Positions 1 through 64,000 of a stretch of DNA of 64,000 bases are shown here, piece after piece. Location: positions 992,001 through 1,056,000 of the forward strand of contig NZ_JAIOAO010000002.1 in NCBI RefSeq assembly GCF_021190955.1, in the 5' to 3' direction. Each line of letters opens with the position of its first letter. Within the stretch, counting starts at the first letter, position 1. A model generated the notes under the pieces. That model saw only the letters and a program-made list of their open reading frames with translations, searched no databases and had not been told where the DNA came from. This DNA is from Parachryseolinea silvisoli. GTDB taxonomy: Bacteria > Bacteroidota > Bacteroidia > Cytophagales > Cyclobacteriaceae. A program made the translations under genes and the position numbers.

Positions 1-716
1 ATATAGGGGGCCTGGCAAAAAATGCCCTGGCCCGGTTGACGGATGATGCACCTGAAGGAAGCGCGCATGACGATGGCGAACGGGATATTGCTAAAGAGAA
101 GCTTCATGATAAGCGGTTGAAAGTCGTACTGGATGAATTGGTGTCGTCTGGTAGCAATACCGTCGTTGACCTGGGATGTGGCGAAGGCAAGCTGCTGAAG
201 ATGCTGCTACGGGAAAAGCAGTTCAAAAAAATTCTCGGTGTTGATGTTTCGTATCGTACGTTGGAAAAAGCGGCCCGCCGTCTTGTCTTTGATGAGATGC
301 CACCGAAGCAAAAGGAGCGGATTGAGATCATGCAAGGGGCGCTTACCTATCGCGACAAGCGATTGGTGGGCTTTGATGCTGCCGCTATTGTGGAGGTTAT
401 CGAACACCTGGACCTGAATCGCTTGAAAGCCTTTGAACGCGTTGTCTTCGAGTTTGCAAAACCTGGGACAGTGGTGTTAACAACACCCAACCGCGAGTAC
501 AACGAACTTTTTGAAACGATGGAGGCGGGAACCATGCGACACACGGACCACCGGTTTGAATGGACAAGAGTCGAATTTGAAACCTGGGCGACAGACGTTG
601 CGAAGAGAAACAACTATAGTGTATCGTTTAAGCCGGTTGGCGATGTCCATGAACGGGTTGGCGCTCCCACACAGATGGCAATTTTTAAAAGAAAAGTTGA
701 TGGAAACGAGGAGTAA
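1..716 (+). CDS. hen1: 3' terminal RNA ribose 2'-O-methyltransferase Hen1, 5'-truncated by window edge
   Basis: C-terminal methyltransferase part of bacterial Hen1, which 2'-O-methylates the 3' end at a repaired RNA break so that the same cut cannot recur. The frame is open from base 3, so the N-terminal part lies outside the window. Visible motifs are the SAM-binding DLGCGEG, the metal-binding set in VEVIEHL (the Glu-x-x-Glu-His pattern of Hen1) and a second His-rich stretch RHTDHRFEWTR. The stop overlaps the start of the next gene, a bacterial polynucleotide kinase-phosphatase, by 17 bases. This overlap and gene order are the hallmark of the Pnkp/Hen1 RNA-repair operon, so the assignment is firm despite truncation. 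Confidence 0.93.
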   Translation, partial: IGGLAKNALARLTDDAPEGSAHDDGERDIAKEKLHDKRLKVVLDELVSSGSNTVVDLGCGEGKLLKMLLREKQFKKILGVDVSYRTLEKAARRLVFDEMPPKQKERIEIMQGALTYRDKRLVGFDAAAIVEVIEHLDLNRLKAFERVVFEFAKPGTVVLTTPNREYNELFETMEAGTMRHTDHRFEWTRVEFETWATDVAKRNNYSVSFKPVGDVHERVGAPTQMAIFKRKVDGNEE

Positions 717-3291
717 AGAATTAAAGATACCAGAGCTTTCACTGGTGATGCTGATTGGCGTTAGCGGTTCGGGGAAGTCTACCTTTGCGAAGAAACATTT
801 TAAAGAGACGGAGATCGCGTCTTCGGATCGTTGCCGTGCGATCGTATCGGATGACGAAAATAAACAGGAAGCAACCGATGATGCCTTTGCGTTATTGCAT
901 TATATCGCAGCCAGGCGATTAAAGAATGGTTTGCTGACGGTTGTGGATGCTATCAATGTTCAGCCCGAGTCGCGGGCATCTTTGGTTCGCCTGGCGCGTG
1001 AATACCATTGTATCCCTGTCGCTATTGTGCTAGACGTGCCGGAACGAGTATGTGAAGCACGAAATGCTCAGCGTCCTGATCGCAATTTTGGTGGACACGT
1101 TCTCTATCAGCAACGGTCGCAGCTGAAGCGGTCGCTGCGGAAATTGAAAGATGAAGGGTTTCGTCATATACATGTATTAAAGTCGACAGACGAGATTGAA
1201 GCGATTTCGCACATTGCACGTGAAAAGCTGTATAACGACAGGAAGGAACTTGGCGGGCCGTTTGATATCATCGGCGACATCCATGGATGTTTTGATGAAC
1301 TGATGGAACTGTTGACCAAACTTGGCTACGCCGTTGTGCGTGTGGCGGTACAGCACCGGAACTTTGGCTTTCAGGTTATTCCACCTGCGGGGAGGACAGT
1401 GGTTTTCCTGGGCGACCTCGTGGACCGCGGACCCAAGTCGCCGGATGTATTGCGACTAGTCATGAGCATGGTACATGCTGGTACTGCATTTTGTGTGCCC
1501 GGGAACCACGATATTAAATTGCATAAGTATCTTCAGGGAAAGAACGTACAAGTACAGCACGGCCTGGAGAAAACGGTTGAGCAGCTTGCGCAGGAAGACG
1601 ATGGTTTTCGCAGTGATGTCAAAGAGTTTTTATATGACCTGGTAAGCCATTATGTATTTGATCGTGGCAGACTGGTCGTTGCGCATGCCGGATTAAAAGA
1701 AGAAATGCAGGGGCGGGGAAGTGGCGTCGTGCGCACATTCTGTCTGTACGGGGAGACTACTGGTGAGATCGATGAGTTTGGTCTGCCTGTCCGGTATAAC
1801 TGGGCTCTGGAGTACCGTGGCAAAGCTATGGTTGTATATGGACACACGCCAGTGCCAGAGGCCCAGTGGCTCAACCGGACCATCGACATTGACACGGGAT
1901 GTGTTTTTGGAGGTAAGCTTACGGCCCTGCGGTATCCGGAAGAAGAACTTGTTTCGGTACAAGCCAAACAAGTATACGAGACGCCCGTCCGGCCAATCGA
2001 CTTTGAGCTCCACCAGCAGATGCTGACCCACCAGCAATCGCACGACGACGTGTTGGATATTGAGGATGTCACGGGCAAGCGCATCATTGCCACACGCCTT
2101 CGAAACAACGTAACGGTAAAGGAGGAGAACTCCATTGCCGCGTTGGAGGTCATGAGCCGGTTTGCCATCAATCCAAAGTGGTTGATCTATCTACCACCCA
2201 CAATGTCGCCTTCCGAAGCCAGTGAGCTGGAAGCTTATCTGGAACATCCCGTGGAGGCCCTGCAATATTTCCGCAGTCAGGGAATTGAAAAGGTGATCTG
2301 TGAAGAGAAACATATGGGTTCGCGGGCGGTGTTGATTGTAGGCAAAGACGAAGAGGCCATCCGAAGCCGGTTTGGCGTCGAGCACGAAGGCATCGGCGTG
2401 TGTTATACCCGCACGGGTCGGAATTTCTTTAATGACCCACGTCTTGAGAAAGAATTTTTGCTGCGGGTGAACCAGGCGCTTACAACGTCCGGATTTTGGG
2501 ACACGCTGAATACCGACTGGGTTTGTCTCGATGCTGAGTTAATGCCGTGGTCGGTAAAAGCGCAGGCGCTGCTAAAGGATCAGTATGCTGCAGTAGGGAC
2601 TGCCGCAACGGCTTCGCTGCGGAACGTCGTAGATGTTTTGGGTCAAACAGCGTCCCGGAACATAGACGGTATTGAGCAACTGTTGTCGAGGTTTCAACAG
2701 AAGCAAGATTTGATTGACGACTACAAAACGTCGTACCACCAGTATTGTTGGCCGGTAAACGCGGTAGACGATCTGACGCTGGCGCCGTTTCATATACTGG
2801 CGACGGAGGGTGCTGTGCATACAGACAAGAGTCATGCCTGGCACATGAATACCATTCAGGTGATCTGCGATGCCGACCCTGCGTTGTTTTTGGCAACTAC
2901 GCACAAGATCATCGACGTGTTTGATGATGGGCAGGTAGACGAGGTGGTTCACTGGTGGACCAATCTTACCGGACAAGGTGGCGAAGGAATGGTGATCAAG
3001 CCGTACGATTTCGTTGCCATTGGCAGGAAGGGTTTGGTACAGCCGGCGATCAAGTGCAGGGGCAAAGAATATTTGCGCATTATATACGGCCCTGAATATA
3101 CCGAGGCGGAAAACCTGGACCGGTTAAGGAACCGGAATCTTTCGTTTAAGCGATCCCTGGCGTTGCGTGAGTTCGCCCTGGGTGTAGAGGCGCTGGAGCG
3201 GTTTGTACGTAAAGATCCACTGCGAAAGGTGCACGAGTGTGTGTTTGCTGTTTTGGCGTTGGAAAGTGAGGAGGTAGATCCCAGATTGTAA
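700..3291 (+). CDS. pnkp: Polynucleotide kinase-phosphatase-ligase of the Pnkp/Hen1 RNA repair system
   Basis: 863-residue three-domain RNA-repair enzyme. The N-terminal P-loop kinase carries GVSGSGKS at residues 20-27 and phosphorylates 5'-OH ends. The central metallophosphoesterase has GDIHGC near residue 192, then GDLVDRGP, GNHD and GHTP, and removes 2',3'-cyclic phosphate. The C-terminal nucleotidyltransferase/ligase has the adenylation lysine in EKHMGSR at K537. Length matches the family (about 850-870). ATG 700 is chosen because any in-frame extension upstream lies wholly inside hen1, and the short overlap implies translational coupling. In known systems the ligase module needs Hen1 as partner for full sealing, so the pair acts as one complex on cleaved tRNA or other RNA. 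A strong terminator follows. Confidence 0.95.
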   Translation: METRSKELKIPELSLVMLIGVSGSGKSTFAKKHFKETEIASSDRCRAIVSDDENKQEATDDAFALLHYIAARRLKNGLLTVVDAINVQPESRASLVRLAREYHCIPVAIVLDVPERVCEARNAQRPDRNFGGHVLYQQRSQLKRSLRKLKDEGFRHIHVLKSTDEIEAISHIAREKLYNDRKELGGPFDIIGDIHGCFDELMELLTKLGYAVVRVAVQHRNFGFQVIPPAGRTVVFLGDLVDRGPKSPDVLRLVMSMVHAGTAFCVPGNHDIKLHKYLQGKNVQVQHGLEKTVEQLAQEDDGFRSDVKEFLYDLVSHYVFDRGRLVVAHAGLKEEMQGRGSGVVRTFCLYGETTGEIDEFGLPVRYNWALEYRGKAMVVYGHTPVPEAQWLNRTIDIDTGCVFGGKLTALRYPEEELVSVQAKQVYETPVRPIDFELHQQMLTHQQSHDDVLDIEDVTGKRIIATRLRNNVTVKEENSIAALEVMSRFAINPKWLIYLPPTMSPSEASELEAYLEHPVEALQYFRSQGIEKVICEEKHMGSRAVLIVGKDEEAIRSRFGVEHEGIGVCYTRTGRNFFNDPRLEKEFLLRVNQALTTSGFWDTLNTDWVCLDAELMPWSVKAQALLKDQYAAVGTAATASLRNVVDVLGQTASRNIDGIEQLLSRFQQKQDLIDDYKTSYHQYCWPVNAVDDLTLAPFHILATEGAVHTDKSHAWHMNTIQVICDADPALFLATTHKIIDVFDDGQVDEVVHWWTNLTGQGGEGMVIKPYDFVAIGRKGLVQPAIKCRGKEYLRIIYGPEYTEAENLDRLRNRNLSFKRSLALREFALGVEALERFVRKDPLRKVHECVFAVLALESEEVDPRL

Positions 3292-3296
3292 AAAGT

Positions 3297-3332
3297 AGAG
3301 CCCTGGCAAACGTTTACAGGGCTCTCTTTTTT
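3297..3332 (+). terminator. Rho-independent terminator of hen1-pnkp
   Basis: Perfect 9-bp stem AGAGCCCTG (3297-3305) / CAGGGCTCT (3317-3325) with an 11-nt loop, then a run of six T. It starts 5 bases after the pnkp stop and ends the RNA-repair operon. Confidence 0.92.
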
Positions 3333-3341
3333 AGAAAATTC

Positions 3342-3371
3342 TTGTGTGCGACAATTAACGCTGTACTTTTG
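3342..3371 (+). promoter_or_regulatory. Bacteroidota-type promoter of the HAD gene
   Basis: TTG (3342-3344), 19-nt spacer, then TACTTTTG (3364-3371). This fits the -33/-7 consensus of the Bacteroidota primary sigma factor exactly (TTG-N19-TAnnTTTG). The expected start of transcription is about 3376-3378, only 2-4 nt before the ATG at 3380, so the message may be almost leaderless. Confidence 0.8.
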
Positions 3372-3379
3372 CGGCCGAC

Positions 3380-4024
3380 ATGAGTAATACACTGAAAAAT
3401 CAATACGACAGTATAATCTTCGACCTCGACGGAACGCTGTGGGACAGTACCGCGAACGTGGCGCTGGCCTGGCAGGATGCCGTGAACAAGGTCGACTACC
3501 TGAAGATAGATATGACACAGGAGTTAGTGCGATCGATCACCGGCATGACATACGATGCCATCTTCGATAAACTCTTTCCAGATTTGAATGACACGCAGCG
3601 CGCCGAAGTAAAGGCACAGTGTGGTGAGAGCGAGCTGCGAATCTTGCACGCCAAAGGTGGTGACCTTTACCCACAGCTGGAAGAAACATTAAAAGATCTG
3701 AGCGCACGCTATAAACTATACATTGTAAGCAACTGTCAGTGCGGTTACATCGAGTTGTTTTTGGACTTGAACAACCTCCATCAATACTTTTTGGGGCATC
3801 AATGCTATGGAACGAAAAGCCGTCCCAAAGCCGACAATATTGTTGACGTTGTAACCGATCACGGCTTAAAAAGATCGGTGTATGTCGGCGATACGATGGG
3901 CGACTACAACGCCGCTACGCAAGCCGGTGTGCCCTTTATTTTTGCCAACTACGGGTTTGGCAAAGTTCCAGACGGCATGGTGGCGACGATCAGCAGCATT
4001 TCAGAAATGAAGACCTTGTTATAA
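3380..4024 (+). CDS. HAD-superfamily hydrolase, phosphoglycolate-phosphatase-like
   Basis: 214-residue HAD phosphatase of subfamily IA. Motif I is FDLDGTLWDS with the nucleophile and acid pair at D15 and D17; motif II is the VSN of YIVSNCQCGY; motif III is the Lys in GTKSRPKAD; motif IV is YVGDTMGDYNAA. A helical cap sits between motifs I and II, as in Gph and beta-phosphoglucomutase relatives. It is a cytosolic enzyme with its own near-consensus promoter immediately upstream, so it is probably monocistronic. The physiological substrate cannot be read from the sequence; phosphoglycolate or a sugar phosphate is typical. Confidence 0.88.
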   Translation: MSNTLKNQYDSIIFDLDGTLWDSTANVALAWQDAVNKVDYLKIDMTQELVRSITGMTYDAIFDKLFPDLNDTQRAEVKAQCGESELRILHAKGGDLYPQLEETLKDLSARYKLYIVSNCQCGYIELFLDLNNLHQYFLGHQCYGTKSRPKADNIVDVVTDHGLKRSVYVGDTMGDYNAATQAGVPFIFANYGFGKVPDGMVATISSISEMKTLL

Positions 4025-4115
4025 GTCCGCCTGATCGATATGAATTATGGAAGGTAATTCATTGCTGTCTTCGATATGAAGCGTACTAAGAAGAAGCATC
4101 ATTGACAGGGCGCTC

Positions 4116-4358
4116 TTAGCTATTGTTTTCCGGCAATGCGTTGAAAGCATTCCGCTTATCGTTCATCCATGCGTCTGCCGCTTCTGACGATGTCATGGCT
4201 TTTCGCATTTCATTCATGGCTTCGATGTGTGCGACATCGCCTTGCTGGACTCTTTCGCGGGCATGTTTGCTCACCATCATGGCGATCTCGTCAAAGCTAC
4301 TGGCGCTAAAGGTCTGGTCGCAGGCGCCGCCTAATTGTTTGCAGGTCATTGTCTTCAT
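4116..4358 (-). CDS. Small DUF1059-like protein
   Basis: 80-residue cytosolic protein beginning MKTMTCKQLGGACDQTF. The opening Met-Thr-Cys-x-x-Leu-Gly-Gly-x-Cys pattern and the later KHA..HIEAMNEM segment resemble the DUF1059 family of small predicted metal- or redox-linked proteins; the function is unknown. I place the start at the internal ATG (4358), because the 21 residues an earlier ATG would add (to 4421) do not look like the family. It converges with the HAD gene and sits alone on its strand. Confidence 0.7.
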   Translation of the reverse strand: MKTMTCKQLGGACDQTFSASSFDEIAMMVSKHARERVQQGDVAHIEAMNEMRKAMTSSEAADAWMNDKRNAFNALPENNS

Positions 4359-4985
4359 AAGGTGACATTTAATGCCTGTAAGATCGAATATTTTGTCGGA
4401 TTCACCATCGCACGTTGGCAATAAGGCGATGCGCTATACCTCGTCGAGTAGGCTAAGGAATATGTGGTCATTGAAATGTCAGGCTTCTTTTTTGTGGGCA
4501 AAGAATGACCGCGTGCGCGCATACGGAGTCACGTCTTTCGCAATGTATGTGTCAGTGAGACATTTATAGGGTTCGATTTAGCAATTCTATCAGGAGAATA
4601 TTATCCTAACGGAGAAATTTCCTGGGAGAGCGTGGTATATATAACAAGTTAAATATCCGGCCTTGGTACTCAGCATATACGTTCAGAGCTCAGCCTGTCG
4701 GTTTGTGCGATCTCTTCGTTGCGGATTCATGCAACGCATCACTACTATAGATGGCGAATCTTGCAGCTGGATAGAGAAATATGTCAAAACGAACGGTCTT
4801 ATTACAAGGCCAGGCGCCGAATATTATTTTCCCGATGCACTGGAAACGCTGTAGAAAGCAATTGTTCCCGAAAAACACGCATCAATACGCGAAATCCTTG
4901 CTGACAGTAGATTATGGCATTTCGTCGAGGTGTGTAAACGTTGGACGCACAATAGCTTTGCTGCCAACAAAAACATATTCTAACC
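4359..4985. other. Gene-poor intergenic stretch
   Basis: About 630 bases with no convincing gene. One frame on + (about 4520-4650) reads through GEYYPNGEISWE before a stop, which could be a remnant of a MORN/YwqK-like gene, but no start or longer homologous-looking body is visible. The last 35 bases hold the promoter of the next gene. Confidence 0.4.
4953..4960 (+). promoter_or_regulatory. -7 box for outer-membrane barrel gene
   Basis: TAGCTTTG matches TAnnTTTG exactly and lies 25 nt before the start codon at 4986. No good TTG element is present at the expected distance upstream, so the promoter may be weak or need help. Confidence 0.5.
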
Positions 4986-5573
4986 ATGAAAAAAATTTTT
5001 ACAATCTTGATGTTCTGCTTTTTTGCTGCAGTTGCTGTTCAAGCACAGGACTACAAAAAATTCAGAGTAGGCGTTGGTGGCGGTTACGCTAGCCCCAGCG
5101 GCGAAGGTGCTAAGGGCGGCGTGCTCTTTTACCTCGAACCTGGCTACCGTGTGTCGGACGATCTGATCGTAGGTCTTCGCATGGAGTGGGCATTGATGGC
5201 CCGTGGCTATTCTGAGTCTCTTGGTAGCGACGAAGCAGATTTTGACATCGCTTCTGCCAGCTCATACACCGTAAACGGTCAGTACTACTTCAAAAAAGGT
5301 GGCTTTCGTCCTTTCGTGGGCCTGGGCTTGGGTATCTATAAATATTCCGCTGTTGAGTTTGATGGCGATGATGATGAGTCTGTAGAACTGACAGGTTCTG
5401 ACGGAAGCAAATTCGGTTTCTACCCACGCGTAGGTTTTGACGCTGGCCACTTCACACTTTCTATCGACTACAACATTGTTGGCGCAACGAAAGTCGATGG
5501 CATCGAAGGTGACTTCAAAAACAGCTACCTGGGCATCCGTGTCGGTGGCTTCTTCGGCGGTGGAGCAAAATAA
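4986..5573 (+). CDS. Outer-membrane beta-barrel protein
   Basis: 195 residues with a clear Sec signal peptide (MKKIFTILMFCFFAAVAVQA, cleaved before QDYKKF). The mature part alternates polar and hydrophobic residues with many Gly and aromatic positions, and its last strand ends in a glycine-rich tail, typical of a small 8-stranded barrel of the OmpA/OmpX-like 'outer membrane protein beta-barrel' group. An acidic loop (DGDDDES) lies near residue 125. The substrate or role is unknown. A strong terminator follows, so it is a single-gene unit, which fits an abundant envelope protein. Confidence 0.82.
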   Translation: MKKIFTILMFCFFAAVAVQAQDYKKFRVGVGGGYASPSGEGAKGGVLFYLEPGYRVSDDLIVGLRMEWALMARGYSESLGSDEADFDIASASSYTVNGQYYFKKGGFRPFVGLGLGIYKYSAVEFDGDDDESVELTGSDGSKFGFYPRVGFDAGHFTLSIDYNIVGATKVDGIEGDFKNSYLGIRVGGFFGGGAK

Positions 5574-5614
5574 TTTCCGCTGTCCATAAAATTAAAGAAT
5601 AGAGTTTGGAAGAG

Positions 5615-5641
5615 AGGCTGTCGCAAGGCAGCCTTTTTTTT
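5615..5641 (+). terminator. Rho-independent terminator after barrel gene
   Basis: Stem AGGCTG (5615-5620) / CAGCCT (5629-5634) with an 8-nt loop followed by a run of eight T (5634-5641). Confidence 0.88.
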
Positions 5642-5797
5642 GTGCACGAGGTAATTTCAATTGGATAAATCGGAAGTTGTGCCGGGTATATAGCCATGCA
5701 GCGATCATTTGCAATTCTCGCTGAGAATAAGGACATTAAGTCGCGAATAGCCATCACTCGGTAGACGGGGATGGCTATCTTTATTATTCCACTACAA

Positions 5798-7291
5798 ATG
5801 AATATGTTGATCAGAAAATCTATCGCGCCTTTATCGTTGTTTTTTCTGGCGCTGGTGACTACTGCTTATCCCGCAATACCGCGCCAAAATGCCAAAACAG
5901 TTATTATCGCGGGTAAAGTAATTTCGCCGAAAGCGAACTCATCTATCGCGCTATTTATTAACCGGGTCGGGTTTGGGCAGGAGGAGCTCAAGGCTTCCGT
6001 CGATGTCGCCGGAAACTTTATGTTTAAATTCGAGGCGTATGTGCCTACCGATGCCTGGGTAGCTTATCAAACGAACTTCCTGATTTTATTTCATCCCGGT
6101 GATAGTATTTACCTGGAATTCGATGGTACCACGAGTGACCGTACTGCTGCTTTGAAGAGTGCAAAATTTAGCGGTGATGCGGCCGCGAGCAATAAAGGCG
6201 TAGCCTTGTTTCAGCAGGCATATGCTGAAAATCCTGTTTCTTGGTATAACTATGAAAAACATACAATCAGAATAAAGAATTCTACGCCATCGCAGTTTGT
6301 TCAATACTGTGATTCGCTAAAGAACGAGATACTTAATTTCTACGCCGCTTTTGTTAAAAAGCAAGGGCTTAATCAGGAAGCTGCCCGTTGGTCAAAGCTT
6401 TATGCAGGTAATCGATACTATCATGATCTTACATATTTCCCGGGTGACCATCGAGCTGCCCTGGTGCTGAAAGAATCTGAATGGGATGTCCCCTTAAAGT
6501 ATTATGACTATCTGCAGACTTATGATGATGTAAAACTAGCGCTTGTCAGTGGAGATGCTATTAGTAATTATATCAACCACTACGCATATACGTATATACG
6601 CGGGCATTCGTCGGCTGACGCTGCCGCCTTAAAAAGATCGCTAACAAAAGGGCAACAAGATTCTATAAAGCTTCGGAGCATTGTGCGATACTCTAAAGAC
6701 CCCTTAATCAAGGAAATCGCCCTTTGTTATTTTCTAAACGGTTGGCTGGAGCAGTCGGCGCTTGGAACATTCGAGAAAAATCGGAGCCTGATCGATGCGA
6801 ACCTTACGCAACCATTCTTGCGTGAACCCTTATTTAAAAAGTATGCACTGAAGAAGAAGGAGGTGGAAGGTCTGCCGGCACCCGCCGTGGAGCGGTTGGT
6901 GAGTGGTGTTTCTTTTGTCGACAGTGTTATTCAACAGAACAGAGGGAAAGTGATCTATATTGATATCTGGGCTACGTGGTGCGGCCCTTGCCGACAGGAA
7001 TTTCCGTACGCCAGAAAGCTGGAGGATGCTTTCGGCGACAACGTCGTGTTTTTATACCTGTGCCTGGAGTCCAGTGAGGATGCGTATCAGAACCTGCTTA
7101 AGAAGTATGCACACAAAGGAATTCACAAGTTTTTAGATGAAGAGCAGAGCAAAATACTACGGGCGAAATATAAAGTCCAGGGTGTCCCCCACTACATGTT
7201 GATCGACAAAGATGGGCACATCGTTACCATGGACCATTCTATCAAGCCCAGTGCTGATGAGACACCGGCGGCCATACGTGGCTTATTGTAA
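5798..7291 (+). CDS. TlpA-like thioredoxin-domain protein, exported
   Basis: About 497 residues. An N-terminal hydrophobic export segment (LSLFFLALVTTAY) is followed by a roughly 330-residue region of the kind found N-terminal to TlpA/AhpC domains in Bacteroidota (first part resembling DUF4369). The C-terminal thioredoxin fold has WATWCGPC with cysteines at about residues 395 and 398 and the cis-proline stretch VQGVPHYML. It is expected to act in the periplasm as a thiol-disulfide reductant, for example in cytochrome maturation or envelope redox stress. ATG 5798 (or 5804) is preferred over 5771 because it gives a shorter basic signal n-region. No operon partner is visible. Confidence 0.8.
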   Translation: MNMLIRKSIAPLSLFFLALVTTAYPAIPRQNAKTVIIAGKVISPKANSSIALFINRVGFGQEELKASVDVAGNFMFKFEAYVPTDAWVAYQTNFLILFHPGDSIYLEFDGTTSDRTAALKSAKFSGDAAASNKGVALFQQAYAENPVSWYNYEKHTIRIKNSTPSQFVQYCDSLKNEILNFYAAFVKKQGLNQEAARWSKLYAGNRYYHDLTYFPGDHRAALVLKESEWDVPLKYYDYLQTYDDVKLALVSGDAISNYINHYAYTYIRGHSSADAAALKRSLTKGQQDSIKLRSIVRYSKDPLIKEIALCYFLNGWLEQSALGTFEKNRSLIDANLTQPFLREPLFKKYALKKKEVEGLPAPAVERLVSGVSFVDSVIQQNRGKVIYIDIWATWCGPCRQEFPYARKLEDAFGDNVVFLYLCLESSEDAYQNLLKKYAHKGIHKFLDEEQSKILRAKYKVQGVPHYMLIDKDGHIVTMDHSIKPSADETPAAIRGLL

Positions 7292-7419
7292 ATAAGAATC
7301 AAGCCGGAAGGTGGCGGCAACCATGCTGTAATGGTGCGGAATTCGGCGATTTTTGCATGTATCAGGCTGGAACAGAGGCTCCCCTGTAATTATGAGTAGG
7401 ATTAAAACTTTTTTTCGGT

Positions 7420-7427
7420 TACCTTTG
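7420..7427 (+). promoter_or_regulatory. -7 box upstream of duplicated leader, copy A
   Basis: TACCTTTG followed by CA, identical to the box that precedes leader copy B on the other strand. No TTG is found at the -33 distance. Confidence 0.6.
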
Positions 7428-7432
7428 CAGAA

Positions 7433-7575
7433 ATCAATTGCGGATACCCAATTCTCAGATCGTTTTCCATTTGGCGCGGTCTTTAATTCTCTCCTCAGTT
7501 AATTCGGGAAATAGTCTTTGTTTGTACTGCCTAATCCGCACGACTGGCTTGTTTTCTTTTAGATTTGTTTAACGC
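7433..7575 (+). promoter_or_regulatory. Conserved leader RNA, copy A (RRM locus)
   Basis: This stretch matches the 5' leader of the rhlE gene on the opposite strand (10862-11006). Shared blocks in the same order are TCAATTGyGGATA (7434-7446), CGGTCnnTAATTCTCTCC (7477-7494), TTAATnC-GG, a GGCTT/T-rich tract, and a GATTTGTTTAACGC-like end (7562-7575). The spacing from the second block to the end is 98 nt in both copies. It is probably a structured 5' UTR controlling the RNA-chaperone genes, perhaps with temperature or by RRM autoregulation. Confidence 0.65.
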
Positions 7576-7702
7576 AATGTGCTGAATACACAGTCATGCA
7601 GGAGACACGTCAAAACAAAAGATAACGTCAAAATTTCGTGTGGAAGGTCGGGATTCATTGCTGATTGCAAGTCAAAGAGCAAAGATCTAAGACATAATTC
7701 TC

Positions 7703-7966
7703 ATGAATATTCACCTGAACAAGCCGTACAGCATTAATACGGACAAATTAAAGCGTTATCAGGCCCATTATCAGATATCGGCCACTGAGATGCTTATTGT
7801 TCCGCAGCGGGCCATGGGTGAAGAGTCGGCCTGTGATGTACGATGGGAAGACATTGATGGAGCACGGCATGTAATGCACAATGTTATGTTCCGAAATGAA
7901 AATCTTGTGGCGTTAGATTTTCTGCTTTATGATAATTTGTATAAGTTGTGGAAGCACTACTACTAG
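7703..7966 (+). CDS. Small hypothetical protein
   Basis: 87 residues, beginning MNIHLNKPYSINTDKL and ending in aromatic-rich LYKLWKHYY. No signal peptide, membrane segment or recognisable motif. It lies between leader copy A and an RRM gene on the same strand, 76 bases before the latter, so the two may be co-transcribed from the promoter at 7420. Function unknown; the ordinary amino-acid composition and clean start make it more likely real than not. Confidence 0.55.
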   Translation: MNIHLNKPYSINTDKLKRYQAHYQISATEMLIVPQRAMGEESACDVRWEDIDGARHVMHNVMFRNENLVALDFLLYDNLYKLWKHYY

Positions 7967-8042
7967 TACCGAATTTAGATGACGGTAGTCGTGGCATACT
8001 TTTTAACGAGAAATATTTTTAACATTCGAAATATTTAAAACA

Positions 8043-8393
8043 ATGAACATTTATGTAGCAAACATCCCTTTCAAAGCCTCGGAAGGCGAGTTGAAAGAAT
8101 TATTTGAAGAGTACGGTGACGTGACCTCTGCAAAAATCATTTTAGATAAGGAAACACAGCGGAGCCGTGGTTTCGGCTTTATCGAAATGCCTGACGACGC
8201 TGCGGCGCAGCAAGCAATAACAAGCCTTAACGGCTTTAGCTTTCTTGGAAAAGAACTGAGCGTTAACGAGGCACGGCCGAAAAGTGACAATCCACGCGGC
8301 GGTGGCGGCGGCTACGGTGGTGGCGGCGGCAGACGCGGTGGTGGCGGTGGCTACGGCGGCGGTGGTGGCGGTGGCTACAATAAAGGCTGGTAA
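8043..8393 (+). CDS. Glycine-rich RRM RNA-binding protein
   Basis: 116 residues. A single RRM fold occupies residues 1-80, with RNP2 IYVANI (3-8) and RNP1 RGFGFIEM (about 41-48). The tail is nearly all glycine with Arg and Tyr (GGGYGGGGG repeats), the architecture of bacterial and plant cold-induced glycine-rich RNA-binding proteins. It is expected to be an RNA chaperone in the cytosol. A second, tail-less RRM protein and a DEAD-box helicase lie 1-3 kb away on the other strand, and both loci share a leader sequence. Confidence 0.93.
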   Translation: MNIYVANIPFKASEGELKELFEEYGDVTSAKIILDKETQRSRGFGFIEMPDDAAAQQAITSLNGFSFLGKELSVNEARPKSDNPRGGGGGYGGGGGRRGGGGGYGGGGGGGYNKGW

Positions 8394-8404
8394 GCATTTT
8401 AAAG

Positions 8405-8431
8405 AGGCCCTTCGTAAAAGGGCCTTTTTTT
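8405..8431 (+). terminator. Rho-independent terminator after RRM gene
   Basis: Stem AGGCCCTT (8405-8412) / AAGGGCCT (8418-8425) with a 5-nt loop and a run of seven T. It stands between convergent genes; the T-run favours the + strand. Confidence 0.9.
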
Positions 8432-8436
8432 ATCTT

Positions 8437-9300
8437 TTATCCCAGGTACGTTCGTAACTGTTGTGCCTGGCGGGACCGCTGTAGTCGCTGCGTAGCATGG
8501 TCTTTAATTTGCCGTACACGTTCGCGTGTAATGGAGAACCGCTCGCCGATTTCGCTCAGTGTGAGTGCCTGCTGATCATTCAGACCATAAAAAAGTGTCA
8601 GCACCTCGCCTTCGCGGGCAGTCAATACCGACAATGCCAGTCGAATTTCGACCTGCAAAGCGGCGCTCATCAGCGATGCGTCGGGTGCGCTGGATGTTGC
8701 GTCAGGCAACGTGTCGATCAGCGATAAGTCATCGGTGTTTAGTACCGGTGCATCTGCCGAAACAGACTTTTGTGAGATAATAAGTGTATCGTCCACGGTG
8801 TGTACCGTGACGTTTAGTATTTCCGCGAGCTCATTGTTGCTTGGCTCGCGCTGCAGGCGCTGCTCGAGCTCTGCTTGCGCCTTCAACAGCTTGATGATAG
8901 AACTGACGCGGTTTAGTGGTAGTCGCACGATTCTGGCTTGCGACGCCAATGCGGAGATAATCGCCTGACGAATCCACCATACAGCATAGGAAATAAATTT
9001 GAATCCGCGCGTTTCGTCAAATCGTACGGCGGCCTGGATCAGGCCAACATTGCCCTCGTTGATCAGATCGTTCAGCGCCAGGCCGCGGTTCTGGTATTGT
9101 TTTGCGACGGAGACGACAAAACGCAAGTTGGCTCTTGTCAATTTCGCCAGCGCCACCGCGTCCCCTTCGCGTATTCGTTTTGCCAGCTCCACCTCTTCGT
9201 CCATTGTTACAAGTGCCACTTTGCCTATTTCGGATAAATAGCGGTCCAGCGACTGACTTTCGCGGTTCGTGATCTGCTTACTGATTCTTAGTTGTTTCAT
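8437..9300 (-). CDS. RpoD-like sigma-70 factor, probably a paralogue of the primary sigma
   Basis: 287 residues, the length of Bacteroidota primary sigma factors. Region 1.2 ([12 protein letters not shown]), region 2 ([47 protein letters not shown]), region 3 and region 4 with a helix-turn-helix ([18 protein letters not shown]) are intact, and it ends in the typical TYLG. Region 3 ([19 protein letters not shown]) looks divergent from what I recall of housekeeping RpoD. It is last in a probable three-gene run rhlE-RRM-sigma with gaps of 73 and 56 bases. The context suggests an extra group-2-type factor tied to cold or RNA stress rather than the housekeeping copy, but that is inference. Confidence 0.85.
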
Positions 9301-9356
9301 TTCTCAGAGTTGCTTGACGAAAGTGTGCGGCCGCGGTGCGATGGGCACGATCGAGG

Positions 9357-9611
9357 CTACCGTTTTGCCTGTTTTTGGCGTGCCTCGGAGATAAACATTT
9401 TGCGGCCGAAAAACTCTACATTTTTTAATTGGCGAATGGCCTCCTTTGCTTCGTTGTCATACGGCATTTCCACAAAGGCAAATCCCCGAGATTCACCCAC
9501 TTGCGGGTCAACAATGACGTTCGCGGATGACACTTTTCCAAACTCTCCAAACAGTGCCTCGAGTGCCTGGTCGTTCACCTGGCGGGCAAGGTTTCCTACA
9601 TATAAATTCAT
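9357..9611 (-). CDS. RRM RNA-binding protein without glycine tail
   Basis: 84 residues, one RRM: RNP2 LYVGNL (3-8) and RNP1 RGFAFVEM (about 41-48), ending in a short basic tail (ARQKQAKR). The start at MNLYVGNL matches the other RRM protein (MNIYVANI); a longer frame upstream would add unrelated residues overlapping rhlE. It lies between the DEAD-box helicase and the sigma factor on the same strand and likely shares their transcript. Expected role: cold-type RNA chaperone. Confidence 0.9.
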   Translation of the reverse strand: MNLYVGNLARQVNDQALEALFGEFGKVSSANVIVDPQVGESRGFAFVEMPYDNEAKEAIRQLKNVEFFGRKMFISEARQKQAKR

Positions 9612-9648
9612 GTGAATACTACTAGTTACAATAAAAAATAGAGAACCT

Positions 9649-9670
9649 CCCGCACAGTTGCCTATGCGGG
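9649..9670 (-). other. Hairpin between rhlE and RRM genes
   Basis: Inverted repeat CCCGCA / TGCGGG with a 10-nt loop in the 73-base gap. On the minus strand a T-rich stretch follows after about ten bases, so it may be a weak attenuator or processing site rather than a full terminator. Confidence 0.4.
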
Positions 9671-9684
9671 AAATCAGAAGACGA

Positions 9685-10797
9685 TCAGGCAAAAGGATGC
9701 GCCAGCACTTCGATCTTACCGGGCGAAATGCGGTTCAGGTTCCGCAGCTGTCCTTTTTCCTCGTGGTCGCAAAACGAAATAGCCGTGCCCGAATTACCCG
9801 CGCGGCCGGTTCTGCCAATGCGGTGGGTGTACGTCTCGACTGTATCCGGCATCTCGTAATTAATGACAAAAGGAAGATTGTTGATATCGATCCCCCGGGC
9901 GGCAATATCTGTGGCGACCAGTACCCGTGTTGCGTTCTTTCTGAAATTGGTCAAGGCACGTTGCCGTGCTCCCTGCGAGCGATCGCCATGAAATGCCTCT
10001 GCCGAGATACCGGCTTTCACCAGATTGCGCACGATTTTGTCGGCGCCATGCTTGGTCCGGGCAAATACCATGACATTTCCCATAGCTTCGGCAATGACGT
10101 GGTGAAGCAATGCTTGCTTGTCCTGGCGGGAGACATGGTATACACCCTGCCGTATGACCGCGGCCGTTTGCTGCGTTGCCACCTTGATAGTAATCGGTGT
10201 GCGAAGCATGCTCGTTACCAGTGATTGAATTTCCGCGGGCACTGTTGCCGACAGAAAAATGCGCTGGCACTCACGTGGAACGAGTGAAAGTACCTTCCGC
10301 ACGTCGTGAATAAAGCCCATGTCAAGCATACGATCGGCTTCGTCGAGCACGAGAATCTGCAAGTCGCTCAGTTTTATTATCCGTTGGTTAATGAGATCGA
10401 GTAATCGGCCGGGCGTGGCAATGACAACATCCGCTCCCTGGCGAAGCTGTCTGACCTGGTGCATCTGAGAAACACCGCCGTAAACAAGGACACTCGATAG
10501 GCGTAGATTCTTTCCATAGAGCGTCAGGTTATCCGCGATCTGAATAGCCAGTTCGCGCGTAGGTGTAAGAATAAGGCCGCGAATACCATTCGATGGCTTT
10601 GCCTCTGAGAGTCGTTGCAGCAGCGGGATGGCAAACGCCGCGGTTTTACCGGTGCCTGTCTGTGCGGAAGCGAGTACATCGCGTCCCGTAAGAATGGCAG
10701 GAATGGCCTGTTCCTGGATGGGTGTAGGTTGATTGTAGCCTTTTTTCTGGAGCGCATCCAGAATAGGTGCACTTACCTGAAGTTTTTGAAATGACAC
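9685..10797 (-). CDS. rhlE: DEAD-box ATP-dependent RNA helicase, RhlE type
   Basis: 370 residues from the GTG at 10797 (MSFQKLQVSAPILDAL). All DEAD-box motifs are present: the Q motif (GYNQPTPIQEQAIP), motif I AQTGTGKT, PTRELA, TPGRLLD, motif II DEAD, motif III SAT, TDIAARGID and HRIGRTGR. The protein stops shortly after the helicase core, without the long basic tail of many RhlE proteins. GTG 10797 is preferred because it aligns with family N-termini; the upstream in-frame ATG (10860) adds atypical residues. It unwinds RNA in the cytosol, in ribosome assembly or cold adaptation. A ~200-nt leader precedes it. Confidence 0.92.
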   Translation of the reverse strand: MSFQKLQVSAPILDALQKKGYNQPTPIQEQAIPAILTGRDVLASAQTGTGKTAAFAIPLLQRLSEAKPSNGIRGLILTPTRELAIQIADNLTLYGKNLRLSSVLVYGGVSQMHQVRQLRQGADVVIATPGRLLDLINQRIIKLSDLQILVLDEADRMLDMGFIHDVRKVLSLVPRECQRIFLSATVPAEIQSLVTSMLRTPITIKVATQQTAAVIRQGVYHVSRQDKQALLHHVIAEAMGNVMVFARTKHGADKIVRNLVKAGISAEAFHGDRSQGARQRALTNFRKNATRVLVATDIAARGIDINNLPFVINYEMPDTVETYTHRIGRTGRAGNSGTAISFCDHEEKGQLRNLNRISPGKIEVLAHPFA

Positions 10798-10861
10798 GTA
10801 GAATGTTGTTAAGATATAGGAATGCCACACCGATCCTTTCGATGCGCTTATCCAGGGCATA

Positions 10862-11006
10862 GCGTTAACAAATTCAAAAACAAAAAGCCTTTTCGGCGGT
10901 CCGTTAGCAGTGTAACAACGACGTATCTCCTGGATTAATTGGGGAGAGAATTAGTGACCGAGCTTCTCCGAGGAAGAACCAGCGAATAAGAATATCCACA
11001 ATTGAC
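10862..11006 (-). promoter_or_regulatory. Conserved leader RNA, copy B (rhlE 5' UTR)
   Basis: Starts just after the TACCTTTG box and matches leader A: TCAATTGTGGATA at 10993-11005, CGGTCACTAATTCTCTCC at 10943-10960 (16 of 18 identical to copy A), and GAATTTGTTAACGC at 10862-10875. A TCTCC...GGAGA stem is possible in the middle. The rhlE start codon follows 65 bases later. Confidence 0.65.
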
Positions 11007-11010
11007 GGTG

Positions 11011-11041
11011 CAAAGGTAGCCTTTAAAAGGCTGTAAACCAA
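11011..11041 (-). promoter_or_regulatory. Bacteroidota-type promoter of rhlE
   Basis: On the minus strand: TTG (11041-11039), 20-nt spacer, TACCTTTG (11018-11011). The predicted start near 11005 gives a leader of about 207 nt before the GTG at 10797. Confidence 0.75.
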
Positions 11042-11168
11042 TCTGCGCATGTGCCGTGCCTGCGTGCATCTCTGCAAATCAGCTTAAAAACACACAATAA
11101 GCCCTGCATTGCCTTAAAAGGCGTTGCTAAATTATTTTAGCGATGCCACATGATCGAGTAATTTAGCG

Positions 11169-11176
11169 TACCTTTG
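11169..11176 (+). promoter_or_regulatory. -7 box for the 11336 gene
   Basis: TACCTTTG, exact match to the -7 consensus, about 160 nt before the start codon. No TTG at the ideal distance. Confidence 0.45.
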
Positions 11177-11335
11177 AAGACTTATTCAGCGCTACCATGG
11201 TCCTTTTGCATGAAATGCTTCCTCAAGGGCTTTGTTCTGTCGACACTCGATAAGGTAACTTTACATGCTAATCTCGTCCTGTTTAATGACTATGTGTGAC
11301 GAGCGAATAGTTTTTTACACATATAAATAAGAATC

Positions 11336-11674
11336 ATGAGCTACGATCTGCCCAACCGAAAATATGCACCTCTTTGGAGCAAGTATCGCCCGGTTATACT
11401 GAAAATGATGATCGACTCGCTTCAGGAGCCGCAACAGTACCAGCTTATGCGTCATGAATTTCAGGCGCTTGACGAGGGTAAGAAGAAGAGCATAGGTTTC
11501 AGCTTGCAGGTTTTCAAAAACAAGGCGCTGAACGATATCAAAAGTTCTGAAGTAGCCCAGGATTTATTGCACATGCTGCTGCAATCCCGTAAGGGTATTG
11601 AATTGATGGATAGCAATACGTTCGAAATTTCCCTTGACCGGCAGTTGATCTTGCACGTCAGCAAAGCGGCGTAA
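11336..11674 (+). CDS. Conserved-looking hypothetical protein
   Basis: 112 residues, cytosolic, beginning MSYDLPNRKYAPLWSKYRPV. Mostly helical by eye, with charged and hydrophobic residues alternating; no Cys and no recognised motif. Convergent with the next gene, 12 bases apart. Its promoter region is shared back-to-back with rhlE, which hints at a link to the RNA-chaperone island, but no function can be assigned. Confidence 0.65.
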   Translation: MSYDLPNRKYAPLWSKYRPVILKMMIDSLQEPQQYQLMRHEFQALDEGKKKSIGFSLQVFKNKALNDIKSSEVAQDLLHMLLQSRKGIELMDSNTFEISLDRQLILHVSKAA

Positions 11675-11686
11675 TAAGGACGAACC

Positions 11687-13057
11687 TCACTTCACTTTCT
11701 TTCCGATGATTTCGCGCCCGCCCTGGTGGAGGGTAACGCTTTCGATGGCCCCCGAAGCATTTTGGTGGAACGTTAGCTGTGCTTCTACTACTTTGTAGAA
11801 GAAGACGTTCTGTGCCCTGGCGAATATCGGAAAATTTCCCTGGCCTGTCGCCTGGGCGAACAGTTGCTTTTCTTCTCGCGTTACTGTTAGGATGAAGCCG
11901 GGTGCAAGCTCGTATTGGCCAATGTAAGTTTCCAACACGGCTATATCAACAGGTATTTCTGCTGTTTCGATCACGGGGGGCTTGCCGTCTGTTACGGGGA
12001 TGTTCGTGTCCAGCAGGTGCAAGCCGATGTCGTCGACACCGATCGCTGAATTTGTGAGGACCACGACGCCTTTCTTACCATTCTTTTGGAAGCCAGAAAA
12101 TGTGCGGTAGCCGCCGGTGCCGCCGCTGTGCGTGATGATTTCTACGCCATTGACATTAGCAATGTGCCAGCCCAAGCCTACTTGTGGTGCTGCGTCTGCC
12201 GGGCGTGTGTTTGTCTGAGCCAACTGCATGGCTGAATACAACTTGCTCTTCCCCTGTCCCATGTTAGCGCGTATATACCGGACCATGTCCACGGCGTCGG
12301 ACCGGATGCCACCGGCCCCTGCCAAGATTGGGAGATCCCAATTCTCGACTGCCACGCCTTCGCTGTAACCCTGTGCCAGGTTCTTTTTCATGGACGGCGT
12401 TAAGGTAACGCGCGTATTGGCCATGCCCAGGGGGGTGGCAATAACGTCGACCATTAACTTTTCATATGTAGTTTTCTTCTGCGTTGCCAGGATGTGCCCC
12501 AACAGGCCCACGGCATAATTCGAATATTCGTATTGTGAGCCGATGTCGCGTGGAAGAGTATAGCCTTTCAGGAAATCATATAATTGCTTCTCGGTATAGT
12601 CGGCGTATGGGTTTGCCGGGTTGGCGGGGGTAAAGTTGTCCGGAAGCCTGGGAAATGACGAAGTGTGATTGGAAAGATTAACCAACCTGATCACTTCGCC
12701 ATTCCGGGTGGGAGCGGTGACTCCGGTGGGCAGATATTTTTGCAGGGGATCGTCGAGCTTGATTTTCCCGTTGACGACTTCGTTGGCGAGCAGAATGCCG
12801 GTAAATGTTTTAGAGATTGAGCCGATCTCGAATATAGTATGCTCATTGACGGGGTCGGTCGTGGTCAATGACTTCACGCCGAATGAATAAAAACGTACAT
12901 CATCGCCGTTGATCAGTCCGATGACGATGCCCGGGTTGGTGTGATTGTCGACGCGTAGTTTGATTTTGTCTTTGACGTCCTGAGGGAGGTCGCTTTGGCA
13001 GCTGGCATTGCTATAGCAGGCGACGGCGAGTATGAACGGTAGAATTTTCGTTAGCAT
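11687..13057 (-). CDS. Serine hydrolase of the beta-lactamase class C / penicillin-binding family
   Basis: 456 residues with a signal peptide (MLTKILPFILAVACYSNASC, possibly a lipobox). The SxxK motif is S80-I-S-K83 in EIGSISKTF; the Tyr-x-Asn motif is YSN in YEYSNYAVG; the KTG-like triad is HSGGTGGYRT. A C-terminal extra domain of about 100 residues (from DIAVLETYIGQYEL) is a lipocalin-like DUF3471-type extension common in such enzymes. It is probably a periplasmic or surface D-Ala-D-Ala peptidase or esterase; true beta-lactamase activity is possible but not shown. Upstream lies a 284-base divergent region shared with the TonB receptor. Confidence 0.88.
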   Translation of the reverse strand: MLTKILPFILAVACYSNASCQSDLPQDVKDKIKLRVDNHTNPGIVIGLINGDDVRFYSFGVKSLTTTDPVNEHTIFEIGSISKTFTGILLANEVVNGKIKLDDPLQKYLPTGVTAPTRNGEVIRLVNLSNHTSSFPRLPDNFTPANPANPYADYTEKQLYDFLKGYTLPRDIGSQYEYSNYAVGLLGHILATQKKTTYEKLMVDVIATPLGMANTRVTLTPSMKKNLAQGYSEGVAVENWDLPILAGAGGIRSDAVDMVRYIRANMGQGKSKLYSAMQLAQTNTRPADAAPQVGLGWHIANVNGVEIITHSGGTGGYRTFSGFQKNGKKGVVVLTNSAIGVDDIGLHLLDTNIPVTDGKPPVIETAEIPVDIAVLETYIGQYELAPGFILTVTREEKQLFAQATGQGNFPIFARAQNVFFYKVVEAQLTFHQNASGAIESVTLHQGGREIIGKKVK

Positions 13058-13230
13058 ATCCTTAGTACGTCCTCTGTACGCCTTTTGTTTTTGGTGATCA
13101 TGTTATTTTATACTTACCCAAATCGAAACTTGTGGTTTCATCGACAGGGTATTTTGATCCCCTGTGAAGGGTATTTTCTTCTTTACCATGCTGTTGAGGT
13201 TGTGATAAACCCGGATTCTTCCGGTAGTTA

Positions 13231-13262
13231 TTTGGAACTATTCTAAACGAGTTCTAATATCG
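13231..13262 (+). promoter_or_regulatory. Possible promoter of iron-uptake operon
   Basis: TTTG (13231-13234), 20-nt spacer, TAATATCG (13255-13262), an imperfect TAnnTTTG. An inverted GAAC...GTTC pair overlaps the spacer and could be an operator. Confidence 0.35.
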
Positions 13263-13272
13263 CACAAAATAA

Positions 13273-13314
13273 AGCCGTACAGCGGCAACTGTACGGCTAT
13301 CCCGGTGAACCGGG
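13273..13314 (+). promoter_or_regulatory. Two tandem hairpins in the leader of the TonB receptor gene
   Basis: First hairpin: AGCCGTACAG (13273-13282) / CTGTACGGCT (13289-13298), a perfect 10-bp stem with loop CGGCAA. Second: CCCGG (13301-13305) / CCGGG (13310-13314) with tetraloop TGAA. They fill most of the predicted ~75-nt leader before the start at 13342. No T-run follows, so they are not a terminator; an RNA element or a DNA operator are both possible. Confidence 0.55.
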
Positions 13315-13341
13315 AGCGATTAAACGGAACATTTAAAAGCA

Positions 13342-15672
13342 ATGCAAAGTAGACAAATTTTGCTCATGGCTTTGCTATGTGCGTGCGGTATTTTTGCGCA
13401 AGCACAGACAGGGTCGATTCGCGGTACTATACTTGACAAAACAGGTGAGCCCGCTATAGGTCTGATGGTCAAAATTCAGGACCTTGCCCTCGGCGCAGCG
13501 ACGAATCATGCGGGTGCCTTTGTCATCGAAAATGTTACAGCGGGCAAGCATATACTTCTCGTTACCGGTATAGGTTTTCAATCCTTACAGCATACTATAC
13601 ATATAGAGACCGGCAAGGAAGCTGTTGTTTCGCTCACCGTGGAGTCGTCGTCCACCGAGTTGGAGGAGGTCATGGTGGTTGGTCGCTCCGAAGTGCAGGA
13701 GACCAACCGACAGGCTTACAACGTCACGGCCGTCGATGCCAAACAATTATACAACACCACCCTTGATCTGGCAGGCGCGTTGGACCGTGTCGCAGGCGTT
13801 CGTGTTCGTGAATCGGGCGGTGTAGGGTCAAGTTTCAACCTCTCTCTGAATGGTTTTTCCGGCAACCACGTGCGTTTTTTTATCGACGGAATACCGATGG
13901 ATGGATTCGGTTCGTCTTTTCAGATCAATAATATTCCCATCAACTCTGCCGATCGAATCGAAGTATATAAAGGTGTTGTTCCGATATCCCTGGCTTCCGA
14001 CGCACTAGGCGGCGCCATTAACATTATCACCAATGATCGTTACCGAAACTATGTGGACGTATCATATTCCTATGGCTCATTCAATACCCACCGAAGTGTG
14101 ATCAATGCCGCGGCCACATCAGAACGTGGTTTGCAAGTGCAGTTAAGCGCATACCAGAATTACTCCGACAATGATTATAAAGTAAAGGTGGATGCCGCTG
14201 ACATCTGGACCGGGGCATATACTCCGGGCGCCTGGGTCCGACGTTTTCACGATGTTTATCACAATGAAGCCCTGATTGCGCAGGTGGGCGTGGTCAAGAA
14301 GAAGTATGCCGATAAATTGTTGTTGGGCATTACATTGGGGCGCAACTATAAAGAAATTCAGACTGGTGCGAGAATGGTGTCAGTGTTTGGCAAGTGGCAC
14401 CGACGCGGGGATGTCGTGACGCCGACTTTTAAATACAGAAAACAGGACTTGATCAAAGGCCTGGATGTCACCCTCAATGCTAACTACAACCTGGGAAGCG
14501 AGCAAAATATCGATACGATGAACGTCCGGTATGACTGGTATGGTAACAGTAAACCGAATGGGACCAGTGGCGAACGGTCCAGAAGCTTATACAAGTATAA
14601 AAACAATACTGGTGTCGCGACGGCGATGGCTAGTTACCGCATCAATGACCGTCAATCCATTGCGATGAGCGATGTGTTCAATACCTTTAATCGCAAAGGG
14701 TCGGATGTGTTAAATCCGGATGCGACCAACCCGCCGAGTAAAACTCAGAAAAATGTATTAGGGTTGAGCTATGCCTACAGTAAGGAGGATGCTTTCGGCA
14801 TCACCTTGATCAGTAAGTTCATCACTCAAAAGAACGTTGTCGCTGCGCAAGAGGCCCGTGCTACAACAGATAAGATTGGCTACGGTATCGTGGGGACGTA
14901 TTTTTTCTCGACTTCACTACAAGTGAAAGCATCGTATGAGCTCACCAATAGAATGCCGGAAGCACAGGAGATATTCGGGGATGTTGAGAATTTTGAAGGC
15001 AATCCGAGCCTTTTGCCGGAGCAAAGTGATAATATAAACGTGGGCCTGGCGTACACCTTTGCCGCTGATGCAAACAATAAGTTCCTCTTGAATGCCAATG
15101 GTGTATATCGATACTCCCGCAATTTCATCTACAACCGGTTAAATAACAATCAATCGAAGCTCATTCCAGATAACCGCGAGGGGGTGCGGACCTATGGAGG
15201 TGATGCTGAGCTCCGCTACTCGCACAAACGACTGATATCGGCAGGAGTTACGATGACCTACCAATATCTGCAGAACATGCAGAAGATCGAGCCCGGATAC
15301 ACAGGTGTAAGTCCGGTTTACCTGGATCAGATGCCAAACATACCTTACCTGTTCGGTAACGCCGACGTCTCGGTATCGCTTCGCGATCTGGGCGCGAAAG
15401 GTAATAATATGAGCATTGGCTATAACATGCTGTATGTTCACGCATTTTACCTGTACTGGCCCAGCCGCGGCAGCGACAAGCTGGACATTCCCGAGCAGCT
15501 GAGTCATGATGTGAACATTGTGTATAGCCTGAAACAAGGTCGCTATAATGTCGGCCTGGAAGCCCGGAATGTTACCGATGCCTTACTGTACGACAACTTC
15601 AGTCTCCAAAAGCCGGGCCGAGGATTTTATGTAAACGTTCGGGCTTTCTTTCATAAGACTAGTAATAATTAA
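13342..15672 (+). CDS. TonB-dependent receptor, probable siderophore/iron uptake
   Basis: 776 residues. Signal peptide ending AQAQ, then a carboxypeptidase-like regulatory domain (about 22-110: GSIRGTILDKTGEPAIGLMV), a TonB box-like VMVVGRSE, a plug domain (about 125-235: DALGGAINIITN) and a long beta-barrel ending in the aromatic strand FYVNVRAFFHKTSNN. It lacks the STN domain of FecA-type transducers, so it should be regulated at the transcript or leader level. It is followed 14 bases later by a DUF4374 lipoprotein and then by PepSY-type membrane genes, the arrangement of Bacteroidota siderophore loci. Substrate is inferred from context only. Confidence 0.9.
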   Translation: MQSRQILLMALLCACGIFAQAQTGSIRGTILDKTGEPAIGLMVKIQDLALGAATNHAGAFVIENVTAGKHILLVTGIGFQSLQHTIHIETGKEAVVSLTVESSSTELEEVMVVGRSEVQETNRQAYNVTAVDAKQLYNTTLDLAGALDRVAGVRVRESGGVGSSFNLSLNGFSGNHVRFFIDGIPMDGFGSSFQINNIPINSADRIEVYKGVVPISLASDALGGAINIITNDRYRNYVDVSYSYGSFNTHRSVINAAATSERGLQVQLSAYQNYSDNDYKVKVDAADIWTGAYTPGAWVRRFHDVYHNEALIAQVGVVKKKYADKLLLGITLGRNYKEIQTGARMVSVFGKWHRRGDVVTPTFKYRKQDLIKGLDVTLNANYNLGSEQNIDTMNVRYDWYGNSKPNGTSGERSRSLYKYKNNTGVATAMASYRINDRQSIAMSDVFNTFNRKGSDVLNPDATNPPSKTQKNVLGLSYAYSKEDAFGITLISKFITQKNVVAAQEARATTDKIGYGIVGTYFFSTSLQVKASYELTNRMPEAQEIFGDVENFEGNPSLLPEQSDNINVGLAYTFAADANNKFLLNANGVYRYSRNFIYNRLNNNQSKLIPDNREGVRTYGGDAELRYSHKRLISAGVTMTYQYLQNMQKIEPGYTGVSPVYLDQMPNIPYLFGNADVSVSLRDLGAKGNNMSIGYNMLYVHAFYLYWPSRGSDKLDIPEQLSHDVNIVYSLKQGRYNVGLEARNVTDALLYDNFSLQKPGRGFYVNVRAFFHKTSNN

Positions 15673-15686
15673 CAATCTATTTTAAT

Positions 15687-16892
15687 ATGAATATCAAAAC
15701 CACACTGGCGGCCCTGTTTGTTGCCGTAACATTTGCCGTGTCATGCTCTGACGACGACAACGCTCCTGCGAACCCCGGCAATTTCATTCTGGCCGTAACG
15801 CCTGCCGCATCTACCGGCGTTGCTGACTACCTGCTCACTGCCAGCAGCCTGGATACGGGAAGCGTATCCACTGCTGAAAATGGTGTTGAACAAGACGGAA
15901 CATATCGCTACTACGTAACACATAATAACAAATTCTTTAGTATGCTCTACGGGCAGGGCAACCCCGGCGCGGTAACGGCCTACGATATACAAGCCGGTGC
16001 GCTGAATAAATTGACAAATTTTCAAACCGAAACGGTGCAGTCATTCGCTCCGGTAAACAACGACCTGCTGCTTGTTAAGATTGCCCGGAACCTAGCGACT
16101 CCTACCTCTTCGTGGTATAAGGTCAGCACAGAAAGCCTGACCATCACTTCCGAAGGTACGATGAACACCCTGGATATAACGGGCGACCTGGGGGAGTTGG
16201 CTCACTTTACCTGGATCAAACAGGTGGGTGATAAAGTGTATGCACCTTACCAAACTATTAAAGACAGAAGTTTCAATACGGACTATCCTGACCAGGCATG
16301 GATTGCCGTGTTCAATTACGCCGACATGTCTCTTGATAAGGTAATTGAAGATAATCGCACCAGCTTCATCGGCCGGTATTTTATGGACGGTCTTTCAATA
16401 GCTGAAAACGGCGACATCTATGCTTTCTCTCCTTCGGCGGCAACAACTGGCGGTGCACTTTCTTCTACGAAGCATTCTGCTATTACCCGTATCAAGTCCG
16501 GCACTACTGAATTCGACGAATACTATTTTGATGTAGAAGATGCCAGCGGCGGTAACAATATTACTTCCTGGCTGTATGTGGGTAACAATAACTACATCGT
16601 TCACTCACAGGCAAAGTCGGAAAGAACATCATTTCCTTCAGGTCGTCGTGTGGCAGTCGTGAACGTTATCAATAAAACCTATGATATCGTTTCAGGACTT
16701 CCTGCGTTTGACGATATCGCCAGTCTTACTACGAACAACTATACCCCCAAAGATGGGCGCACTGGCTATATCGGTGTAAACCTGAAAGATGGTACCGGTT
16801 ACGTATATAAGATTGATGTCACCACTAAAACAGCAACGCAGGGCTTGAAGGTCGACGGTGGAACGCTGACAGCGATCCAGCATCTCGACTAA
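15687..16892 (+). CDS. DUF4374 surface lipoprotein
   Basis: 401 residues. Lipoprotein signal with lipobox AVSC at about residue 20 and the SDDD stretch that typically marks export to the outer surface in Bacteroidota. The body is repetitive beta structure (propeller-like: ILAVTPAA..., YLLTASSLDTGS, NKFFSMLYGQGN), matching DUF4374 proteins found beside TonB receptors of iron-siderophore systems. It probably binds or hands over the ligand to the neighbouring receptor. Confidence 0.85.
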   Translation: MNIKTTLAALFVAVTFAVSCSDDDNAPANPGNFILAVTPAASTGVADYLLTASSLDTGSVSTAENGVEQDGTYRYYVTHNNKFFSMLYGQGNPGAVTAYDIQAGALNKLTNFQTETVQSFAPVNNDLLLVKIARNLATPTSSWYKVSTESLTITSEGTMNTLDITGDLGELAHFTWIKQVGDKVYAPYQTIKDRSFNTDYPDQAWIAVFNYADMSLDKVIEDNRTSFIGRYFMDGLSIAENGDIYAFSPSAATTGGALSSTKHSAITRIKSGTTEFDEYYFDVEDASGGNNITSWLYVGNNNYIVHSQAKSERTSFPSGRRVAVVNVINKTYDIVSGLPAFDDIASLTTNNYTPKDGRTGYIGVNLKDGTGYVYKIDVTTKTATQGLKVDGGTLTAIQHLD

Positions 16893-16916
16893 CGGTTGCC
16901 TGAGAAGATGATATAA

Positions 16917-16955
16917 AACTCGTTAGCACGGGCCTAAATGCCCGGCTAACGAGTT
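16917..16955 (+). terminator. Strong hairpin between lipoprotein and membrane genes
   Basis: Perfect 11-bp stem AACTCGTTAGC (16917-16927) / GCTAACGAGTT (16945-16955) with an inner GGGC/GCCC helix. No T-run follows, so it may act as an mRNA-stabilising end or partial terminator that lowers expression of the downstream inner-membrane genes. Confidence 0.6.
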
Positions 16956-16976
16956 ATCCATTAAGCACTATTTCGT

Positions 16977-17306
16977 ATGATCACCACATTTTACTTCATC
17001 CAATTGATTGCTTTTCAGCTTCTGTATGTTACTTCGGAGCAAGTAGAACATACGGATCCGCCGTCGTACCTGCTCAGTATCTTGCGCCACAGGCAAACGT
17101 ACCGAATGATTGGAGGAGCACTGATGCTGTTGGTGACGATAGCGTTTGTCGTGCAATGGGGGTGGATGACAGGAATATGCGCCAGCCTCGTGGGCTTGAT
17201 GGGAGTAGGATGCCTGGTGGTTTCGCTTAATCCGTTTCGGTATGTAAACGAAACGGGAGTGGTTGTGCTGTATGTGTTTTTCCTGACGCTGGAATTTTTA
17301 GTTTGA
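16977..17306 (+). CDS. Small integral membrane protein of iron-uptake operon, DUF3325-like
   Basis: 109 residues with three to four hydrophobic segments (about 1-18, 45-63, 66-84, 93-109). Size, topology and position before a second small membrane protein and a PepSY protein recall the DUF3325/DUF3649 pairs of siderophore operons. Sequence alone does not prove the family. The stop lies 5 bases before the ATG of the next gene. Confidence 0.7.
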   Translation: MITTFYFIQLIAFQLLYVTSEQVEHTDPPSYLLSILRHRQTYRMIGGALMLLVTIAFVVQWGWMTGICASLVGLMGVGCLVVSLNPFRYVNETGVVVLYVFFLTLEFLV

Positions 17307-17311
17307 TCATT

Positions 17312-17590
17312 ATGCCTGCCAACAAGAAATACCTGACGAAATCACCGTGGCTACGATTGGCCAAGATACTGGCCGGCGTTGTCGGCGGGTATACGGTTAT
17401 GTTTAGCTTCCACATGTTGCTGACAAAGCTGTTTCCGAAAGAGAATGTTATTGCCACTTCTTTTTTCACTGGCTACATTCTGTGGGCTATTCTTTTACTT
17501 GTGGCATTCCTTGTTAGGAATGTTTGGAAGGTGTGGGCGGCTTACGTCATTCTTACTCTTTTGTTTTTGCTTCCTTATTTGATCTCTTAA
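17312..17590 (+). CDS. Small integral membrane protein of iron-uptake operon, DUF3649-like
   Basis: 92 residues with three membrane segments (about 18-36, 47-63, 69-90), beginning MPANKKYLTKSPWLRLAKIL. The motif VVGGYTVMFSFHMLL with downstream conserved Trp resembles DUF3649 'iron uptake protein' members. ATG 17312 is preferred over the overlapping TTG at 17303. Followed immediately by the PepSY gene. Confidence 0.75.
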   Translation: MPANKKYLTKSPWLRLAKILAGVVGGYTVMFSFHMLLTKLFPKENVIATSFFTGYILWAILLLVAFLVRNVWKVWAAYVILTLLFLLPYLIS

Positions 17591-17599
17591 GTGCCAGCC

Positions 17600-19300
17600 A
17601 TGGATAATCGCAATTACAATATTTACTTCCATACGCATACGATCAGCGGCATTTTCATTTGCGCGTTGTTATACGTGATTTTTTTTGCGGGCTCGTTCTC
17701 CTTTTTTAAGGATGATATTGCGGCGTGGCAGAAGAATGAATCGATCACCGCACAACGCGGGATTACAGAAAGAGATTTTAACCATGTGCTGGATTCGCTT
17801 GCGGCGAATCATACGTTGAAAGGCCGCGATATTGAGTTTTCAATGCAACGACACGGTATGGGTGCGTATGTGTCCATGTCGGCTTCGCATGATAGCACGG
17901 TGAAGGCGAAAGTGGAGAAAAAGCCGGAGGAGCAAAAGAAGGGTAGAGGCAGAGGTCGCGGAAGGCGTGGTGGAGATGATGACTCGGCTTTCTTTACGTA
18001 CAACTTTGGACAGAAGAAAGAGGTCGAATATCAGGCGGGGTACGATATGGGAGAGTTTTTGTATCGGCTGCATTTTCTTGCTCAATTGAATGCTATTCCT
18101 ATTTACCTGGGCGCGCCGTTTGGCTATTTGCTGGCTGGAATTGTGTCCTTCCTTTTTCTGTTTGCGCTTATCACGGGGTTGATGCTGCATTGGGATAAGA
18201 TTGTTTCTAATTTTTTTACGTTCAGGCCATGGGCGAAGTGGAAGACGGTCTGGACGGATCTTCATACGGGGTTGGGGGTGATTCAATTTCCGTTTCAGTT
18301 CATTTTTGCTGTGACGGGGATTGTGCTGATTGCGAATTCGTTTTTGATGACGCCTTATGCTACTTATCTATATAAGGGCGATAGCGAGAAGATGTATCAG
18401 AGCCTGGAGTATTCTGATAGCACGAAGTTTCAATATACGTACACTCCGCTGGCTGCGACGTTTGATTTGAACGATTACCTCGCGGGAGTCGAGCAGAAAA
18501 TTACGGGAGGGGAGATAAGCCGGGTGGCTATTAAGAGTTACCAGGATGATAATATGCACGTAGTTGTGCTGTCCAAACCGCTGGCGGAAGCAAGCTTCGC
18601 CGGATCAGGAAAGACCATTTGTCGGGTCCGCGATCAGAAGATCCTGCATGAATCCCTGCCGACGGAGCATGCCAGTTATATCGACAAGGTAAAGGCACTT
18701 ATTTACCACTTGCATTTTGGTGACTTTGGCGGACGGCCTTTGCGCGTGATGTATTTTGTGTTGGGGGCAACGGGGTGTGTGGTGATTATATCCGGTATCT
18801 TGATTTGGCTGGTAGCGCGCGATAAGAATAGTATACCGAAGCATAGGCGGGTGTTTAATTTCTGGACAGCCAATGTGTTTATGGCGGCTTGCATGTCGAT
18901 GCTGCCGGTAACGGCTTTTACGATGATTGTGCTGTTGTTTCTGAAGAACGCGGGGCAATCGGAGATTTATAATTGGTATTTCTATTCGTGGCTGGTGCTC
19001 GGTGTTTATTTTATTGTGCGGAGGGATCTGGAAGTGACGAACCGGCAGACGACGCTGCTATCTGCGCTGACGTGCTTTTTGTTGCCGCTGCTGGATGGTA
19101 TTGTACGGGATAACTGGTTTTGGAGTACGTATGCGCGACGGGCATATGATATACTGTTTGTTGACCTGCTGTTCTTATCGCTGGCGGTGATTAGTGTGGT
19201 GGTGTTGGTGAAGGTTTGGAGAGCGCAGGCGGTTAAGAAAGTTGGAGCGGTCGCCGCAGTGGAGGAAAAGACTCGACGTACACGCGAAGCAGTTCTGTAG
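17600..19300 (+). CDS. PepSY-associated transmembrane protein, probable siderophore/ferric reductase helper
   Basis: 566 residues. Membrane segments near 14-30, 180-200, 235-258, 395-420 and several at the C-terminus, with PepSY-type periplasmic loops (HTHTISGIF, HLHFGDFGGRPLRVMYFVLG, WTDLHTGLGV). The His-rich membrane edges fit heme or ferric-siderophore reduction at the inner membrane. An unusual insert around residue 110-135 carries KKGRGRGRGRRGG followed by DDDS, in a predicted periplasmic loop. The start is taken at ATG 17600 rather than GTG 17591. It is the last gene of the iron-uptake operon. Confidence 0.85.
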   Translation: MDNRNYNIYFHTHTISGIFICALLYVIFFAGSFSFFKDDIAAWQKNESITAQRGITERDFNHVLDSLAANHTLKGRDIEFSMQRHGMGAYVSMSASHDSTVKAKVEKKPEEQKKGRGRGRGRRGGDDDSAFFTYNFGQKKEVEYQAGYDMGEFLYRLHFLAQLNAIPIYLGAPFGYLLAGIVSFLFLFALITGLMLHWDKIVSNFFTFRPWAKWKTVWTDLHTGLGVIQFPFQFIFAVTGIVLIANSFLMTPYATYLYKGDSEKMYQSLEYSDSTKFQYTYTPLAATFDLNDYLAGVEQKITGGEISRVAIKSYQDDNMHVVVLSKPLAEASFAGSGKTICRVRDQKILHESLPTEHASYIDKVKALIYHLHFGDFGGRPLRVMYFVLGATGCVVIISGILIWLVARDKNSIPKHRRVFNFWTANVFMAACMSMLPVTAFTMIVLLFLKNAGQSEIYNWYFYSWLVLGVYFIVRRDLEVTNRQTTLLSALTCFLLPLLDGIVRDNWFWSTYARRAYDILFVDLLFLSLAVISVVVLVKVWRAQAVKKVGAVAAVEEKTRRTREAVL

Positions 19301-19519
19301 CGAGCGGATTATCGCATACGATCGGGTGTGCTGCGCACAACCTACCCACTGGGTAATTATGGACCACGCCATCGGGTTGCTTTAATGGTCTTGTGTATAC
19401 TGTTACGCTATTTTATTCTGGCATGGATAATGCACTTTTGGAATGCAAACGGCCTTGGCAGCCAGGCCCAATTTATTGTTAAATCAATTATTATGCGGGG
19501 AATAAAGTTTAAGTGCAGT

Positions 19520-19678
19520 ATGCTCGAGTATTCGAAGTTGATTTTGTCGAAGATGACATTCGATAAAAAATTGTTCAGAAAGGAAGTTAGAAAGGCTTTT
19601 CGGTATTTAAATGCGGAGGAAAGGAGGCAGCTTATCGAATGGGTTCGTTCCAAATCCGAAATGCTGCGTATTGCATAG
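19520..19678 (+). CDS. Small basic hypothetical protein
   Basis: 52 residues: MLEYSKLILSKMTFDKKLF..., then a helix-rich part ending in SEMLRIA. Short proteins opening with MLEY(S/T)K.IL.K..FD..LFRKE occur widely in Bacteroidota from my recollection; their role is unknown. ATG 19520 is chosen by that pattern; an earlier ATG at 19493 would add nine residues. No partner gene on this strand. Confidence 0.6.
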   Translation: MLEYSKLILSKMTFDKKLFRKEVRKAFRYLNAEERRQLIEWVRSKSEMLRIA

Positions 19679-19741
19679 CAGTAATTTCCTGAAGGAGTAC
19701 TTGCGTAAGGTCAAGTGCTTTTTTATTTACTTCAGGCGTGA

Positions 19742-20137
19742 TCAAGCGCCGGTTTTTCGGTGGGTGGCTCTTTCGCCCATGGATATACGCTCGTCGCTGT
19801 CTTCGGTTAAGATGTTGTTGATGAAAAACAGGTTTCGTACGTTGTTTCCTTGCTCATCGTATACTTTAAAGCGTCCTTCCCGTAAGCCGTTAAAAAATTG
19901 GCCCTTACTAAATACCTGACCATTCGGATAAAAGGAGGTGTACGGGCCATGCTGGATTCCGTGTTTGTAACTCTCTTCCAGCATTATACTGCCGTTCTCA
20001 TCATAGTACTCGCGCCAGGCTCCGTGCTTTTTGCTATCCAGGTAAAACCCTTCTGCGATGAGCACGGCGTGTTTATTGAACTCCTTCCATTTTCCGTTTT
20101 TGATTAGTTTCGTTTTAATATTTTCGTGCGTTTTCAT
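19742..20137 (-). CDS. MORN-variant (YwqK-like) repeat protein
   Basis: 131 residues with three to four short repeats of the type G.W.EYYDENG, G.YTSFYPNGQ and GRFKVYDEQGN. This is the MORN-like repeat of the 'YwqK family antitoxin' group, though an actual antitoxin role is not supported here. It is 18 bases downstream of the Cys-rich gene on the same strand, so likely in its operon, possibly under a sigma-54 promoter. No signal peptide. Confidence 0.75.
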   Translation of the reverse strand: MKTHENIKTKLIKNGKWKEFNKHAVLIAEGFYLDSKKHGAWREYYDENGSIMLEESYKHGIQHGPYTSFYPNGQVFSKGQFFNGLREGRFKVYDEQGNNVRNLFFINNILTEDSDERISMGERATHRKTGA

Positions 20138-20155
20138 AATAATGCTTTTTGGTCA

Positions 20156-20416
20156 TTAGCTGAATTCGGGACAGCGCCAAACACCATCTTTTCTTCCGGG
20201 TAAGGTGCAATTATGGGCGTGGTCGCAGGCTGTGCATAAACCACGTGTAGCATCGGAATCGGTCATATGTTCCCGGTTAAGTTTGAATAACTCGCACTGA
20301 ATGATTGCTTTGGTGGAGGTCTTATGATAAATACATTCATACTCATGAATGCACGTTCTGCACAGTGCCCGTAGCTCCCGCTTCAATAGGTCTTCGATGA
20401 TGGTATTCGTTTGCAT
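20156..20416 (-). CDS. Cysteine-rich protein with duplicated four-Cys motif
   Basis: 86 residues. Two tandem modules, each C-x2-C-x6-C-x(11-12)-C: CRTCIHEYEC ... IQCELF (about 20-45) and CTACDHAHNC ... WRCPEFS (about 60-86). The spacing suggests two zinc or iron-sulfur sites. Similar short C-x2-C...WHCEEY proteins are familiar from anaerobes and Bacteroidota as hypothetical proteins. It sits between an NtrC-type regulator (upstream) and the YwqK-like gene, with a candidate sigma-54 promoter and palindrome upstream. Start ATG 20416 lies just after that promoter; the longer start at 20458 would overlap it. Confidence 0.7.
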   Translation of the reverse strand: MQTNTIIEDLLKRELRALCRTCIHEYECIYHKTSTKAIIQCELFKLNREHMTDSDATRGLCTACDHAHNCTLPGRKDGVWRCPEFS

Positions 20417-20442
20417 GGTGTTGCACCCCGGGGGAGGTGTTT

Positions 20443-20457
20443 CCAAAAGGCATACCA
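20443..20457 (-). promoter_or_regulatory. Candidate sigma-54 promoter of the Cys-rich gene
   Basis: On the minus strand TGGTATGCCTTTTGG: the -24 GG is followed after exactly 10 nt by GG instead of the usual -12 GC, so one mismatch to TGG-N9-TTGC. Predicted start near 20431, 15 nt before the ATG at 20416. Confidence 0.45.
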
Positions 20458-20527
20458 TTTAATTTGTGCGTAGCAGCGGCGAATTCGTCGAATGGATCAA
20501 CGAAGGTTGGAGCAAAGACGGCCGACC

Positions 20528-20542
20528 GGGGAAATTCTCCCC
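20528..20542 (-). promoter_or_regulatory. 15-bp palindrome, candidate enhancer site of the NtrC-type regulator
   Basis: GGGGAAATTCTCCCC (+ strand), 3 bases after the regulator's stop codon and about 104 bp upstream of the predicted sigma-54 start at 20431. Twelve of 15 positions match the copy at 23086-23100. Confidence 0.5.
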
Positions 20543-20545
20543 AGC

Positions 20546-21877
20546 CTAGTCCTTCGCTTTTTTAAGCTTTTCACGAAGCGTTTTGCGGTCAATACCAAGT
20601 ATCTGCGCTGTGTGTGAAATGTTGTTTTTGTTTGCGGCTAACACATCTGAAATATAGTCCCGCTCGATGTCGGCGAGTTTTCGATTCAAGCCCCGGCTTC
20701 GTGTGGCTGAATACCGAAAGCTCTCCGGAAGGTCGGGGGTGTCGATAGTGTCCTCGTCGGCCATGATCACCAGCCGATGCACCAGGTTTTGCAACTCCCG
20801 CACATTGCCGGGCCAAGCATATTCCGTGAGGGATTTTAACGCTTTCTTCGAAAATTGCATGGGCCCTTTCGCCAATTCGCGGACGTATTTATTCAGGAAG
20901 AAGTCCAGCAATAGCATAATGTCTTTGTCACGCGCACGGAGTGGTGGCAGGTCGATGCTAATGATATTTAACCGGTAATACAGGTCCTCCCGAAATAGTC
21001 CTTTCTTTACAAGTTGCATCAGGTCGACATTGGTGGCGGCAACAATCCGGATATTTACCTTCATAGGTTTCTTCGAACCGACCATATAGAACTCTTTTTC
21101 TTGCAGGACACGCAAAAGTTTTGCCTGCATGGCCAGGCTGGTATTGCTGATCTCATCCAGAAAAATGGTTCCGCCGTCCGCTGTCTGAAAAAAACCTGCA
21201 CGCGTTTCGGTTGCGCCCGTGAACGCACCTCTCACATAGCCGAACAATTCACTCTCGAGTAGTGCGTCGGGAATGCCGCCGCAGTTTACCGGGACAAACG
21301 GGGCAGCCGATGCGTGACTACCATAGTGCAGCGCCCGGGCGACCAGTTCCTTTCCAGTTCCGCTCTCGCCATTGATCAGCACAGTAGCGTTTGTATTTTT
21401 TGCCTTATTAATTGTTTTGAAAACATCGTGCATGCCTTCTGAGCTGCCGATGATTCCAAAATTGACGGGGGCAGTTGAAACAACTTCTTTTTTATACTTT
21501 GACGTTTTCGCCAGTACACGTTCGACCGATTTAAACAATTCTTCGTCTGTAAAGGGCTTTACAAGATATTCCTCGGCACCGATCTTGATAGACTCAACAG
21601 CACCCTGAATGGACGGAAACCCGGTAATGACAAGTGTGCCCGCTCCCTTATAGTTTTCGGAAACGTGTCGCACGAGCTCAATTCCACTTTCGCCGGGCAT
21701 TTTCAAATCGGTTATCACCAGGTTGACCTGTAAAGTCTCCAATAACTTCACCGCAGATTGAACATTGTTAGCGCTATAGACCTGATAGCCGACACTCTCG
21801 AGGTTTCGCTTGATTAACTCGACGGTCTCCGGTGAGTCATCAACGACAAGAATATTTGTTTTACCTGCGTGTTTCAT
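20546..21877 (-). CDS. Sigma-54-dependent NtrC-type response regulator
   Basis: 443 residues: receiver domain 1-125 with phospho-acceptor D57 (VITDLKMPGES) and KPF; AAA+ domain about 140-370 with Walker A GESGTGKE (170-177) and the sigma-54-contacting GAFTGA loop (217-222); C-terminal Fis-type helix-turn-helix (NNISHTAQILGIDRKTLREK). All residues for sigma-54 activation are intact. Its start overlaps the end of the kinase gene by 4 bases (ATGA), so the two are translated together. Palindromes on both sides of the pair are probable binding sites. Confidence 0.96.
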   Translation of the reverse strand: MKHAGKTNILVVDDSPETVELIKRNLESVGYQVYSANNVQSAVKLLETLQVNLVITDLKMPGESGIELVRHVSENYKGAGTLVITGFPSIQGAVESIKIGAEEYLVKPFTDEELFKSVERVLAKTSKYKKEVVSTAPVNFGIIGSSEGMHDVFKTINKAKNTNATVLINGESGTGKELVARALHYGSHASAAPFVPVNCGGIPDALLESELFGYVRGAFTGATETRAGFFQTADGGTIFLDEISNTSLAMQAKLLRVLQEKEFYMVGSKKPMKVNIRIVAATNVDLMQLVKKGLFREDLYYRLNIISIDLPPLRARDKDIMLLLDFFLNKYVRELAKGPMQFSKKALKSLTEYAWPGNVRELQNLVHRLVIMADEDTIDTPDLPESFRYSATRSRGLNRKLADIERDYISDVLAANKNNISHTAQILGIDRKTLREKLKKAKD

Positions 21878-22992
21878 GATGATCGCTTTTTCTTTTCTTG
21901 TTTTAACGGAAGCTGGATTTCAAACTTTGTTCCTTTACCAGGCGAGGTATTTACGATGATCTGACCGTTGTGTGAGTCAACGATGCCCTGCACCACGGAC
22001 AAGCCCAGGCCCGTTCCCTGTCCAACCTCTTTCGTGGTGAAGAACGGTTCAAAAATCCGATCTTTAACTTCTGCAGTCATTCCTATACCCGTGTCTTTCA
22101 CAATAAGTTTCACGTTTGCGGTGGTGCTTTTGGTTATTACATAGATGCTCCCGCCACCCGGCATCGCATAGACGGCATTGGTGATAAGATTGACAAGGAC
22201 CTGACTCATCTGAACCTCATCGGCCATCATTTCGGGCAGGTTTGGTTCCAATTGTTTTACAATGGTAATCCCGCGGCTTTGGAATCGCACGTCAATAAAA
22301 TACAGAATATTGTGAACGATAGCATTCAAATTAACTTTCGTGATCTGTTGTGGCATTTGCCTGGAAAAGATCATCAGCTTCTTAATGATCTCCCGTGAAT
22401 AGAGCGATGCCTTGATAATACGTTCAAGATCTTGCTCCTGTTGTTCGTTTAGACTCCCTGCCTTTTTAATTAGTTGCGCGAAGCCCAGTACCCGGCCAAG
22501 CGGTTCATTCAACTCGTGCGCGATTCCAGCAGACAACTCTCCCACGAAGGCGAGTCGCTCTGCATGCTGCAACTGTGCCTGGAGCTTGTATTTATCTTCT
22601 TCAATCGAAGCGCGGTGTATCACGAGCGATAACTCCTGGGCCACGGCTTTTAGGAGGCGACTTTCTTCCGGAAGGAATTCCATTTTCTCTTTATTCGACC
22701 GGGAACTCCTATAACCAATTTGGATAGTCCCAAATTTCTTCTTGTCAAACCGTAACTCTGCCGCAATCACGGTGGTTGTTTTATCAAAGCCACGTGTTGA
22801 ATAGTCGCGGGAGTCGATTGATATACTTGCCTCGGCAGCGTCAGGATGTTGCAGGGCGGTGGGTAAGATCTCCAGTGTCTTTGATACGATCGCATCAAAA
22901 TCATTCTTAGCCTCCCAGGCAACTCTGGATAACTTGTAAAGACAGTTCAATTCTTTTACACGTTCCCGTAATTTAAATTCGTTGGAATTCAT
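21874..22992 (-). CDS. Soluble GAF-like histidine kinase, partner of the NtrC-type regulator
   Basis: 372 residues from ATG 22992. N-terminal sensor of about 125 residues with GAF-like layout (LYKLSRVAWEAKNDFDAIV, then beta strands) and no membrane segment, so it senses a cytosolic signal. HisKA box FVGELSAGIAHELNEPLGRV with H159; catalytic domain with N box (LVNLITNAVYAM), KDTGIGM and GTGLGLSVVQGI. The upstream ATG at 23007 lies one base after a -7 box and would precede the transcription start, so ATG 22992 is preferred. The ligand is unknown. Confidence 0.92.
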   Translation of the reverse strand: MNSNEFKLRERVKELNCLYKLSRVAWEAKNDFDAIVSKTLEILPTALQHPDAAEASISIDSRDYSTRGFDKTTTVIAAELRFDKKKFGTIQIGYRSSRSNKEKMEFLPEESRLLKAVAQELSLVIHRASIEEDKYKLQAQLQHAERLAFVGELSAGIAHELNEPLGRVLGFAQLIKKAGSLNEQQEQDLERIIKASLYSREIIKKLMIFSRQMPQQITKVNLNAIVHNILYFIDVRFQSRGITIVKQLEPNLPEMMADEVQMSQVLVNLITNAVYAMPGGGSIYVITKSTTANVKLIVKDTGIGMTAEVKDRIFEPFFTTKEVGQGTGLGLSVVQGIVDSHNGQIIVNTSPGKGTKFEIQLPLKQEKKKRSS

Positions 22993-23008
22993 TTGGATCC
23001 ATTTCATG

Positions 23009-23016
23009 CAAAGGTA
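23009..23016 (-). promoter_or_regulatory. -7 box of the kinase-regulator operon
   Basis: TACCTTTG on the minus strand, with the predicted start around 23002-23004, giving a leader of about 10 nt before ATG 22992. No TTG at -33, which may mean an activator is needed. Confidence 0.5.
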
Positions 23017-23068
23017 TTAACATAAACAGGAAAGCGCGGTAAAGGTTCGACTTTATTGGTGAGCGGGT

Positions 23069-23083
23069 GGGTAATTTCGCCCG
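23069..23083 (+). promoter_or_regulatory. 15-bp palindrome, enhancer candidate 1
   Basis: GGGTAATTTCGCCCG, arms GGG/CCC around an AT-rich centre. It lies 17 bp from the next copy (centre to centre) and about 102 bp before the predicted sigma-54 start at 23178. Confidence 0.5.
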
Positions 23084-23085
23084 GT

Positions 23086-23100
23086 GGGGAGTTTCGCCCC
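23086..23100 (+). promoter_or_regulatory. 15-bp palindrome, enhancer candidate 2
   Basis: GGGGAGTTTCGCCCC, 12 of 15 positions as in copies 23069-23083 and 20528-20542. Tandem arrangement suits cooperative binding of an NtrC-type dimer pair. Confidence 0.5.
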
Positions 23101-23151
23101 GTTTGCATCTCCGGAAAAGCGGCACTGCCGGTTAAATTGTACGAAATTATA

Positions 23152-23167
23152 TGGCACAGGAAGTGCA
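23152..23167 (+). promoter_or_regulatory. Candidate sigma-54 promoter
   Basis: TGGCACAGGAAGTGCA: TGGCAC-N5-(T)TGCA with GG (23153-23154) and GC (23165-23166) exactly 10 nt apart, the -24/-12 spacing. The only mismatch is G for the first T of TTGC. Predicted start 23178, directly before ATG 23179. Confidence 0.6.
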
Positions 23168-23178
23168 TGGTAATATAC

Positions 23179-23409
23179 ATGAACCGTATACCAACACATA
23201 AAAAAGATAGCGCAGAGGATGCGAGCGGAACAATAAGTACGTTGTGTGTTTTCTGCCTTGCTATCCTTTTGTCAGATTATTGCGCGGATGCCGTTGCGTG
23301 GCCCTGGATAGAATTTACGGCCGCCGTTGTTATCAGCTTTTCGATTGTTAAACCCTTGCTGCTTCACGACAACTGTATTAAAGAAAGTGAAGGTTCATCG
23401 GTCGGGTGA
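23179..23409 (+). CDS. Small two-helix membrane protein, probable target of the sigma-54 system
   Basis: 76 residues: a polar N-terminus MNRIPTHKKDSAEDAS, two hydrophobic segments (about 18-38 and 44-64), a few cysteines (three in or near the first helix) and a polar tail. No family recognised. ATG 23179 directly follows the candidate sigma-54 promoter, so the transcript would be nearly leaderless; longer in-frame starts would precede the transcription start. The ORF could be spurious, but promoter and palindromes in front of it argue for a real gene. Confidence 0.5.
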   Translation: MNRIPTHKKDSAEDASGTISTLCVFCLAILLSDYCADAVAWPWIEFTAAVVISFSIVKPLLLHDNCIKESEGSSVG

Positions 23410-23703
23410 AACCCCAGGAACACTCACCCAGGCGCTTGTCTGGAACACGTTTCTAAAAAGGGCGTGATGATGTATAATATAATTATGGCAATCATGATAT
23501 AATCAATGCCTGAATTTGTAGTTGTTTTCATAGTATCGAACGTTAGGTGTTGACATATAAAATAAACAGCAAAGTTCGGTCCAATTATAGTGTCCAGATC
23601 AACTATTAAGGGTAACTTTAACTGTGAACACTTCGTATTGTCAAGTGACGGGTGTAACGGAATACAGCGGTTTGCCTGTGTCCAGGATTGAACAACAACA
23701 ATC

Positions 23704-24615
23704 ATGAGTGAAGAATTTATACTTTGGGGCTCGTTTAGCCTTTTTGTGATCGGTATGCTGGCATTGGACCTCGGGGTCTTTCATCGAAAATCACATACGG
23801 TATCCGTAAAGGAGGCGCTCACCTGGACTGCTGTCTGGATTGTTCTTGCAATGCTATTTAATCTTTTTGTCTATCATTATTTTGATAAAGAGAAGGCGCT
23901 TGAATTCTTTACTGCTTACGTAGTAGAGAAGTCATTAAGCATTGACAATATATTCGTCATTATTATGATCTTCTCGTACTTCCGGGTGCCCGATGCTTAC
24001 CAGCATAAGGTTCTCTTCTGGGGCATATTTGGGGCCCTGGTGATGCGCGTGATTTTCATCTTCGCCGGCATAGAGCTTATTCACAAGTTTCATTGGTTGA
24101 TTTACGTCTTTGGGGGCTTTCTCATTTTCACGGGTGCCCGTATGCTTTTCGGAGAAGACAAACCCCTGGACCCCGAGAAGAATCCAATGGTGAAATTCGT
24201 TCGAAGGATGTTTCCTGTTACTGAATCGTTTGAAGGCGATAAGTTTTTTGTCAAGCGTGATCACCGGATCTGGGCAACACCTTTGTTCATCGTAGTCATG
24301 TTGATAGAGGGTACTGATCTCATTTTCGCTGTGGATTCGATCCCGGCAATCATCTCCATATCGGACGATACCTTCATCGTATACACGTCAAACGTATTTG
24401 CCATACTGGGTCTGCGATCCTTATATTTTGCCCTGGCTGGAATTGAGAAGTATTTTACGTACTTAAAGTATGGGCTGGCAACGATACTCGTATTTGTTGG
24501 TGTGAAAATGGTAATCGTGGATTTCTACAAGATTCCGATAGAAATCTCCTTGATCATCATTGCTTTCCTGTTGGCTATCTCGATGATCGTATCGGTGGTT
24601 CTAAAAAAGAAATAG
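23704..24615 (+). CDS. TerC/Alx-family integral membrane protein
   Basis: 303 residues with seven to nine membrane helices. Family signatures: DLGVFHRKSH near the first helix, VVEKSLSIDNIFVI, and GTDLIFAVDSIPAI, which place the acidic residues of the predicted metal pathway inside the membrane. Relatives are linked to manganese export and tellurite resistance. It is a full-length single gene with 294 bases of upstream space that show no clear promoter consensus. No link to the sigma-54 circuit beyond proximity. Confidence 0.93.
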   Translation: MSEEFILWGSFSLFVIGMLALDLGVFHRKSHTVSVKEALTWTAVWIVLAMLFNLFVYHYFDKEKALEFFTAYVVEKSLSIDNIFVIIMIFSYFRVPDAYQHKVLFWGIFGALVMRVIFIFAGIELIHKFHWLIYVFGGFLIFTGARMLFGEDKPLDPEKNPMVKFVRRMFPVTESFEGDKFFVKRDHRIWATPLFIVVMLIEGTDLIFAVDSIPAIISISDDTFIVYTSNVFAILGLRSLYFALAGIEKYFTYLKYGLATILVFVGVKMVIVDFYKIPIEISLIIIAFLLAISMIVSVVLKKK

Positions 24616-24634
24616 CTGCCCCGGCCGACAATGA

Positions 24635-24669
24635 CGCGGGTCTTCTCATTTTAAATGGAAGTACCCGCG
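24635..24669. terminator. Long hairpin between convergent terC and phosphoesterase genes
   Basis: CGCGGGT-CTTC-(t)-CATT ... AATG-GAAG-(t)-ACCCGCG, nearly perfect over 15 pairs with two single-base bulges. No T-run; likely a bidirectional transcript end. Confidence 0.6.
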
Positions 24670-24683
24670 CTAAATCACAACTA

Positions 24684-26660
24684 CTATTTCATCAAAAGCC
24701 CAAACTGCTTCGGGCGGACCATACTTTCTGTATAAACGTTTCCAAACCGGTCGGTGATGTAAATCTCCAGGGTCGTATCGGGTGCACTGGCCGTGACGCT
24801 GAACATGTGTGCTGTCTCGGTCGAGACAAAGGCATCGGTTGGCTGAGCGCCTGCGTTCAGTCGCAGTGCTTCGTAGGAAACGATGTGCAGCGGGTCGAGC
24901 ACCTTCACACGACTCACGGCGAGACTTTTTCCGTTCTCGGTAACCTCGATTTTCCACTGACTGTCGTAGCCCCATACGTTGATCAGGATTTCGTTGCTGG
25001 CATGTTGCGCGGCATAAGGACCTGCAAATTTAGCGAGTGCACTGTCGGTCGAGTTTGGGGCGAACGCGGCAGCGGTAATGTGTACAGCATTCAGGTCGTA
25101 CGCACGGAACTGGTAGTTCTCCTGGTAGCCGATGCTCTTGTATAGCCACGTTATGTCGCGGCCGTTCATCTTCCAGATGCCGTATCCACCCGGACTGCCG
25201 TCCCGGCAAGTATGGTTTCCGGCGTAGCCGTTCTTACCGGTCCACCACCAGGTAGCACAGATCGCTGCGATATTGTGCTCCATTATAGAAGCCTTTTCTT
25301 CCACGGTGTAATTGATATGCGTGTGTCCGGTCAAGACGTGCACGGTAGAAAAATCCTGGAAACAGTCGGTCAGGGTATCGCCATTCGTCATATCGATCTT
25401 GTTCACTTGCGTACCTGCCGCGCCGAGCGAGGGATTTGCATACAACGGCGTGTGCATGGCCAGTACAATCGGTGTGTTCTTGTCGGTGACGGTGGCCAGG
25501 TCTTTTTTCAACCATTCGATCTGGTCGTTATGGACGGTGTCCCGGTAGCTGCGGTCACCAATGGTTCCCACGGTGCCTCCGTTGTTTACGTACTCTACAT
25601 TGTCCAGCACCACGTAGTGAATCTTTCCAAGGTTAAAGGAGTAATAGGTAGGACCGATGATGTCGCGGTATTTTTCTTCGGCATCCCAGTCATTGGCGTA
25701 ATACGGATCGTTATCGTGGTTTCCCATCAGGTTAAAGACCGGGCTCTTCAGCTTGTTCATGTACGGAATATACTCGTTCAGCCCAAACCCGTTGCTGTAC
25801 CAATAAAGCTCCCAGGTCATATCGCCCAGGGTGAGCACGTATACTTTTGTGCCGTCGGCGGCGTATTGCTCGATGGTTGCGTTGACATCGGGAAGAACCT
25901 TGCTGTTGAATTGCTCCAGGTCGTTGTTACGGTTGGCCAGGTGCCAGTCGGCCATGGGTATGACGACGTGTTTTTCATTGCTCACCTTCATCAGTGAAAA
26001 GTCCTTTTGCTCTACAGCAGTGGTATTATTGCTTACCCGCTTGAAGAATTGTGGTGCATTGCCCTGGTTGGCCACCTCGTAGTTCGCAGGAATAGAAATG
26101 AAAACGAACCCGGTCTTCTTGAGCGAAGGCAGGTAGTATATGCCTTTGCTGTCGGTAACGGTTACTTCAGATCCATCCGATACAACCACGCCGGCAACGC
26201 CTTTGCCATCGCAGTAGACAATACCCTTTACGGTCATGCCCGCGACATCCGGAATGTCTGTGTCGGCTACGACGTTTAGCAGTGTACGGCCGAGCGTAAG
26301 GCTGTCCGCCCCTCGGATAACTTTTATGGAATAAGTTCCGGTGGTGATTCCGTCGGGCATCGGGAAGGTCGCGGAATTATTCGTGATGGCCGTAACGCTC
26401 ACGGTAAAGATTGTCCCGTCGGACGAGCGCATCAACTCGATCGTGTCGCCTGCCTGAAATCCCATGCCTTGCAGGGTTATATCGGTTCCTGCTGTAACGT
26501 CCAGGCTGGAGGGAATAGAAACACCCCGGATGCCCAGGTTGTTATTTTCATCTACCGGACCATCTTCCTGACAGCCGGCAAAACTGAATCCCAATCCACC
26601 GAGTCCTGCCAGCGTCGTAACGCTTCCCAACTTTATAAAATGCCTTCTTGTGTACTTCAC
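24684..26660 (-). CDS. Tat-type calcineurin-like phosphoesterase lipoprotein
   Basis: 658 residues. A twin-arginine start MKYTRRHFIKLG with hydrophobic core and lipobox FAGC indicates export in folded form and lipidation. Domains: IPT/TIG-like Ig fold (about 45-130), a carboxypeptidase-like N-terminal metallophosphatase module (about 140-220), calcineurin-type phosphoesterase (about 230-460) with ADWH, GDMTWE, GNHDND, MHTPLY and GHTHIN metal ligands, and a C-terminal MetallophosC-like domain. Last gene of the SusC/SusD locus, so it probably cleaves a phosphate ester on the imported glycan or phospholipid. Substrate not determinable here. Confidence 0.88.
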   Translation of the reverse strand: MKYTRRHFIKLGSVTTLAGLGGLGFSFAGCQEDGPVDENNNLGIRGVSIPSSLDVTAGTDITLQGMGFQAGDTIELMRSSDGTIFTVSVTAITNNSATFPMPDGITTGTYSIKVIRGADSLTLGRTLLNVVADTDIPDVAGMTVKGIVYCDGKGVAGVVVSDGSEVTVTDSKGIYYLPSLKKTGFVFISIPANYEVANQGNAPQFFKRVSNNTTAVEQKDFSLMKVSNEKHVVIPMADWHLANRNNDLEQFNSKVLPDVNATIEQYAADGTKVYVLTLGDMTWELYWYSNGFGLNEYIPYMNKLKSPVFNLMGNHDNDPYYANDWDAEEKYRDIIGPTYYSFNLGKIHYVVLDNVEYVNNGGTVGTIGDRSYRDTVHNDQIEWLKKDLATVTDKNTPIVLAMHTPLYANPSLGAAGTQVNKIDMTNGDTLTDCFQDFSTVHVLTGHTHINYTVEEKASIMEHNIAAICATWWWTGKNGYAGNHTCRDGSPGGYGIWKMNGRDITWLYKSIGYQENYQFRAYDLNAVHITAAAFAPNSTDSALAKFAGPYAAQHASNEILINVWGYDSQWKIEVTENGKSLAVSRVKVLDPLHIVSYEALRLNAGAQPTDAFVSTETAHMFSVTASAPDTTLEIYITDRFGNVYTESMVRPKQFGLLMK

Positions 26661-26701
26661 GTTTCGCTGTTTATATACTTCTTTTATTATTACGTTCGCG
26701 C

Positions 26702-27964
26702 CTATTCATACTTCGAAAAGATGACGGCAAATATGCATCTGTTCACCTGGCTGCCGTTGTCGGCTCCACTATTGGGGGCATGCTCGGTCAGACTCCACAG
26801 GTAGTCCAATTCGGCTTCATAGTATAATGCTTCGGCGCCATAAGGCCATCGATACCGCACGGTGTTGTCGTCGCCGTCGGTGTATCGTGCCAGTCGCGCT
26901 TTCGAGCCGTATGACTCCGACGGTGATCCGGTGCATGACAACCATGTTCTCGAACCCTTTCTAAAAATTCCCTGCATGCCATGGGCGTGGTTGCCGTCAA
27001 AAAGTGAGTTCTTTGGGATGACGTACTGGATGCCGGAATTAAGCACCGTGCCGCTGGCGTTTATCGGGAAGCCGTAAATCTTTGGAACAACGGAGGCTGC
27101 TGCACTTCCGGTAGAGTATTGTGCGGTCCATAACTCGGTTCCTTCCGCATTGATCTGTATCGTGGAAAACGGATCGGCCCCACCGTTGATATCATAGTAT
27201 CCTACTTGTGGCAGAATGTACCGGTAGTTAAACGCATACAGTGTTCCGTCGGGAGCTTTGCCACATCGGTTTGTAGTTTCATCGCCGGTCGCCACTTCTA
27301 TAATCTTGTTGAGGTCGAATACACGGATGCCGAGGTTTGTACTGGCCACGTACAATTTGTCGTTGACGTATGCCACGCCACCGGCGTGTATGTTCAGAGG
27401 CGCATACGTTCCGTATTGTGTATAGTCGGACACTGATGCCGGTACAGTGTGCTGGACCAGCAGAATATGGCGGTACATCAGGTATGTGCTGGAGCTCGGG
27501 CTGATGTCCATCAGGGTGATGCGCGACCCTTTGTATTCCGCACCATCGGTGCCATACCAGGTCACCAGCAGGTAGCGTATGCCATTCTTCTTAAATCCCG
27601 TGATCCCTTGTGGTATCCAGATCTTCGTGGTCTCATCGTCGTCGTTCCAACGGATGCCTCTCGCCCGGTTCTCTTCCGGAACATTAAAGCCATACACTGC
27701 CGTGTAAGAGCTTCCTCCGATGGCCTCGCGGTTCTTATTTACCTGGGTGGGGTTCAGAAATGAAAATCCACTGTTGATGTAACTGCTGGTGTTTACATAA
27801 GGGTCAACGGTAATGGCAGTGGTGCCGGTCGCCAGCGTTCCAATATCCGATGTGTTGAGTGTATAAGGTATTGTGCTTTCTGTAGTGGGTTTTACACCCA
27901 GGTCGGCACAGCCTGCCAGGAGTACACCTGTCAACAGGCATACTGCCAATGATCTATTTCTCAT
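26702..27964 (-). CDS. Secreted propeller-like lipoprotein of the SusCD locus
   Basis: 420 residues with lipobox LAGC (residue about 19). The body has repeated short blocks such as GVAYVNDKLYVASTNLGIRVFDL and TWLSCTGSPSESYG, consistent with a beta-propeller, but no named family is recognised. It is 41 bases upstream of the phosphoesterase and separated from the BACON gene by a strong terminator, so its level is probably lower than that of SusC/SusD. Likely surface-exposed and involved in ligand binding. Confidence 0.75.
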   Translation of the reverse strand: MRNRSLAVCLLTGVLLAGCADLGVKPTTESTIPYTLNTSDIGTLATGTTAITVDPYVNTSSYINSGFSFLNPTQVNKNREAIGGSSYTAVYGFNVPEENRARGIRWNDDDETTKIWIPQGITGFKKNGIRYLLVTWYGTDGAEYKGSRITLMDISPSSSTYLMYRHILLVQHTVPASVSDYTQYGTYAPLNIHAGGVAYVNDKLYVASTNLGIRVFDLNKIIEVATGDETTNRCGKAPDGTLYAFNYRYILPQVGYYDINGGADPFSTIQINAEGTELWTAQYSTGSAAASVVPKIYGFPINASGTVLNSGIQYVIPKNSLFDGNHAHGMQGIFRKGSRTWLSCTGSPSESYGSKARLARYTDGDDNTVRYRWPYGAEALYYEAELDYLWSLTEHAPNSGADNGSQVNRCIFAVIFSKYE

Positions 27965-27993
27965 GACTGCGTATTAGTTTATAGGAGTGTTTT

Positions 27994-28028
27994 AAAAAAG
28001 TCGCCACGACCTATGGAGTCGTGGCGAC
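27994..28028 (-). terminator. Rho-independent terminator inside the SusCD locus
   Basis: On the minus strand a perfect 11-bp stem GTCGCCACGAC (28028-28018) / GTCGTGGCGAC (28010-28000), then a run of six T (27999-27994). It follows the BACON gene stop by 6 bases and precedes the next gene's ATG by about 30, leaving no obvious room for a separate promoter; read-through is likely. Confidence 0.9.
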
Positions 28029-28034
28029 TGCGGT

Positions 28035-29273
28035 TTATTCGATAATTTCGATGTTGATGTCATCGATAAAGATGCGATTCTTCCCTAGTCCGACACCGGT
28101 CAGGTTGTAGTCGCCGCCGAGGAACTTTATCTGGGTATCGGCCGTGGCACCTGTAACGGTAAAGCTATAGGCTCTTTCGGCAGCCCAGATATTGTTTACC
28201 ACGCCTGCGTTGTCCTGTGCTTCCGAATTGGGCACGTTGTCGATCGTAAGCTGCGAGATGCTTGTCGCACCCGCACCCAAGGCGTATATCTTCAGAAGCT
28301 TGTCGTCTATCGCTCCGCCGGCGGAGATATATGCAGCTGCCTTGAACGTTACGCGAATATTTGCCGTGCCTTCAATGTTGAGCCTGGGTGAAATAAGGTC
28401 GCCACCAAAGCCGGTTTTGCCCAGCTTCACAAAACCCTGACGGGCGTAGAGGAGCGGTTGATTGCTTGAAGCTGCTACCGGGGTGCTGTACCATCCATGG
28501 TTTATTTCGTCCTGCGTCCATGTATCGAAGCGCGTCTCGCCGGTGGTATTGTAGGGCTTTTCGTTGCCATACGCCAGCCAGCTGAAGTCTTCCCGCAAAA
28601 TGATATTGCCTGGCAGCTGTGTGATGACGATCGTCTTGTCGAGCTCCGGGTGTTCGGAGGACTGTATAGTTACCGTTGCTGAGCGGTCGGCGCCATTGTT
28701 CTTTTCCGCGCGCAGTCTGATCTTTGTAGCGGATAATTCCAATTGCGTTAACCACGTAGCATCGTCGTCGAGTTTGTAGGTCCAGGCCACATTAGCGTCT
28801 ACGTCGATCGTAACATCGCCGCCGGCGGCCAGAACCTCGGCGCCGTTTTGCGCGCCCGGAAGGTTTATATAGGGCACATTGGCGGCCTGCTCCACACGGA
28901 AGAGCACGGGTTGCTCCGTTCCGTTTACGATAAACGAAAAGTTTATCGTGCGGGCATCGAATGTTTCATTCTCTTTTACAATGAATTTAAAGGTTCCGTC
29001 TTCGCTTCCTTCTGCCGGAAACGCGCGTACCCAATCATTATCTTCCTGTGCCACGACCTGCCAAGACCGGTTAGAGCGTACTGTATAGCTCACGGTTGAG
29101 CCTTCGACGCCTGCTGTAAGACCGGTAGGGCCGTCTTCTATGGAGAAATAGGGATCACCTGAAAATTCCTCGTCATCATCGCTGCAGGAAACAAACAGCA
29201 GCGACAGGACCGCTACCATTATCAACAGGATGGCAGTAAAATGTCCGGATCTGAACGTTATAGTGCTTTTCAT
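28035..29273 (-). CDS. BACON-domain surface lipoprotein
   Basis: 412 residues. Lipobox FVSC followed by SDDDEE (surface-export signature). Two BACON-type Ig modules: about 45-130 (TVSYTVRSNRSWQVVAQEDNDWV) and about 135-225 (VTIDVDANVAWTYKL). A C-terminal beta-sandwich (DFSWLAYGN..., ending FIDDINIEII) is of the 'choice-of-anchor' carbohydrate-binding type. It sits right after SusD (18 bases), the usual place of SusE/F-like glycan-binding proteins. The start at MKSTITF is preferred over an ATG 9 bases upstream. Confidence 0.82.
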   Translation of the reverse strand: MKSTITFRSGHFTAILLIMVAVLSLLFVSCSDDDEEFSGDPYFSIEDGPTGLTAGVEGSTVSYTVRSNRSWQVVAQEDNDWVRAFPAEGSEDGTFKFIVKENETFDARTINFSFIVNGTEQPVLFRVEQAANVPYINLPGAQNGAEVLAAGGDVTIDVDANVAWTYKLDDDATWLTQLELSATKIRLRAEKNNGADRSATVTIQSSEHPELDKTIVITQLPGNIILREDFSWLAYGNEKPYNTTGETRFDTWTQDEINHGWYSTPVAASSNQPLLYARQGFVKLGKTGFGGDLISPRLNIEGTANIRVTFKAAAYISAGGAIDDKLLKIYALGAGATSISQLTIDNVPNSEAQDNAGVVNNIWAAERAYSFTVTGATADTQIKFLGGDYNLTGVGLGKNRIFIDDINIEIIE

Positions 29274-29291
29274 GTTATGCATTTTTATGCG

Positions 29292-30863
29292 TTAGTTCGC
29301 TTCAATAGCCTGTTTACTCCACCATACGGGAGTCTTCATGGTATTATCACCACCCATTCTTTCGAGGGCCTCACGCGCATGTTTTTCGTTGGTCGCGATC
29401 GTGGTGTTGGGAAATGCAAAGCGCGTGGGAAGTGTATAGTCGTTGAAGACTGTACCATCGCCAATTGTCAGCTCGGGGTACCCGGTGCGACGGTATTCGT
29501 GATAGGCTTCCATGCCGGTCCAAAACAGCGCCAGAAATTTTTGGTTGGCGATCAGTTCTTCTTTGTTACCAGTATTGTCCCATGAGGCTAGCTCAGAATC
29601 CAGGAAGGTGGTGATGTCGCTTTCGGAAATGGTCACGGGCACGGCGCTGAATTGTCCGAGTGGCGCCCATTTTTCCAACGAGGCGGTTATTGCTTCTGTA
29701 TAGTACTCGCTTGCCGCTGGTTCGCCGCCAGCGATATACCCTTTCAGGGCGGCTTCGGCCAGAATGAACTGCACTTCCGCATAGTCCATAAACCAGGCCG
29801 GCGCGTCGGCACGGCAGAATACGGCGGCGTTCAGCCATGATGTTCCTCTGTCGACGATGCTTTGCTCTTCGGCCGTACAACCCGATACCGTGCCGATCCA
29901 GATGTTGGAGGGGTTCGTCACGGCGTCCGGGTTCTTCCTGCCGATGATCGGGAGGCGAGGATCTATGTATACCTGTGCTCCACCGCCGTCGGTAACAACC
30001 GTCATGCCGATGAGTTGCCGCGTGAGCTTGCGTCCCGAGCTGGTAAATTCTCCCTGACTGGTCAAGGCGAATTGGTTGAGATACGGATCGCTGCCCGAAA
30101 ACTTAACCGTGGCATTGTCTGCATTCGATGTGAAGATAGGGTAGGAAGCCGGCGCGCTCAGGATCTCGGTCATCTTCGATCCGGCTTGCATTTCGGTGCG
30201 CCCGCTTACGCGGCAGAGCAACCGCAGATAGAGGGAGTTGTTGAATTTACGCCATGCTTCCATCGAGCCGCCGTACATGCCGTCAAGGGCCGGCTTTAGA
30301 AATACGGGCTGCGATGCGTAGAGCTCGTTAGCAGCTTCGAGGTCGGCAAACATCGCTTTGTACGCATTCATCTGTGAGTCGAATGCCGGCGTAGTGGTAC
30401 CGCCGGGTTTGTTGGCTGTGAAGGCTTCTGCATACGGTATATCACCGTACATATCCGACAGGTTCGACATGTACAATACTTTCAGTGTTAACGCAACGGC
30501 CTGAAGCGCCCGGTCTTCCTGCTCAACACTCAAGTCGTACATATGCACGGCATTGTTGGCGTAGCTGGTGTACAGGTTCCATACACCTTGCCAGTTACCA
30601 TCGGCAATGGAGTAGCGGTGCTCCTGACGTGTCACTCCGCCGGTAAACGCCGTGAATTGAATGAGCTCGTTGTTCCAGAACCAGGTTTGATTTAACCAGG
30701 CGTTGGCGCTGCCGTACAGCAACGGCTCGAACATACCGCTTGCACGTACATTCCCAACCGTGGTAAGGTTGGGGTTTTTATCCGTCTCTTCAAATTCAGA
30801 AGTACAGGCGAACATGGCAATGGCCATCATCCCTGTTATCAGTATTTTGTTGAATGTTTTCAT
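29292..30863 (-). CDS. SusD/RagB-family nutrient-binding lipoprotein
   Basis: 523 residues, lipobox FACT at residues 16-19 (Cys about 18). The helical SusD fold is evident: YANNAVHMYDLSV, LKVLYMSNLSDMYGDIPYAEAF (the conserved YGDIPY motif), and C-terminal EAYHEYRRTGYPEL. It belongs to the SusD-like_2 branch. It forms the lid of the outer-membrane complex with the SusC channel encoded 10 bases upstream. ATG 30863 (MKTFNKIL) is chosen; a longer frame would overlap susC. Confidence 0.95.
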   Translation of the reverse strand: MKTFNKILITGMMAIAMFACTSEFEETDKNPNLTTVGNVRASGMFEPLLYGSANAWLNQTWFWNNELIQFTAFTGGVTRQEHRYSIADGNWQGVWNLYTSYANNAVHMYDLSVEQEDRALQAVALTLKVLYMSNLSDMYGDIPYAEAFTANKPGGTTTPAFDSQMNAYKAMFADLEAANELYASQPVFLKPALDGMYGGSMEAWRKFNNSLYLRLLCRVSGRTEMQAGSKMTEILSAPASYPIFTSNADNATVKFSGSDPYLNQFALTSQGEFTSSGRKLTRQLIGMTVVTDGGGAQVYIDPRLPIIGRKNPDAVTNPSNIWIGTVSGCTAEEQSIVDRGTSWLNAAVFCRADAPAWFMDYAEVQFILAEAALKGYIAGGEPAASEYYTEAITASLEKWAPLGQFSAVPVTISESDITTFLDSELASWDNTGNKEELIANQKFLALFWTGMEAYHEYRRTGYPELTIGDGTVFNDYTLPTRFAFPNTTIATNEKHAREALERMGGDNTMKTPVWWSKQAIEAN

Positions 30864-30873
30864 ATCGGTTCGT

Positions 30874-33800
30874 TTAGAATGAAACCTGAACATTGAAACC
30901 ATAGGTGCGTGTCATGGGAAACGCCATGGATTCGATGCCTGAGTATATATCCGATCCGTTCAGCAAACCCGTTTCCGGATCAAACTGCGGAAAGTCGGTA
31001 ATACAAAACACGTTGGTGGCGTACATGCCCACGGACGCCTTCTGTAAGAAATGTGTTTTTGCCAGGATTTTCGAAGGAATCTGATAGTCGAGACGCAGCT
31101 CGCGCAGTTTTATGAAGTCCGTGCTGAACGTGTTCATTTCAGTATTGTCGCGGGTCCACATATAGCTGCTGTAATAGGTCTGGATGTTGCCGGTTACGGT
31201 TGTATTCTTGGTATAGGTAACCGATCCATCGTCATGGGTCACGGCATTTACCCCTTTGTGTACTAAGCCATCGTTACGGCCCGCCAGCGAGTTGGTAAGC
31301 TTGCCCTGATACGACAGCGAGAAGTTCGTAACCGAATACGAGTGTCCACCGTATTGCGCGGAGAGTGTTGCCGCCAGGGAAAAGTTCTTGTACTGTAAGC
31401 GTTGCACCATGCCCGCACGCCAGTTGGGATTTACCTTGCCGATGCGGCGATCGGGAGACTCGTCGAGTACCGGATATCCATCGGCATTGACGATGTGCAT
31501 GCCGGAAGCGTCCACCTTGTTGCCATTCTCATCGAGATAAGAAGCGCCTTCCGGTGCTCTTTTGAAACCTCGTCCGTAGAGCACGTGCATCTCTTCTCCT
31601 ACATACGAATACACAAAGGTGCGGCTGCCGATGGTCGTTCCGTTGTCGGTCTGCAGGGGTTGGGTAGGGTCCCAGCCATCTTGTAGCTTCACCAGCTTGT
31701 TGATATTCCTCGCCCAGTTCACATCAAACGACCAGGTAAAGTCTTTGGTCTTTACCGGCATGAGCGTCATGGCCGCCTCCACGCCTTTATTGGTAATCTC
31801 GCCTGCGTTTATCCGCATGGAGGTAGCCCCTGTCGCCTGATCGATGGCCACTGGCACGATCTGGTTTTTGGTGGAGGCCGAGTACAGTGCCAGGTCGAAT
31901 GACACGCGGTGGAGGAGCTTACCTTCCAGGCCCACTTCCCAGCTGGCGGTCTTTTCGGGCTTGATCAACGGATCGGGTATTACACTCGGCAGGGTATATC
32001 CTCCGGGATATGATGTCGCGTTATAGTACTGATCGCGCGAATAGGCTTCCGTGTCGTTTCCGACATTGGCCCACGACGCCCGCAGTTTTAACATGTCCAC
32101 CCACGACGTGCGGGTGTGAAGGTCCAGCACTTCATCCAGCAGGACGCTGGCCGCCACGGACGGGTAGAAATACGACCAGTTGGAAGGCGCCAGTGTGCTC
32201 GACCAGTCGTTACGGCCGGTGATGTCGAGGTAGTAGGTATCATTCCAGCTAAGCGACGCCATGCCGTAAAAGCTATTGACGATCTTCTTGATCCGATAGT
32301 TATACGGATCGGGATTTATACCTGTCGGCAGATTCGTGGTATGGTAGATGCCCTCTTCGCCCAGCTGGCTGAGTGTGATTTTGCTGTTGAAATTTTCGTA
32401 CACCCGGTTGTTGCCACCCACCATCACCGAAAGGCCCAGTTGCCCGTTGGCTACGTCGTTATTCTGGTAGCGCAGCATGAAGTCGTTGTTGTTCTCCATT
32501 TCGCGTATGGTTTGCTCGCGGTAGAAACCATTGGTATAATCGGTGGTATAGAACGGCCTGCGCTGTGTGCGGAAGTTATTCGACCAGTCCAGTCCCGAAC
32601 GAAGCATGAACGAAAGATTTTTCACCAGGTCGGCAGTAACACTGATGTTTCCGAACATCCGGTCGCGGTCTTCCGAGCTCAGGGCTTCGTACAGCGTGCG
32701 ATACGGGTTATAGCCGGCCGTGCTGGGATATACCAGGCCTTTGCCATCTGTTCCGCCCGCCGACCAGTTGGCATAGTTATAACGTCCGCTGAAATATTCG
32801 TTCTTCCAGTCGTTGATGCTGTTTACGTTGAATCCCCACACGAGCGAGTACATCGGACTGCTTTCATCGTAGCCGCCGCTGGGCATGTTGTCGCTTTGTT
32901 TGTGATAATAGTTCAGCTTGGCGGCGAGCTTTATCTTTTCCGTTACCGGAGTGTTGACGGTGAGTGATACGGTTTGTTTTTTAAAGCCGGTGTTGGGAAG
33001 GATCCAGTCGTTGTTGTAGTTGGTTACAGAGAAACGTGTCGAGGTACCCTGACCGTTGTTTCCGTCGATGGTGATGGTGTTGTTCGTGGTAACGCCCGTT
33101 TGAAACAGGCCGGTGTACCAGTCGTCCTGATATACCCAGGGTAGTTTGGTATAGGTGTCGGTGTTCCAGTCTTTGGAAGCGTACAGGTACCGTGTTTTGT
33201 TGGCATCGAACTTCTCGCCAAATGTGTAGCGCGAATAGCTTCGCGGCTGTGCGACGCCGTCGGGTGCCATACCGGGAGTGATTTCCCATAGCGAATACTC
33301 GTTCAAGCCGAGGTCTATGCCGTTGCCGTATTCCTTCTGGAAGCCGGGGAAGTATCCGGCCTTTTCGAAGGTAACGGAAGAGTTGATCGTAACGCCGATA
33401 CCTTTTGTTTTCTTACCCGACTTGGTGGTGATGATAATGGCGCCATTGGCAGCACGCGAGCCGTACAGCGCCGCCGCTGCGGGGCCTTTTAGTACCGTAA
33501 TGCTTGCGATGTCTTCCGGGTTGATGTCGCTTGCACCATTACCGAAGTCTACCGGCGCGTCTTCCTGCGCATAGTTACTCACGCTGCGCGTGGCCGTCAT
33601 ACCCGACGAGATGGGCACGCCGTCTACTACAAACAACGCCTCGTTCCTACCATAGTTCAGGGAGCGGTCGCCACGCAATGTCACCCGTATCGATCCGCTG
33701 GGTCCCGTTCCTGCCTGCGCATAGATGAGACCGGCCACCTTGCCGGACATGTTTGTCAGCCAGTTGCCGGAGACAGACCGCGTAAGGTCCTCACCTTCTA

Positions 33801-34452
33801 CTTTTGTCACCGAGTAACCCAGCGACTTCTGCTCGCGTGTCAGGTTCAGCGCGGTTACCACCACTTCATCCATCATCGCGGCATCTTCCTTCATTATGAC
33901 GTTGACCTCGCTTTGGCTTCCAATCGCTACTTCTTCCAGTAACATCCCGATAAAGGAGAAAGTCAAAATGCCATCGTCGGGGACTCCGGCAATGCTATAT
34001 TCCCCGTTCGCGTCCGAGATTGTTCCGATCGTCGTACCCTTCAATACGATGTTGACACCCACCATCGGCTCTCCCAGCTCGTTCGTTACTTTTCCCCGTA
34101 TGGGTTTATCGCTTGGTTTTTCCGCGGGCTTTTTTTTCACCGAGATCACACCGTTCGTCAGATTGAAATCGATCGGAAAATGTGCTTGCAACGTGGCCAT
34201 GATCTCGGCCATAGACTTGTTTGAAATATCCAACGTAACGGTTTTTTCCAGTTGAGAAATATCCTTCGAATAGGCGACAGCGTAAGAAGTCTGGTCGTCG
34301 ATCTTTTTCAGGATTTCGGGGAGCGTTGCGTTTGTTACCTTCAGGCTGGTATTCACCGTGCGGTCCTGGGCATGTAGATTCGATATGGCACAGCAGAGAC
34401 AAAAGAGTAGCCATACCCAACCTTTTTTAGGTTGAATAATTGATAATTGCAT
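30874..34452 (-). CDS. SusC/RagA TonB-dependent transporter with STN signalling domain
   Basis: 1192 residues. Signal peptide (to about 29), STN domain about 35-107 (LPEILKKIDDQTSYAVAY), carboxypeptidase-like domain about 117-195 (GEPMVGVNIVLKGTTIGT), TonB box region DEVVVTALN, plug with SINPEDIASITVLKGPAAAALYG-like signature and a 22-strand barrel ending FNVQVSF. The STN domain contacts an inner-membrane FecR anti-sigma, which is encoded directly upstream together with its ECF sigma: a trans-envelope surface signalling set. It imports an oligosaccharide or related ligand. A candidate antisense RNA lies opposite its leader. Confidence 0.96.
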   Translation of the reverse strand: MQLSIIQPKKGWVWLLFCLCCAISNLHAQDRTVNTSLKVTNATLPEILKKIDDQTSYAVAYSKDISQLEKTVTLDISNKSMAEIMATLQAHFPIDFNLTNGVISVKKKPAEKPSDKPIRGKVTNELGEPMVGVNIVLKGTTIGTISDANGEYSIAGVPDDGILTFSFIGMLLEEVAIGSQSEVNVIMKEDAAMMDEVVVTALNLTREQKSLGYSVTKVEGEDLTRSVSGNWLTNMSGKVAGLIYAQAGTGPSGSIRVTLRGDRSLNYGRNEALFVVDGVPISSGMTATRSVSNYAQEDAPVDFGNGASDINPEDIASITVLKGPAAAALYGSRAANGAIIITTKSGKKTKGIGVTINSSVTFEKAGYFPGFQKEYGNGIDLGLNEYSLWEITPGMAPDGVAQPRSYSRYTFGEKFDANKTRYLYASKDWNTDTYTKLPWVYQDDWYTGLFQTGVTTNNTITIDGNNGQGTSTRFSVTNYNNDWILPNTGFKKQTVSLTVNTPVTEKIKLAAKLNYYHKQSDNMPSGGYDESSPMYSLVWGFNVNSINDWKNEYFSGRYNYANWSAGGTDGKGLVYPSTAGYNPYRTLYEALSSEDRDRMFGNISVTADLVKNLSFMLRSGLDWSNNFRTQRRPFYTTDYTNGFYREQTIREMENNNDFMLRYQNNDVANGQLGLSVMVGGNNRVYENFNSKITLSQLGEEGIYHTTNLPTGINPDPYNYRIKKIVNSFYGMASLSWNDTYYLDITGRNDWSSTLAPSNWSYFYPSVAASVLLDEVLDLHTRTSWVDMLKLRASWANVGNDTEAYSRDQYYNATSYPGGYTLPSVIPDPLIKPEKTASWEVGLEGKLLHRVSFDLALYSASTKNQIVPVAIDQATGATSMRINAGEITNKGVEAAMTLMPVKTKDFTWSFDVNWARNINKLVKLQDGWDPTQPLQTDNGTTIGSRTFVYSYVGEEMHVLYGRGFKRAPEGASYLDENGNKVDASGMHIVNADGYPVLDESPDRRIGKVNPNWRAGMVQRLQYKNFSLAATLSAQYGGHSYSVTNFSLSYQGKLTNSLAGRNDGLVHKGVNAVTHDDGSVTYTKNTTVTGNIQTYYSSYMWTRDNTEMNTFSTDFIKLRELRLDYQIPSKILAKTHFLQKASVGMYATNVFCITDFPQFDPETGLLNGSDIYSGIESMAFPMTRTYGFNVQVSF

Positions 34453-34469
34453 TTATTACAATACCTTTA
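34440..34469 (+). promoter_or_regulatory. Antisense promoter opposite the susC leader
   Basis: On the + strand TTG (34440-34442), 19-nt spacer, TACCTTTA (34462-34469): one mismatch to TTG-N19-TAnnTTTG. Start predicted near 34475. Confidence 0.55.
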
Positions 34470-34474
34470 AACAG

Positions 34475-34543
34475 TTAATAATTGATCCTTGAAATTCAAT
34501 TTGACTGCCCGAAATCGACTGGCCTTGATCTCGGGCTTTTTTG
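34475..34543 (+). ncRNA. Predicted cis-antisense sRNA of the SusCD locus (DonS-like position)
   Basis: A transcript of about 70 nt is bounded by the + promoter at 34440-34469 and an intrinsic terminator at 34507-34542. It would be complementary to the 5' leader of susC on the minus strand. No + gene is near, so the terminator has no other client. Position and size resemble DonS-type repressor RNAs of Bacteroides polysaccharide loci; expression is not shown. Confidence 0.55.
34507..34542 (+). terminator. Intrinsic terminator of the predicted antisense RNA
   Basis: GCCCGA-a-ATC (34507-34515) / GAT-c-TCGGGC (34527-34536), then six T (34537-34542). Orientation is + only; on the minus strand no T-run follows. 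Confidence 0.8.
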
Positions 34544-34581
34544 TTTGTAATGGGTTCTTATAGCATAGGCGCGTGGGGGTT

Positions 34582-35505
34582 TTAACAGGGGTTTGCTTTT
34601 AGACATATCTCTCCGTTCGCTTCAAAGGAATATTCAATTCCATAGATGAACTGAAGGCTTTTCAAAACATCTTCAATATGCCGATCGGGATAGCTTCCGG
34701 TAATCGTGCATTTTTCGTCGATGGTCGAGGTCAGTACGATGTTGACGTCAAACCTCCGGTTGAGCAGGTGGATCACCTGCTTCAGGTTGGACGCATCGAA
34801 CACAATGTTGCCGTCTTTCCAGCTATAGTATTCCTTCGACTCTACGGGCTCTACCCGCGGTATACCGTTTTTATAGTAAACGCGCTGGTCCTTTTCCAGA
34901 ATGGCAAGCGGCCTGTTGTCGGCTGCTGCCACGCCTACTTTTCCGGACCGCACCACGACAGATGCTTCTTCGCCGGGATAGTCTGATACAACGAAACGGG
35001 TGCCCAGCACGCGGGTCTTTAATGCGCTGCTCTCAACAATAAAAGGCTTCGAAGGGTCGTGCTTCACTTCAAAGTAGGCCTCTCCCGAGAGCGTTATTGT
35101 ACGTTCACTTCCGCGCATGCGGCTGGAATAGGAGATCGCACTGCCGGAATTGAGGTATGCAATGCTGGAATCAGGAAGCACCACACGTGTGCGTTCGCCC
35201 TGCTGTGCGAGAACTGTGATTGTGCTTTCTTGAAGAAGGAATATGGGGACAATGGCGGAAAGAATTACCAGCAGCGATGCCGCCGCGACCAGCATGATTT
35301 TTCTCCGAAGCCGTTGGCGGTGAATAGTTCTTTTAAATACTTTTTCGTCCAGTCTGTTCAACAGAAGCCGGTCGTGTGCCGCGCGTTCGGGTGTAACGCC
35401 ACCTTCCTGCATCTTTTCAAAAAACTCTTCTACAACCTGCCGCTCTTTGGCAGAGGCTGTTCCCTCAACATACTTGTTAAATAAATCTCTGATCTTCTCT
35501 TCCAT
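34582..35505 (-). CDS. FecR-type anti-sigma factor
   Basis: 307 residues: a cytosolic N-terminal helix bundle that holds the sigma factor (1-68), one membrane helix (about 70-91, MLVAAASLLVILSAIVPIF), a periplasmic FecR domain (GERTRVVLPDSSIAYLNSGS, SGEAYFEVKHDPSKPF) and a C-terminal STN-like domain (LKQVIHLLNRRFDVNIVL) as in DUF4974. It relays ligand occupancy of the STN-bearing SusC to the ECF sigma encoded upstream. The gap to the sigma gene is 150 bases and to susC 129 bases. Confidence 0.94.
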   Translation of the reverse strand: MEEKIRDLFNKYVEGTASAKERQVVEEFFEKMQEGGVTPERAAHDRLLLNRLDEKVFKRTIHRQRLRRKIMLVAAASLLVILSAIVPIFLLQESTITVLAQQGERTRVVLPDSSIAYLNSGSAISYSSRMRGSERTITLSGEAYFEVKHDPSKPFIVESSALKTRVLGTRFVVSDYPGEEASVVVRSGKVGVAAADNRPLAILEKDQRVYYKNGIPRVEPVESKEYYSWKDGNIVFDASNLKQVIHLLNRRFDVNIVLTSTIDEKCTITGSYPDRHIEDVLKSLQFIYGIEYSFEANGEICLKANPC

Positions 35506-35655
35506 CGAAAATACTATGCGTCGTTTTCAGATACATAGTACTGTCCTGGAGTGCAGCACCTACGCGCTTTTATTCATTTAACAATTCGGTAATAGTGACA
35601 GGCTATTAAACATAAGGTGATGATAGACTGAGAATATTAAATTAACACAACGGTA

Positions 35656-36201
35656 CTACTGCACACTCAGCCCGATGGTAGCGGCTAATAATACAATACC
35701 TGCTTGCTGGCTAAGGGAGAAGCGAAGGAGCTTGAGTGCCTTGTTGACCTGGTTCTCGACCGTACTGACAGACAGACCGAGCTTTTCGGCGATCTCTTTG
35801 TTGGTCAGCTGATGATAAAATCGCAGCTCGAATACCTGCCTGCATTTTTCGGGCAGTAGAGAATCTGCTTTGGTGGTAATCTGTTTTATAAGCTCTTCGG
35901 TTTCTTCCCGCGAGAGATCGAGCTCGTGCCGGTTGATGATGTCCACCACGGTGTCCAGCTGCACGTGGGTGAATTTGTTACGTTTGAAATATCGGGCACA
36001 CTGAAACCGCGCAGCCTGCATGAGGTATGCCCGGGGCTCCCGGATATCGAGGTCGTCAAACCGGTCCCATACATTGATAAAAATGTCCTGGGTGATGTCT
36101 TCCGCCCGTGCATGATCGGAGATGATATTATACACATACGAAAACAGCAGGTGCCGGTGCTGCATATACAGCTCCTTGAACCTGGCTTCCTTCGTTTCCA
36201 T
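35656..36201 (-). CDS. ECF sigma factor (FecI-like) of the SusCD locus
   Basis: 181 residues from ATG 36201 (METKEARFKELYMQH). Sigma region 2 (YVYNIISDHARAEDITQDIFINVWDRF) and region 4 (LPEKCRQVFELRFYHQLTNKEIAEKLGLSVSTVENQV) are complete. The last 17 residues are hydrophobic (AGIVLLAATIGLSVQ), the tail seen in Bacteroidota SusC-linked ECF factors, possibly anchoring it near FecR. First gene of the regulatory set for the downstream SusC/D operon. A second ATG 15 bases upstream is possible. Confidence 0.94.
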   Translation of the reverse strand: METKEARFKELYMQHRHLLFSYVYNIISDHARAEDITQDIFINVWDRFDDLDIREPRAYLMQAARFQCARYFKRNKFTHVQLDTVVDIINRHELDLSREETEELIKQITTKADSLLPEKCRQVFELRFYHQLTNKEIAEKLGLSVSTVENQVNKALKLLRFSLSQQAGIVLLAATIGLSVQ

Positions 36202-36351
36202 GCTTGAATAGAACATGCTGCGGATCGTGCTGATGGGAGATTCCGCAATAATACAAATGGAGCTTTGTGTGGAGGAGTGCGAACTATTAAGTTATGGTGA
36301 TGTTTTGCAGCTCCCGTACTGTGGGAGGCTCATCTAAATAAGTTCCAGGAT

Positions 36352-36693
36352 CTAACAGGCCTCAAAAAATAGGGAGCAGGAAGTTTTGCCTTTCAGGCGG
36401 CTATTCAGGTTATACAGATACGCTTCGAATGACATGCTTGTTTCCGAAACATGTACGGTGTCGATCTCTACATAGCCGCTATCTTCCTCGAATGATTCGA
36501 ACAAGTCGGTTTTATTGGATGCACCAACGAGTTTAAGCGCATTTTTTCCCAGGAGGAGGTTCAGTCGCAGGTGAATTGCCTCAGACATGACATGTAAAAT
36601 GTCTTTGTTGTTGCCCAGGGAGGCAACTGAAAACGCAAGTTTATAGGAATCAGGATCATCGGAGATGACCCGGAAGTTGGTCGGTCTGCTCAT
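36352..36693 (-). CDS. Hypothetical cytosolic protein
   Basis: 113 residues from ATG 36693 (MSRPTNFRVISDDPDSYKLAF). No signal peptide or membrane segment; two Cys near the C-terminus (KTSCSLFFEAC). No family recognised. It lies upstream of the ECF sigma on the same strand, 150 bases away, with no clear functional tie. Base composition is like its neighbours. Confidence 0.6.
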   Translation of the reverse strand: MSRPTNFRVISDDPDSYKLAFSVASLGNNKDILHVMSEAIHLRLNLLLGKNALKLVGASNKTDLFESFEEDSGYVEIDTVHVSETSMSFEAYLYNLNSRLKGKTSCSLFFEAC

Positions 36694-36890
36694 GGTTTTT
36701 TGCACAGGCCGAGTATACGTCGAAAAAAGAAATCGTACGCGCTGTCTTGCATGACTGGTAATTTCAGGTGCGCGAACTGGAATATTTTGGGTGTGATCTG
36801 CCTCAAGCGATACCGCCTATTTGCGGCAATGCGTCTTCCGGGGCTGTTTCCGGCTAAACATATTTGTCATTTTGCTGTTTATCCCTCGTA

Positions 36891-36924
36891 TGTCCGTCCG
36901 CGTGGTGCACGGGCGGGCATTTTT
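36891..36924 (+). terminator. Orphan intrinsic terminator-like hairpin
   Basis: TGTCCGTCCG (36891-36900) pairs with CGGGCGGGCA (36910-36919), including two G-U pairs, followed by five T. On the + strand it has no gene upstream and stands 25 bases before the next ORF, so it could end a small RNA or attenuate that gene. Confidence 0.45.
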
Positions 36925-36949
36925 GCTGATTGCCTGACCATATACTATT

Positions 36950-37321
36950 ATGATACTAATGCGATTTACTTTTACAATCCTGTTATTTCTGGCGCTATCC
37001 GGCGCGCACGCGCAGCAGCACCAGGCTGATTCGGTGGTGAGCGGAGAGCGACTAAAAGACGAACTCCTGGCGCTTCGCGCGGATGTGGACAACATTCAAT
37101 TAAATCTGGGAAGATCGGAAAGGCATTTTAAGGCCGGTATCGCCGTGGCCACCCTCGGCTATTCTGTTACGATCGCGGGCGGCCTCATGTTGGGTCGCAA
37201 GCGGGATGATCTTGGAAAAGCTTTGCTGCTTGCCGGTGGCGTCACGGGCATTACGGGTACATTCTTAATGGTCGATGCCTTTAAATTCCTGGGGCGCGCT
37301 GCCCGGAAACGGCGTTCCTAG
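36950..37321 (+). CDS. Small exported protein with coiled and hydrophobic segments
   Basis: 123 residues: signal peptide (MILMRFTFTILLFLALSGAHAQ), a short coiled-coil-like stretch (ERLKDELLALRADVDNIQLNL) and two hydrophobic segments (about 62-80 and 90-108) separated by basic residues. Probably an inner-membrane protein with an envelope-facing N-terminus. No family recognised. Stop converges with the LytTR gene, 2 bases away. ATG 36959 is an alternative start. Confidence 0.6.
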   Translation: MILMRFTFTILLFLALSGAHAQQHQADSVVSGERLKDELLALRADVDNIQLNLGRSERHFKAGIAVATLGYSVTIAGGLMLGRKRDDLGKALLLAGGVTGITGTFLMVDAFKFLGRAARKRRS

Positions 37322-37323
37322 CG

Positions 37324-38091
37324 TTATCGATCCATCCATTTTTTGAATTCGTGCGCTCGCTCGCGGCTCACGGAAAGGTCATGCTCGCAGGTCTGGTTGA
37401 GCTTCACTTCAAGTTTTGAGCTCATCAGTCCTTTCACTTCCCATACGCAGTCGAAGTTCACAATGTATTTCCGGCTGATGCGGAAAAACTGCCGCGGATT
37501 GAGCATGTCCTCCAATTCCTCCAGCGTGTGATCGACAATGAATCTTTTGGCATCGCCTTTTCCTACCAGGTAGCTGGTCTTGCCATCGGCAAAAAAATAG
37601 CAGACGCTGTCCACGGGTTTATATTGCAGCTTATTACCGGATTTGATCAGGAGGCGTTGTTTAAACCGGCTACCGGCGTTCGCAATGATTTCCTTAAGGG
37701 CGGCGATGTCGGAGTGCGTGAGATGCGCATCCGATTGGTAAACCTTTTTGAGTTTTTGGATAGCCGTCATCAGTTCGTTTGCCTGAATCGGCTTGAGCAG
37801 GTAATCGACACTGTGAAGCTTAAACGCCTGCAATGCGTATTGGTCGAACGCCGTGGTGAAGATGATGGGAGAGTCGATCTTTACCTTGTCGAAGATCTCA
37901 AAGCTTTTGCCATCGGCCAACTGGATGTCCATGAACACGAGGTCGGCACGTTTGCCGGCGGAAAAATACTGTACCGCATCCTGTACGGAATCTATCGTCT
38001 GCACGATCCTGATCGAAGGTTCACATTCTTCGAGCAGTGTTACGAGGCGCTCGGCTGCCTCTATTTCATCTTCTATAATGAGCGCTATCAT
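37324..38091 (-). CDS. LytTR-family response regulator
   Basis: 255 residues: receiver domain 1-120 with phospho-acceptor D55 (LVFMDIQLADG) and K in LLKPIQA; LytTR DNA-binding domain about 155-255 (LIKSGNKLQYKPVDSVCYFFADGK, FFRISRKYIVNFDCV). Three bases separate it from the kinase gene upstream, so the two are co-transcribed and form a LytS/LytR-type pair. The target is unknown; the neighbouring fasciclin lipoprotein is a candidate. Confidence 0.95.
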   Translation of the reverse strand: MIALIIEDEIEAAERLVTLLEECEPSIRIVQTIDSVQDAVQYFSAGKRADLVFMDIQLADGKSFEIFDKVKIDSPIIFTTAFDQYALQAFKLHSVDYLLKPIQANELMTAIQKLKKVYQSDAHLTHSDIAALKEIIANAGSRFKQRLLIKSGNKLQYKPVDSVCYFFADGKTSYLVGKGDAKRFIVDHTLEELEDMLNPRQFFRISRKYIVNFDCVWEVKGLMSSKLEVKLNQTCEHDLSVSRERAHEFKKWMDR

Positions 38092-38094
38092 GGA

Positions 38095-39123
38095 TTAACT
38101 GGGATCTACCTCTACCAATGGAACTGTAACAATAAACTCGTTGTCTGTTTTTTTGATCTCGACGGGCTTACCGCTCAGGAATTCGTATCGTTTCTGAATA
38201 TTTTTCAAGCCTACCCGTGCGGAGGGCTCCTTGATATGCTTCTCCTGAAGGTTGTTCGATACGGAGATCGAGCCATCCACGGCGGTGATGTTGATGCGGA
38301 GGGGGGCTTTCCCCGACACGATGTTGTGTTTGATCGCATTCTCAATCAGCATTTGCAGCGTAGCCGGTGCGATGTGGAACTTATACACATCGGTGGCAAT
38401 GCGTTTAACGATAGAGAGGTTGTCTCCGAACCGGATCTTAAGCAAGAACAGATACGAGTCGATGAAATCGATTTCTGCCTGAAGCGATACGATCTTTCGT
38501 TCCTGGCTGTAGAGCAGATATCGGTATACATTCGAGAGTTGCGCGATGAACCGGGCGGACGTGTCGGCATCCTTATAAACCAGGTTGGAGAGGGCGTTCA
38601 GGCAGTTGAATAAGAAATGCGGATTGATCTGGTTTCGGAGCGCTTCGAACTGCGCTTCGATGCTGTCCTTTTCGAATTGTTCAGCGCGCAGCTCGGCAAC
38701 CCGGTAGCGGTCCACAAAATACCAGATGGCATTCACACAGTTCAGAAAGAGATTGACGCGAAAGCCGAACGCCACCACCAATGTGTAATGAGCTGCATTC
38801 CAGGTCAGCTCCCGGCCGAGCACAAGGTATGATGCAGCAAGGGCCACCGCCGCCGCGATCATGGCGTTCAACTGGCTGAGGATAAAGAGTACAATCAGGG
38901 GGTGAATCTTGCCTGCGAAGCGTTGATATAGCGTGTCGAGGTGGTGATCGATGAGCCTGTTCAGTTCCCAAATCCCAAGCACAACCACCAGTAATAAACC
39001 AAACAGTACGGGTACAGGGACGGTGAAATCGAACAGCCTGTCGCCTACGACGAACAGAATATTAACGAGCGAGTACGTGGCCAGGAGCAGAATCAGCAGG
39101 TACCGGTATTTTGTACGAAACAT
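38095..39123 (-). CDS. LytS-type sensor histidine kinase
   Basis: 342 residues from ATG 39123 (MFRTKYRYLLILLL). Four membrane helices in the first 150 residues, then the His_kinase box LRNQINPHFLFNCLNALSNLV with the phospho-His in NPHFLFN, and a short HATPase (LQMLIENAIKHNI, SVSNNL, VGLKNIQKRYEFL). This is the usual partner of LytTR regulators in Bacteroidota. The ATG at 39171 is less likely because it begins within the neighbouring terminator hairpin. Confidence 0.93.
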   Translation of the reverse strand: MFRTKYRYLLILLLATYSLVNILFVVGDRLFDFTVPVPVLFGLLLVVVLGIWELNRLIDHHLDTLYQRFAGKIHPLIVLFILSQLNAMIAAAVALAASYLVLGRELTWNAAHYTLVVAFGFRVNLFLNCVNAIWYFVDRYRVAELRAEQFEKDSIEAQFEALRNQINPHFLFNCLNALSNLVYKDADTSARFIAQLSNVYRYLLYSQERKIVSLQAEIDFIDSYLFLLKIRFGDNLSIVKRIATDVYKFHIAPATLQMLIENAIKHNIVSGKAPLRINITAVDGSISVSNNLQEKHIKEPSARVGLKNIQKRYEFLSGKPVEIKKTDNEFIVTVPLVEVDPS

Positions 39124-39158
39124 AGTTTTGTCCGTTACGCTAATTCCAAAGCTCTGTG

Positions 39159-39193
39159 AAAAAAAGCTCACACCCTGCTAACAAGGTGTGAGC
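39159..39193 (-). terminator. Rho-independent terminator of the fasciclin gene
   Basis: On the minus strand GCTCACACC (39193-39185) / GGTGTGAGC (39174-39166), 9-bp perfect stem, then seven T (39165-39159). Confidence 0.9.
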
Positions 39194-39214
39194 CGATTTG
39201 TTTGCTCCTTACTG

Positions 39215-40645
39215 TTAATCAGGGATCAATACCCGATCAATGGTATGGATCACGCCGTTGGTTGCCAGCACATTGAGCAACGCTGCGTTGGTGTTCAGAT
39301 TGGCCACGTTGCCGCTTCCGTCGGTAATTGTTTTATTGGTGGCACTAACCGTTACGTTTCCGTTGAGGGTGGGCACACTTCCGTCTTTCAGGTCGGTGGA
39401 AAATACACGGGCGGCTACGACATGGTGCTGTAGCACGGCTGTCAGCGTGGCCAGCGGGATGTCGTCGACGCCATCGACCTCCAGTGCCTCGTACAGCTGC
39501 GCGAAGGCAGCATCGGTCGGAGCGAACACAGTGAGGTTAGCGTCTCCATTACTCACGGCGGCGAGCAGGTCTGTCTCTGTGCCGCTGGTTCTGGCCAGGG
39601 CGGCTACGAGCTGCGTAAACTGCGGGCTGCCGGCGGTCGATAAATCGGAGGCAATGCCGGCGATGGTCTTTGACGGCGGCATCAGCGTGCGATCGATCAC
39701 GTGCACCACGCCATTCGAACCCAGGATATCCGTGGTGGTAACTTTCGTTGTTCCATTGATGAATACGCCGGCGGAGCCGTTATTACTCAGGTAAAAATCA
39801 CCGCCCAGGGTAGGGATTGTTGCGCTACCCGAAGGGAGCTCAGCAGCACGCACCTCGTCATCGATAACGTGGTATGCCAAGACCGCGCTCAGCGTCTCCT
39901 TACCCGGCAGCGTAGTAATACCCGCAGCCGTGAACGCTGCATTTGTCGGGGCAAACAACGTAAGTTTCTTGTTCGAAGGGCCATTGCCCAGCAACGTTGT
40001 CATGATCGACGCATCAGCGGCTTTCACGGCGGCGATCAGCGTGGTGAAATTCTTGTTGAAGTATGCGGGGGCCACAATGGTGCCTACAATTGGCCTGACC
40101 GAAGGCGGCACCAGTACGGCGTCGACTACGTGTACAATTCCGTTGGACGCTGTGACGTCGGCGGTGGTCACTTTCGTGGCGCCGTTAAGTTTTACACCGC
40201 CGGTGACTGTCACGGCAATGTCTTCACCGTTGGCGGCTTCCACATTGCCGTCTTTCAACTCACTGGAGCGTACCGCGCCGGACGTGACGACGTGATACTG
40301 CAGTACATTTTTGAGCACGTCCTCCGGAATGTCATCCAGGGACTGCTGGCCGATCGCCGTCAATAGATTCGTGAACGCGGTATTGGTGGGAGCGAAGACC
40401 GTATAATTGCCGTTACCGCTGAGCGTTGAGACCAGGTCGGGATACTTCGTCAGCGCAGTGACCAGCGACGACAGGTTGCTGTTACCCTGGGCTATTGCAA
40501 CAATCGTTTTTTCGTCCGTCGACGGTGAGTCATCGTCATCATCGCTACAACCCGAGATAAATACGAGTGATGCTACCAATGTGAGCGCCATCGCTGCTTT
40601 GCGCATGGCCGGCTGCCATACATGTTGTTTACTATTTACTTTCAT
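39215..40645 (-). CDS. Fasciclin (FAS1) triple-domain lipoprotein
   Basis: 476 residues. Signal with lipobox ISGC and then an Asp-rich stretch (SDDDDDSPSTDE), a surface-export mark. Three FAS1 domains in tandem (about 45-178, 180-318, 322-476), each with the FAPTN/DAAF signature (TVFAPTNTAF, TLFAPTNAAF, TVFAPTDAAF) and the conserved YHV/HHVV. FAS1 proteins mediate adhesion or cell-surface contacts. It has its own terminator and lies upstream of a LytS/LytR pair transcribed in the same direction. Confidence 0.93.
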   Translation of the reverse strand: MKVNSKQHVWQPAMRKAAMALTLVASLVFISGCSDDDDDSPSTDEKTIVAIAQGNSNLSSLVTALTKYPDLVSTLSGNGNYTVFAPTNTAFTNLLTAIGQQSLDDIPEDVLKNVLQYHVVTSGAVRSSELKDGNVEAANGEDIAVTVTGGVKLNGATKVTTADVTASNGIVHVVDAVLVPPSVRPIVGTIVAPAYFNKNFTTLIAAVKAADASIMTTLLGNGPSNKKLTLFAPTNAAFTAAGITTLPGKETLSAVLAYHVIDDEVRAAELPSGSATIPTLGGDFYLSNNGSAGVFINGTTKVTTTDILGSNGVVHVIDRTLMPPSKTIAGIASDLSTAGSPQFTQLVAALARTSGTETDLLAAVSNGDANLTVFAPTDAAFAQLYEALEVDGVDDIPLATLTAVLQHHVVAARVFSTDLKDGSVPTLNGNVTVSATNKTITDGSGNVANLNTNAALLNVLATNGVIHTIDRVLIPD

Positions 40646-40787
40646 ATGCGTTAATGGGTTTTGGTCATTACCAACCTATTAACCCGTTCACGGCTGATTT
40701 GATTAGCGCATGGGCGCCGGGGAGGGGACTATGTGGTGTGAATCGTCAGTTTTTTGGCGTGAACGGCCGGCGTGCCGGGAGACCGAT

Positions 40788-41639
40788 TTACTTAAACATG
40801 ACAAGTTTTTCGCCATCGAATGAGGCGAACACCATGCGGGGATGTGAGTCGATGTAAAATACGTTTCCGTCTTTATCTAACGCGATGGCGCCGGCAAAAC
40901 CGTCGAAGGGTTTTAGCTCGGCGAAGGTTCTTTTACAGGCTTCGTGAAGCGGTACGCCGTCGGTAACGCGGGTTACGATCTTGATCGCTACCGCGCCGCT
41001 CACGATATCTTCTCCCACTCCGGTGCATGACACGGCACACGCTGCATTGGCGAAATTACCGGCGACGGTTGCAGAGTCGGATACTCTTCCGGGTAATTCA
41101 AATCCTTTTCCACCGGTCGATGTTGCAGCCGCAAGATTGCCGTGGCTGTCGAGCACCACACAGCCAACCGTTCCCACGCCGGTGGAGGCGAGTTTGGTTT
41201 CGTATTCTTGTCTGCGTTGTGTTGTTTCGGTGCTGAAGTGTTTGAACCCGTGCACGCGCGCAAAGCGGGTGGCACCTTCACTGCTCAGAACCCGGTCGTC
41301 GACCTCCAATAAACATTCGGCTACGCGAATTGGGTTTTTTACATCCTCTATATTAATGACGCCTGAGAACTTCAAACTTACACCATCCATCAGGGAGGCG
41401 CTCATGCGGATCTTTCCGTCGCGCTGAATCTGCGAACCGGTGCCTGCATTAAAGAGATCGCAATCTTCCAGTAATTCAACAGTATATACGACAGTTTCAA
41501 GCGCGCTATGGTTCTGAACAAAGAGATATGCTTTCCGGATGATATCTGCCAGGGCATCCTGCTTGGCTTTCTTTATATGATCTGTAGTACCTGCCTCGCT
41601 GAAAAAGCCACCGTGAACGATAATTTTTGCCTGGGTCAT
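40788..41639 (-). CDS. iaaA: Isoaspartyl peptidase / plant-type asparaginase (Ntn hydrolase)
   Basis: 283 residues. Type 2 asparaginase fold: VHGG near the N-terminus, FNAGTGS, and the autoprocessing nucleophile T157 in GVGTVGCVV, which becomes the first residue of the beta subunit; GGKGFELPGRVSDS provides the substrate Arg loop. It cleaves beta-aspartyl dipeptides. Its start overlaps the stop of the cyanophycinase gene by 4 bases (ATGA), so it should hydrolyse the beta-Asp-Arg dipeptides released by that enzyme. Shorter than the typical ~320 residues but with all active-site parts. Confidence 0.9.
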   Translation of the reverse strand: MTQAKIIVHGGFFSEAGTTDHIKKAKQDALADIIRKAYLFVQNHSALETVVYTVELLEDCDLFNAGTGSQIQRDGKIRMSASLMDGVSLKFSGVINIEDVKNPIRVAECLLEVDDRVLSSEGATRFARVHGFKHFSTETTQRRQEYETKLASTGVGTVGCVVLDSHGNLAAATSTGGKGFELPGRVSDSATVAGNFANAACAVSCTGVGEDIVSGAVAIKIVTRVTDGVPLHEACKRTFAELKPFDGFAGAIALDKDGNVFYIDSHPRMVFASFDGEKLVMFK

Positions 41640-42556
41640 GGATGATGGGATATATTTTTTGCCAGCACGCTTTTTGTCGCTTTGTGTACGATGAGCTTGT
41701 GTGTTTCAAGGTCGTACAAACTTCCCTTCGCCATGACATGTACCACGAGGTGCTCGATGGAGATAGGCTCGCCCAGTTCAATTTCAGTGAGATTGGTGTC
41801 ATTAATAAAGCGGCCATCGACCAGGATTACAAGCCCCGATCCGAGCGCTTCCATTTTTTTGCCATCGATGATGAGCAAGCCTGTATCCTCGCCCAGTCCG
41901 ATTCCCAGCACCATGGGGTTGCCGACCACGGCCTGAAATAGTCTGCCGATCCGGCCACGGTGGACAAAATGGGTATCGATGATAACATGATTGATCAGGC
42001 CCAGACCGCTGGTAATCTTTACTTCTCCCTTCAACAAGGCCTCTGTTGCCGAGCCCTGGTAGATCATATTGTTAGAGCATGCTGCTGCACCGGCAGACGT
42101 ACCGGCGATGACAACCGACTCATGCTGATACTTCGACAGCAAGTTGCGATGAAAGGCTGTACCTCCTAAAATAGAAGTAAGGCGCAGCTGATCACCACCG
42201 GTGAACATGACAATGTCGGCTTTTGCCAGGCGATCGTTGATCTCCTCGCTGTTCGCTTCTTCACGTGTTTTGATACCCAGTATGCCGAGGTTCGTAGCGC
42301 CCAGATGCTGGAACGCTTTTTCATATTCATGGCCTACTTCTTCGGGTACCTGCGAGGCGGTGGTGATGACTTCAATACGCGAATTGTTGTTGTGCGCAGA
42401 TTCTGTAACGATTCGCCGCAGGATGCCGCGTTCGAAAAAATTGAAATTCTTCTGAACCTCCTTTTCGTCGTGCTCTTCGGTAAAACTGCCCTTATCGACT
42501 GCTCCCCCGACCACAATGAGTTTACCCTTCGGTACCATATCGATCGATTGTTTCAA
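41636..42556 (-). CDS. cphB: Cyanophycinase
   Basis: 306 residues of peptidase family S51. Catalytic serine S154 in AGTSAGAAA, FTGGDQLRLTSIL nearby, and DTHFVHRGRIGRLFQAV (helix with the His/Arg set for the beta-linked Asp-Arg substrate). It is cytosolic, with no signal peptide, so it degrades the cell's own reserve polymer. Divergently transcribed from cyanophycin synthetase, with 102 bases between, and coupled to the dipeptidase gene downstream. Confidence 0.95.
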   Translation of the reverse strand: MKQSIDMVPKGKLIVVGGAVDKGSFTEEHDEKEVQKNFNFFERGILRRIVTESAHNNNSRIEVITTASQVPEEVGHEYEKAFQHLGATNLGILGIKTREEANSEEINDRLAKADIVMFTGGDQLRLTSILGGTAFHRNLLSKYQHESVVIAGTSAGAAACSNNMIYQGSATEALLKGEVKITSGLGLINHVIIDTHFVHRGRIGRLFQAVVGNPMVLGIGLGEDTGLLIIDGKKMEALGSGLVILVDGRFINDTNLTEIELGEPISIEHLVVHVMAKGSLYDLETHKLIVHKATKSVLAKNISHHP

Positions 42557-42658
42557 AATTCCTTCAATGTTAGCCCATTCAGACCTATAATCAATTTGAA
42601 TTCACTAATTACTTTGCTTAACCTTATCCGGTGAAGCAGAAGCGGATCAGTCCCCATC

Positions 42659-45280
42659 ATGAAAATACTGAAGATTCAGGCCCTGCGCGGGCCTAATATA
42701 TGGAGCGTTAACCGTAAGAAACTGATCCAGATGCGCCTGGATATCGAGGAGCTGGAAGATCGCCCTACCAATATGATCGATGGATTTGGAAAACGCCTTG
42801 AAGCGATGTTTCCGACCATGTATGAGCACCGCTGCTCAGAAGGACGACCGGGTGGCTTTTTTTACCGCGTGGAAAAAGGAACATGGATAGGACACGTCAT
42901 TGAGCACATTGCACTGGAGATCCAAAGCCTGGCGGGGATGGAGACCGGTTTCGGACGAACGCGTGAGACGAAGACCCGGGGCATCTATCATGTAGTGTTC
43001 AGCTATGCGGAAGAAAATGTGGGACTGTATGCCGCGGAAGCCGCTGTGCGTATAGCCGAAGCATTGATTCAGAACGCCGAATACGATGCCGGTGCCGACA
43101 TTCGTACGATGCGGGAGATTCGCGAAGATGTTCGTCTCGGTCCGAGCACGGGATCGCTGGTGGGTGAGGCCGCGTCACGTGACATACCCTGGATCAGGCT
43201 GGGCACGAACTCGCTGATACAACTTGGGTATGGTGTGAACCAGGTTCGGTTCCAGGCCACCATTACGCAAAATACCAGTCACATTGCTGTCGATATTGCG
43301 GGAAACAAAGCACAGACAAAAAAGCTTCTGAAGATGGCCGCTATACCGGTAGCCGTGGGAGACATCTGTTCTTCGGAGGAAGACCTTCAACGAATCATCG
43401 AAGAGATCGGCTATCCCATTGTGATCAAGCCCCTCGATGGTAATCATGGTAAAGGCGCTTCCATTAACGTGAACGCCTGGGAAAAGGCGGTGGAAGGGCT
43501 TCACCATGCGCAGACATATTCGAAGCGGGTTATCGTGGAGCGATTTATTACCGGCAACGATTACCGGATACTCGTGATCAATAACCAGGTAGTTGCGGCG
43601 GCGCAGCGCGTTCCTGCCCGCGTCATCGGTGATGGCGCGCACACGATACAACAACTCATTGATATCGAAAATAAAGATCCGCGCAGAGGATATGGGCACG
43701 AGAACGTACTAACGGAAATTGCTGTAGACCGGGATACCCTGGACCTCCTCGCGCTGAAACAGTACACGCTGGACACGGTGCCGTCACAAGACGAGGTGGT
43801 ATACTTAAAGTCCACGGCCAATCTGAGCACCGGGGGTACATCGATTGACGTCACCGACAAGATGCATCCGGAAAATATCTTTGTCGCCGAGCGCATTGCC
43901 CATGTCATTGGACTTGATGTCTGCGGCATTGATATTATGGCGGCAAACCTCACGCTACCATTGAAGGAAAGTGGTGGTGTTGTACTGGAGGTAAATGCAG
44001 CGCCCGGATTCCGCATGCACCTTGCGCCTTCCGAGGGCCTGCCGCGCAACGTAGCGGCGCCTGTGATTGATATGCTGTATCCTCCCGGTAAGCCATCGCG
44101 AATTCCCATTATTGCCGTGACAGGAACCAATGGTAAGACGACGACGACGCGTCTGCTTGCGCATATCATTAAGAACGTAGGGTACCGTGTAGGATTCACA
44201 ACCTCCGACGGAATTTATGTTCAAAACCATTTGCTGGAGAAAGGTGACACCACGGGACCGCTCAGCGCGGAGTTCATATTAAAAGATCCCACGGTTCAAT
44301 TTGCCGTACTGGAAACGGCCCGTGGTGGTATACTACGTTCAGGTCTTGGCTTTAGCTTGTGTGACATCGGTATCGTGACCAATATTACCGAAGACCATCT
44401 TGGCATCAGTGATATCAACACCCTCGAAGACCTTGCCATGGTAAAGTCCGTGGTGGTACGTAGCGTTAAAAAAGATGGCTGGGCTGTATTAAACGCGGAA
44501 GATGAAAATTGCGTCGGCCTCGCGAAAGGCCTGGATTGTAAGGTGGCTTATTTCAGCATGAATGAAGCACATCCCGTTATTGTTGAACATTGTAAAGCCG
44601 GCGGGATCGCTGCGATCTATGAAAATGGATATGTTACCATTAAAAAAGGTGACTGGAAGATCCGCATTGAGAAAGTCACCACGATTCCGCTTACGTTCGG
44701 TGGAAGGGCGAAATTCATGATCGGCAATATCCTGGCAGCATCGCTGGCTGCCTATCTATTCGGGTTTAAAACCGAAGGCATCAAGCTCTCGCTCGGAACG
44801 TTTATTCCTTCGCCGGCGCTCACCCCGGGGCGGATGAACATTTTCAACTTCAAGAACTTTACGGTGATGATAGACTTTGCGCATAATCCTGCGGGGTTCA
44901 TTGCTATCGATGAGTTCCTGAGCACCATCAACTCGCCAAAAAAGATCGGCATTATGGCGGGTGTGGGCGATCGCCGCGATCAGGACATCGTAGAGATCGG
45001 AAGGCTTGGGGCGAAGATGTTCGATCACATCATTATACGGCAGGAGAAGCATTTGCGTGGACGACTGGAAGAGGATATTGTTGCGTTAGTGGTGGAGGGG
45101 ATTAAATCGGTTGACAAGCATGTTACTTATGAGACCATTCCCAAAGAAGTGGAAGCCATTAAACATGCCATCTCCATTGCCGAGCCGGGTACGTTCATTG
45201 TGGCGTTGAGTGATGTGGTGACCAACGCTATTGATATTGTACAAGAGTATCTGGATAAAGACTCTGAACCCTTCTTGTAA
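42659..45280 (+). CDS. cphA: Cyanophycin synthetase
   Basis: 873 residues, the length of CphA1. N-terminal cyanophycin-specific domain (about 1-160: MKILKIQALRGPNIWSVNR), ATP-grasp domain about 210-480 (YPIVIKPLDGNHGKGASINV, CGIDIMA, LEVNAAPGFRMH), and a Mur-ligase-type domain from about 485 with P-loop GTNGKTTT (489-496), ETARGGILRSGLG and DFAHNPAGF. It polymerises Asp and Arg into multi-L-arginyl-poly-Asp, a nitrogen store. With cphB and iaaA next door, the cell appears able to make and break down the polymer. Confidence 0.97.
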   Translation: MKILKIQALRGPNIWSVNRKKLIQMRLDIEELEDRPTNMIDGFGKRLEAMFPTMYEHRCSEGRPGGFFYRVEKGTWIGHVIEHIALEIQSLAGMETGFGRTRETKTRGIYHVVFSYAEENVGLYAAEAAVRIAEALIQNAEYDAGADIRTMREIREDVRLGPSTGSLVGEAASRDIPWIRLGTNSLIQLGYGVNQVRFQATITQNTSHIAVDIAGNKAQTKKLLKMAAIPVAVGDICSSEEDLQRIIEEIGYPIVIKPLDGNHGKGASINVNAWEKAVEGLHHAQTYSKRVIVERFITGNDYRILVINNQVVAAAQRVPARVIGDGAHTIQQLIDIENKDPRRGYGHENVLTEIAVDRDTLDLLALKQYTLDTVPSQDEVVYLKSTANLSTGGTSIDVTDKMHPENIFVAERIAHVIGLDVCGIDIMAANLTLPLKESGGVVLEVNAAPGFRMHLAPSEGLPRNVAAPVIDMLYPPGKPSRIPIIAVTGTNGKTTTTRLLAHIIKNVGYRVGFTTSDGIYVQNHLLEKGDTTGPLSAEFILKDPTVQFAVLETARGGILRSGLGFSLCDIGIVTNITEDHLGISDINTLEDLAMVKSVVVRSVKKDGWAVLNAEDENCVGLAKGLDCKVAYFSMNEAHPVIVEHCKAGGIAAIYENGYVTIKKGDWKIRIEKVTTIPLTFGGRAKFMIGNILAASLAAYLFGFKTEGIKLSLGTFIPSPALTPGRMNIFNFKNFTVMIDFAHNPAGFIAIDEFLSTINSPKKIGIMAGVGDRRDQDIVEIGRLGAKMFDHIIIRQEKHLRGRLEEDIVALVVEGIKSVDKHVTYETIPKEVEAIKHAISIAEPGTFIVALSDVVTNAIDIVQEYLDKDSEPFL

Positions 45281-45283
45281 TAC

Positions 45284-45305
45284 GGCAGCCCCGCCTGCCT
45301 TTTTA
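45284..45305 (+). terminator. Terminator of cphA
   Basis: GGCAG (45284-45288) / CTGCC (45295-45299) with a 6-nt loop, then six T. The stem is short but the T-run is good and it lies 3 bases after the stop. Confidence 0.7.
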
Positions 45306-45497
45306 CTCAGACGAATGATACCGACGGATGCACGTCCGTATGATGCGCCGGGCATTCACTATGTATGTACTGGCTGGTGCCTCACGTGAAATTCACTCCA
45401 AATTTTGAGATTATAGTAAATTTTCTGTGCACACACAGGTCCTTCCGGTAACATTTCCATAGCCGGCGGTGAATTATCCTAAATACTTGTTAACATC

Positions 45498-45511
45498 ACT
45501 AAATATTTAGT
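45498..45511. promoter_or_regulatory. 14-bp palindrome upstream of the RraA-like gene
   Basis: ACTAAATATTTAGT is a perfect palindrome 25 bases before the start at 45537, in a position suited to an operator. No consensus promoter is clear around it. Confidence 0.35.
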
Positions 45512-45536
45512 AAGACAATCATTTAACGTCAATCTT

Positions 45537-46535
45537 ATGATACGCTTAAATAAAGCATCAACGCGCTCAAAAAAGACCAGTCCGCTTTCCACATTTTCGA
45601 GCTATCGATTGTTTACCCTGTCAATACTAATTGTTTTTGTACTTTTCGTCAGTAGGCAGGCGGTTGCTCAGCAGGTGGCGCTTTCGCGCGAACAGGTTAT
45701 TGCATTGACGTCAGAATGGAAGGACGAACGCTTATCCGACGGACGCCCCAATGTACCGGATCGCCTCCTGGCGCGACTGAAAAATATTTCACTTGAAGAA
45801 GCATGGGGTGTGCTTCGTAATGCCGGGTACAACAATCAATTCGAAGGCGATTGGATGATTCTAAAGCCTGGACAGACGCTTGTAGGCCGCGCACTCACGG
45901 TACAGTATCTACCCAAACGGCAGGATTACGATAACGCCATCAAAGCGAAAGGAAAAGCGGAGAAACGCATTGGCGGATTTAACTCTTGGGCAATCGACAT
46001 GCTTAAGCCAGGGGATATTTATGTGGCAGATGGTTACGGGAAAATTATTGACGGTACCCTGATCGGCGATAACTTGGGAAACTCCATCTATACTAAATCA
46101 AAGAATGGCGTTATCTTTTATGGATCGGTTCGCGATGCCGAGGGCCTCGAGAAGATCGAGGGCTTCAACGCGTGGGTTAAGGGGTATGATCCTTCCTACA
46201 TTCAGGAGATGATGTTGGGAGGGATCAATGTTCCCATTCGTATTGGGCGGGCTACCGTGCTTCCTGGTGATGCTGTGCTGGCAAAAAAAGGAGGTATTGT
46301 ATTTATTCCGGCCCACATGGTAGAGGATGTCGTGATTAACGCGGAGTTTATTGCCTTACGCGATATGTTCGGCCACCAGCGTCTCCGCGAGGGAAAATAT
46401 ACTGCTGGCCAGATCGATCAGCAGTGGTCTGACGACATCAAGAAAGATTTCCTGCAATGGCTCGACCAGAACCCTGATAAGCTCCCGATGTCACGGTCCG
46501 AGCTTGATGTCTTCATGAAAAAAAGGACCTGGTGA
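45537..46535 (+). CDS. Exported RraA-family (HMG aldolase-like) protein
   Basis: 332 residues. A long N-terminus (about 45 residues with LFTLSILIVFVLFVSRQAVAQ) looks like a signal peptide, unusual for this mostly cytosolic fold. The RraA/dimethylmenaquinone-methyltransferase-like core is clear: GRALTVQYLP, LKPGDIYVADGYG, GTLIGDNL, GVIFYGSVRDAEG and the metal site region GDAVLAKKGGIVFIPAH. Relatives act as 4-hydroxy-4-methyl-2-oxoglutarate aldolases or oxaloacetate decarboxylases; the exported form may act on an extracytoplasmic keto acid. Single gene. Confidence 0.82.
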   Translation: MIRLNKASTRSKKTSPLSTFSSYRLFTLSILIVFVLFVSRQAVAQQVALSREQVIALTSEWKDERLSDGRPNVPDRLLARLKNISLEEAWGVLRNAGYNNQFEGDWMILKPGQTLVGRALTVQYLPKRQDYDNAIKAKGKAEKRIGGFNSWAIDMLKPGDIYVADGYGKIIDGTLIGDNLGNSIYTKSKNGVIFYGSVRDAEGLEKIEGFNAWVKGYDPSYIQEMMLGGINVPIRIGRATVLPGDAVLAKKGGIVFIPAHMVEDVVINAEFIALRDMFGHQRLREGKYTAGQIDQQWSDDIKKDFLQWLDQNPDKLPMSRSELDVFMKKRTW

Positions 46536-46628
46536 TGAAAAACACCTTGATCCAGAAAACCAAGTTAGGTTGCTCCCACTCCGGAGTGGGACAAACAACC
46601 AGCAGCCATAGAAATTTATTTAAGGCTA

Positions 46629-46662
46629 AAAGTAGCAGGCCCCGGACCGGGTCTGCTACTTT
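46629..46662. terminator. Bidirectional terminator
   Basis: AAAGTAGCAG (46629-46638) / CTGCTACTTT (46653-46662), 10-bp perfect stem, loop of 14 with an internal CCGG; A- and T-rich on both flanks. It lies between convergent genes. Confidence 0.8.
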
Positions 46663-46666
46663 ATTT

Positions 46667-47575
46667 TCAGCAGCCGCCGTTCTTGCGGGCGACTAATATT
46701 CCAAACGGCGTTACGAGTATATTGTTGAAAGACATATCGGCGGGAAGGCCGGTGTTTTGGAATGGCCGATTTTCACGTAGGGAACGGAAAGAATTCTTCC
46801 ATGGGGTCAGCAAAACAGGGGGGCTCGCGGGCGTGATGCGGAAGGTATGGGACGCGGACAGCATGTCAGGCATGAATGATCTCTTGTCATTGACCTGGCC
46901 CAGATAGACACTGTCACCGTCATTTCTGGAAAGAGATTTTGTGCTGTCGGTGCAATGAGCATACGGTGCACTCCACGACTCGCCACGATCTTCGGAACGC
47001 AATTCGCCGAGATTTGTGCTGGCAAACAGTACGCCGTCGGCTTCTCTAAAATCGTTGACCCGCATGTTTCCGGTGATATGTGTCCACGATGTTCCCTCGT
47101 TTCTGGACGCATAAATGCCCTTGTCTGTACCGGCAAACAGTGTGTTATCCTGTGCGTAGAAACAATGTATGTTCAGCGTCTTGAGCCCGGTGCTGGATTC
47201 TTTCCATGAGTTTCCATGATCGCGCGACGAAAAAATGCCCTTTCCAAAGCTTCCAATAAAAAGCATGTTACTATGATCGGCAATGGATGAGGTTAAGATG
47301 TCCTTCGGCAACCCATGTCCGGCGCGATTCCACGATTTTCCATCGAACGATTTGAAAACCCCATAATTCAGGGTAGTCATCACTATTGCATTGTTCCGGG
47401 TTACTACCCACGAGCTGATATTAGCATCGTCCGGGAGACCTGTGCTGGCGGGTTTCCAGGTTTCACCCTGGTCGGTTGTTAAAAACACACCTGCCTCGTT
47501 TTTTGGCGGTTGACAAAAGCCGGTTGTGGCCAGCACGAGCGCGGCTAAAAGAACTTTGATACGTTTCGCTTTCAT
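46667..47575 (-). CDS. Exported BNR/YCF48-type repeat protein
   Basis: 302 residues from ATG 47575 (MKAKRIKVLLAALVLATTGFCQ signal). Repeated Asp-box elements: TTDQGETWK, SFDGKSWN, SRDHGNSWK, SRNEGTSWT, SEDRGESWS, at intervals of about 40 residues, indicating a beta-propeller of five or more blades. Asp-box propellers occur in sialidases and photosystem assembly factors; no catalytic signature is evident here. Divergent from a membrane-anchored regulator, which may control it. Confidence 0.85.
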   Translation of the reverse strand: MKAKRIKVLLAALVLATTGFCQPPKNEAGVFLTTDQGETWKPASTGLPDDANISSWVVTRNNAIVMTTLNYGVFKSFDGKSWNRAGHGLPKDILTSSIADHSNMLFIGSFGKGIFSSRDHGNSWKESSTGLKTLNIHCFYAQDNTLFAGTDKGIYASRNEGTSWTHITGNMRVNDFREADGVLFASTNLGELRSEDRGESWSAPYAHCTDSTKSLSRNDGDSVYLGQVNDKRSFMPDMLSASHTFRITPASPPVLLTPWKNSFRSLRENRPFQNTGLPADMSFNNILVTPFGILVARKNGGC

Positions 47576-47595
47576 ACGGTTTGTTTTTGTATAGC

Positions 47596-47603
47596 CAAAC
47601 CTA
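47596..47603 (-). promoter_or_regulatory. -7 box of the BNR gene
   Basis: TAGGTTTG on the minus strand, 20 nt before the start codon; matches TAnnTTTG. No -33 TTG found. Confidence 0.5.
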
Positions 47604-47698
47604 TCCACACACGTTACCTTCTTTGTAAAACGCATGTAAAATGATGTTAATGAAATGTAAAACCTTCTAAACGCATCCGTTAAGCCCGTATCTTTGTT

Positions 47699-47706
47699 TT
47701 CTTGTT
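47699..47706 (+). promoter_or_regulatory. -7 box of the membrane-anchored regulator gene
   Basis: TATCTTTG, exact TAnnTTTG, about 21 nt before ATG 47728. Confidence 0.55.
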
Positions 47707-47727
47707 TCTCGTTAACATCGTAAAAGC

Positions 47728-48636
47728 ATGGTGTACCTCCGTTCCATTAAACGATATCGCCCTTTTCTTACCGTTGCCATTGTCGTGTTGGCGGGGCTGT
47801 TGATCTTTCAATTGTTCCACCTTACCCGGCGGTCCGTAGGCGTTGCGCCTTCCGCGGCAACGATCAATTTGGCACTACGAAGCGTGAGTGATAAACTTCT
47901 GACCAGCGAAGGACGGCCTACGCAGCGCATCAGGCCTGTGAAGCAACTTTCGCTCAGCACATACCGCGTACAATTAGACGCGCCGATTTCCTACAACGTC
48001 CTGGACTCGCTGGTTAAAACAGAGTTTCGTTCCCACGCCATATTAGCGCCCTTCGAATTGGCAGTATACGATCACCGGTTTGATTCATTGTTGTTCGGCA
48101 ATCTCTATGCTAACGGTATTCGTTCGGAAGGCACACCGGTTTGCCTGGGACGTGAGCAGATAAGTGTTCCGATGGATTTCACGGCTAAGTTCTATGAACA
48201 TACAACGGAGGCTGCCACCACGGAGAATATGTGGTGGCTTGTGCTGCTGAATGGCCTATCGATCACGGGCGTAGCCTATTGCCTGATGCTTACCAATAGG
48301 AAAGAAGAAAAATCCGTTGTTACGGATGCGTCGCAGGTATACGCCCTGGGCTCCCTCGCCTATGATTTTACCAATCAGCAGATCACGTCTAAAGCCGGTG
48401 TGGTGGAGCTTACCTACAAGGAAGCAAAGCTGCTGAAGTTATTCTGTGTAAATCAGAACCAGGTCATCTCGCGCGATGCCATACAGAAAGCAATCTGGGA
48501 AGATGAAGGCTATTTCGTTGGCCGGAGCATGGACGTGTTTATTTCACGGCTTCGGAAATTACTGAAGGAAGACCCGGCTGTTTCCATTGTTACCATTCAT
48601 GGCGTTGGCTATAAACTTTCAGTTAACGCGCAGTAG
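47728..48636 (+). CDS. Membrane-anchored winged-helix (OmpR-type) transcription regulator
   Basis: 302 residues. Helix 1 at about 12-30 (FLTVAIVVLAGLLIFQLF), a periplasmic domain of about 140 residues, helix 2 at about 170-188 (WWLVLLNGLSITGVAYCLM), then a cytosolic winged helix of OmpR/PhoB type at about 205-300 (VVELTYKEAKLLKLFC, RDAIQKAIW, VFISRLRKLLKEDP, TIHGVGYKL). There is no receiver domain, so this is a one-component trans-membrane sensor, the reverse topology of ToxR (DNA-binding part C-terminal). The divergent BNR gene is a plausible target. Confidence 0.88.
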   Translation: MVYLRSIKRYRPFLTVAIVVLAGLLIFQLFHLTRRSVGVAPSAATINLALRSVSDKLLTSEGRPTQRIRPVKQLSLSTYRVQLDAPISYNVLDSLVKTEFRSHAILAPFELAVYDHRFDSLLFGNLYANGIRSEGTPVCLGREQISVPMDFTAKFYEHTTEAATTENMWWLVLLNGLSITGVAYCLMLTNRKEEKSVVTDASQVYALGSLAYDFTNQQITSKAGVVELTYKEAKLLKLFCVNQNQVISRDAIQKAIWEDEGYFVGRSMDVFISRLRKLLKEDPAVSIVTIHGVGYKLSVNAQ

Positions 48637-48759
48637 ATGTTATGTTGTTCAGCTCTTTGCTGCAAGAAGTGTCTTTCTTTTTTGTGATCGCCGGCAGAAC
48701 TATTTTCTTGATTTCAAATGAATTACTTACTTTCTGATTCTTTCACGCTAAATGTCCTG

Positions 48760-48767
48760 TATCTTTG
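48760..48767 (+). promoter_or_regulatory. -7 box of the small lipoprotein gene
   Basis: TATCTTTG, exact TAnnTTTG, 20 nt before ATG 48788. Confidence 0.6.
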
Positions 48768-48787
48768 CGTGCAATTAAGTTTGAATC

Positions 48788-48988
48788 ATGAGAAAAGTGT
48801 TCCTCTTTGCTATTTCGGTTTTGCTTGTACTCTCATCGTGTCGCACGACTAAAGTGCCGCCAGGCCAGGCGAAGAAAGTAACTAACCCGCCTCCCGGGCA
48901 GGTGAAAAAGGTCACGGGTAGTAAGTCTGCTGCGCCGTATGCGCCCGGTCAACAGAAGAATAAATCGAAGGGGAAGAAGAAAGGGTAG
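48788..48988 (+). CDS. Small lipoprotein with PPGQ.KK repeats
   Basis: 66 residues: signal MRKVFLFAISVLLVLSSC with lipobox Cys at 18, then proline- and lysine-rich repeats (VPPGQAKKVT, PPPGQVKKVTGSKSA, YAPGQQKNKSKGKKKG). Very basic mature protein. Similar Bacteroidota proteins are sometimes labelled 'quinol oxidase subunit 4', a label without support here. Role unknown; a basic tail could contact anionic surface polymers. Confidence 0.75.
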   Translation: MRKVFLFAISVLLVLSSCRTTKVPPGQAKKVTNPPPGQVKKVTGSKSAAPYAPGQQKNKSKGKKKG

Positions 48989-49574
48989 TGGCTCCATTTA
49001 GCCCGCGGTAAAACGTGCCGTAGAATATAGAGACATCTGCCGTACTTTTTAAGTATTCATTGGCGTTTTTCCGTTGTTGTGTGTAAGCATACCCTCCATC
49101 ACAGGAAAAAATCCATGTTGCATTATTCGTTCAGTTCGAAGCTATTACAAAAATTTCGCGCTATAAAATTACGTCGTTATCAGTAGCGGGATCAGCAGGA
49201 TGCTCTCTGTCAAAGAGACAATTATTTTTTCTGAACCAGCATACATCGAACCGGAATACTCGTCACCATAACGTTTGCGCATCGCCGCGGCGTGATACGT
49301 ACTTACTGTAACCTGCATCAGCCTATGGAATGCCGATGTGTATATGATACCCTTATTTATCACCTTAGCAAAAATCTATTTTATGAATATATATACCGTC
49401 CTACACGTAAGTAGTGCTACTGACTTATAGAGGACAATTTGACAATTATAGAAATACACTGTGTGAAAAAATCCTTGCATGTCACAAAAAATGCGGGGTT
49501 CTTATTTCGTATTCTATTTTCATTGTATCTTCTCATGAGTCTTTGATGCAACGCTAACATCACCTATTATCACC
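48989..49574. other. Non-coding region before the giant adhesin
   Basis: About 585 bases without a credible gene. It is AT-rich, with a small inverted repeat AGTAG-TG-CTACT near 49410 and two GACAATT copies near 49433-49447. No exact -7 box was found close to the start at 49575. Confidence 0.4.
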
Positions 49575-52500
49575 ATGCACGTATCCAGGTATTCTCTCCT
49601 GCTTGCCACTTTGATTTTTAGTACGCTCCCTTCCTTTAGCCAGACCGCAGGTTTAATCTATAAAACTGCAGGTACCGGATCGCCCATACTGGATCCTAAC
49701 GGAGATGGCTACACGTCTGCGACAACTTTCGGTTTTACAACCAATGATCAGGTGCAAAGTGAAATTCCATACAAACCAATTCCAGTGCCATCTGTGGAGC
49801 CCACGGCTGATCCAGGTCCGGGCCCGGACTGTGGATTTACGGATTTTGTTGACTCGGGAGTAGAGGATCCGGAGCTAACCTATTTCGACGGCACCAATCT
49901 GCTCTACCGGATGAGGATCGGAAATACAGCTCCCAATTCAAAAGGATATAGCATCCTGATCGACACCGATCAAAAATTTGGATTTAGCGGCCCCAATGCC
50001 GACCCCAACGCCGTCGTCGGAAACCCCGGGTTTGAAATAGAGATTTCCCTGCAGACCAATTTTTTTGTAGGGCTATATGCTGTTGACGGCACGACTACCC
50101 CGTCATTAAAAACAAGCTTTCCGTACGATAATTATGCGCAGAAGTCCATCGCATTAACAACAAACTGCGGAACGCCCGACTACTTCTATGACTTTTTTAT
50201 TCCGTTCGCGGCGATTACGGCAAACTTCCCGTCTGTCACGACGGCAACGCCGCTGCGGATGCTGGCGATCACAACCATGAACCCATCTCCGGCCGTCGGG
50301 AACAATGCTCAGTCAGATGTGGGCGGGATTGACGATGCCGCCTATGGGTATAACTACGACAATATCTTTCAGGCAATCATTAACAATTTTTACCCAACGC
50401 CGGTAACCGGAATTAATACCGGCTTCCCTGCCGACAGAACTTCATGCCCCTCCATAACCAGTTCACTGAACGTTAATTCAACGAGCATTGGTGGAACTTC
50501 TTCCGAAGTCAACGGGACTATCATTAAGGTCTATAAAAATGGCACCGTATTAAATACGACGACGGTAAGCTCCGGCGCCTGGACACTGTCGGGCGTCTCC
50601 GGCCTTATTGCGAATGATGTCATCACCGCGTCAGCAACGGCACCTGGCAAAACGGAATCCGTTATAAACTGCAGCAATGTCATTGTAGCGATTAGCTGTT
50701 CTGCCGACGTTACTATCAATGCCACGAACACCAGCGCAAAAAACATCGGCGGAAGTGGTGTCGTCGGAGCAACCATAAAAATCTACCAAAATGGTGTTGC
50801 TCTAACGCCAAACCCGGTCTCCAGTGCTACCGTGGCAAGCGATGGCACGTTTTGCTGGAAGAATAATGGAAATACAGGAAGCTGTAATGGTGGTACCAAC
50901 TCACTCTCGGGAGGATACCGGGTCACCCAGACCGAACCTTCAAAATGCGAATCAAGTGGACTATATGTCTGCGTCGGATCATCACCCACTCAGACCGCGG
51001 CACCGGTCATAACAACGAGTCCTATTACGACCAGCACAACTTCCGTAACCGGAACATCCGTATCAGGGGCCGTTATTGAGCTGTATGCGGGTACCACTGC
51101 TATTGGAAGAGCCACCGCTTCCGGAACAAGCTGGACCATTACCGGGCTAACCTTTGCCATCGGGCAGGCGATCACGGCGAAAGCCATTTCAGGAACGAAC
51201 TGCCTTTCGAACGCTTCCAATACAGTAACCGTCACGTCGCCATCGGGCGGCGCGACGTTGGCACCTATCATCACTGGCTCGTATTGTACGGCCAGTACCA
51301 TCTCTGCTGTGTCCGGAACGTCGGTGGAAGCAACCGGAACGACCATTCAGGTATATAATGGGGTTACCTTGCTGGGTTCTACTACAACCCTGGCCACAGG
51401 CACATGGACTGTCACAGGATTGACCATCGCTTCAGGAACAACCATTACAGCGAGGGCAACGGCTGTGGGGAAAACACAAAGTGCCCCGTCGAACAGCGTT
51501 ACGATAAAAGGCGTCTCCAGCAACGCCGGGTTAACTGTAACCGGGCCGATCGTCGAAAATCAAACTCCTATCACGGGCACATTGTCCACGCCGGGAACGG
51601 TAAACGTATATGCAGATGGGTCATTCCTGGGCACCGCCACGGTGACAGGAAGTACATGGAGCTATAGCCCGGCTTTTCCGGCGACTGAAATTTATGCGGG
51701 CGCATCCGTCACGGCAACCGTCACCATTGGATCAAATTGTGAAAGCCCGGCCAGCACGGCGGTAGTCGTGCAATGCGCGGCGCCATCCACGGGGTTGACA
51801 ATTTCTCCTTCTTCTGCCATTTGTGCGGGGACCACCGCTACCGTCACGATTACCAGTCCCGAAAGCGGCGTAACCTATCAGCTATTTGACGGCAGCAGTA
51901 GCTCCGGTTCTGCGAAAATAGGCACCGGAAGTTCCATTACTCTAACCTCAGGAGTATTGACGTCCTCCACTACTTTATCGGTGAAAGCCGTTAAAATATC
52001 TGCGGTGCCCTGCGCCAGCACACTGACGTCAACGCATGCCGTAACGGTCACGCCGGTCATCGCTACGAATACATTAACCGTGCCGGCGGTCACCTCGTTT
52101 TGTGGGAATGGTGACGCCACCGAGATCACCGGCTCGGCACCGTCTGGAGGCAACGGAACGTATACATATCAGTGGCAGTCCAGTGCGGACAATATTCTTT
52201 TCAACGATATCGCCGATGCGACGTCGCAGCATTATGATCCGCCGGCTGTGTTGGCAACGACATATTTCAGGAGAACCGTTTCCAGCGGCGGATGCGCCAG
52301 CAACAGTCCTTCCGTCACGATTACCATACAACCGACGGACCTGACCAATACGATCACAGCGCCGGCAGTCACCTCCTTTTGTATTACAGGTGACCCGCTG
52401 ACGATCACCGGATCTTTACCTACCGGTGGAACAGGCACCTATGCCTATCAATGGCAAAGCAGTACCGACGACATGGTATTCAACAACATAAACCTTGCTA

Positions 52501-55500
52501 CCGCCCAGCATTATGACCCGCCTGTTACCGCAGCCACCACGTATATCCGAAGATCGGTGACAAGCGGACCATGTCTAAATTTTCCCAGTCCGTCTATTAA
52601 GTTTAGCGTAGCTTCTGTGAGCAAAACGCTCATCACCGCCACGCCGTCATCCATTGCTGCGAATGGTACCAGCGCAGCGTTTATCATTGTACAATTAAAG
52701 GACGCCGCCGAAAACGACTTAACGACCAGCGCCTGTACCCCGCTCCTGTCTACAACAGCAGGAACACTTTCCACGCTCACGGATAATGGAGACGGTACCT
52801 TTTCAGCCACGCTAACGTCCACCGTTTCGCCGGCAACCGCTACAATCTCCGGGTCCTTAAATGGCAGCCCCATTACGGATACAGAAATCGTCACGTTTGT
52901 TTCCAGCGGGATTCCCAGCACAGCGACGTCAACGATAACCGCGGCGTCCGCATCGATCACGGCCAATGGCGTAAGCACGTCGCTCATCACTATACAACTG
53001 AAGGATGCCGGGGGCACAAACCTGGCAACGGGAGGCGCCGTAGTAGGGCTGTCAAGCACCGCGGGAACACTCTCCTCCATCACCGACAATGGTGACGGAA
53101 CCTACACGGCAATTCTCACCGCTGAAGCGACGCCCGGCATCGCTACGATCACGGGAATAATCGGTGGTGTTGCGATTACAGATAATGAGGTTGTAACATT
53201 CGTACCAGGTCCCGCCGATGCCACTACTTCAATCATCACCGCATCACCGACGTCCATACTGGCTAACGGGGTAGCTACATCTACCATTACAGTCCAGCTG
53301 AAAGATGCTACCGGAAATAACCTGACGAGCGGTGGTGCCACGGTTACACTAGCGAGAACGTCTGGAACCCTCAGCCCGGTAACTGACAACGGCAACGGAA
53401 CCTACACGGCTACCCTCACCTCTTCTACGATTGCCGGAAATTCCTCCATCACCGGTATTGTTGGCGGTGTCGCCATCACAGATGACGAAGTAGTCACCTT
53501 CACGCCCGGTGCAGCCAGCATCGCGACGTCAATCATTACCGCTTCGCCAACATCCATAGTCGCCGACGGATCGAGTACATCGACCATCACAGTCCAGCTG
53601 AAAGATGCCAATGGCAATAATCTTACAACAGGAGGAGCGACTGTCACACTGGCGAGAACATCAGGAACCCTCAGTGCAGTAATTGACAATGGGAACGGAA
53701 CCTATACAGCTACCTTAACGTCTTCGACTACAGCAGGCAACTCCACGATCACTGGCACCATCGGGGGTGTTACTATCACCGACAATGAAGTAGTCACCTT
53801 TACGCCTGGTGTAGCTAGCGTAGCAACCTCAACGATCATTGCTTCGCCAGCATCGATAACCGCCAACGGATCCAGTACTTCTACAATTACGGTTCAGCTG
53901 AAAGATGCGAACGGCAACAATCTCACAACCGGAGGCGCTGCTGTCGTGTTAGCAACAACAGCAGGAACACTGAGTGCAGTAACCGACAACGGCAACGGAA
54001 CCTACACCGCTACGCTGACCTCTTCGACTACAGCAGGGGCCTCCACGATCACCGGAACCATCGGGGGTGTTACTATCACCGACAACGAAGTAGTTACCTT
54101 CACACCAGGAGCAGCCAGCACGGCAACTTCAATCATTGCGGCTTCGCCAACATCCATCCCGGCCAACGGAATCAGTACATCTACAATTACCGTCCAATTA
54201 AAAGACGCCAATGGCAATAATCTTACGGCAGGAGGAGCTACTGTGACACTGGCGAGAACATCCGGAACCCTCAGTGCAGTAACTGATAATGGAAACGGAA
54301 CTTATACAGCCACCTTAACGTCTTCGACCACAGCAGGGAACTCTACTGTCACAGGCACCGTCGGTGGTGTCACCATCACCGACAACGAAGTAGTCGCCTT
54401 CACGCCGGGAGCAGCCAGCGTGGCAACTTCGACCATTACGGCTTCGCCAACATCCATCACGGCCAACGGAATCAGTACATCTACAATTACTGTCCAATTA
54501 AAAGACGCCAATGGCAATAACCTCACCACAGGTGGTGCTACGGTAGTGTTGGTACGGACATCCGGAACCTTAAGCGCTGTAACCGATAATGGAAATGGAA
54601 CCTATACAGCCACCTTAACATCTTCGACTACAGCAGGGAACTCTACTATCACAGGTACCATTGGGGGTGTCGCCATCACCGACAACGAAGTAGTCATCTT
54701 CACGCCGGGAGCAGGGAGTATAGCAACTTCGACTATTACGGCCTCACCAACATCCATAACTGCCAATGGATCCAGCACTTCTACGATCACCGTTCAGCTA
54801 AAAGACGCCAACGGCAATAATCTTACGACAGGGGGTGCTACGGTGACACTGGCGAGAACATCCGGAACTCTCAGTGCAGTAACTGACAATGGAAACGGAA
54901 CCTATACCGCTACGCTGACCTCTTCGACTATAGCAGGGAGCTCTATTGTCACAGGCACCGTTGGTGGTGTCGCCATCACCGATAACGAAGTAGTCACCTT
55001 TGCACCGGGAGCAGCCAGCGTAGCCACTTCAACGATCGTTGCTTCGCCAACGTCGATAACTGCCAATGGATCCAGTACTTCTATTATTACCGTTCAGCTG
55101 AAAGATGCCAATGGCAATAACCTCACAACCAGTGGCGCCGCTGTCGTGTTAGCAACAACAGCAGGAACATTGAGTACAGTAACCGATAACGGAAACGGAA
55201 CCTATACCGCTACGCTGACCTCTTCGACTACGGTAGGGAACTCCACGGTCACCGGAACCATCGGTGGTGTCACCATCACCGAGAACGAAGTAGTCGCCTT
55301 CACGCCAGGCGCAGCCAGCGCGGCAACTTCGACCATTACGGCTTCACCAACATCCATCACGGCCAACGGAATCAGTACGTCTACAATTACTGTTCAACTA
55401 AAAGACGCCAATGGCAATAATCTTACGTCAGGAGGTGCTGCTGTGACGCTGGTGAGAACATCCGGAACCCTCAGTGCAGTAACTGACAATGGAAACGGAA

Positions 55501-58500
55501 CCTATACAGCTACCTTAACCTCTTCGACTACAGCAGGAAACTCTACTATCACAGGTACCATTGGTGGCGTCGCCATCACCGATAACGAAGTTGTGACCTT
55601 CACACCGGGTATAGCCAGCACAGCAACTTCGACTATTACGGCCTCACCGACATCCATAACCGCCAATGGATCCAGTACTTCTACGATCACTGTTCAACTG
55701 AAAGATGTCAACGGCAATAACCTGACAACTGGCGGCTCTACCGTAGTATTGTCAACAACGACTGGAACCCTGGGCGCTGTAACCGACAATGGTAATGGCA
55801 CGTACACTGCTACGTTGACTTCTGCGATTACGGCAGGAACCTCCACCATTACCGGCACCATCGGTGGTGTTGCCATCACCGACAACGAAGTAGTCACCTT
55901 TGCGCCTGGTGCAGCCAGTGTAGCAACCTCAACGATCGTTGCTTCGCCGACGTCGATAACAGCGAACGGGTCCAGCACCTCTGTCATTACGGTTCAACTG
56001 AAAGACGCGAATGGTAACAATCTTACAACCGGTGGCGCTACAGTCACATTAGCAGCAACTGCCGGAACCATCAGCGCTGTAACCGACAACGGGAATGGGA
56101 CTTATACCGCCAGCTTAATTTCGTCCACGACAGCAGAAAATTCGACGATCACAGGTGCCATCGGCGGTGTGGCCATTGCCGATACGGAGGTGGTAACGTT
56201 CACCTCCGGTATCGCCAGTGTGGCAACTTCGACTATCACGGCTTCGCCAACATCGATCACCGCTAACGGAAGCAGCACTTCTATCATTACCGTCCAGTTG
56301 AAAGATACAAACGGTAACAATCTCACAACCGGTGGCGCAACGGTGGCACTGGCAACAACTTCCGGATCGCTTTCTTCCATAACCGATAACGGAAACGGAA
56401 CGTACACAGCTACATTAACTTCTTCAACGACCGCCGGAAGCTCCACGGTCACGGGTACCCTTGGTGGTGTCGCGATTACCGACAACGAAATGGTGGCATT
56501 CACGCCGGGAGCGGTCAGCACAGCAACGTCAACCATTACCGCCTCGCCAACATCCTTAACCGCCAATGGATCCAGCACTTCTATCGTTACTGTTCAGTTG
56601 AAAGATGCCAACGGCAACAATCTTACAACGGGTGGCGCTACCGTAACGTTAGCAGCAACTGACGGGACCCTCAGCACCGTAACTGACAATGGAAACGGAA
56701 CGTACACGGTTACATTAACTTCATCAACAACCGCCGGAAATTCGACCGTTACAGGTACTGTTGGCGGTGTCGCCATCCTCGACAACGAAGTGATAACGTT
56801 CAGCCCCGGTACAGCAAGTATAGCAACGTCAACCATTACGGCCTCGCCAACATCGATCACCGCGAATGGAGCCAGTACTTCCACCATTACAGTCCAGCTG
56901 AAGGATATCCATGGCAATAACCTCACCACGGGTGGCGGTGCCGCCGTCGTATTGGCAACAACGGACGGAACGTTGAGTGCGGTGACTTACGCTGGAAACG
57001 GGACCTACACCGCGACGTTGACCGCCCCAACGATTTCAGGAAACGCTACGATCACCGGCACGATCGATGCAGTCCCAATAACCGACAACGAGGTCGTAAC
57101 CTTCACGCCAGGAGCAGCCAGCGCGGCGACATCAATCCTTGCGGCGTCGCCTACATCGATCACGGCGAACGGATCCAGCACGTCTACCATTACGATTCAA
57201 CTGAAAGACGCTGATGGAAATAACCTCACCACTGGTGGCGCCACCGTTGCACTAACCACGACTTCCGGATCGCTTTCTTCTGTAACCGATAATGGAAATG
57301 GTACTTATACCGCCACGTTGACCTCTTCCACCACCACCGGAAATGCCACGATCACCGGCACCGTCGGTGGTGTTACAATAACCGACAACGAAATAGTAGC
57401 CTTTATCTCTGGCGCAGCCAGTGTCGCGACGTCAACGATCACCGCTTCGTCCTCTTCGATCGTAGCGGACGGCGTCACGACCACTACCATTACCGTGCAG
57501 CTGAAAGATGCCAATGGAAATAACCTCACCGCCGGTGGCGTGGCTGTCGCCCTGACGGCAACTTCCGGAACGTTATCCTCCCTAACCGACAATGGCGATG
57601 GGACCTATACGGCGACATTAACCGCACCGGTCACTACCGGAAGTACTACGATTACGGGTACGATCGACGGGGGAGGGATAACCGATACCGAGGTAGTGAC
57701 TTTCGTGCCGGGTGCCGCGAGCGCAGCCACGTCGACCCTGGCCGCCTCACCGACATCCATCACGGCCGACGGGGCCAGCACGTCCACCATTACTATCCAA
57801 CTGAAAGATGCCAACGGCAATAATCTGACAGCCGGTGGTGCTACCGTGGTGGTGTCGGGAACTTCGGGGACCCTCAGCGCTGTGACCGATCATGGAGACG
57901 GAACGTATACAGCCACGCTAACATCATCGGAAACCGCAGGAAACGCCACGATCACCGGTAGCGTTGACGGCGTAGCGCTAACCGACGACGAAGTTGTAGC
58001 CTTCACGCCCGGTGCAGCCAGTGCAGCCACGTCTACGATAACCTCTTCTGTAACATCCGTGCTGGCGGATGGCGCCACGACCACCATGATTACTATCCAA
58101 CTGAAAGATGCCAGTGGCAATAATCTTACCGTGGGTGGTGACGATGTGGCCCTGTCGACAACGCTGGGTACGCTTACAGGTGTGACGGATCATGGCGATG
58201 GAACATATACTGCTACGTTTACGTCATCGCTCTCCACGGGTATGGCCGTTATCTCAGGGACTGTAAATGCCGTCGCGATAACCGATACAGAAACGATCTT
58301 CATCACAGATCGTTTAGCCAGTGCGGTAACGTCTACGATCACAGCGTCTCCCACCTCGATTGCTGCGGACGGGACTTCCACAAGCCTGATCACCGTACAA
58401 CTAAAAGATGCCGCGGACGATCCGCTTACTTCGGGCGGCAACACCGTCGCACTCGCTTCAACCCTGGGAACACTCTCCGCCATAACCGACAACGGCGACG

Positions 58501-59192
58501 GCACCTATTCGGCGGTACTCACGTCGTCTCTTCAACCGGGTCAAAGTATCATTACGGGAACCGTAAATAATGTCGGCATGACAGACGATGCCACGGTTAC
58601 GTTCACCATGCTACCAGACGAAACGCTTATCAGTACTATCACGGCCGATCAGCTGACCCTTCCCGCAGATGGTGCCAGCACGTCTATCATTACGATTACC
58701 GTAAAAGACAGCGACGGCAACATGGTCAGCGGTGTTGAAATCGCAATCAGCACAACCGCTGGTGTAGTTTCCGACGTCACCGACCACCAGGACGGAACGT
58801 ATACGGCCGTCCTTACGTCGTCTGCAACACCCGGCGAAGCGATACTGTCCTACAGCCTGAACGGGGAACCCGCTTCGAATTCCCTCAGCATCACGTTTAC
58901 ACCGCCAACGGGAGGCTTTTTTATACCGGAGGGTTTTTCGCCGGATGGAGATGGCGTCAACGATACTTTTATTATTCAAGGCATCGAAAATAAGAAGGTG
59001 ACCTTACAGGTATACAATCGCTGGGGTGAGCTGGTATATCAGGCAGACGAATATAAAAATGACTGGGACGGGCTTGCTACCCGCGGGATTGTTCTCGGCG
59101 ACAAACTTCCTGACGGAACCTATTTCTATGCCATCGACCTGAACAACGGTGACAAGCCGTTGGTACGCTACATGACCATAAAAAGAAAATGA
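49575..59192 (+). CDS. Giant repetitive surface adhesin with type IX secretion C-terminal domain
   Basis: 3205 residues. Signal peptide ([23 protein letters not shown]); N-terminal unique domain about 24-290; Ig-like segments about 290-740; two SprB-like modules (about 835-1010, each with [10 protein letters not shown] / [10 protein letters not shown] and QHYDPP); then 21 invasin-type Ig repeats of about 100 residues (about 1016-3110) with [16 protein letters not shown] and [14 protein letters not shown] cores; C-terminal CHU_C domain ([17 protein letters not shown] ... YNRWGELVY ... WDG). The last is the signal of T9SS gliding/adhesion proteins. The PorP/SprF and OmpA genes that follow, overlapping by 4 bases and 13 bases on, are its probable export and anchoring partners. 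Confidence 0.95.
52620..58908 (+). repeat. 21 tandem ~300-bp repeats within the adhesin gene
   Basis: The GGA-ACC-TAC (Gly-Thr-Tyr) marker recurs at 53097, 53397, 53697 and so on every exactly 300 bases to 56697, then after one inserted codon again every 300 from 57000 to 58500. The first interval is 303 and the last 294. Copies between about 53.5 and 56 kb are near-identical in DNA, outer copies more divergent, which points to ongoing homogenisation by recombination in the centre. Confidence 0.92.
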
Positions 59193-60154
59193 TATTTAAC
59201 CGAACCAAGTATAACAAGATGAATACCATGCGACACAATACCGGAAAAATGCTAGCGCTTCTTTTTATGACGGTTGCGTATAGCGTGCAGGCGCAGCAGG
59301 ACCCTACGTATTCGTTATTTATGTACAATGGCCTAGCCATTAATCCGGCGGTAGCCGGAAGCGCCGAAACGCTGAGTGCTACCGCCCTGTACCGCAAGCA
59401 ATGGGCAGGTATTAAAGGCGCGCCGGAGACACTGACGCTGAATGTCGACGCGCCGTTCTGGAATAAAAGGGTCGGGCTGGGCCTCTCCGTCATAAACGAT
59501 AAGATCGGCGTTATGCAGAACCTGAATATCAACGCGCTCTACGCGTACCGCATCCGGTTTGAAACGGGTACGCTTTCTATGGGTATACAGGCGGGTATGA
59601 ATAAGTTTTCGGCGGATTATTCGTCGGTCGTAACCAACCCTCAGAATACCACTGACAACTCCTTTACGGAAAATACAAACCACACTGTATTCAACTTCGG
59701 TTCAGGCTTTTATTATTATTCAGAAAAGTTTTATGCCGGTATTTCCTGCCCACATTTTATTAATCAGCAGCTCGATGGCATCAAGGATACAAACGGAGAA
59801 CAAGCACACCAGTATCGCCACTACTTTTTAACCGCCGGATATGTGTTCGACGCCGGCGAAATGTTTAAAATCAAACCTTCGACCCTTGTGAAGATCGCCG
59901 AGGGAGCGCCGCTTCAGGTTGATATCAACTCCAACTTCTGGTATGACGAAAAGATCGGCCTCGGCTTTTCATACCGTACCAATGACTCGTTCACCACGTC
60001 GCTTCAATTCCAGATCGACAAATTCAGGATTGGCTATGCGTATGATCTTATTGTTTCATCTTTTAAAAGATACGCTACCGGCAACAATGAAATTATGGTC
60101 AGGTTTGAGCTGGCCGAAAAACATAAAAGAGTTCTGACGCCTCGTTACTTCTAA
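59189..60154 (+). CDS. PorP/SprF-family type IX secretion outer-membrane protein
   Basis: 321 residues (start overlapping the adhesin stop as ATGA; ATG 59219 is an alternative). Signal peptide then [23 protein letters not shown], the diagnostic PorP/SprF opening, and a beta-barrel body ([21 protein letters not shown]) ending [16 protein letters not shown]. In Flavobacterium, SprF is required to export the giant adhesin SprB encoded beside it; the same pairing is seen here. Confidence 0.93.
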
Positions 60155-60167
60155 TTCCCATCGAATC

Positions 60168-62081
60168 ATGAGAACGTTCTTCTTCCTGCTGTTTTCGGTT
60201 CTTTTCCTGCAACAGACGCTTGGCCAACAATCAGATCTTAAAAAAGCAGATACATACTTTGATCGGTTTCAATATGCATCTGCGGCCGCCGCCTACGAAA
60301 AGATATTGGCCCTGGATACCGCGAATGTTAATGCCCTTAAAAATATAATTGTTTGTTACCGTAAATTAAACGACTCTGCCAACGCTGAAAAGTGGCTTGC
60401 CAGAATGTGTTCGCGGGACGGCGTGGACGGCAACTATTTCCGACAATACGGAGAAGTTCTGGCGGCGAACAAAAAATATGAGCAGGCTGTAGTCTGGTAT
60501 AAAAAATATTTGGGAAAGACACCTGACGACGCCATCGCGAAGCTCATTGCCAGTTACAAAACAATGAATGATTTTTATAGAGACTCGTCACTTTATACCA
60601 TCCGATCACTCCCCTTCAATTCAAAGCAGGCAGACTTCAGTCCTGCTTATTACCAGGGAGGTATCTTATTCTGTTCGGCCAGAAGCGGCAGCTCAAACGG
60701 GGCGACCTATGCCTGGGACAATTCCGCATATATAGATTTATATTATGTGATCCAACTAACCGACTTGCCACTGCCTTTTGCGAAGCAAATAAACTCCTCG
60801 TTACACGAGGGCCCGGCAACGGCCTCCTCCCGTGGAGACACGTTATTTTTTACCCGGAATAATCAATCTGGGAAGTCATCAAAAAGCAGTGATGGGATCA
60901 CACGGCTCAGCATTTTTTACAGTGTGCAGAAAGACAGCGCGTGGCAAAAGGCACAGCCCTTCGAGTTGAATAACGATGGCTACTCCCTGGGGCATCCTGC
61001 ACTCGCGCCGGATCACAAGCTATATTTTGTGTCAGATATGCCCGGGGGATTGGGTGGTACCGATTTATACTGGACTCGGTACGTCAACGGTCATTGGTCG
61101 GCCCCGATAAACCTGGGTCCTGGCATCAATACATCAGGGAACGAAATGTTTCCCTATATAGATCAACAAGGCAACTTATACTTTGCTTCCACGACACATG
61201 CCGGGTTGGGCGGCTTGGATAACTTCCGGGCCGAGGCAACAGCCGGCGGCTTCAAGTCGCCTTCGAACCTCGGCTACCCGATCAATTCTTCAAAAGACGA
61301 TTTTGGGTTCATTATTAAAAACGATCAGGGATATTTCAGCTCAAATCGCGGTGCCGACGCAAAAGATGACAATCTCTACGCTTTTACGATAGATTATACT
61401 CTTTACTTAACTATCCGTGCGCAACGCAGCGATGGTAAACCGGTAGATCATTTCACACTTGAACTCACCGAAAATGGCGCGGCTCCCATAACACTGCCAG
61501 TGGACCAGGTCGCCACCCGGCCATTTAACAGGCAACGCAGTTACGACCTAACCTGTACCAAAGACGGCTATCAGCCGAAGCATCTTACCCTGACCGCGGC
61601 CGACCTGGCAAAGTACCGGTCGTATGAGACCATTGTCTTTCACCTCGAGGAAACTTTGCCAAAGCCCATCGCGGTAACACCACGCGGCCAACAGGTGCTT
61701 CCGCCAGCGGTGTCGTTATTCGAAAAGAATGAGATCGGTCAACTGATCGAGCTCGATATCCGGTACGATGTAAACAAATCCAACATTCGTAAAGATGCGG
61801 CGGCCGAGCTCGACAAGCTGGTTATTTTCCTGCAAAAAAATCCCACCGTAACGATTGAGCTAGGCTCGCATACCGACAGTCGAGGAAGCGAAGACACGAA
61901 CCTGGCGCTTTCCCAAAAACGTGCTACCGCCGCTGCGCTTTATGTCACCTCGAAGGGAATCAGTATCCAACGAATTGTTCCGGTTGGTTATGGTGAAAAC
62001 AATCTAAAAATCCGCAATGCAAAAAGCGAGGAAGAGCACCAGCAAAACCGCCGGACTACTGTAAAGATAATTCGTAACTGA
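60168..62081 (+). CDS. OmpA-family protein with TPR and PD40 propeller
   Basis: 637 residues. Signal peptide (to about 20, LGQQS), TPR-like helices about 22-125, WD40-like/PD40 beta-propeller blades about 150-410 (LYFVSDMPGGLGGTDLYW, LYFASTTHAGLGGLDNF, GYFSSNRGADAKDDNLYAF), a carboxypeptidase-like Ig segment, and a C-terminal OmpA peptidoglycan-binding domain about 525-637 (GSHTDSRGSEDTNLALSQKRA). This architecture accompanies PorP/SprF genes and probably anchors the adhesin export complex to peptidoglycan. Third gene of the T9SS module. Confidence 0.94.
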   Translation: MRTFFFLLFSVLFLQQTLGQQSDLKKADTYFDRFQYASAAAAYEKILALDTANVNALKNIIVCYRKLNDSANAEKWLARMCSRDGVDGNYFRQYGEVLAANKKYEQAVVWYKKYLGKTPDDAIAKLIASYKTMNDFYRDSSLYTIRSLPFNSKQADFSPAYYQGGILFCSARSGSSNGATYAWDNSAYIDLYYVIQLTDLPLPFAKQINSSLHEGPATASSRGDTLFFTRNNQSGKSSKSSDGITRLSIFYSVQKDSAWQKAQPFELNNDGYSLGHPALAPDHKLYFVSDMPGGLGGTDLYWTRYVNGHWSAPINLGPGINTSGNEMFPYIDQQGNLYFASTTHAGLGGLDNFRAEATAGGFKSPSNLGYPINSSKDDFGFIIKNDQGYFSSNRGADAKDDNLYAFTIDYTLYLTIRAQRSDGKPVDHFTLELTENGAAPITLPVDQVATRPFNRQRSYDLTCTKDGYQPKHLTLTAADLAKYRSYETIVFHLEETLPKPIAVTPRGQQVLPPAVSLFEKNEIGQLIELDIRYDVNKSNIRKDAAAELDKLVIFLQKNPTVTIELGSHTDSRGSEDTNLALSQKRATAAALYVTSKGISIQRIVPVGYGENNLKIRNAKSEEEHQQNRRTTVKIIRN

Positions 62082-62214
62082 AGTTCTTGTTAACCCAGAA
62101 GGAGCCGGCAAAAAATAGAGATGTTACTATGGGATGAGCACTGGTCGGATCTCCTGTTTATATCGTAATCATCCTTTTACTATCAGGCCGTCTTTGTGGG
62201 ACTCGATATATCAT

Positions 62215-62679
62215 TTAGTCCTGAATTACCCTCTTAAATAGTACACCATCTTTGTAGTAAACGATCATCGTTACACCTTGGCCGGTTCGTTCATAGTAAC
62301 GGGGTTTGTCGGTTGTCTGCCAGTTTACCTTTCGGTGTTGTGTGATGGCTTCCGTCCAATGACGGCTGGCTGTATCGGCGGGTACCTCCGTCATTCCAGC
62401 ACACCATTTGGACACGTCAGTGGTGTCTATTTTAACGACAAATTTATAGTCCCAGGAGGATGCGCCAGGAACGGACAGGGACCGACTGCTAAATCCGTTG
62501 ACATTGAACAATTCAAATTCGGCGTCTTTAATGGCTGAAAAGGGCTTTATCGCATGGCTTAAAATTTCCACCCGCTCTGTGCTGTTCCTGTAATTGTCGC
62601 TATCGAGCTTCGTTTCAGGATCGCATTGAGTGAGGCAGAATAGAAATCCGATGGATAAAAGATGATAGGTTTTCGTCAT
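62215..62679 (-). CDS. Hypothetical lipoprotein
   Basis: 154 residues; lipobox LTQC at residue about 19 (SIGFLFCLTQCDPETK). The mature part mixes beta and helix with an internal Cys (SKWCAGMTEV) and a C-terminal strand MIVYYKDGVLFKRVI. No family recognised. Stands alone on the minus strand between the OmpA gene and the AraC-type pair. Confidence 0.7.
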   Translation of the reverse strand: MTKTYHLLSIGFLFCLTQCDPETKLDSDNYRNSTERVEILSHAIKPFSAIKDAEFELFNVNGFSSRSLSVPGASSWDYKFVVKIDTTDVSKWCAGMTEVPADTASRHWTEAITQHRKVNWQTTDKPRYYERTGQGVTMIVYYKDGVLFKRVIQD

Positions 62680-62867
62680 GTTATAGGCCTGTTAATGTAA
62701 CAAAGTTTGGTAATCCGTTCAATAGATGGATATGTACGGTGCTCAGGTCGATCTTTGAAAGTCACAAGCGTCCCTTTGATAGGAATAAGCGGTGGTCGCG
62801 CCTATTGATGTTTATTTGCGGGGGGCAAATGCTGGAGACGCAATGTGTAGTGGGTCAGAAGAACATC

Positions 62868-63395
62868 ATGGATATGTGGGCATTTAATATTTCGCTTCCG
62901 GGCTGGGGATCGTATGCTTTCAAGGCGGATCATTTCATTATTAAGGACTGGAAACAACATGCGCTTGCCGCGTACCTGTCGGCAGCATGCGCACCTTTTT
63001 ATAAAGTTTTTCATGTGACCGCCGGAAAGGGACTTTTGATTGCCGGTGTGCATCACTATGTACTAGGACCGGGGAATGTCGCGTTCATTCGTCCGGATGA
63101 GTTCATTGCATGGAGAACACTCTCCGGTGACATCGACGGGCACTTCTGTTTTGTTCATCCCAGCTTCTTCAAGGGTGCCAGCCATGTACTCGACTCGTTC
63201 CTGACCTTTCCACACGCGCACCCCGCAACGGCCGTAGTGCCGTTAAATCAAATTCAGTCCGGGAACGTCCAACAATCGTTCGAACTGATGCGCCAGGAAG
63301 CGGCGGGGCATTTTGACGATAAAAAGCAGGCTATTTTACTACACCTGCAAATGATATTGCTAAAGGTTCGTCGGGCAGGCAGAGAATACTATTGA
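62868..63395 (+). CDS. AraC-type ligand-binding domain without DNA-binding domain
   Basis: 175 residues from ATG 62868. It aligns along its length with the N-terminal half of the next gene: FYKVFHVTAGKGLL vs FYKIFHMTSGTGVL, HYVLGPGNVAFIRPDEFIAW vs a similar YEVGPGDIAFLHPDEIMSW, and DDKKQAILLHLQMILLKVRRAG vs DDKKQALLLYLQMMLVEVQRAG. It stops a few residues after that point (REYY), exactly where the AraC helix-turn-helix part should begin. It may be a degenerate duplicate or a stand-alone sensor that dimerises with its neighbour. Confidence 0.72.
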   Translation: MDMWAFNISLPGWGSYAFKADHFIIKDWKQHALAAYLSAACAPFYKVFHVTAGKGLLIAGVHHYVLGPGNVAFIRPDEFIAWRTLSGDIDGHFCFVHPSFFKGASHVLDSFLTFPHAHPATAVVPLNQIQSGNVQQSFELMRQEAAGHFDDKKQAILLHLQMILLKVRRAGREYY

Positions 63396-63443
63396 GGTTC
63401 TCGTCTATTTCATTATTAAAAAGGTTTTTATAATTTCGATTGT

Positions 63444-64000
63444 ATGGAAAAAACAGCTATTCCCCGTTTCGCGTTGGAACCTTTTGCTGTGGCAAGTTAC
63501 CAAGGTCCGGTGATGCAAGTACAACATTACCCGATCGACACCAGTTATTTCGTAATCGAGAATAGAGCAACTTATCCCATCATAGACTATATCTCTCCGA
63601 ACCGGAGGGATTTTTACAAGATTTTTCACATGACTTCCGGCACCGGTGTGCTCACGGTTGGCTTATATCGGTACGAAGTCGGACCTGGAGACATCGCCTT
63701 CCTACATCCCGACGAGATCATGTCGTGGCACACCACGTCGCCGGGAACCGGCGGTCATTTTTGTTTGATACATCCCCGCTATTTCGACCGCGACGCTGAG
63801 CACGTTCATCAACTCATGAAGAATTGCCCGTACTTCAAAGCGCCGAACGCCGTGGTGCGGTTAACTGCCGGACAGTCTACTGCGGTAAACCAGCATTTCG
63901 AAAACATCTTAAAAGAAGCGAGGAGCGACAACGACGACAAGAAACAAGCACTGCTTCTCTATCTGCAAATGATGCTGGTGGAGGTTCAGCGTGCGGGTAA
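63444..64000 (+). CDS. AraC-family transcription regulator, 3'-truncated by window edge
   Basis: 185 codons seen, open to the window end, beginning MEKTAIPRFALEPFAVAS. The visible part is the cupin-type N-terminal ligand domain (FYKIFHMTSGTGVL, GPGDIAFLHPDEIMSW, HFCLIHPRYF) plus the linker helix DDKKQALLLYLQMMLVEVQRAG. The C-terminal helix-turn-helix would lie outside the window. Starts 48 bases after the stop of its truncated paralogue; an imperfect -7 box TAATTTCG (63431-63438) lies just upstream. Confidence 0.8.
   Translation, partial: MEKTAIPRFALEPFAVASYQGPVMQVQHYPIDTSYFVIENRATYPIIDYISPNRRDFYKIFHMTSGTGVLTVGLYRYEVGPGDIAFLHPDEIMSWHTTSPGTGGHFCLIHPRYFDRDAEHVHQLMKNCPYFKAPNAVVRLTAGQSTAVNQHFENILKEARSDNDDKKQALLLYLQMMLVEVQRAG

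Follow-up and report, generated by a model that had tools for sequence, protein, structure and literature searches.

A lineage-restricted promoter and 5' leader with a putative hairpin at cold-shock-type operons of Cytophagales

Two convergent operons and their leaders

The window analysed, a stretch of 64,000 nucleotides of Parachryseolinea silvisoli, incorporates two operons which converge on one another and are each headed by a copy of the same leader. The leader is followed by ORF87 and a gene for an RRM protein in the + operon, and by rhlE, a second RRM gene and a gene for an RpoD-like sigma factor in the - operon. The promoter elements and genes are as follows:

7397..7427, + strand: promoter of the + operon, consisting of TAGG (7397-7400), 19 nt and TACCTTTG (7420-7427)
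7703..7966, + strand: ORF87, uncharacterised protein of 87 aa encoded at the head of the + operon; leader operons of relatives contain homologs
8043..8393, + strand: RRM protein with a Gly-rich tail, NCBIfam Rbp_regulator (PF00076, 76 bits; NF058537, 119.2 bits, cut-off 100)
8437..9300, - strand: RpoD-like sigma-70 paralog, last gene of the rhlE operon (Sigma70 regions 1.2, 2, 3 and 4)
9357..9614, - strand: second RRM protein, middle gene of the rhlE operon (PF00076, 69.9 bits)
9685..10860, - strand: RhlE-type DEAD-box helicase (PF00270 and PF00271)
11011..11018, - strand: -7 element TACCTTTG of the rhlE operon, with TTGG rather than TAGG in the -33 region

An earlier note on this DNA had set an RRM gene against a helicase gene. 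The - operon does begin with rhlE, but RRM genes are carried by both operons, and their products share 42 % identity over 81 aa. Similarly, the RRM gene assigned to the + leader is present, but ORF87 is the first gene behind it. Homologs of ORF87 occur in six loci of relatives (L146, L147, L150, L154, L081 and L085; 38-57 % identity), with no family match in Pfam or NCBIfam. The true start of rhlE may be the GTG at 10797 (VSFQKL), since the proteins of relatives begin with MSFK, MSFQ or MTFK. A remnant of rhlE behind the + leader was considered and rejected, with positions 7541-7706 lacking similarity to RhlE.

The shared blocks occur in identical order in the two leaders, one on each strand, and local alignment of the two regions gives a score of 71, compared with a mean of 18.0 (sd 2.4; maximum 34) in 500 shuffles. 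The 18-nt core CGGTCnnTAATTCTCTCC, located at 7477-7494 (+) and 10960-10943 (-), has two exact matches in the genome of approximately 7.95 Mb, both in these leaders. When up to three mismatches are allowed, 39 matches are found against 40 in the reversed control, and therefore only the exact pair stands out. The duplication described in the earlier note is thus real, and the spacing of 98 nt it gave is correct when measured between the first nucleotide of CGGTC and the last nucleotide of AACGC (7477 to 7575; 10960 to 10862). Its treatment of the leader as mRNA would hold from 7433 and 11006 onward and not for the block TACCTTTGCA, which includes the -7 promoter element, so that the RNA should start only after this block, near these two positions. 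The AACGC end block common to the window copies appears to lie outside the part conserved across the wider family, as alignment A10 ends before it. The window copies share this end block through the ATG (AACGC-ATG-CTG-ATA), which was not seen in those leaders of relatives that were read.

Recurrence and phylogenetic range of the leader

The collected set comprises 21 leaders in fifteen genomes, which belong to the window genus, to Chryseolinea and Chryseosolibacter, and to close relatives. BlastN comparison against thirty-nine relatives identified leaders in two other genera (L036, preceding rhlE; L037, preceding an RRM gene), while two further hits (L038 and L039) were not leaders once read. 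Using a covariance model built from four leader copies (R1), matches at E ≤ 0.1 were found in 17/148 family genomes, eight of which were judged real; twelve of the eighteen non-seed matches (L049-L057, L059, L061 and L062) lacked a promoter and target gene and were treated as chance. The pattern AATTGYGGAN{40,70}CTCCYCARTTA has nine matches in 8/295 family genomes and none in the reversed control. A scan of the contigs of 84,980 species yielded twenty-two stretches, eight of which have both promoter and gene context. These belong to Fulvivirgaceae JP3-4, two Chryseolinea, Bacteroidetes SZAS-64, two Chryseosolibacter, and Flammeovirgaceae UBA4659 and UBA5867. The other fourteen, without promoter and gene context, were dropped as chance.

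With improved covariance models, the leader was found in 5/7 genomes of the window genus, 5/6 of genus g16 and 3/3 of genus g98. Elsewhere in these three samples, in other genera and families, it occurs in one genome alone (G023), with a weak match lacking the promoter in another (G033). An order-wide search of 291 genomes under strict filters returned only G000, G023 and the chance-like L094, and added nothing. Three matches (L094, L099 and L103) were dropped as chance, and two of the leaders (L114 and L115), from different genomes, are almost identical. In the NCBI taxonomy, Chryseosolibacter is placed in the Chryseotaleaceae and Chryseolinea in the Fulvivirgaceae, both within the Cytophagales. 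As far as sampled, the element is confined to one clade. Within the window genome itself, the leader is absent from two other RRM loci (L001 and L003) and from the ten desaturase loci scanned, of eleven matches.

Promoter upstream of the leader

A -7-like box resembling TAYCTTTR lies 3-5 nt upstream of the leader motif at 21/21 leaders, with two of these (L081 and L118) fitting a relaxed pattern only, and with the R standing for A as well as G. It is preceded by TAGG at a distance of 18-19 nt in 19/21 leaders (19 nt in sixteen, 18 nt in three), the exceptions being the window rhlE copy (TTGG) and L102, while TTG occurs within 16-22 nt of the -7 box in 4/21. In one study (PMC6847099), the primary promoter of Bacteroidota is described as TTTG at -33 and TAnnTTTG at -7. 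The box TACCTTTG fits this -7 element and lies at a like distance from the presumed start; the -33 TTTG, however, is not found, with TAGG occurring in 19/21 leaders.

The promoter of the + operon is the sole match to TAGG-N16-21-TAYCTTTR in the 64-kb window. Furthermore, TAGG occurs at 16-22 nt in 0/67 TAYCTTTR sites in 400 kb of the same genome and in 0/15 of those outside long ORFs; as just fifteen of the sixty-seven lie outside long ORFs, most of these background sites are not promoters. Across seven genomes of the window genus, the pattern TAGGWWN{16,17}TAYCTTTR is not enriched (24 matches versus 20 in the reversed control). These 24 include seven leaders and two sites upstream of csp genes (L192 and L196). 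Thirteen csp-type ORFs are present in the examined loci; a -7 site occurs in the 420 nt upstream of six, four of which carry a correctly spaced TAGG. Two of these four (L134 and L149) were found independently of the promoter pattern.

Genes downstream of the leader

Gene context was determined by comparing the ORFs downstream of the 21 leaders with the window proteins and a few proteins from relatives. Genes for RhlE (or a fragment thereof), RRM proteins or fatty-acid desaturases follow 20/21 leaders, which bears out, across fifteen genomes, the recurrence upstream of similar genes that the earlier note had proposed to look for. Two leaders with low R2 scores (L102, 27.2 bits; L060, 26.0 bits) were retained for their promoter and gene context and therefore provide no independent support for this association, which holds for 18/19 without them. 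The first recognised gene is RhlE in eight cases, a desaturase in seven, an RRM gene in four, ORF87 followed by RRM in one, and ORF90 followed by sigma in one. Two of the eight RhlE genes are fragments that retain the helicase C domain alone, which was confirmed with Pfam in one case. The twenty-first leader (L148), followed by ORF90 and an RpoD-like sigma gene, is located directly downstream of a desaturase gene. RRM genes occur in 11/21 leader operons and RpoD-like sigma genes in 10/21, several loci being too short to tell. A csp gene is encoded between the desaturase and sigma genes in L153 and further downstream of the leader in L149. As in cold-shock mRNA leaders, a conserved leader is common to several cold-shock-type genes (20/21 leaders, with csp in L153 and L149). 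The genome G006 repeats the window layout, with leader-rhlE-ORF87-RRM-sigma converging on leader-RRM-ketoacyl synthase. The leaders measure 139-377 nt up to the next recognised gene; the median 5' UTR of Flavobacterium psychrophilum is given as 24 in PMC9723704.

The window genome contains seven RpoD-like genes, of which one is interrupted by an internal stop. One RpoD-like type, which probably represents the housekeeping sigma factor, is letter-identical across five genomes of the genus. The sigma factor of the window rhlE operon shares 64 % identity with it, and the nine leader-operon sigma factors tested share 64-72 %. These nine do not form one clade (three changes on the tree). Their recognition helix TRERVRQIK is unchanged in 8/9, and therefore no altered reading of the -33 box is visible. 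Reading of TAGG by the leader-operon sigma factor was not adopted, considering this unchanged helix and the genus-wide promoter pattern counts. In three loci (L120, L121 and L142), csp genes lie directly downstream of RpoD-like sigma genes.

Predicted hairpin of the leader

RNAalifold analysis of A10, an alignment of seventeen leaders fitted to the covariance model, proposes unaided a hairpin with helices P1 (eight pairs), P2 (four) and P3 (four). Both window copies are seeds of the covariance models, so that their R1 and R3 bit scores hold by construction in the following predicted features:

7433..7513, + strand: leader hairpin, + copy (R1 79.8 bits, R3 63.9 bits; alignment A10)
7436-7440 with 7496-7500, and 7442-7444 with 7492-7494, + strand: P1 of the + copy (hand register)
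7458-7462 with 7477-7481, + strand: P3 of the + copy (hand register)
10922..11006, - strand: leader hairpin, - copy (R1 89.4 bits, R3 65.8 bits)
11003-10999 with 10941-10937, and 10997-10995 with 10945-10943, - strand: P1 of the - copy

Many transcription starts in Flavobacterium johnsoniae lie 4-5 nt downstream of the -7 box, according to PMC6847099. Given this spacing, the distance of 3-5 nt between the -7 box and the motif, and the beginning of P1 3 nt into the motif, P1 is expected to start 1-4 nt from the mRNA 5' end, and the hairpin should thus be situated at the extreme end of the transcript.

The covariation which the earlier note had named as a check is moderate. In A10, 96.7 % of cells pair, double changes occur in 6/16 pairs, and the covariation score is 0.288 versus 0.124 (sd 0.018) in shuffles, with slid controls reaching 0.073 at most. 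In the structure-blind alignment of the helix arms (A11), however, the score is just 0.130 versus 0.102, a value reached by 8/500 shuffles, and double changes are restricted to two pairs, with as many obtained in 138/500 shuffles. Compensatory changes are found in P3, the arms of which read ACTGC/GTAGT, ACCCC/GGAGT, ACTAT/ATAGT and GCTGC/GCGGC (hand register), and these sequence changes support base pairing of P3. The two strands of P3 enclose a loop whose length varies between 4 and 28 nt across leaders. P1 is nearly invariant, with 5/8 pairs showing no variation; it is therefore uninformative on pairing, and P1 pairing is not proven.

The mean predicted probability of P1 between 4 and 45 °C falls from 0.62 to 0.54 in a 95-nt fold and from 0.62 to 0.41 in a 160-nt fold. 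No sharp switch is predicted over this range in the folds of nineteen leaders, and the reading as an RNA thermometer was set aside. Predicted folding of the window copies often favours structures other than the P1-P3 hairpin; in the 95-nt fold the probability of P1 is at most 0.25 in the RRM copy and at most 0.02 in the rhlE copy, with 0.72-0.87 predicted for the latter in the 160-nt fold. Pairing of CUCC with a downstream AGG(AGA), which would exclude P1 in favour of an alternative hairpin, was weak over nineteen leaders (mean z -0.73; Fisher p 0.02) and is therefore not proposed. This alternative is striking in L073 and in the window rhlE copy.

Discussion

Since the promoter and hairpin recur before cold-response-type genes in relatives, they probably constitute an undescribed control element for the cold response. 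The signal would combine two parts, namely a promoter whose -33 box is unusual (TAGG, 18-19 nt, TAYCTTTR) and a hairpin of P1, P2 and P3 that follows directly and would constitute the very 5' terminus of the mRNA. Such signals would head cold-shock-type operons for RhlE, RRM proteins, desaturases, cold-shock-domain proteins and RpoD-like sigma factors in one clade of the Cytophagales. On the comparative evidence, we consider it fairly likely that this is the lineage-restricted 5' leader and promoter of a cold-shock-type regulon, in which the hairpin would act in cis as RNA and the operons would respond to cold. The hairpin most likely acts post-transcriptionally, by influencing how stable these long-leader mRNAs are, or how they are translated, once the temperature falls, and it is probably bound by a protein, given the nearly invariant sequence of P1. 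The cis-acting RNA co-regulating RNA-binding proteins that the earlier note envisaged agrees with this as regards the gene association; the regulon, however, is wider than RNA chaperones and RNA-binding proteins, including desaturase and sigma genes, and part of the similarity is a conserved promoter.

The leaders of cspA-type mRNAs in Escherichia coli (cold box) are long, carry a conserved segment at the 5' end that is common to unlinked cold-shock genes, and set mRNA stability and translation upon a fall in temperature. The Cytophagales leader resembles them in its length, its conserved extreme 5' segment and its occurrence at several unlinked cold-shock-type genes, but lacks sequence or Rfam similarity to them and belongs to a different promoter system, with cold induction being what we infer for it. 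The ompA leader is a 5'-terminal stabilising stem-loop, with which the Cytophagales leader would share a hairpin that leaves few nucleotides unpaired at the 5' terminus of the mRNA; it differs in the sequence conservation of P1 and in the link of the family to one functional gene set. The Chlorobi-RRM motif, with which the earlier note had compared the leader, is placed upstream of RRM genes. The comparison did not hold. While both are candidate cis-regulatory RNAs upstream of RRM genes, the motif belongs to another phylum, the Cytophagales leader also precedes helicase and desaturase genes, and Rfam 15, with Chlorobi-RRM included, has no match in the window above the gathering cut-off. At E-values up to 10, the region 7300-11200 returns only three unrelated weak matches, and sixteen loci of relatives return a single tRNA and no leader family. 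A table in PMC2864571 marks the motif (RF01697) as a likely cis-regulatory RNA of Chlorobi. No such leader was found in the literature searched, where the regulation of the cold response in Bacteroidota is little described.

A more far-reaching version is rather unlikely. This would be a dedicated cold-shock regulon of Bacteroidota, in which the TAGG promoter is read or favoured by the regulon's own RpoD paralog and the 5' hairpin is bound by its RRM, RhlE or Csp protein, with feedback on mRNA life or translation.

It appears unlikely that the conserved region is a DNA signal, in the form of an operator or extended promoter recognised either by a transcription factor or by the RpoD-like sigma factor of the operon, in which case the hairpin symmetry would reflect a DNA dyad. 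Such a signal would account for the rigid geometry, with TAGG at 18 or 19 nt and only 3-5 nt separating the -7 box from the motif, for the scarce variation in P1, and for the frequency of sigma genes in the leader operons and of csp genes directly behind such genes (L120, L121 and L142). However, the variable loop of P3 and the retention of its pairing despite sequence change are more RNA-like, and the unchanged recognition helix gives no indication of altered -33 reading. Quite unlikely is a hairpin that serves as a putative autoregulatory site for the operon-encoded RRM protein (or RhlE or Csp), providing feedback which need not be specific to temperature. The eleven operons with RRM genes, the membership of the window RRM protein in the Rbp_regulator family and the conservation of P1 in sequence as well as pairing are consistent with such a site, but at least four leader operons with at least 3 kb of sequence lack a downstream RRM gene (L153, L088, L080 and L149). 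A functionless duplication, by which one operon start was copied to give the two window leaders, is suggested by their private end block but is highly improbable and is refuted for the core, which recurs with the promoter in fifteen genomes of several genera before the same gene classes.

For the preferred reading, a cold-shock-type leader and promoter, the mapped element provides a ready list of candidate cold-shock operons and links genes for an RNA helicase, RRM proteins, desaturases, Csp and sigma factors in one regulon. The leader also represents a defined RNA with which to ask what the RRM proteins of Bacteroidota bind.

Genes in and near the leader operons

Two small protein families recur in or near the operons headed by the leader. 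The first is represented in the window by the 87-aa ORF87, which opens the plus-strand operon:

7703-7966, plus strand: ORF87, member of a small unassigned protein family in leader operons

Further members are encoded at loci L146, L147, L150, L154, L081 and L085. The second family (MAQRIIDRSYVGEVLQHIY...) adjoins sigma, ORF87 or desaturase genes (L150:3088-3360, L148:2090-2377, L147:2758-3030, L081:3171-3452, L151:237-494 and L154:2592-2852), and neither of the two members tested against Pfam gave a match. At two loci the leader heads RhlE fragments (L150:1830-2414, 194 aa; L152:3866-4378, 170 aa), both of which are followed by RRM genes, with the L150 fragment containing only the helicase C domain (Pfam).

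Homologs of a further window gene lie close to the leaders of relatives (L149, L153, L072, L085 and L080):

11336-11674, plus strand: ORF112

In several of these loci they are adjoined by a protein of ~146 aa, which in L085 ends in a cold-shock domain.

Related promoters, csp genes and sigma genes

A very similar TAGG...TACCTTTA promoter is present in six genomes of the window's genus (L191, L176, L181, L182, L195 and L197). In the window's own genome (L191, G000:C7:1308053) it lies upstream of the gene for an apparently secreted 350-aa protein. A long near-perfect inverted repeat in this genome (L103, G000:C9:259726-259798), upstream of a 288-aa gene, matches the leader covariance model weakly, and no promoter was seen at the locus.

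RpoD-like sigma genes occur in seven places in the window's genome, and a sigma gene is directly followed by a csp (cold-shock protein) gene in L120, L121 and L142. The csp genes of L196 (G000:C12) and L192 (G002:C72, from a relative) have a TAGG promoter, and the conserved leader that they share (GTTAAGAAATAGTGC...) differs from the one above; it may be a second leader of the cold-shock type.
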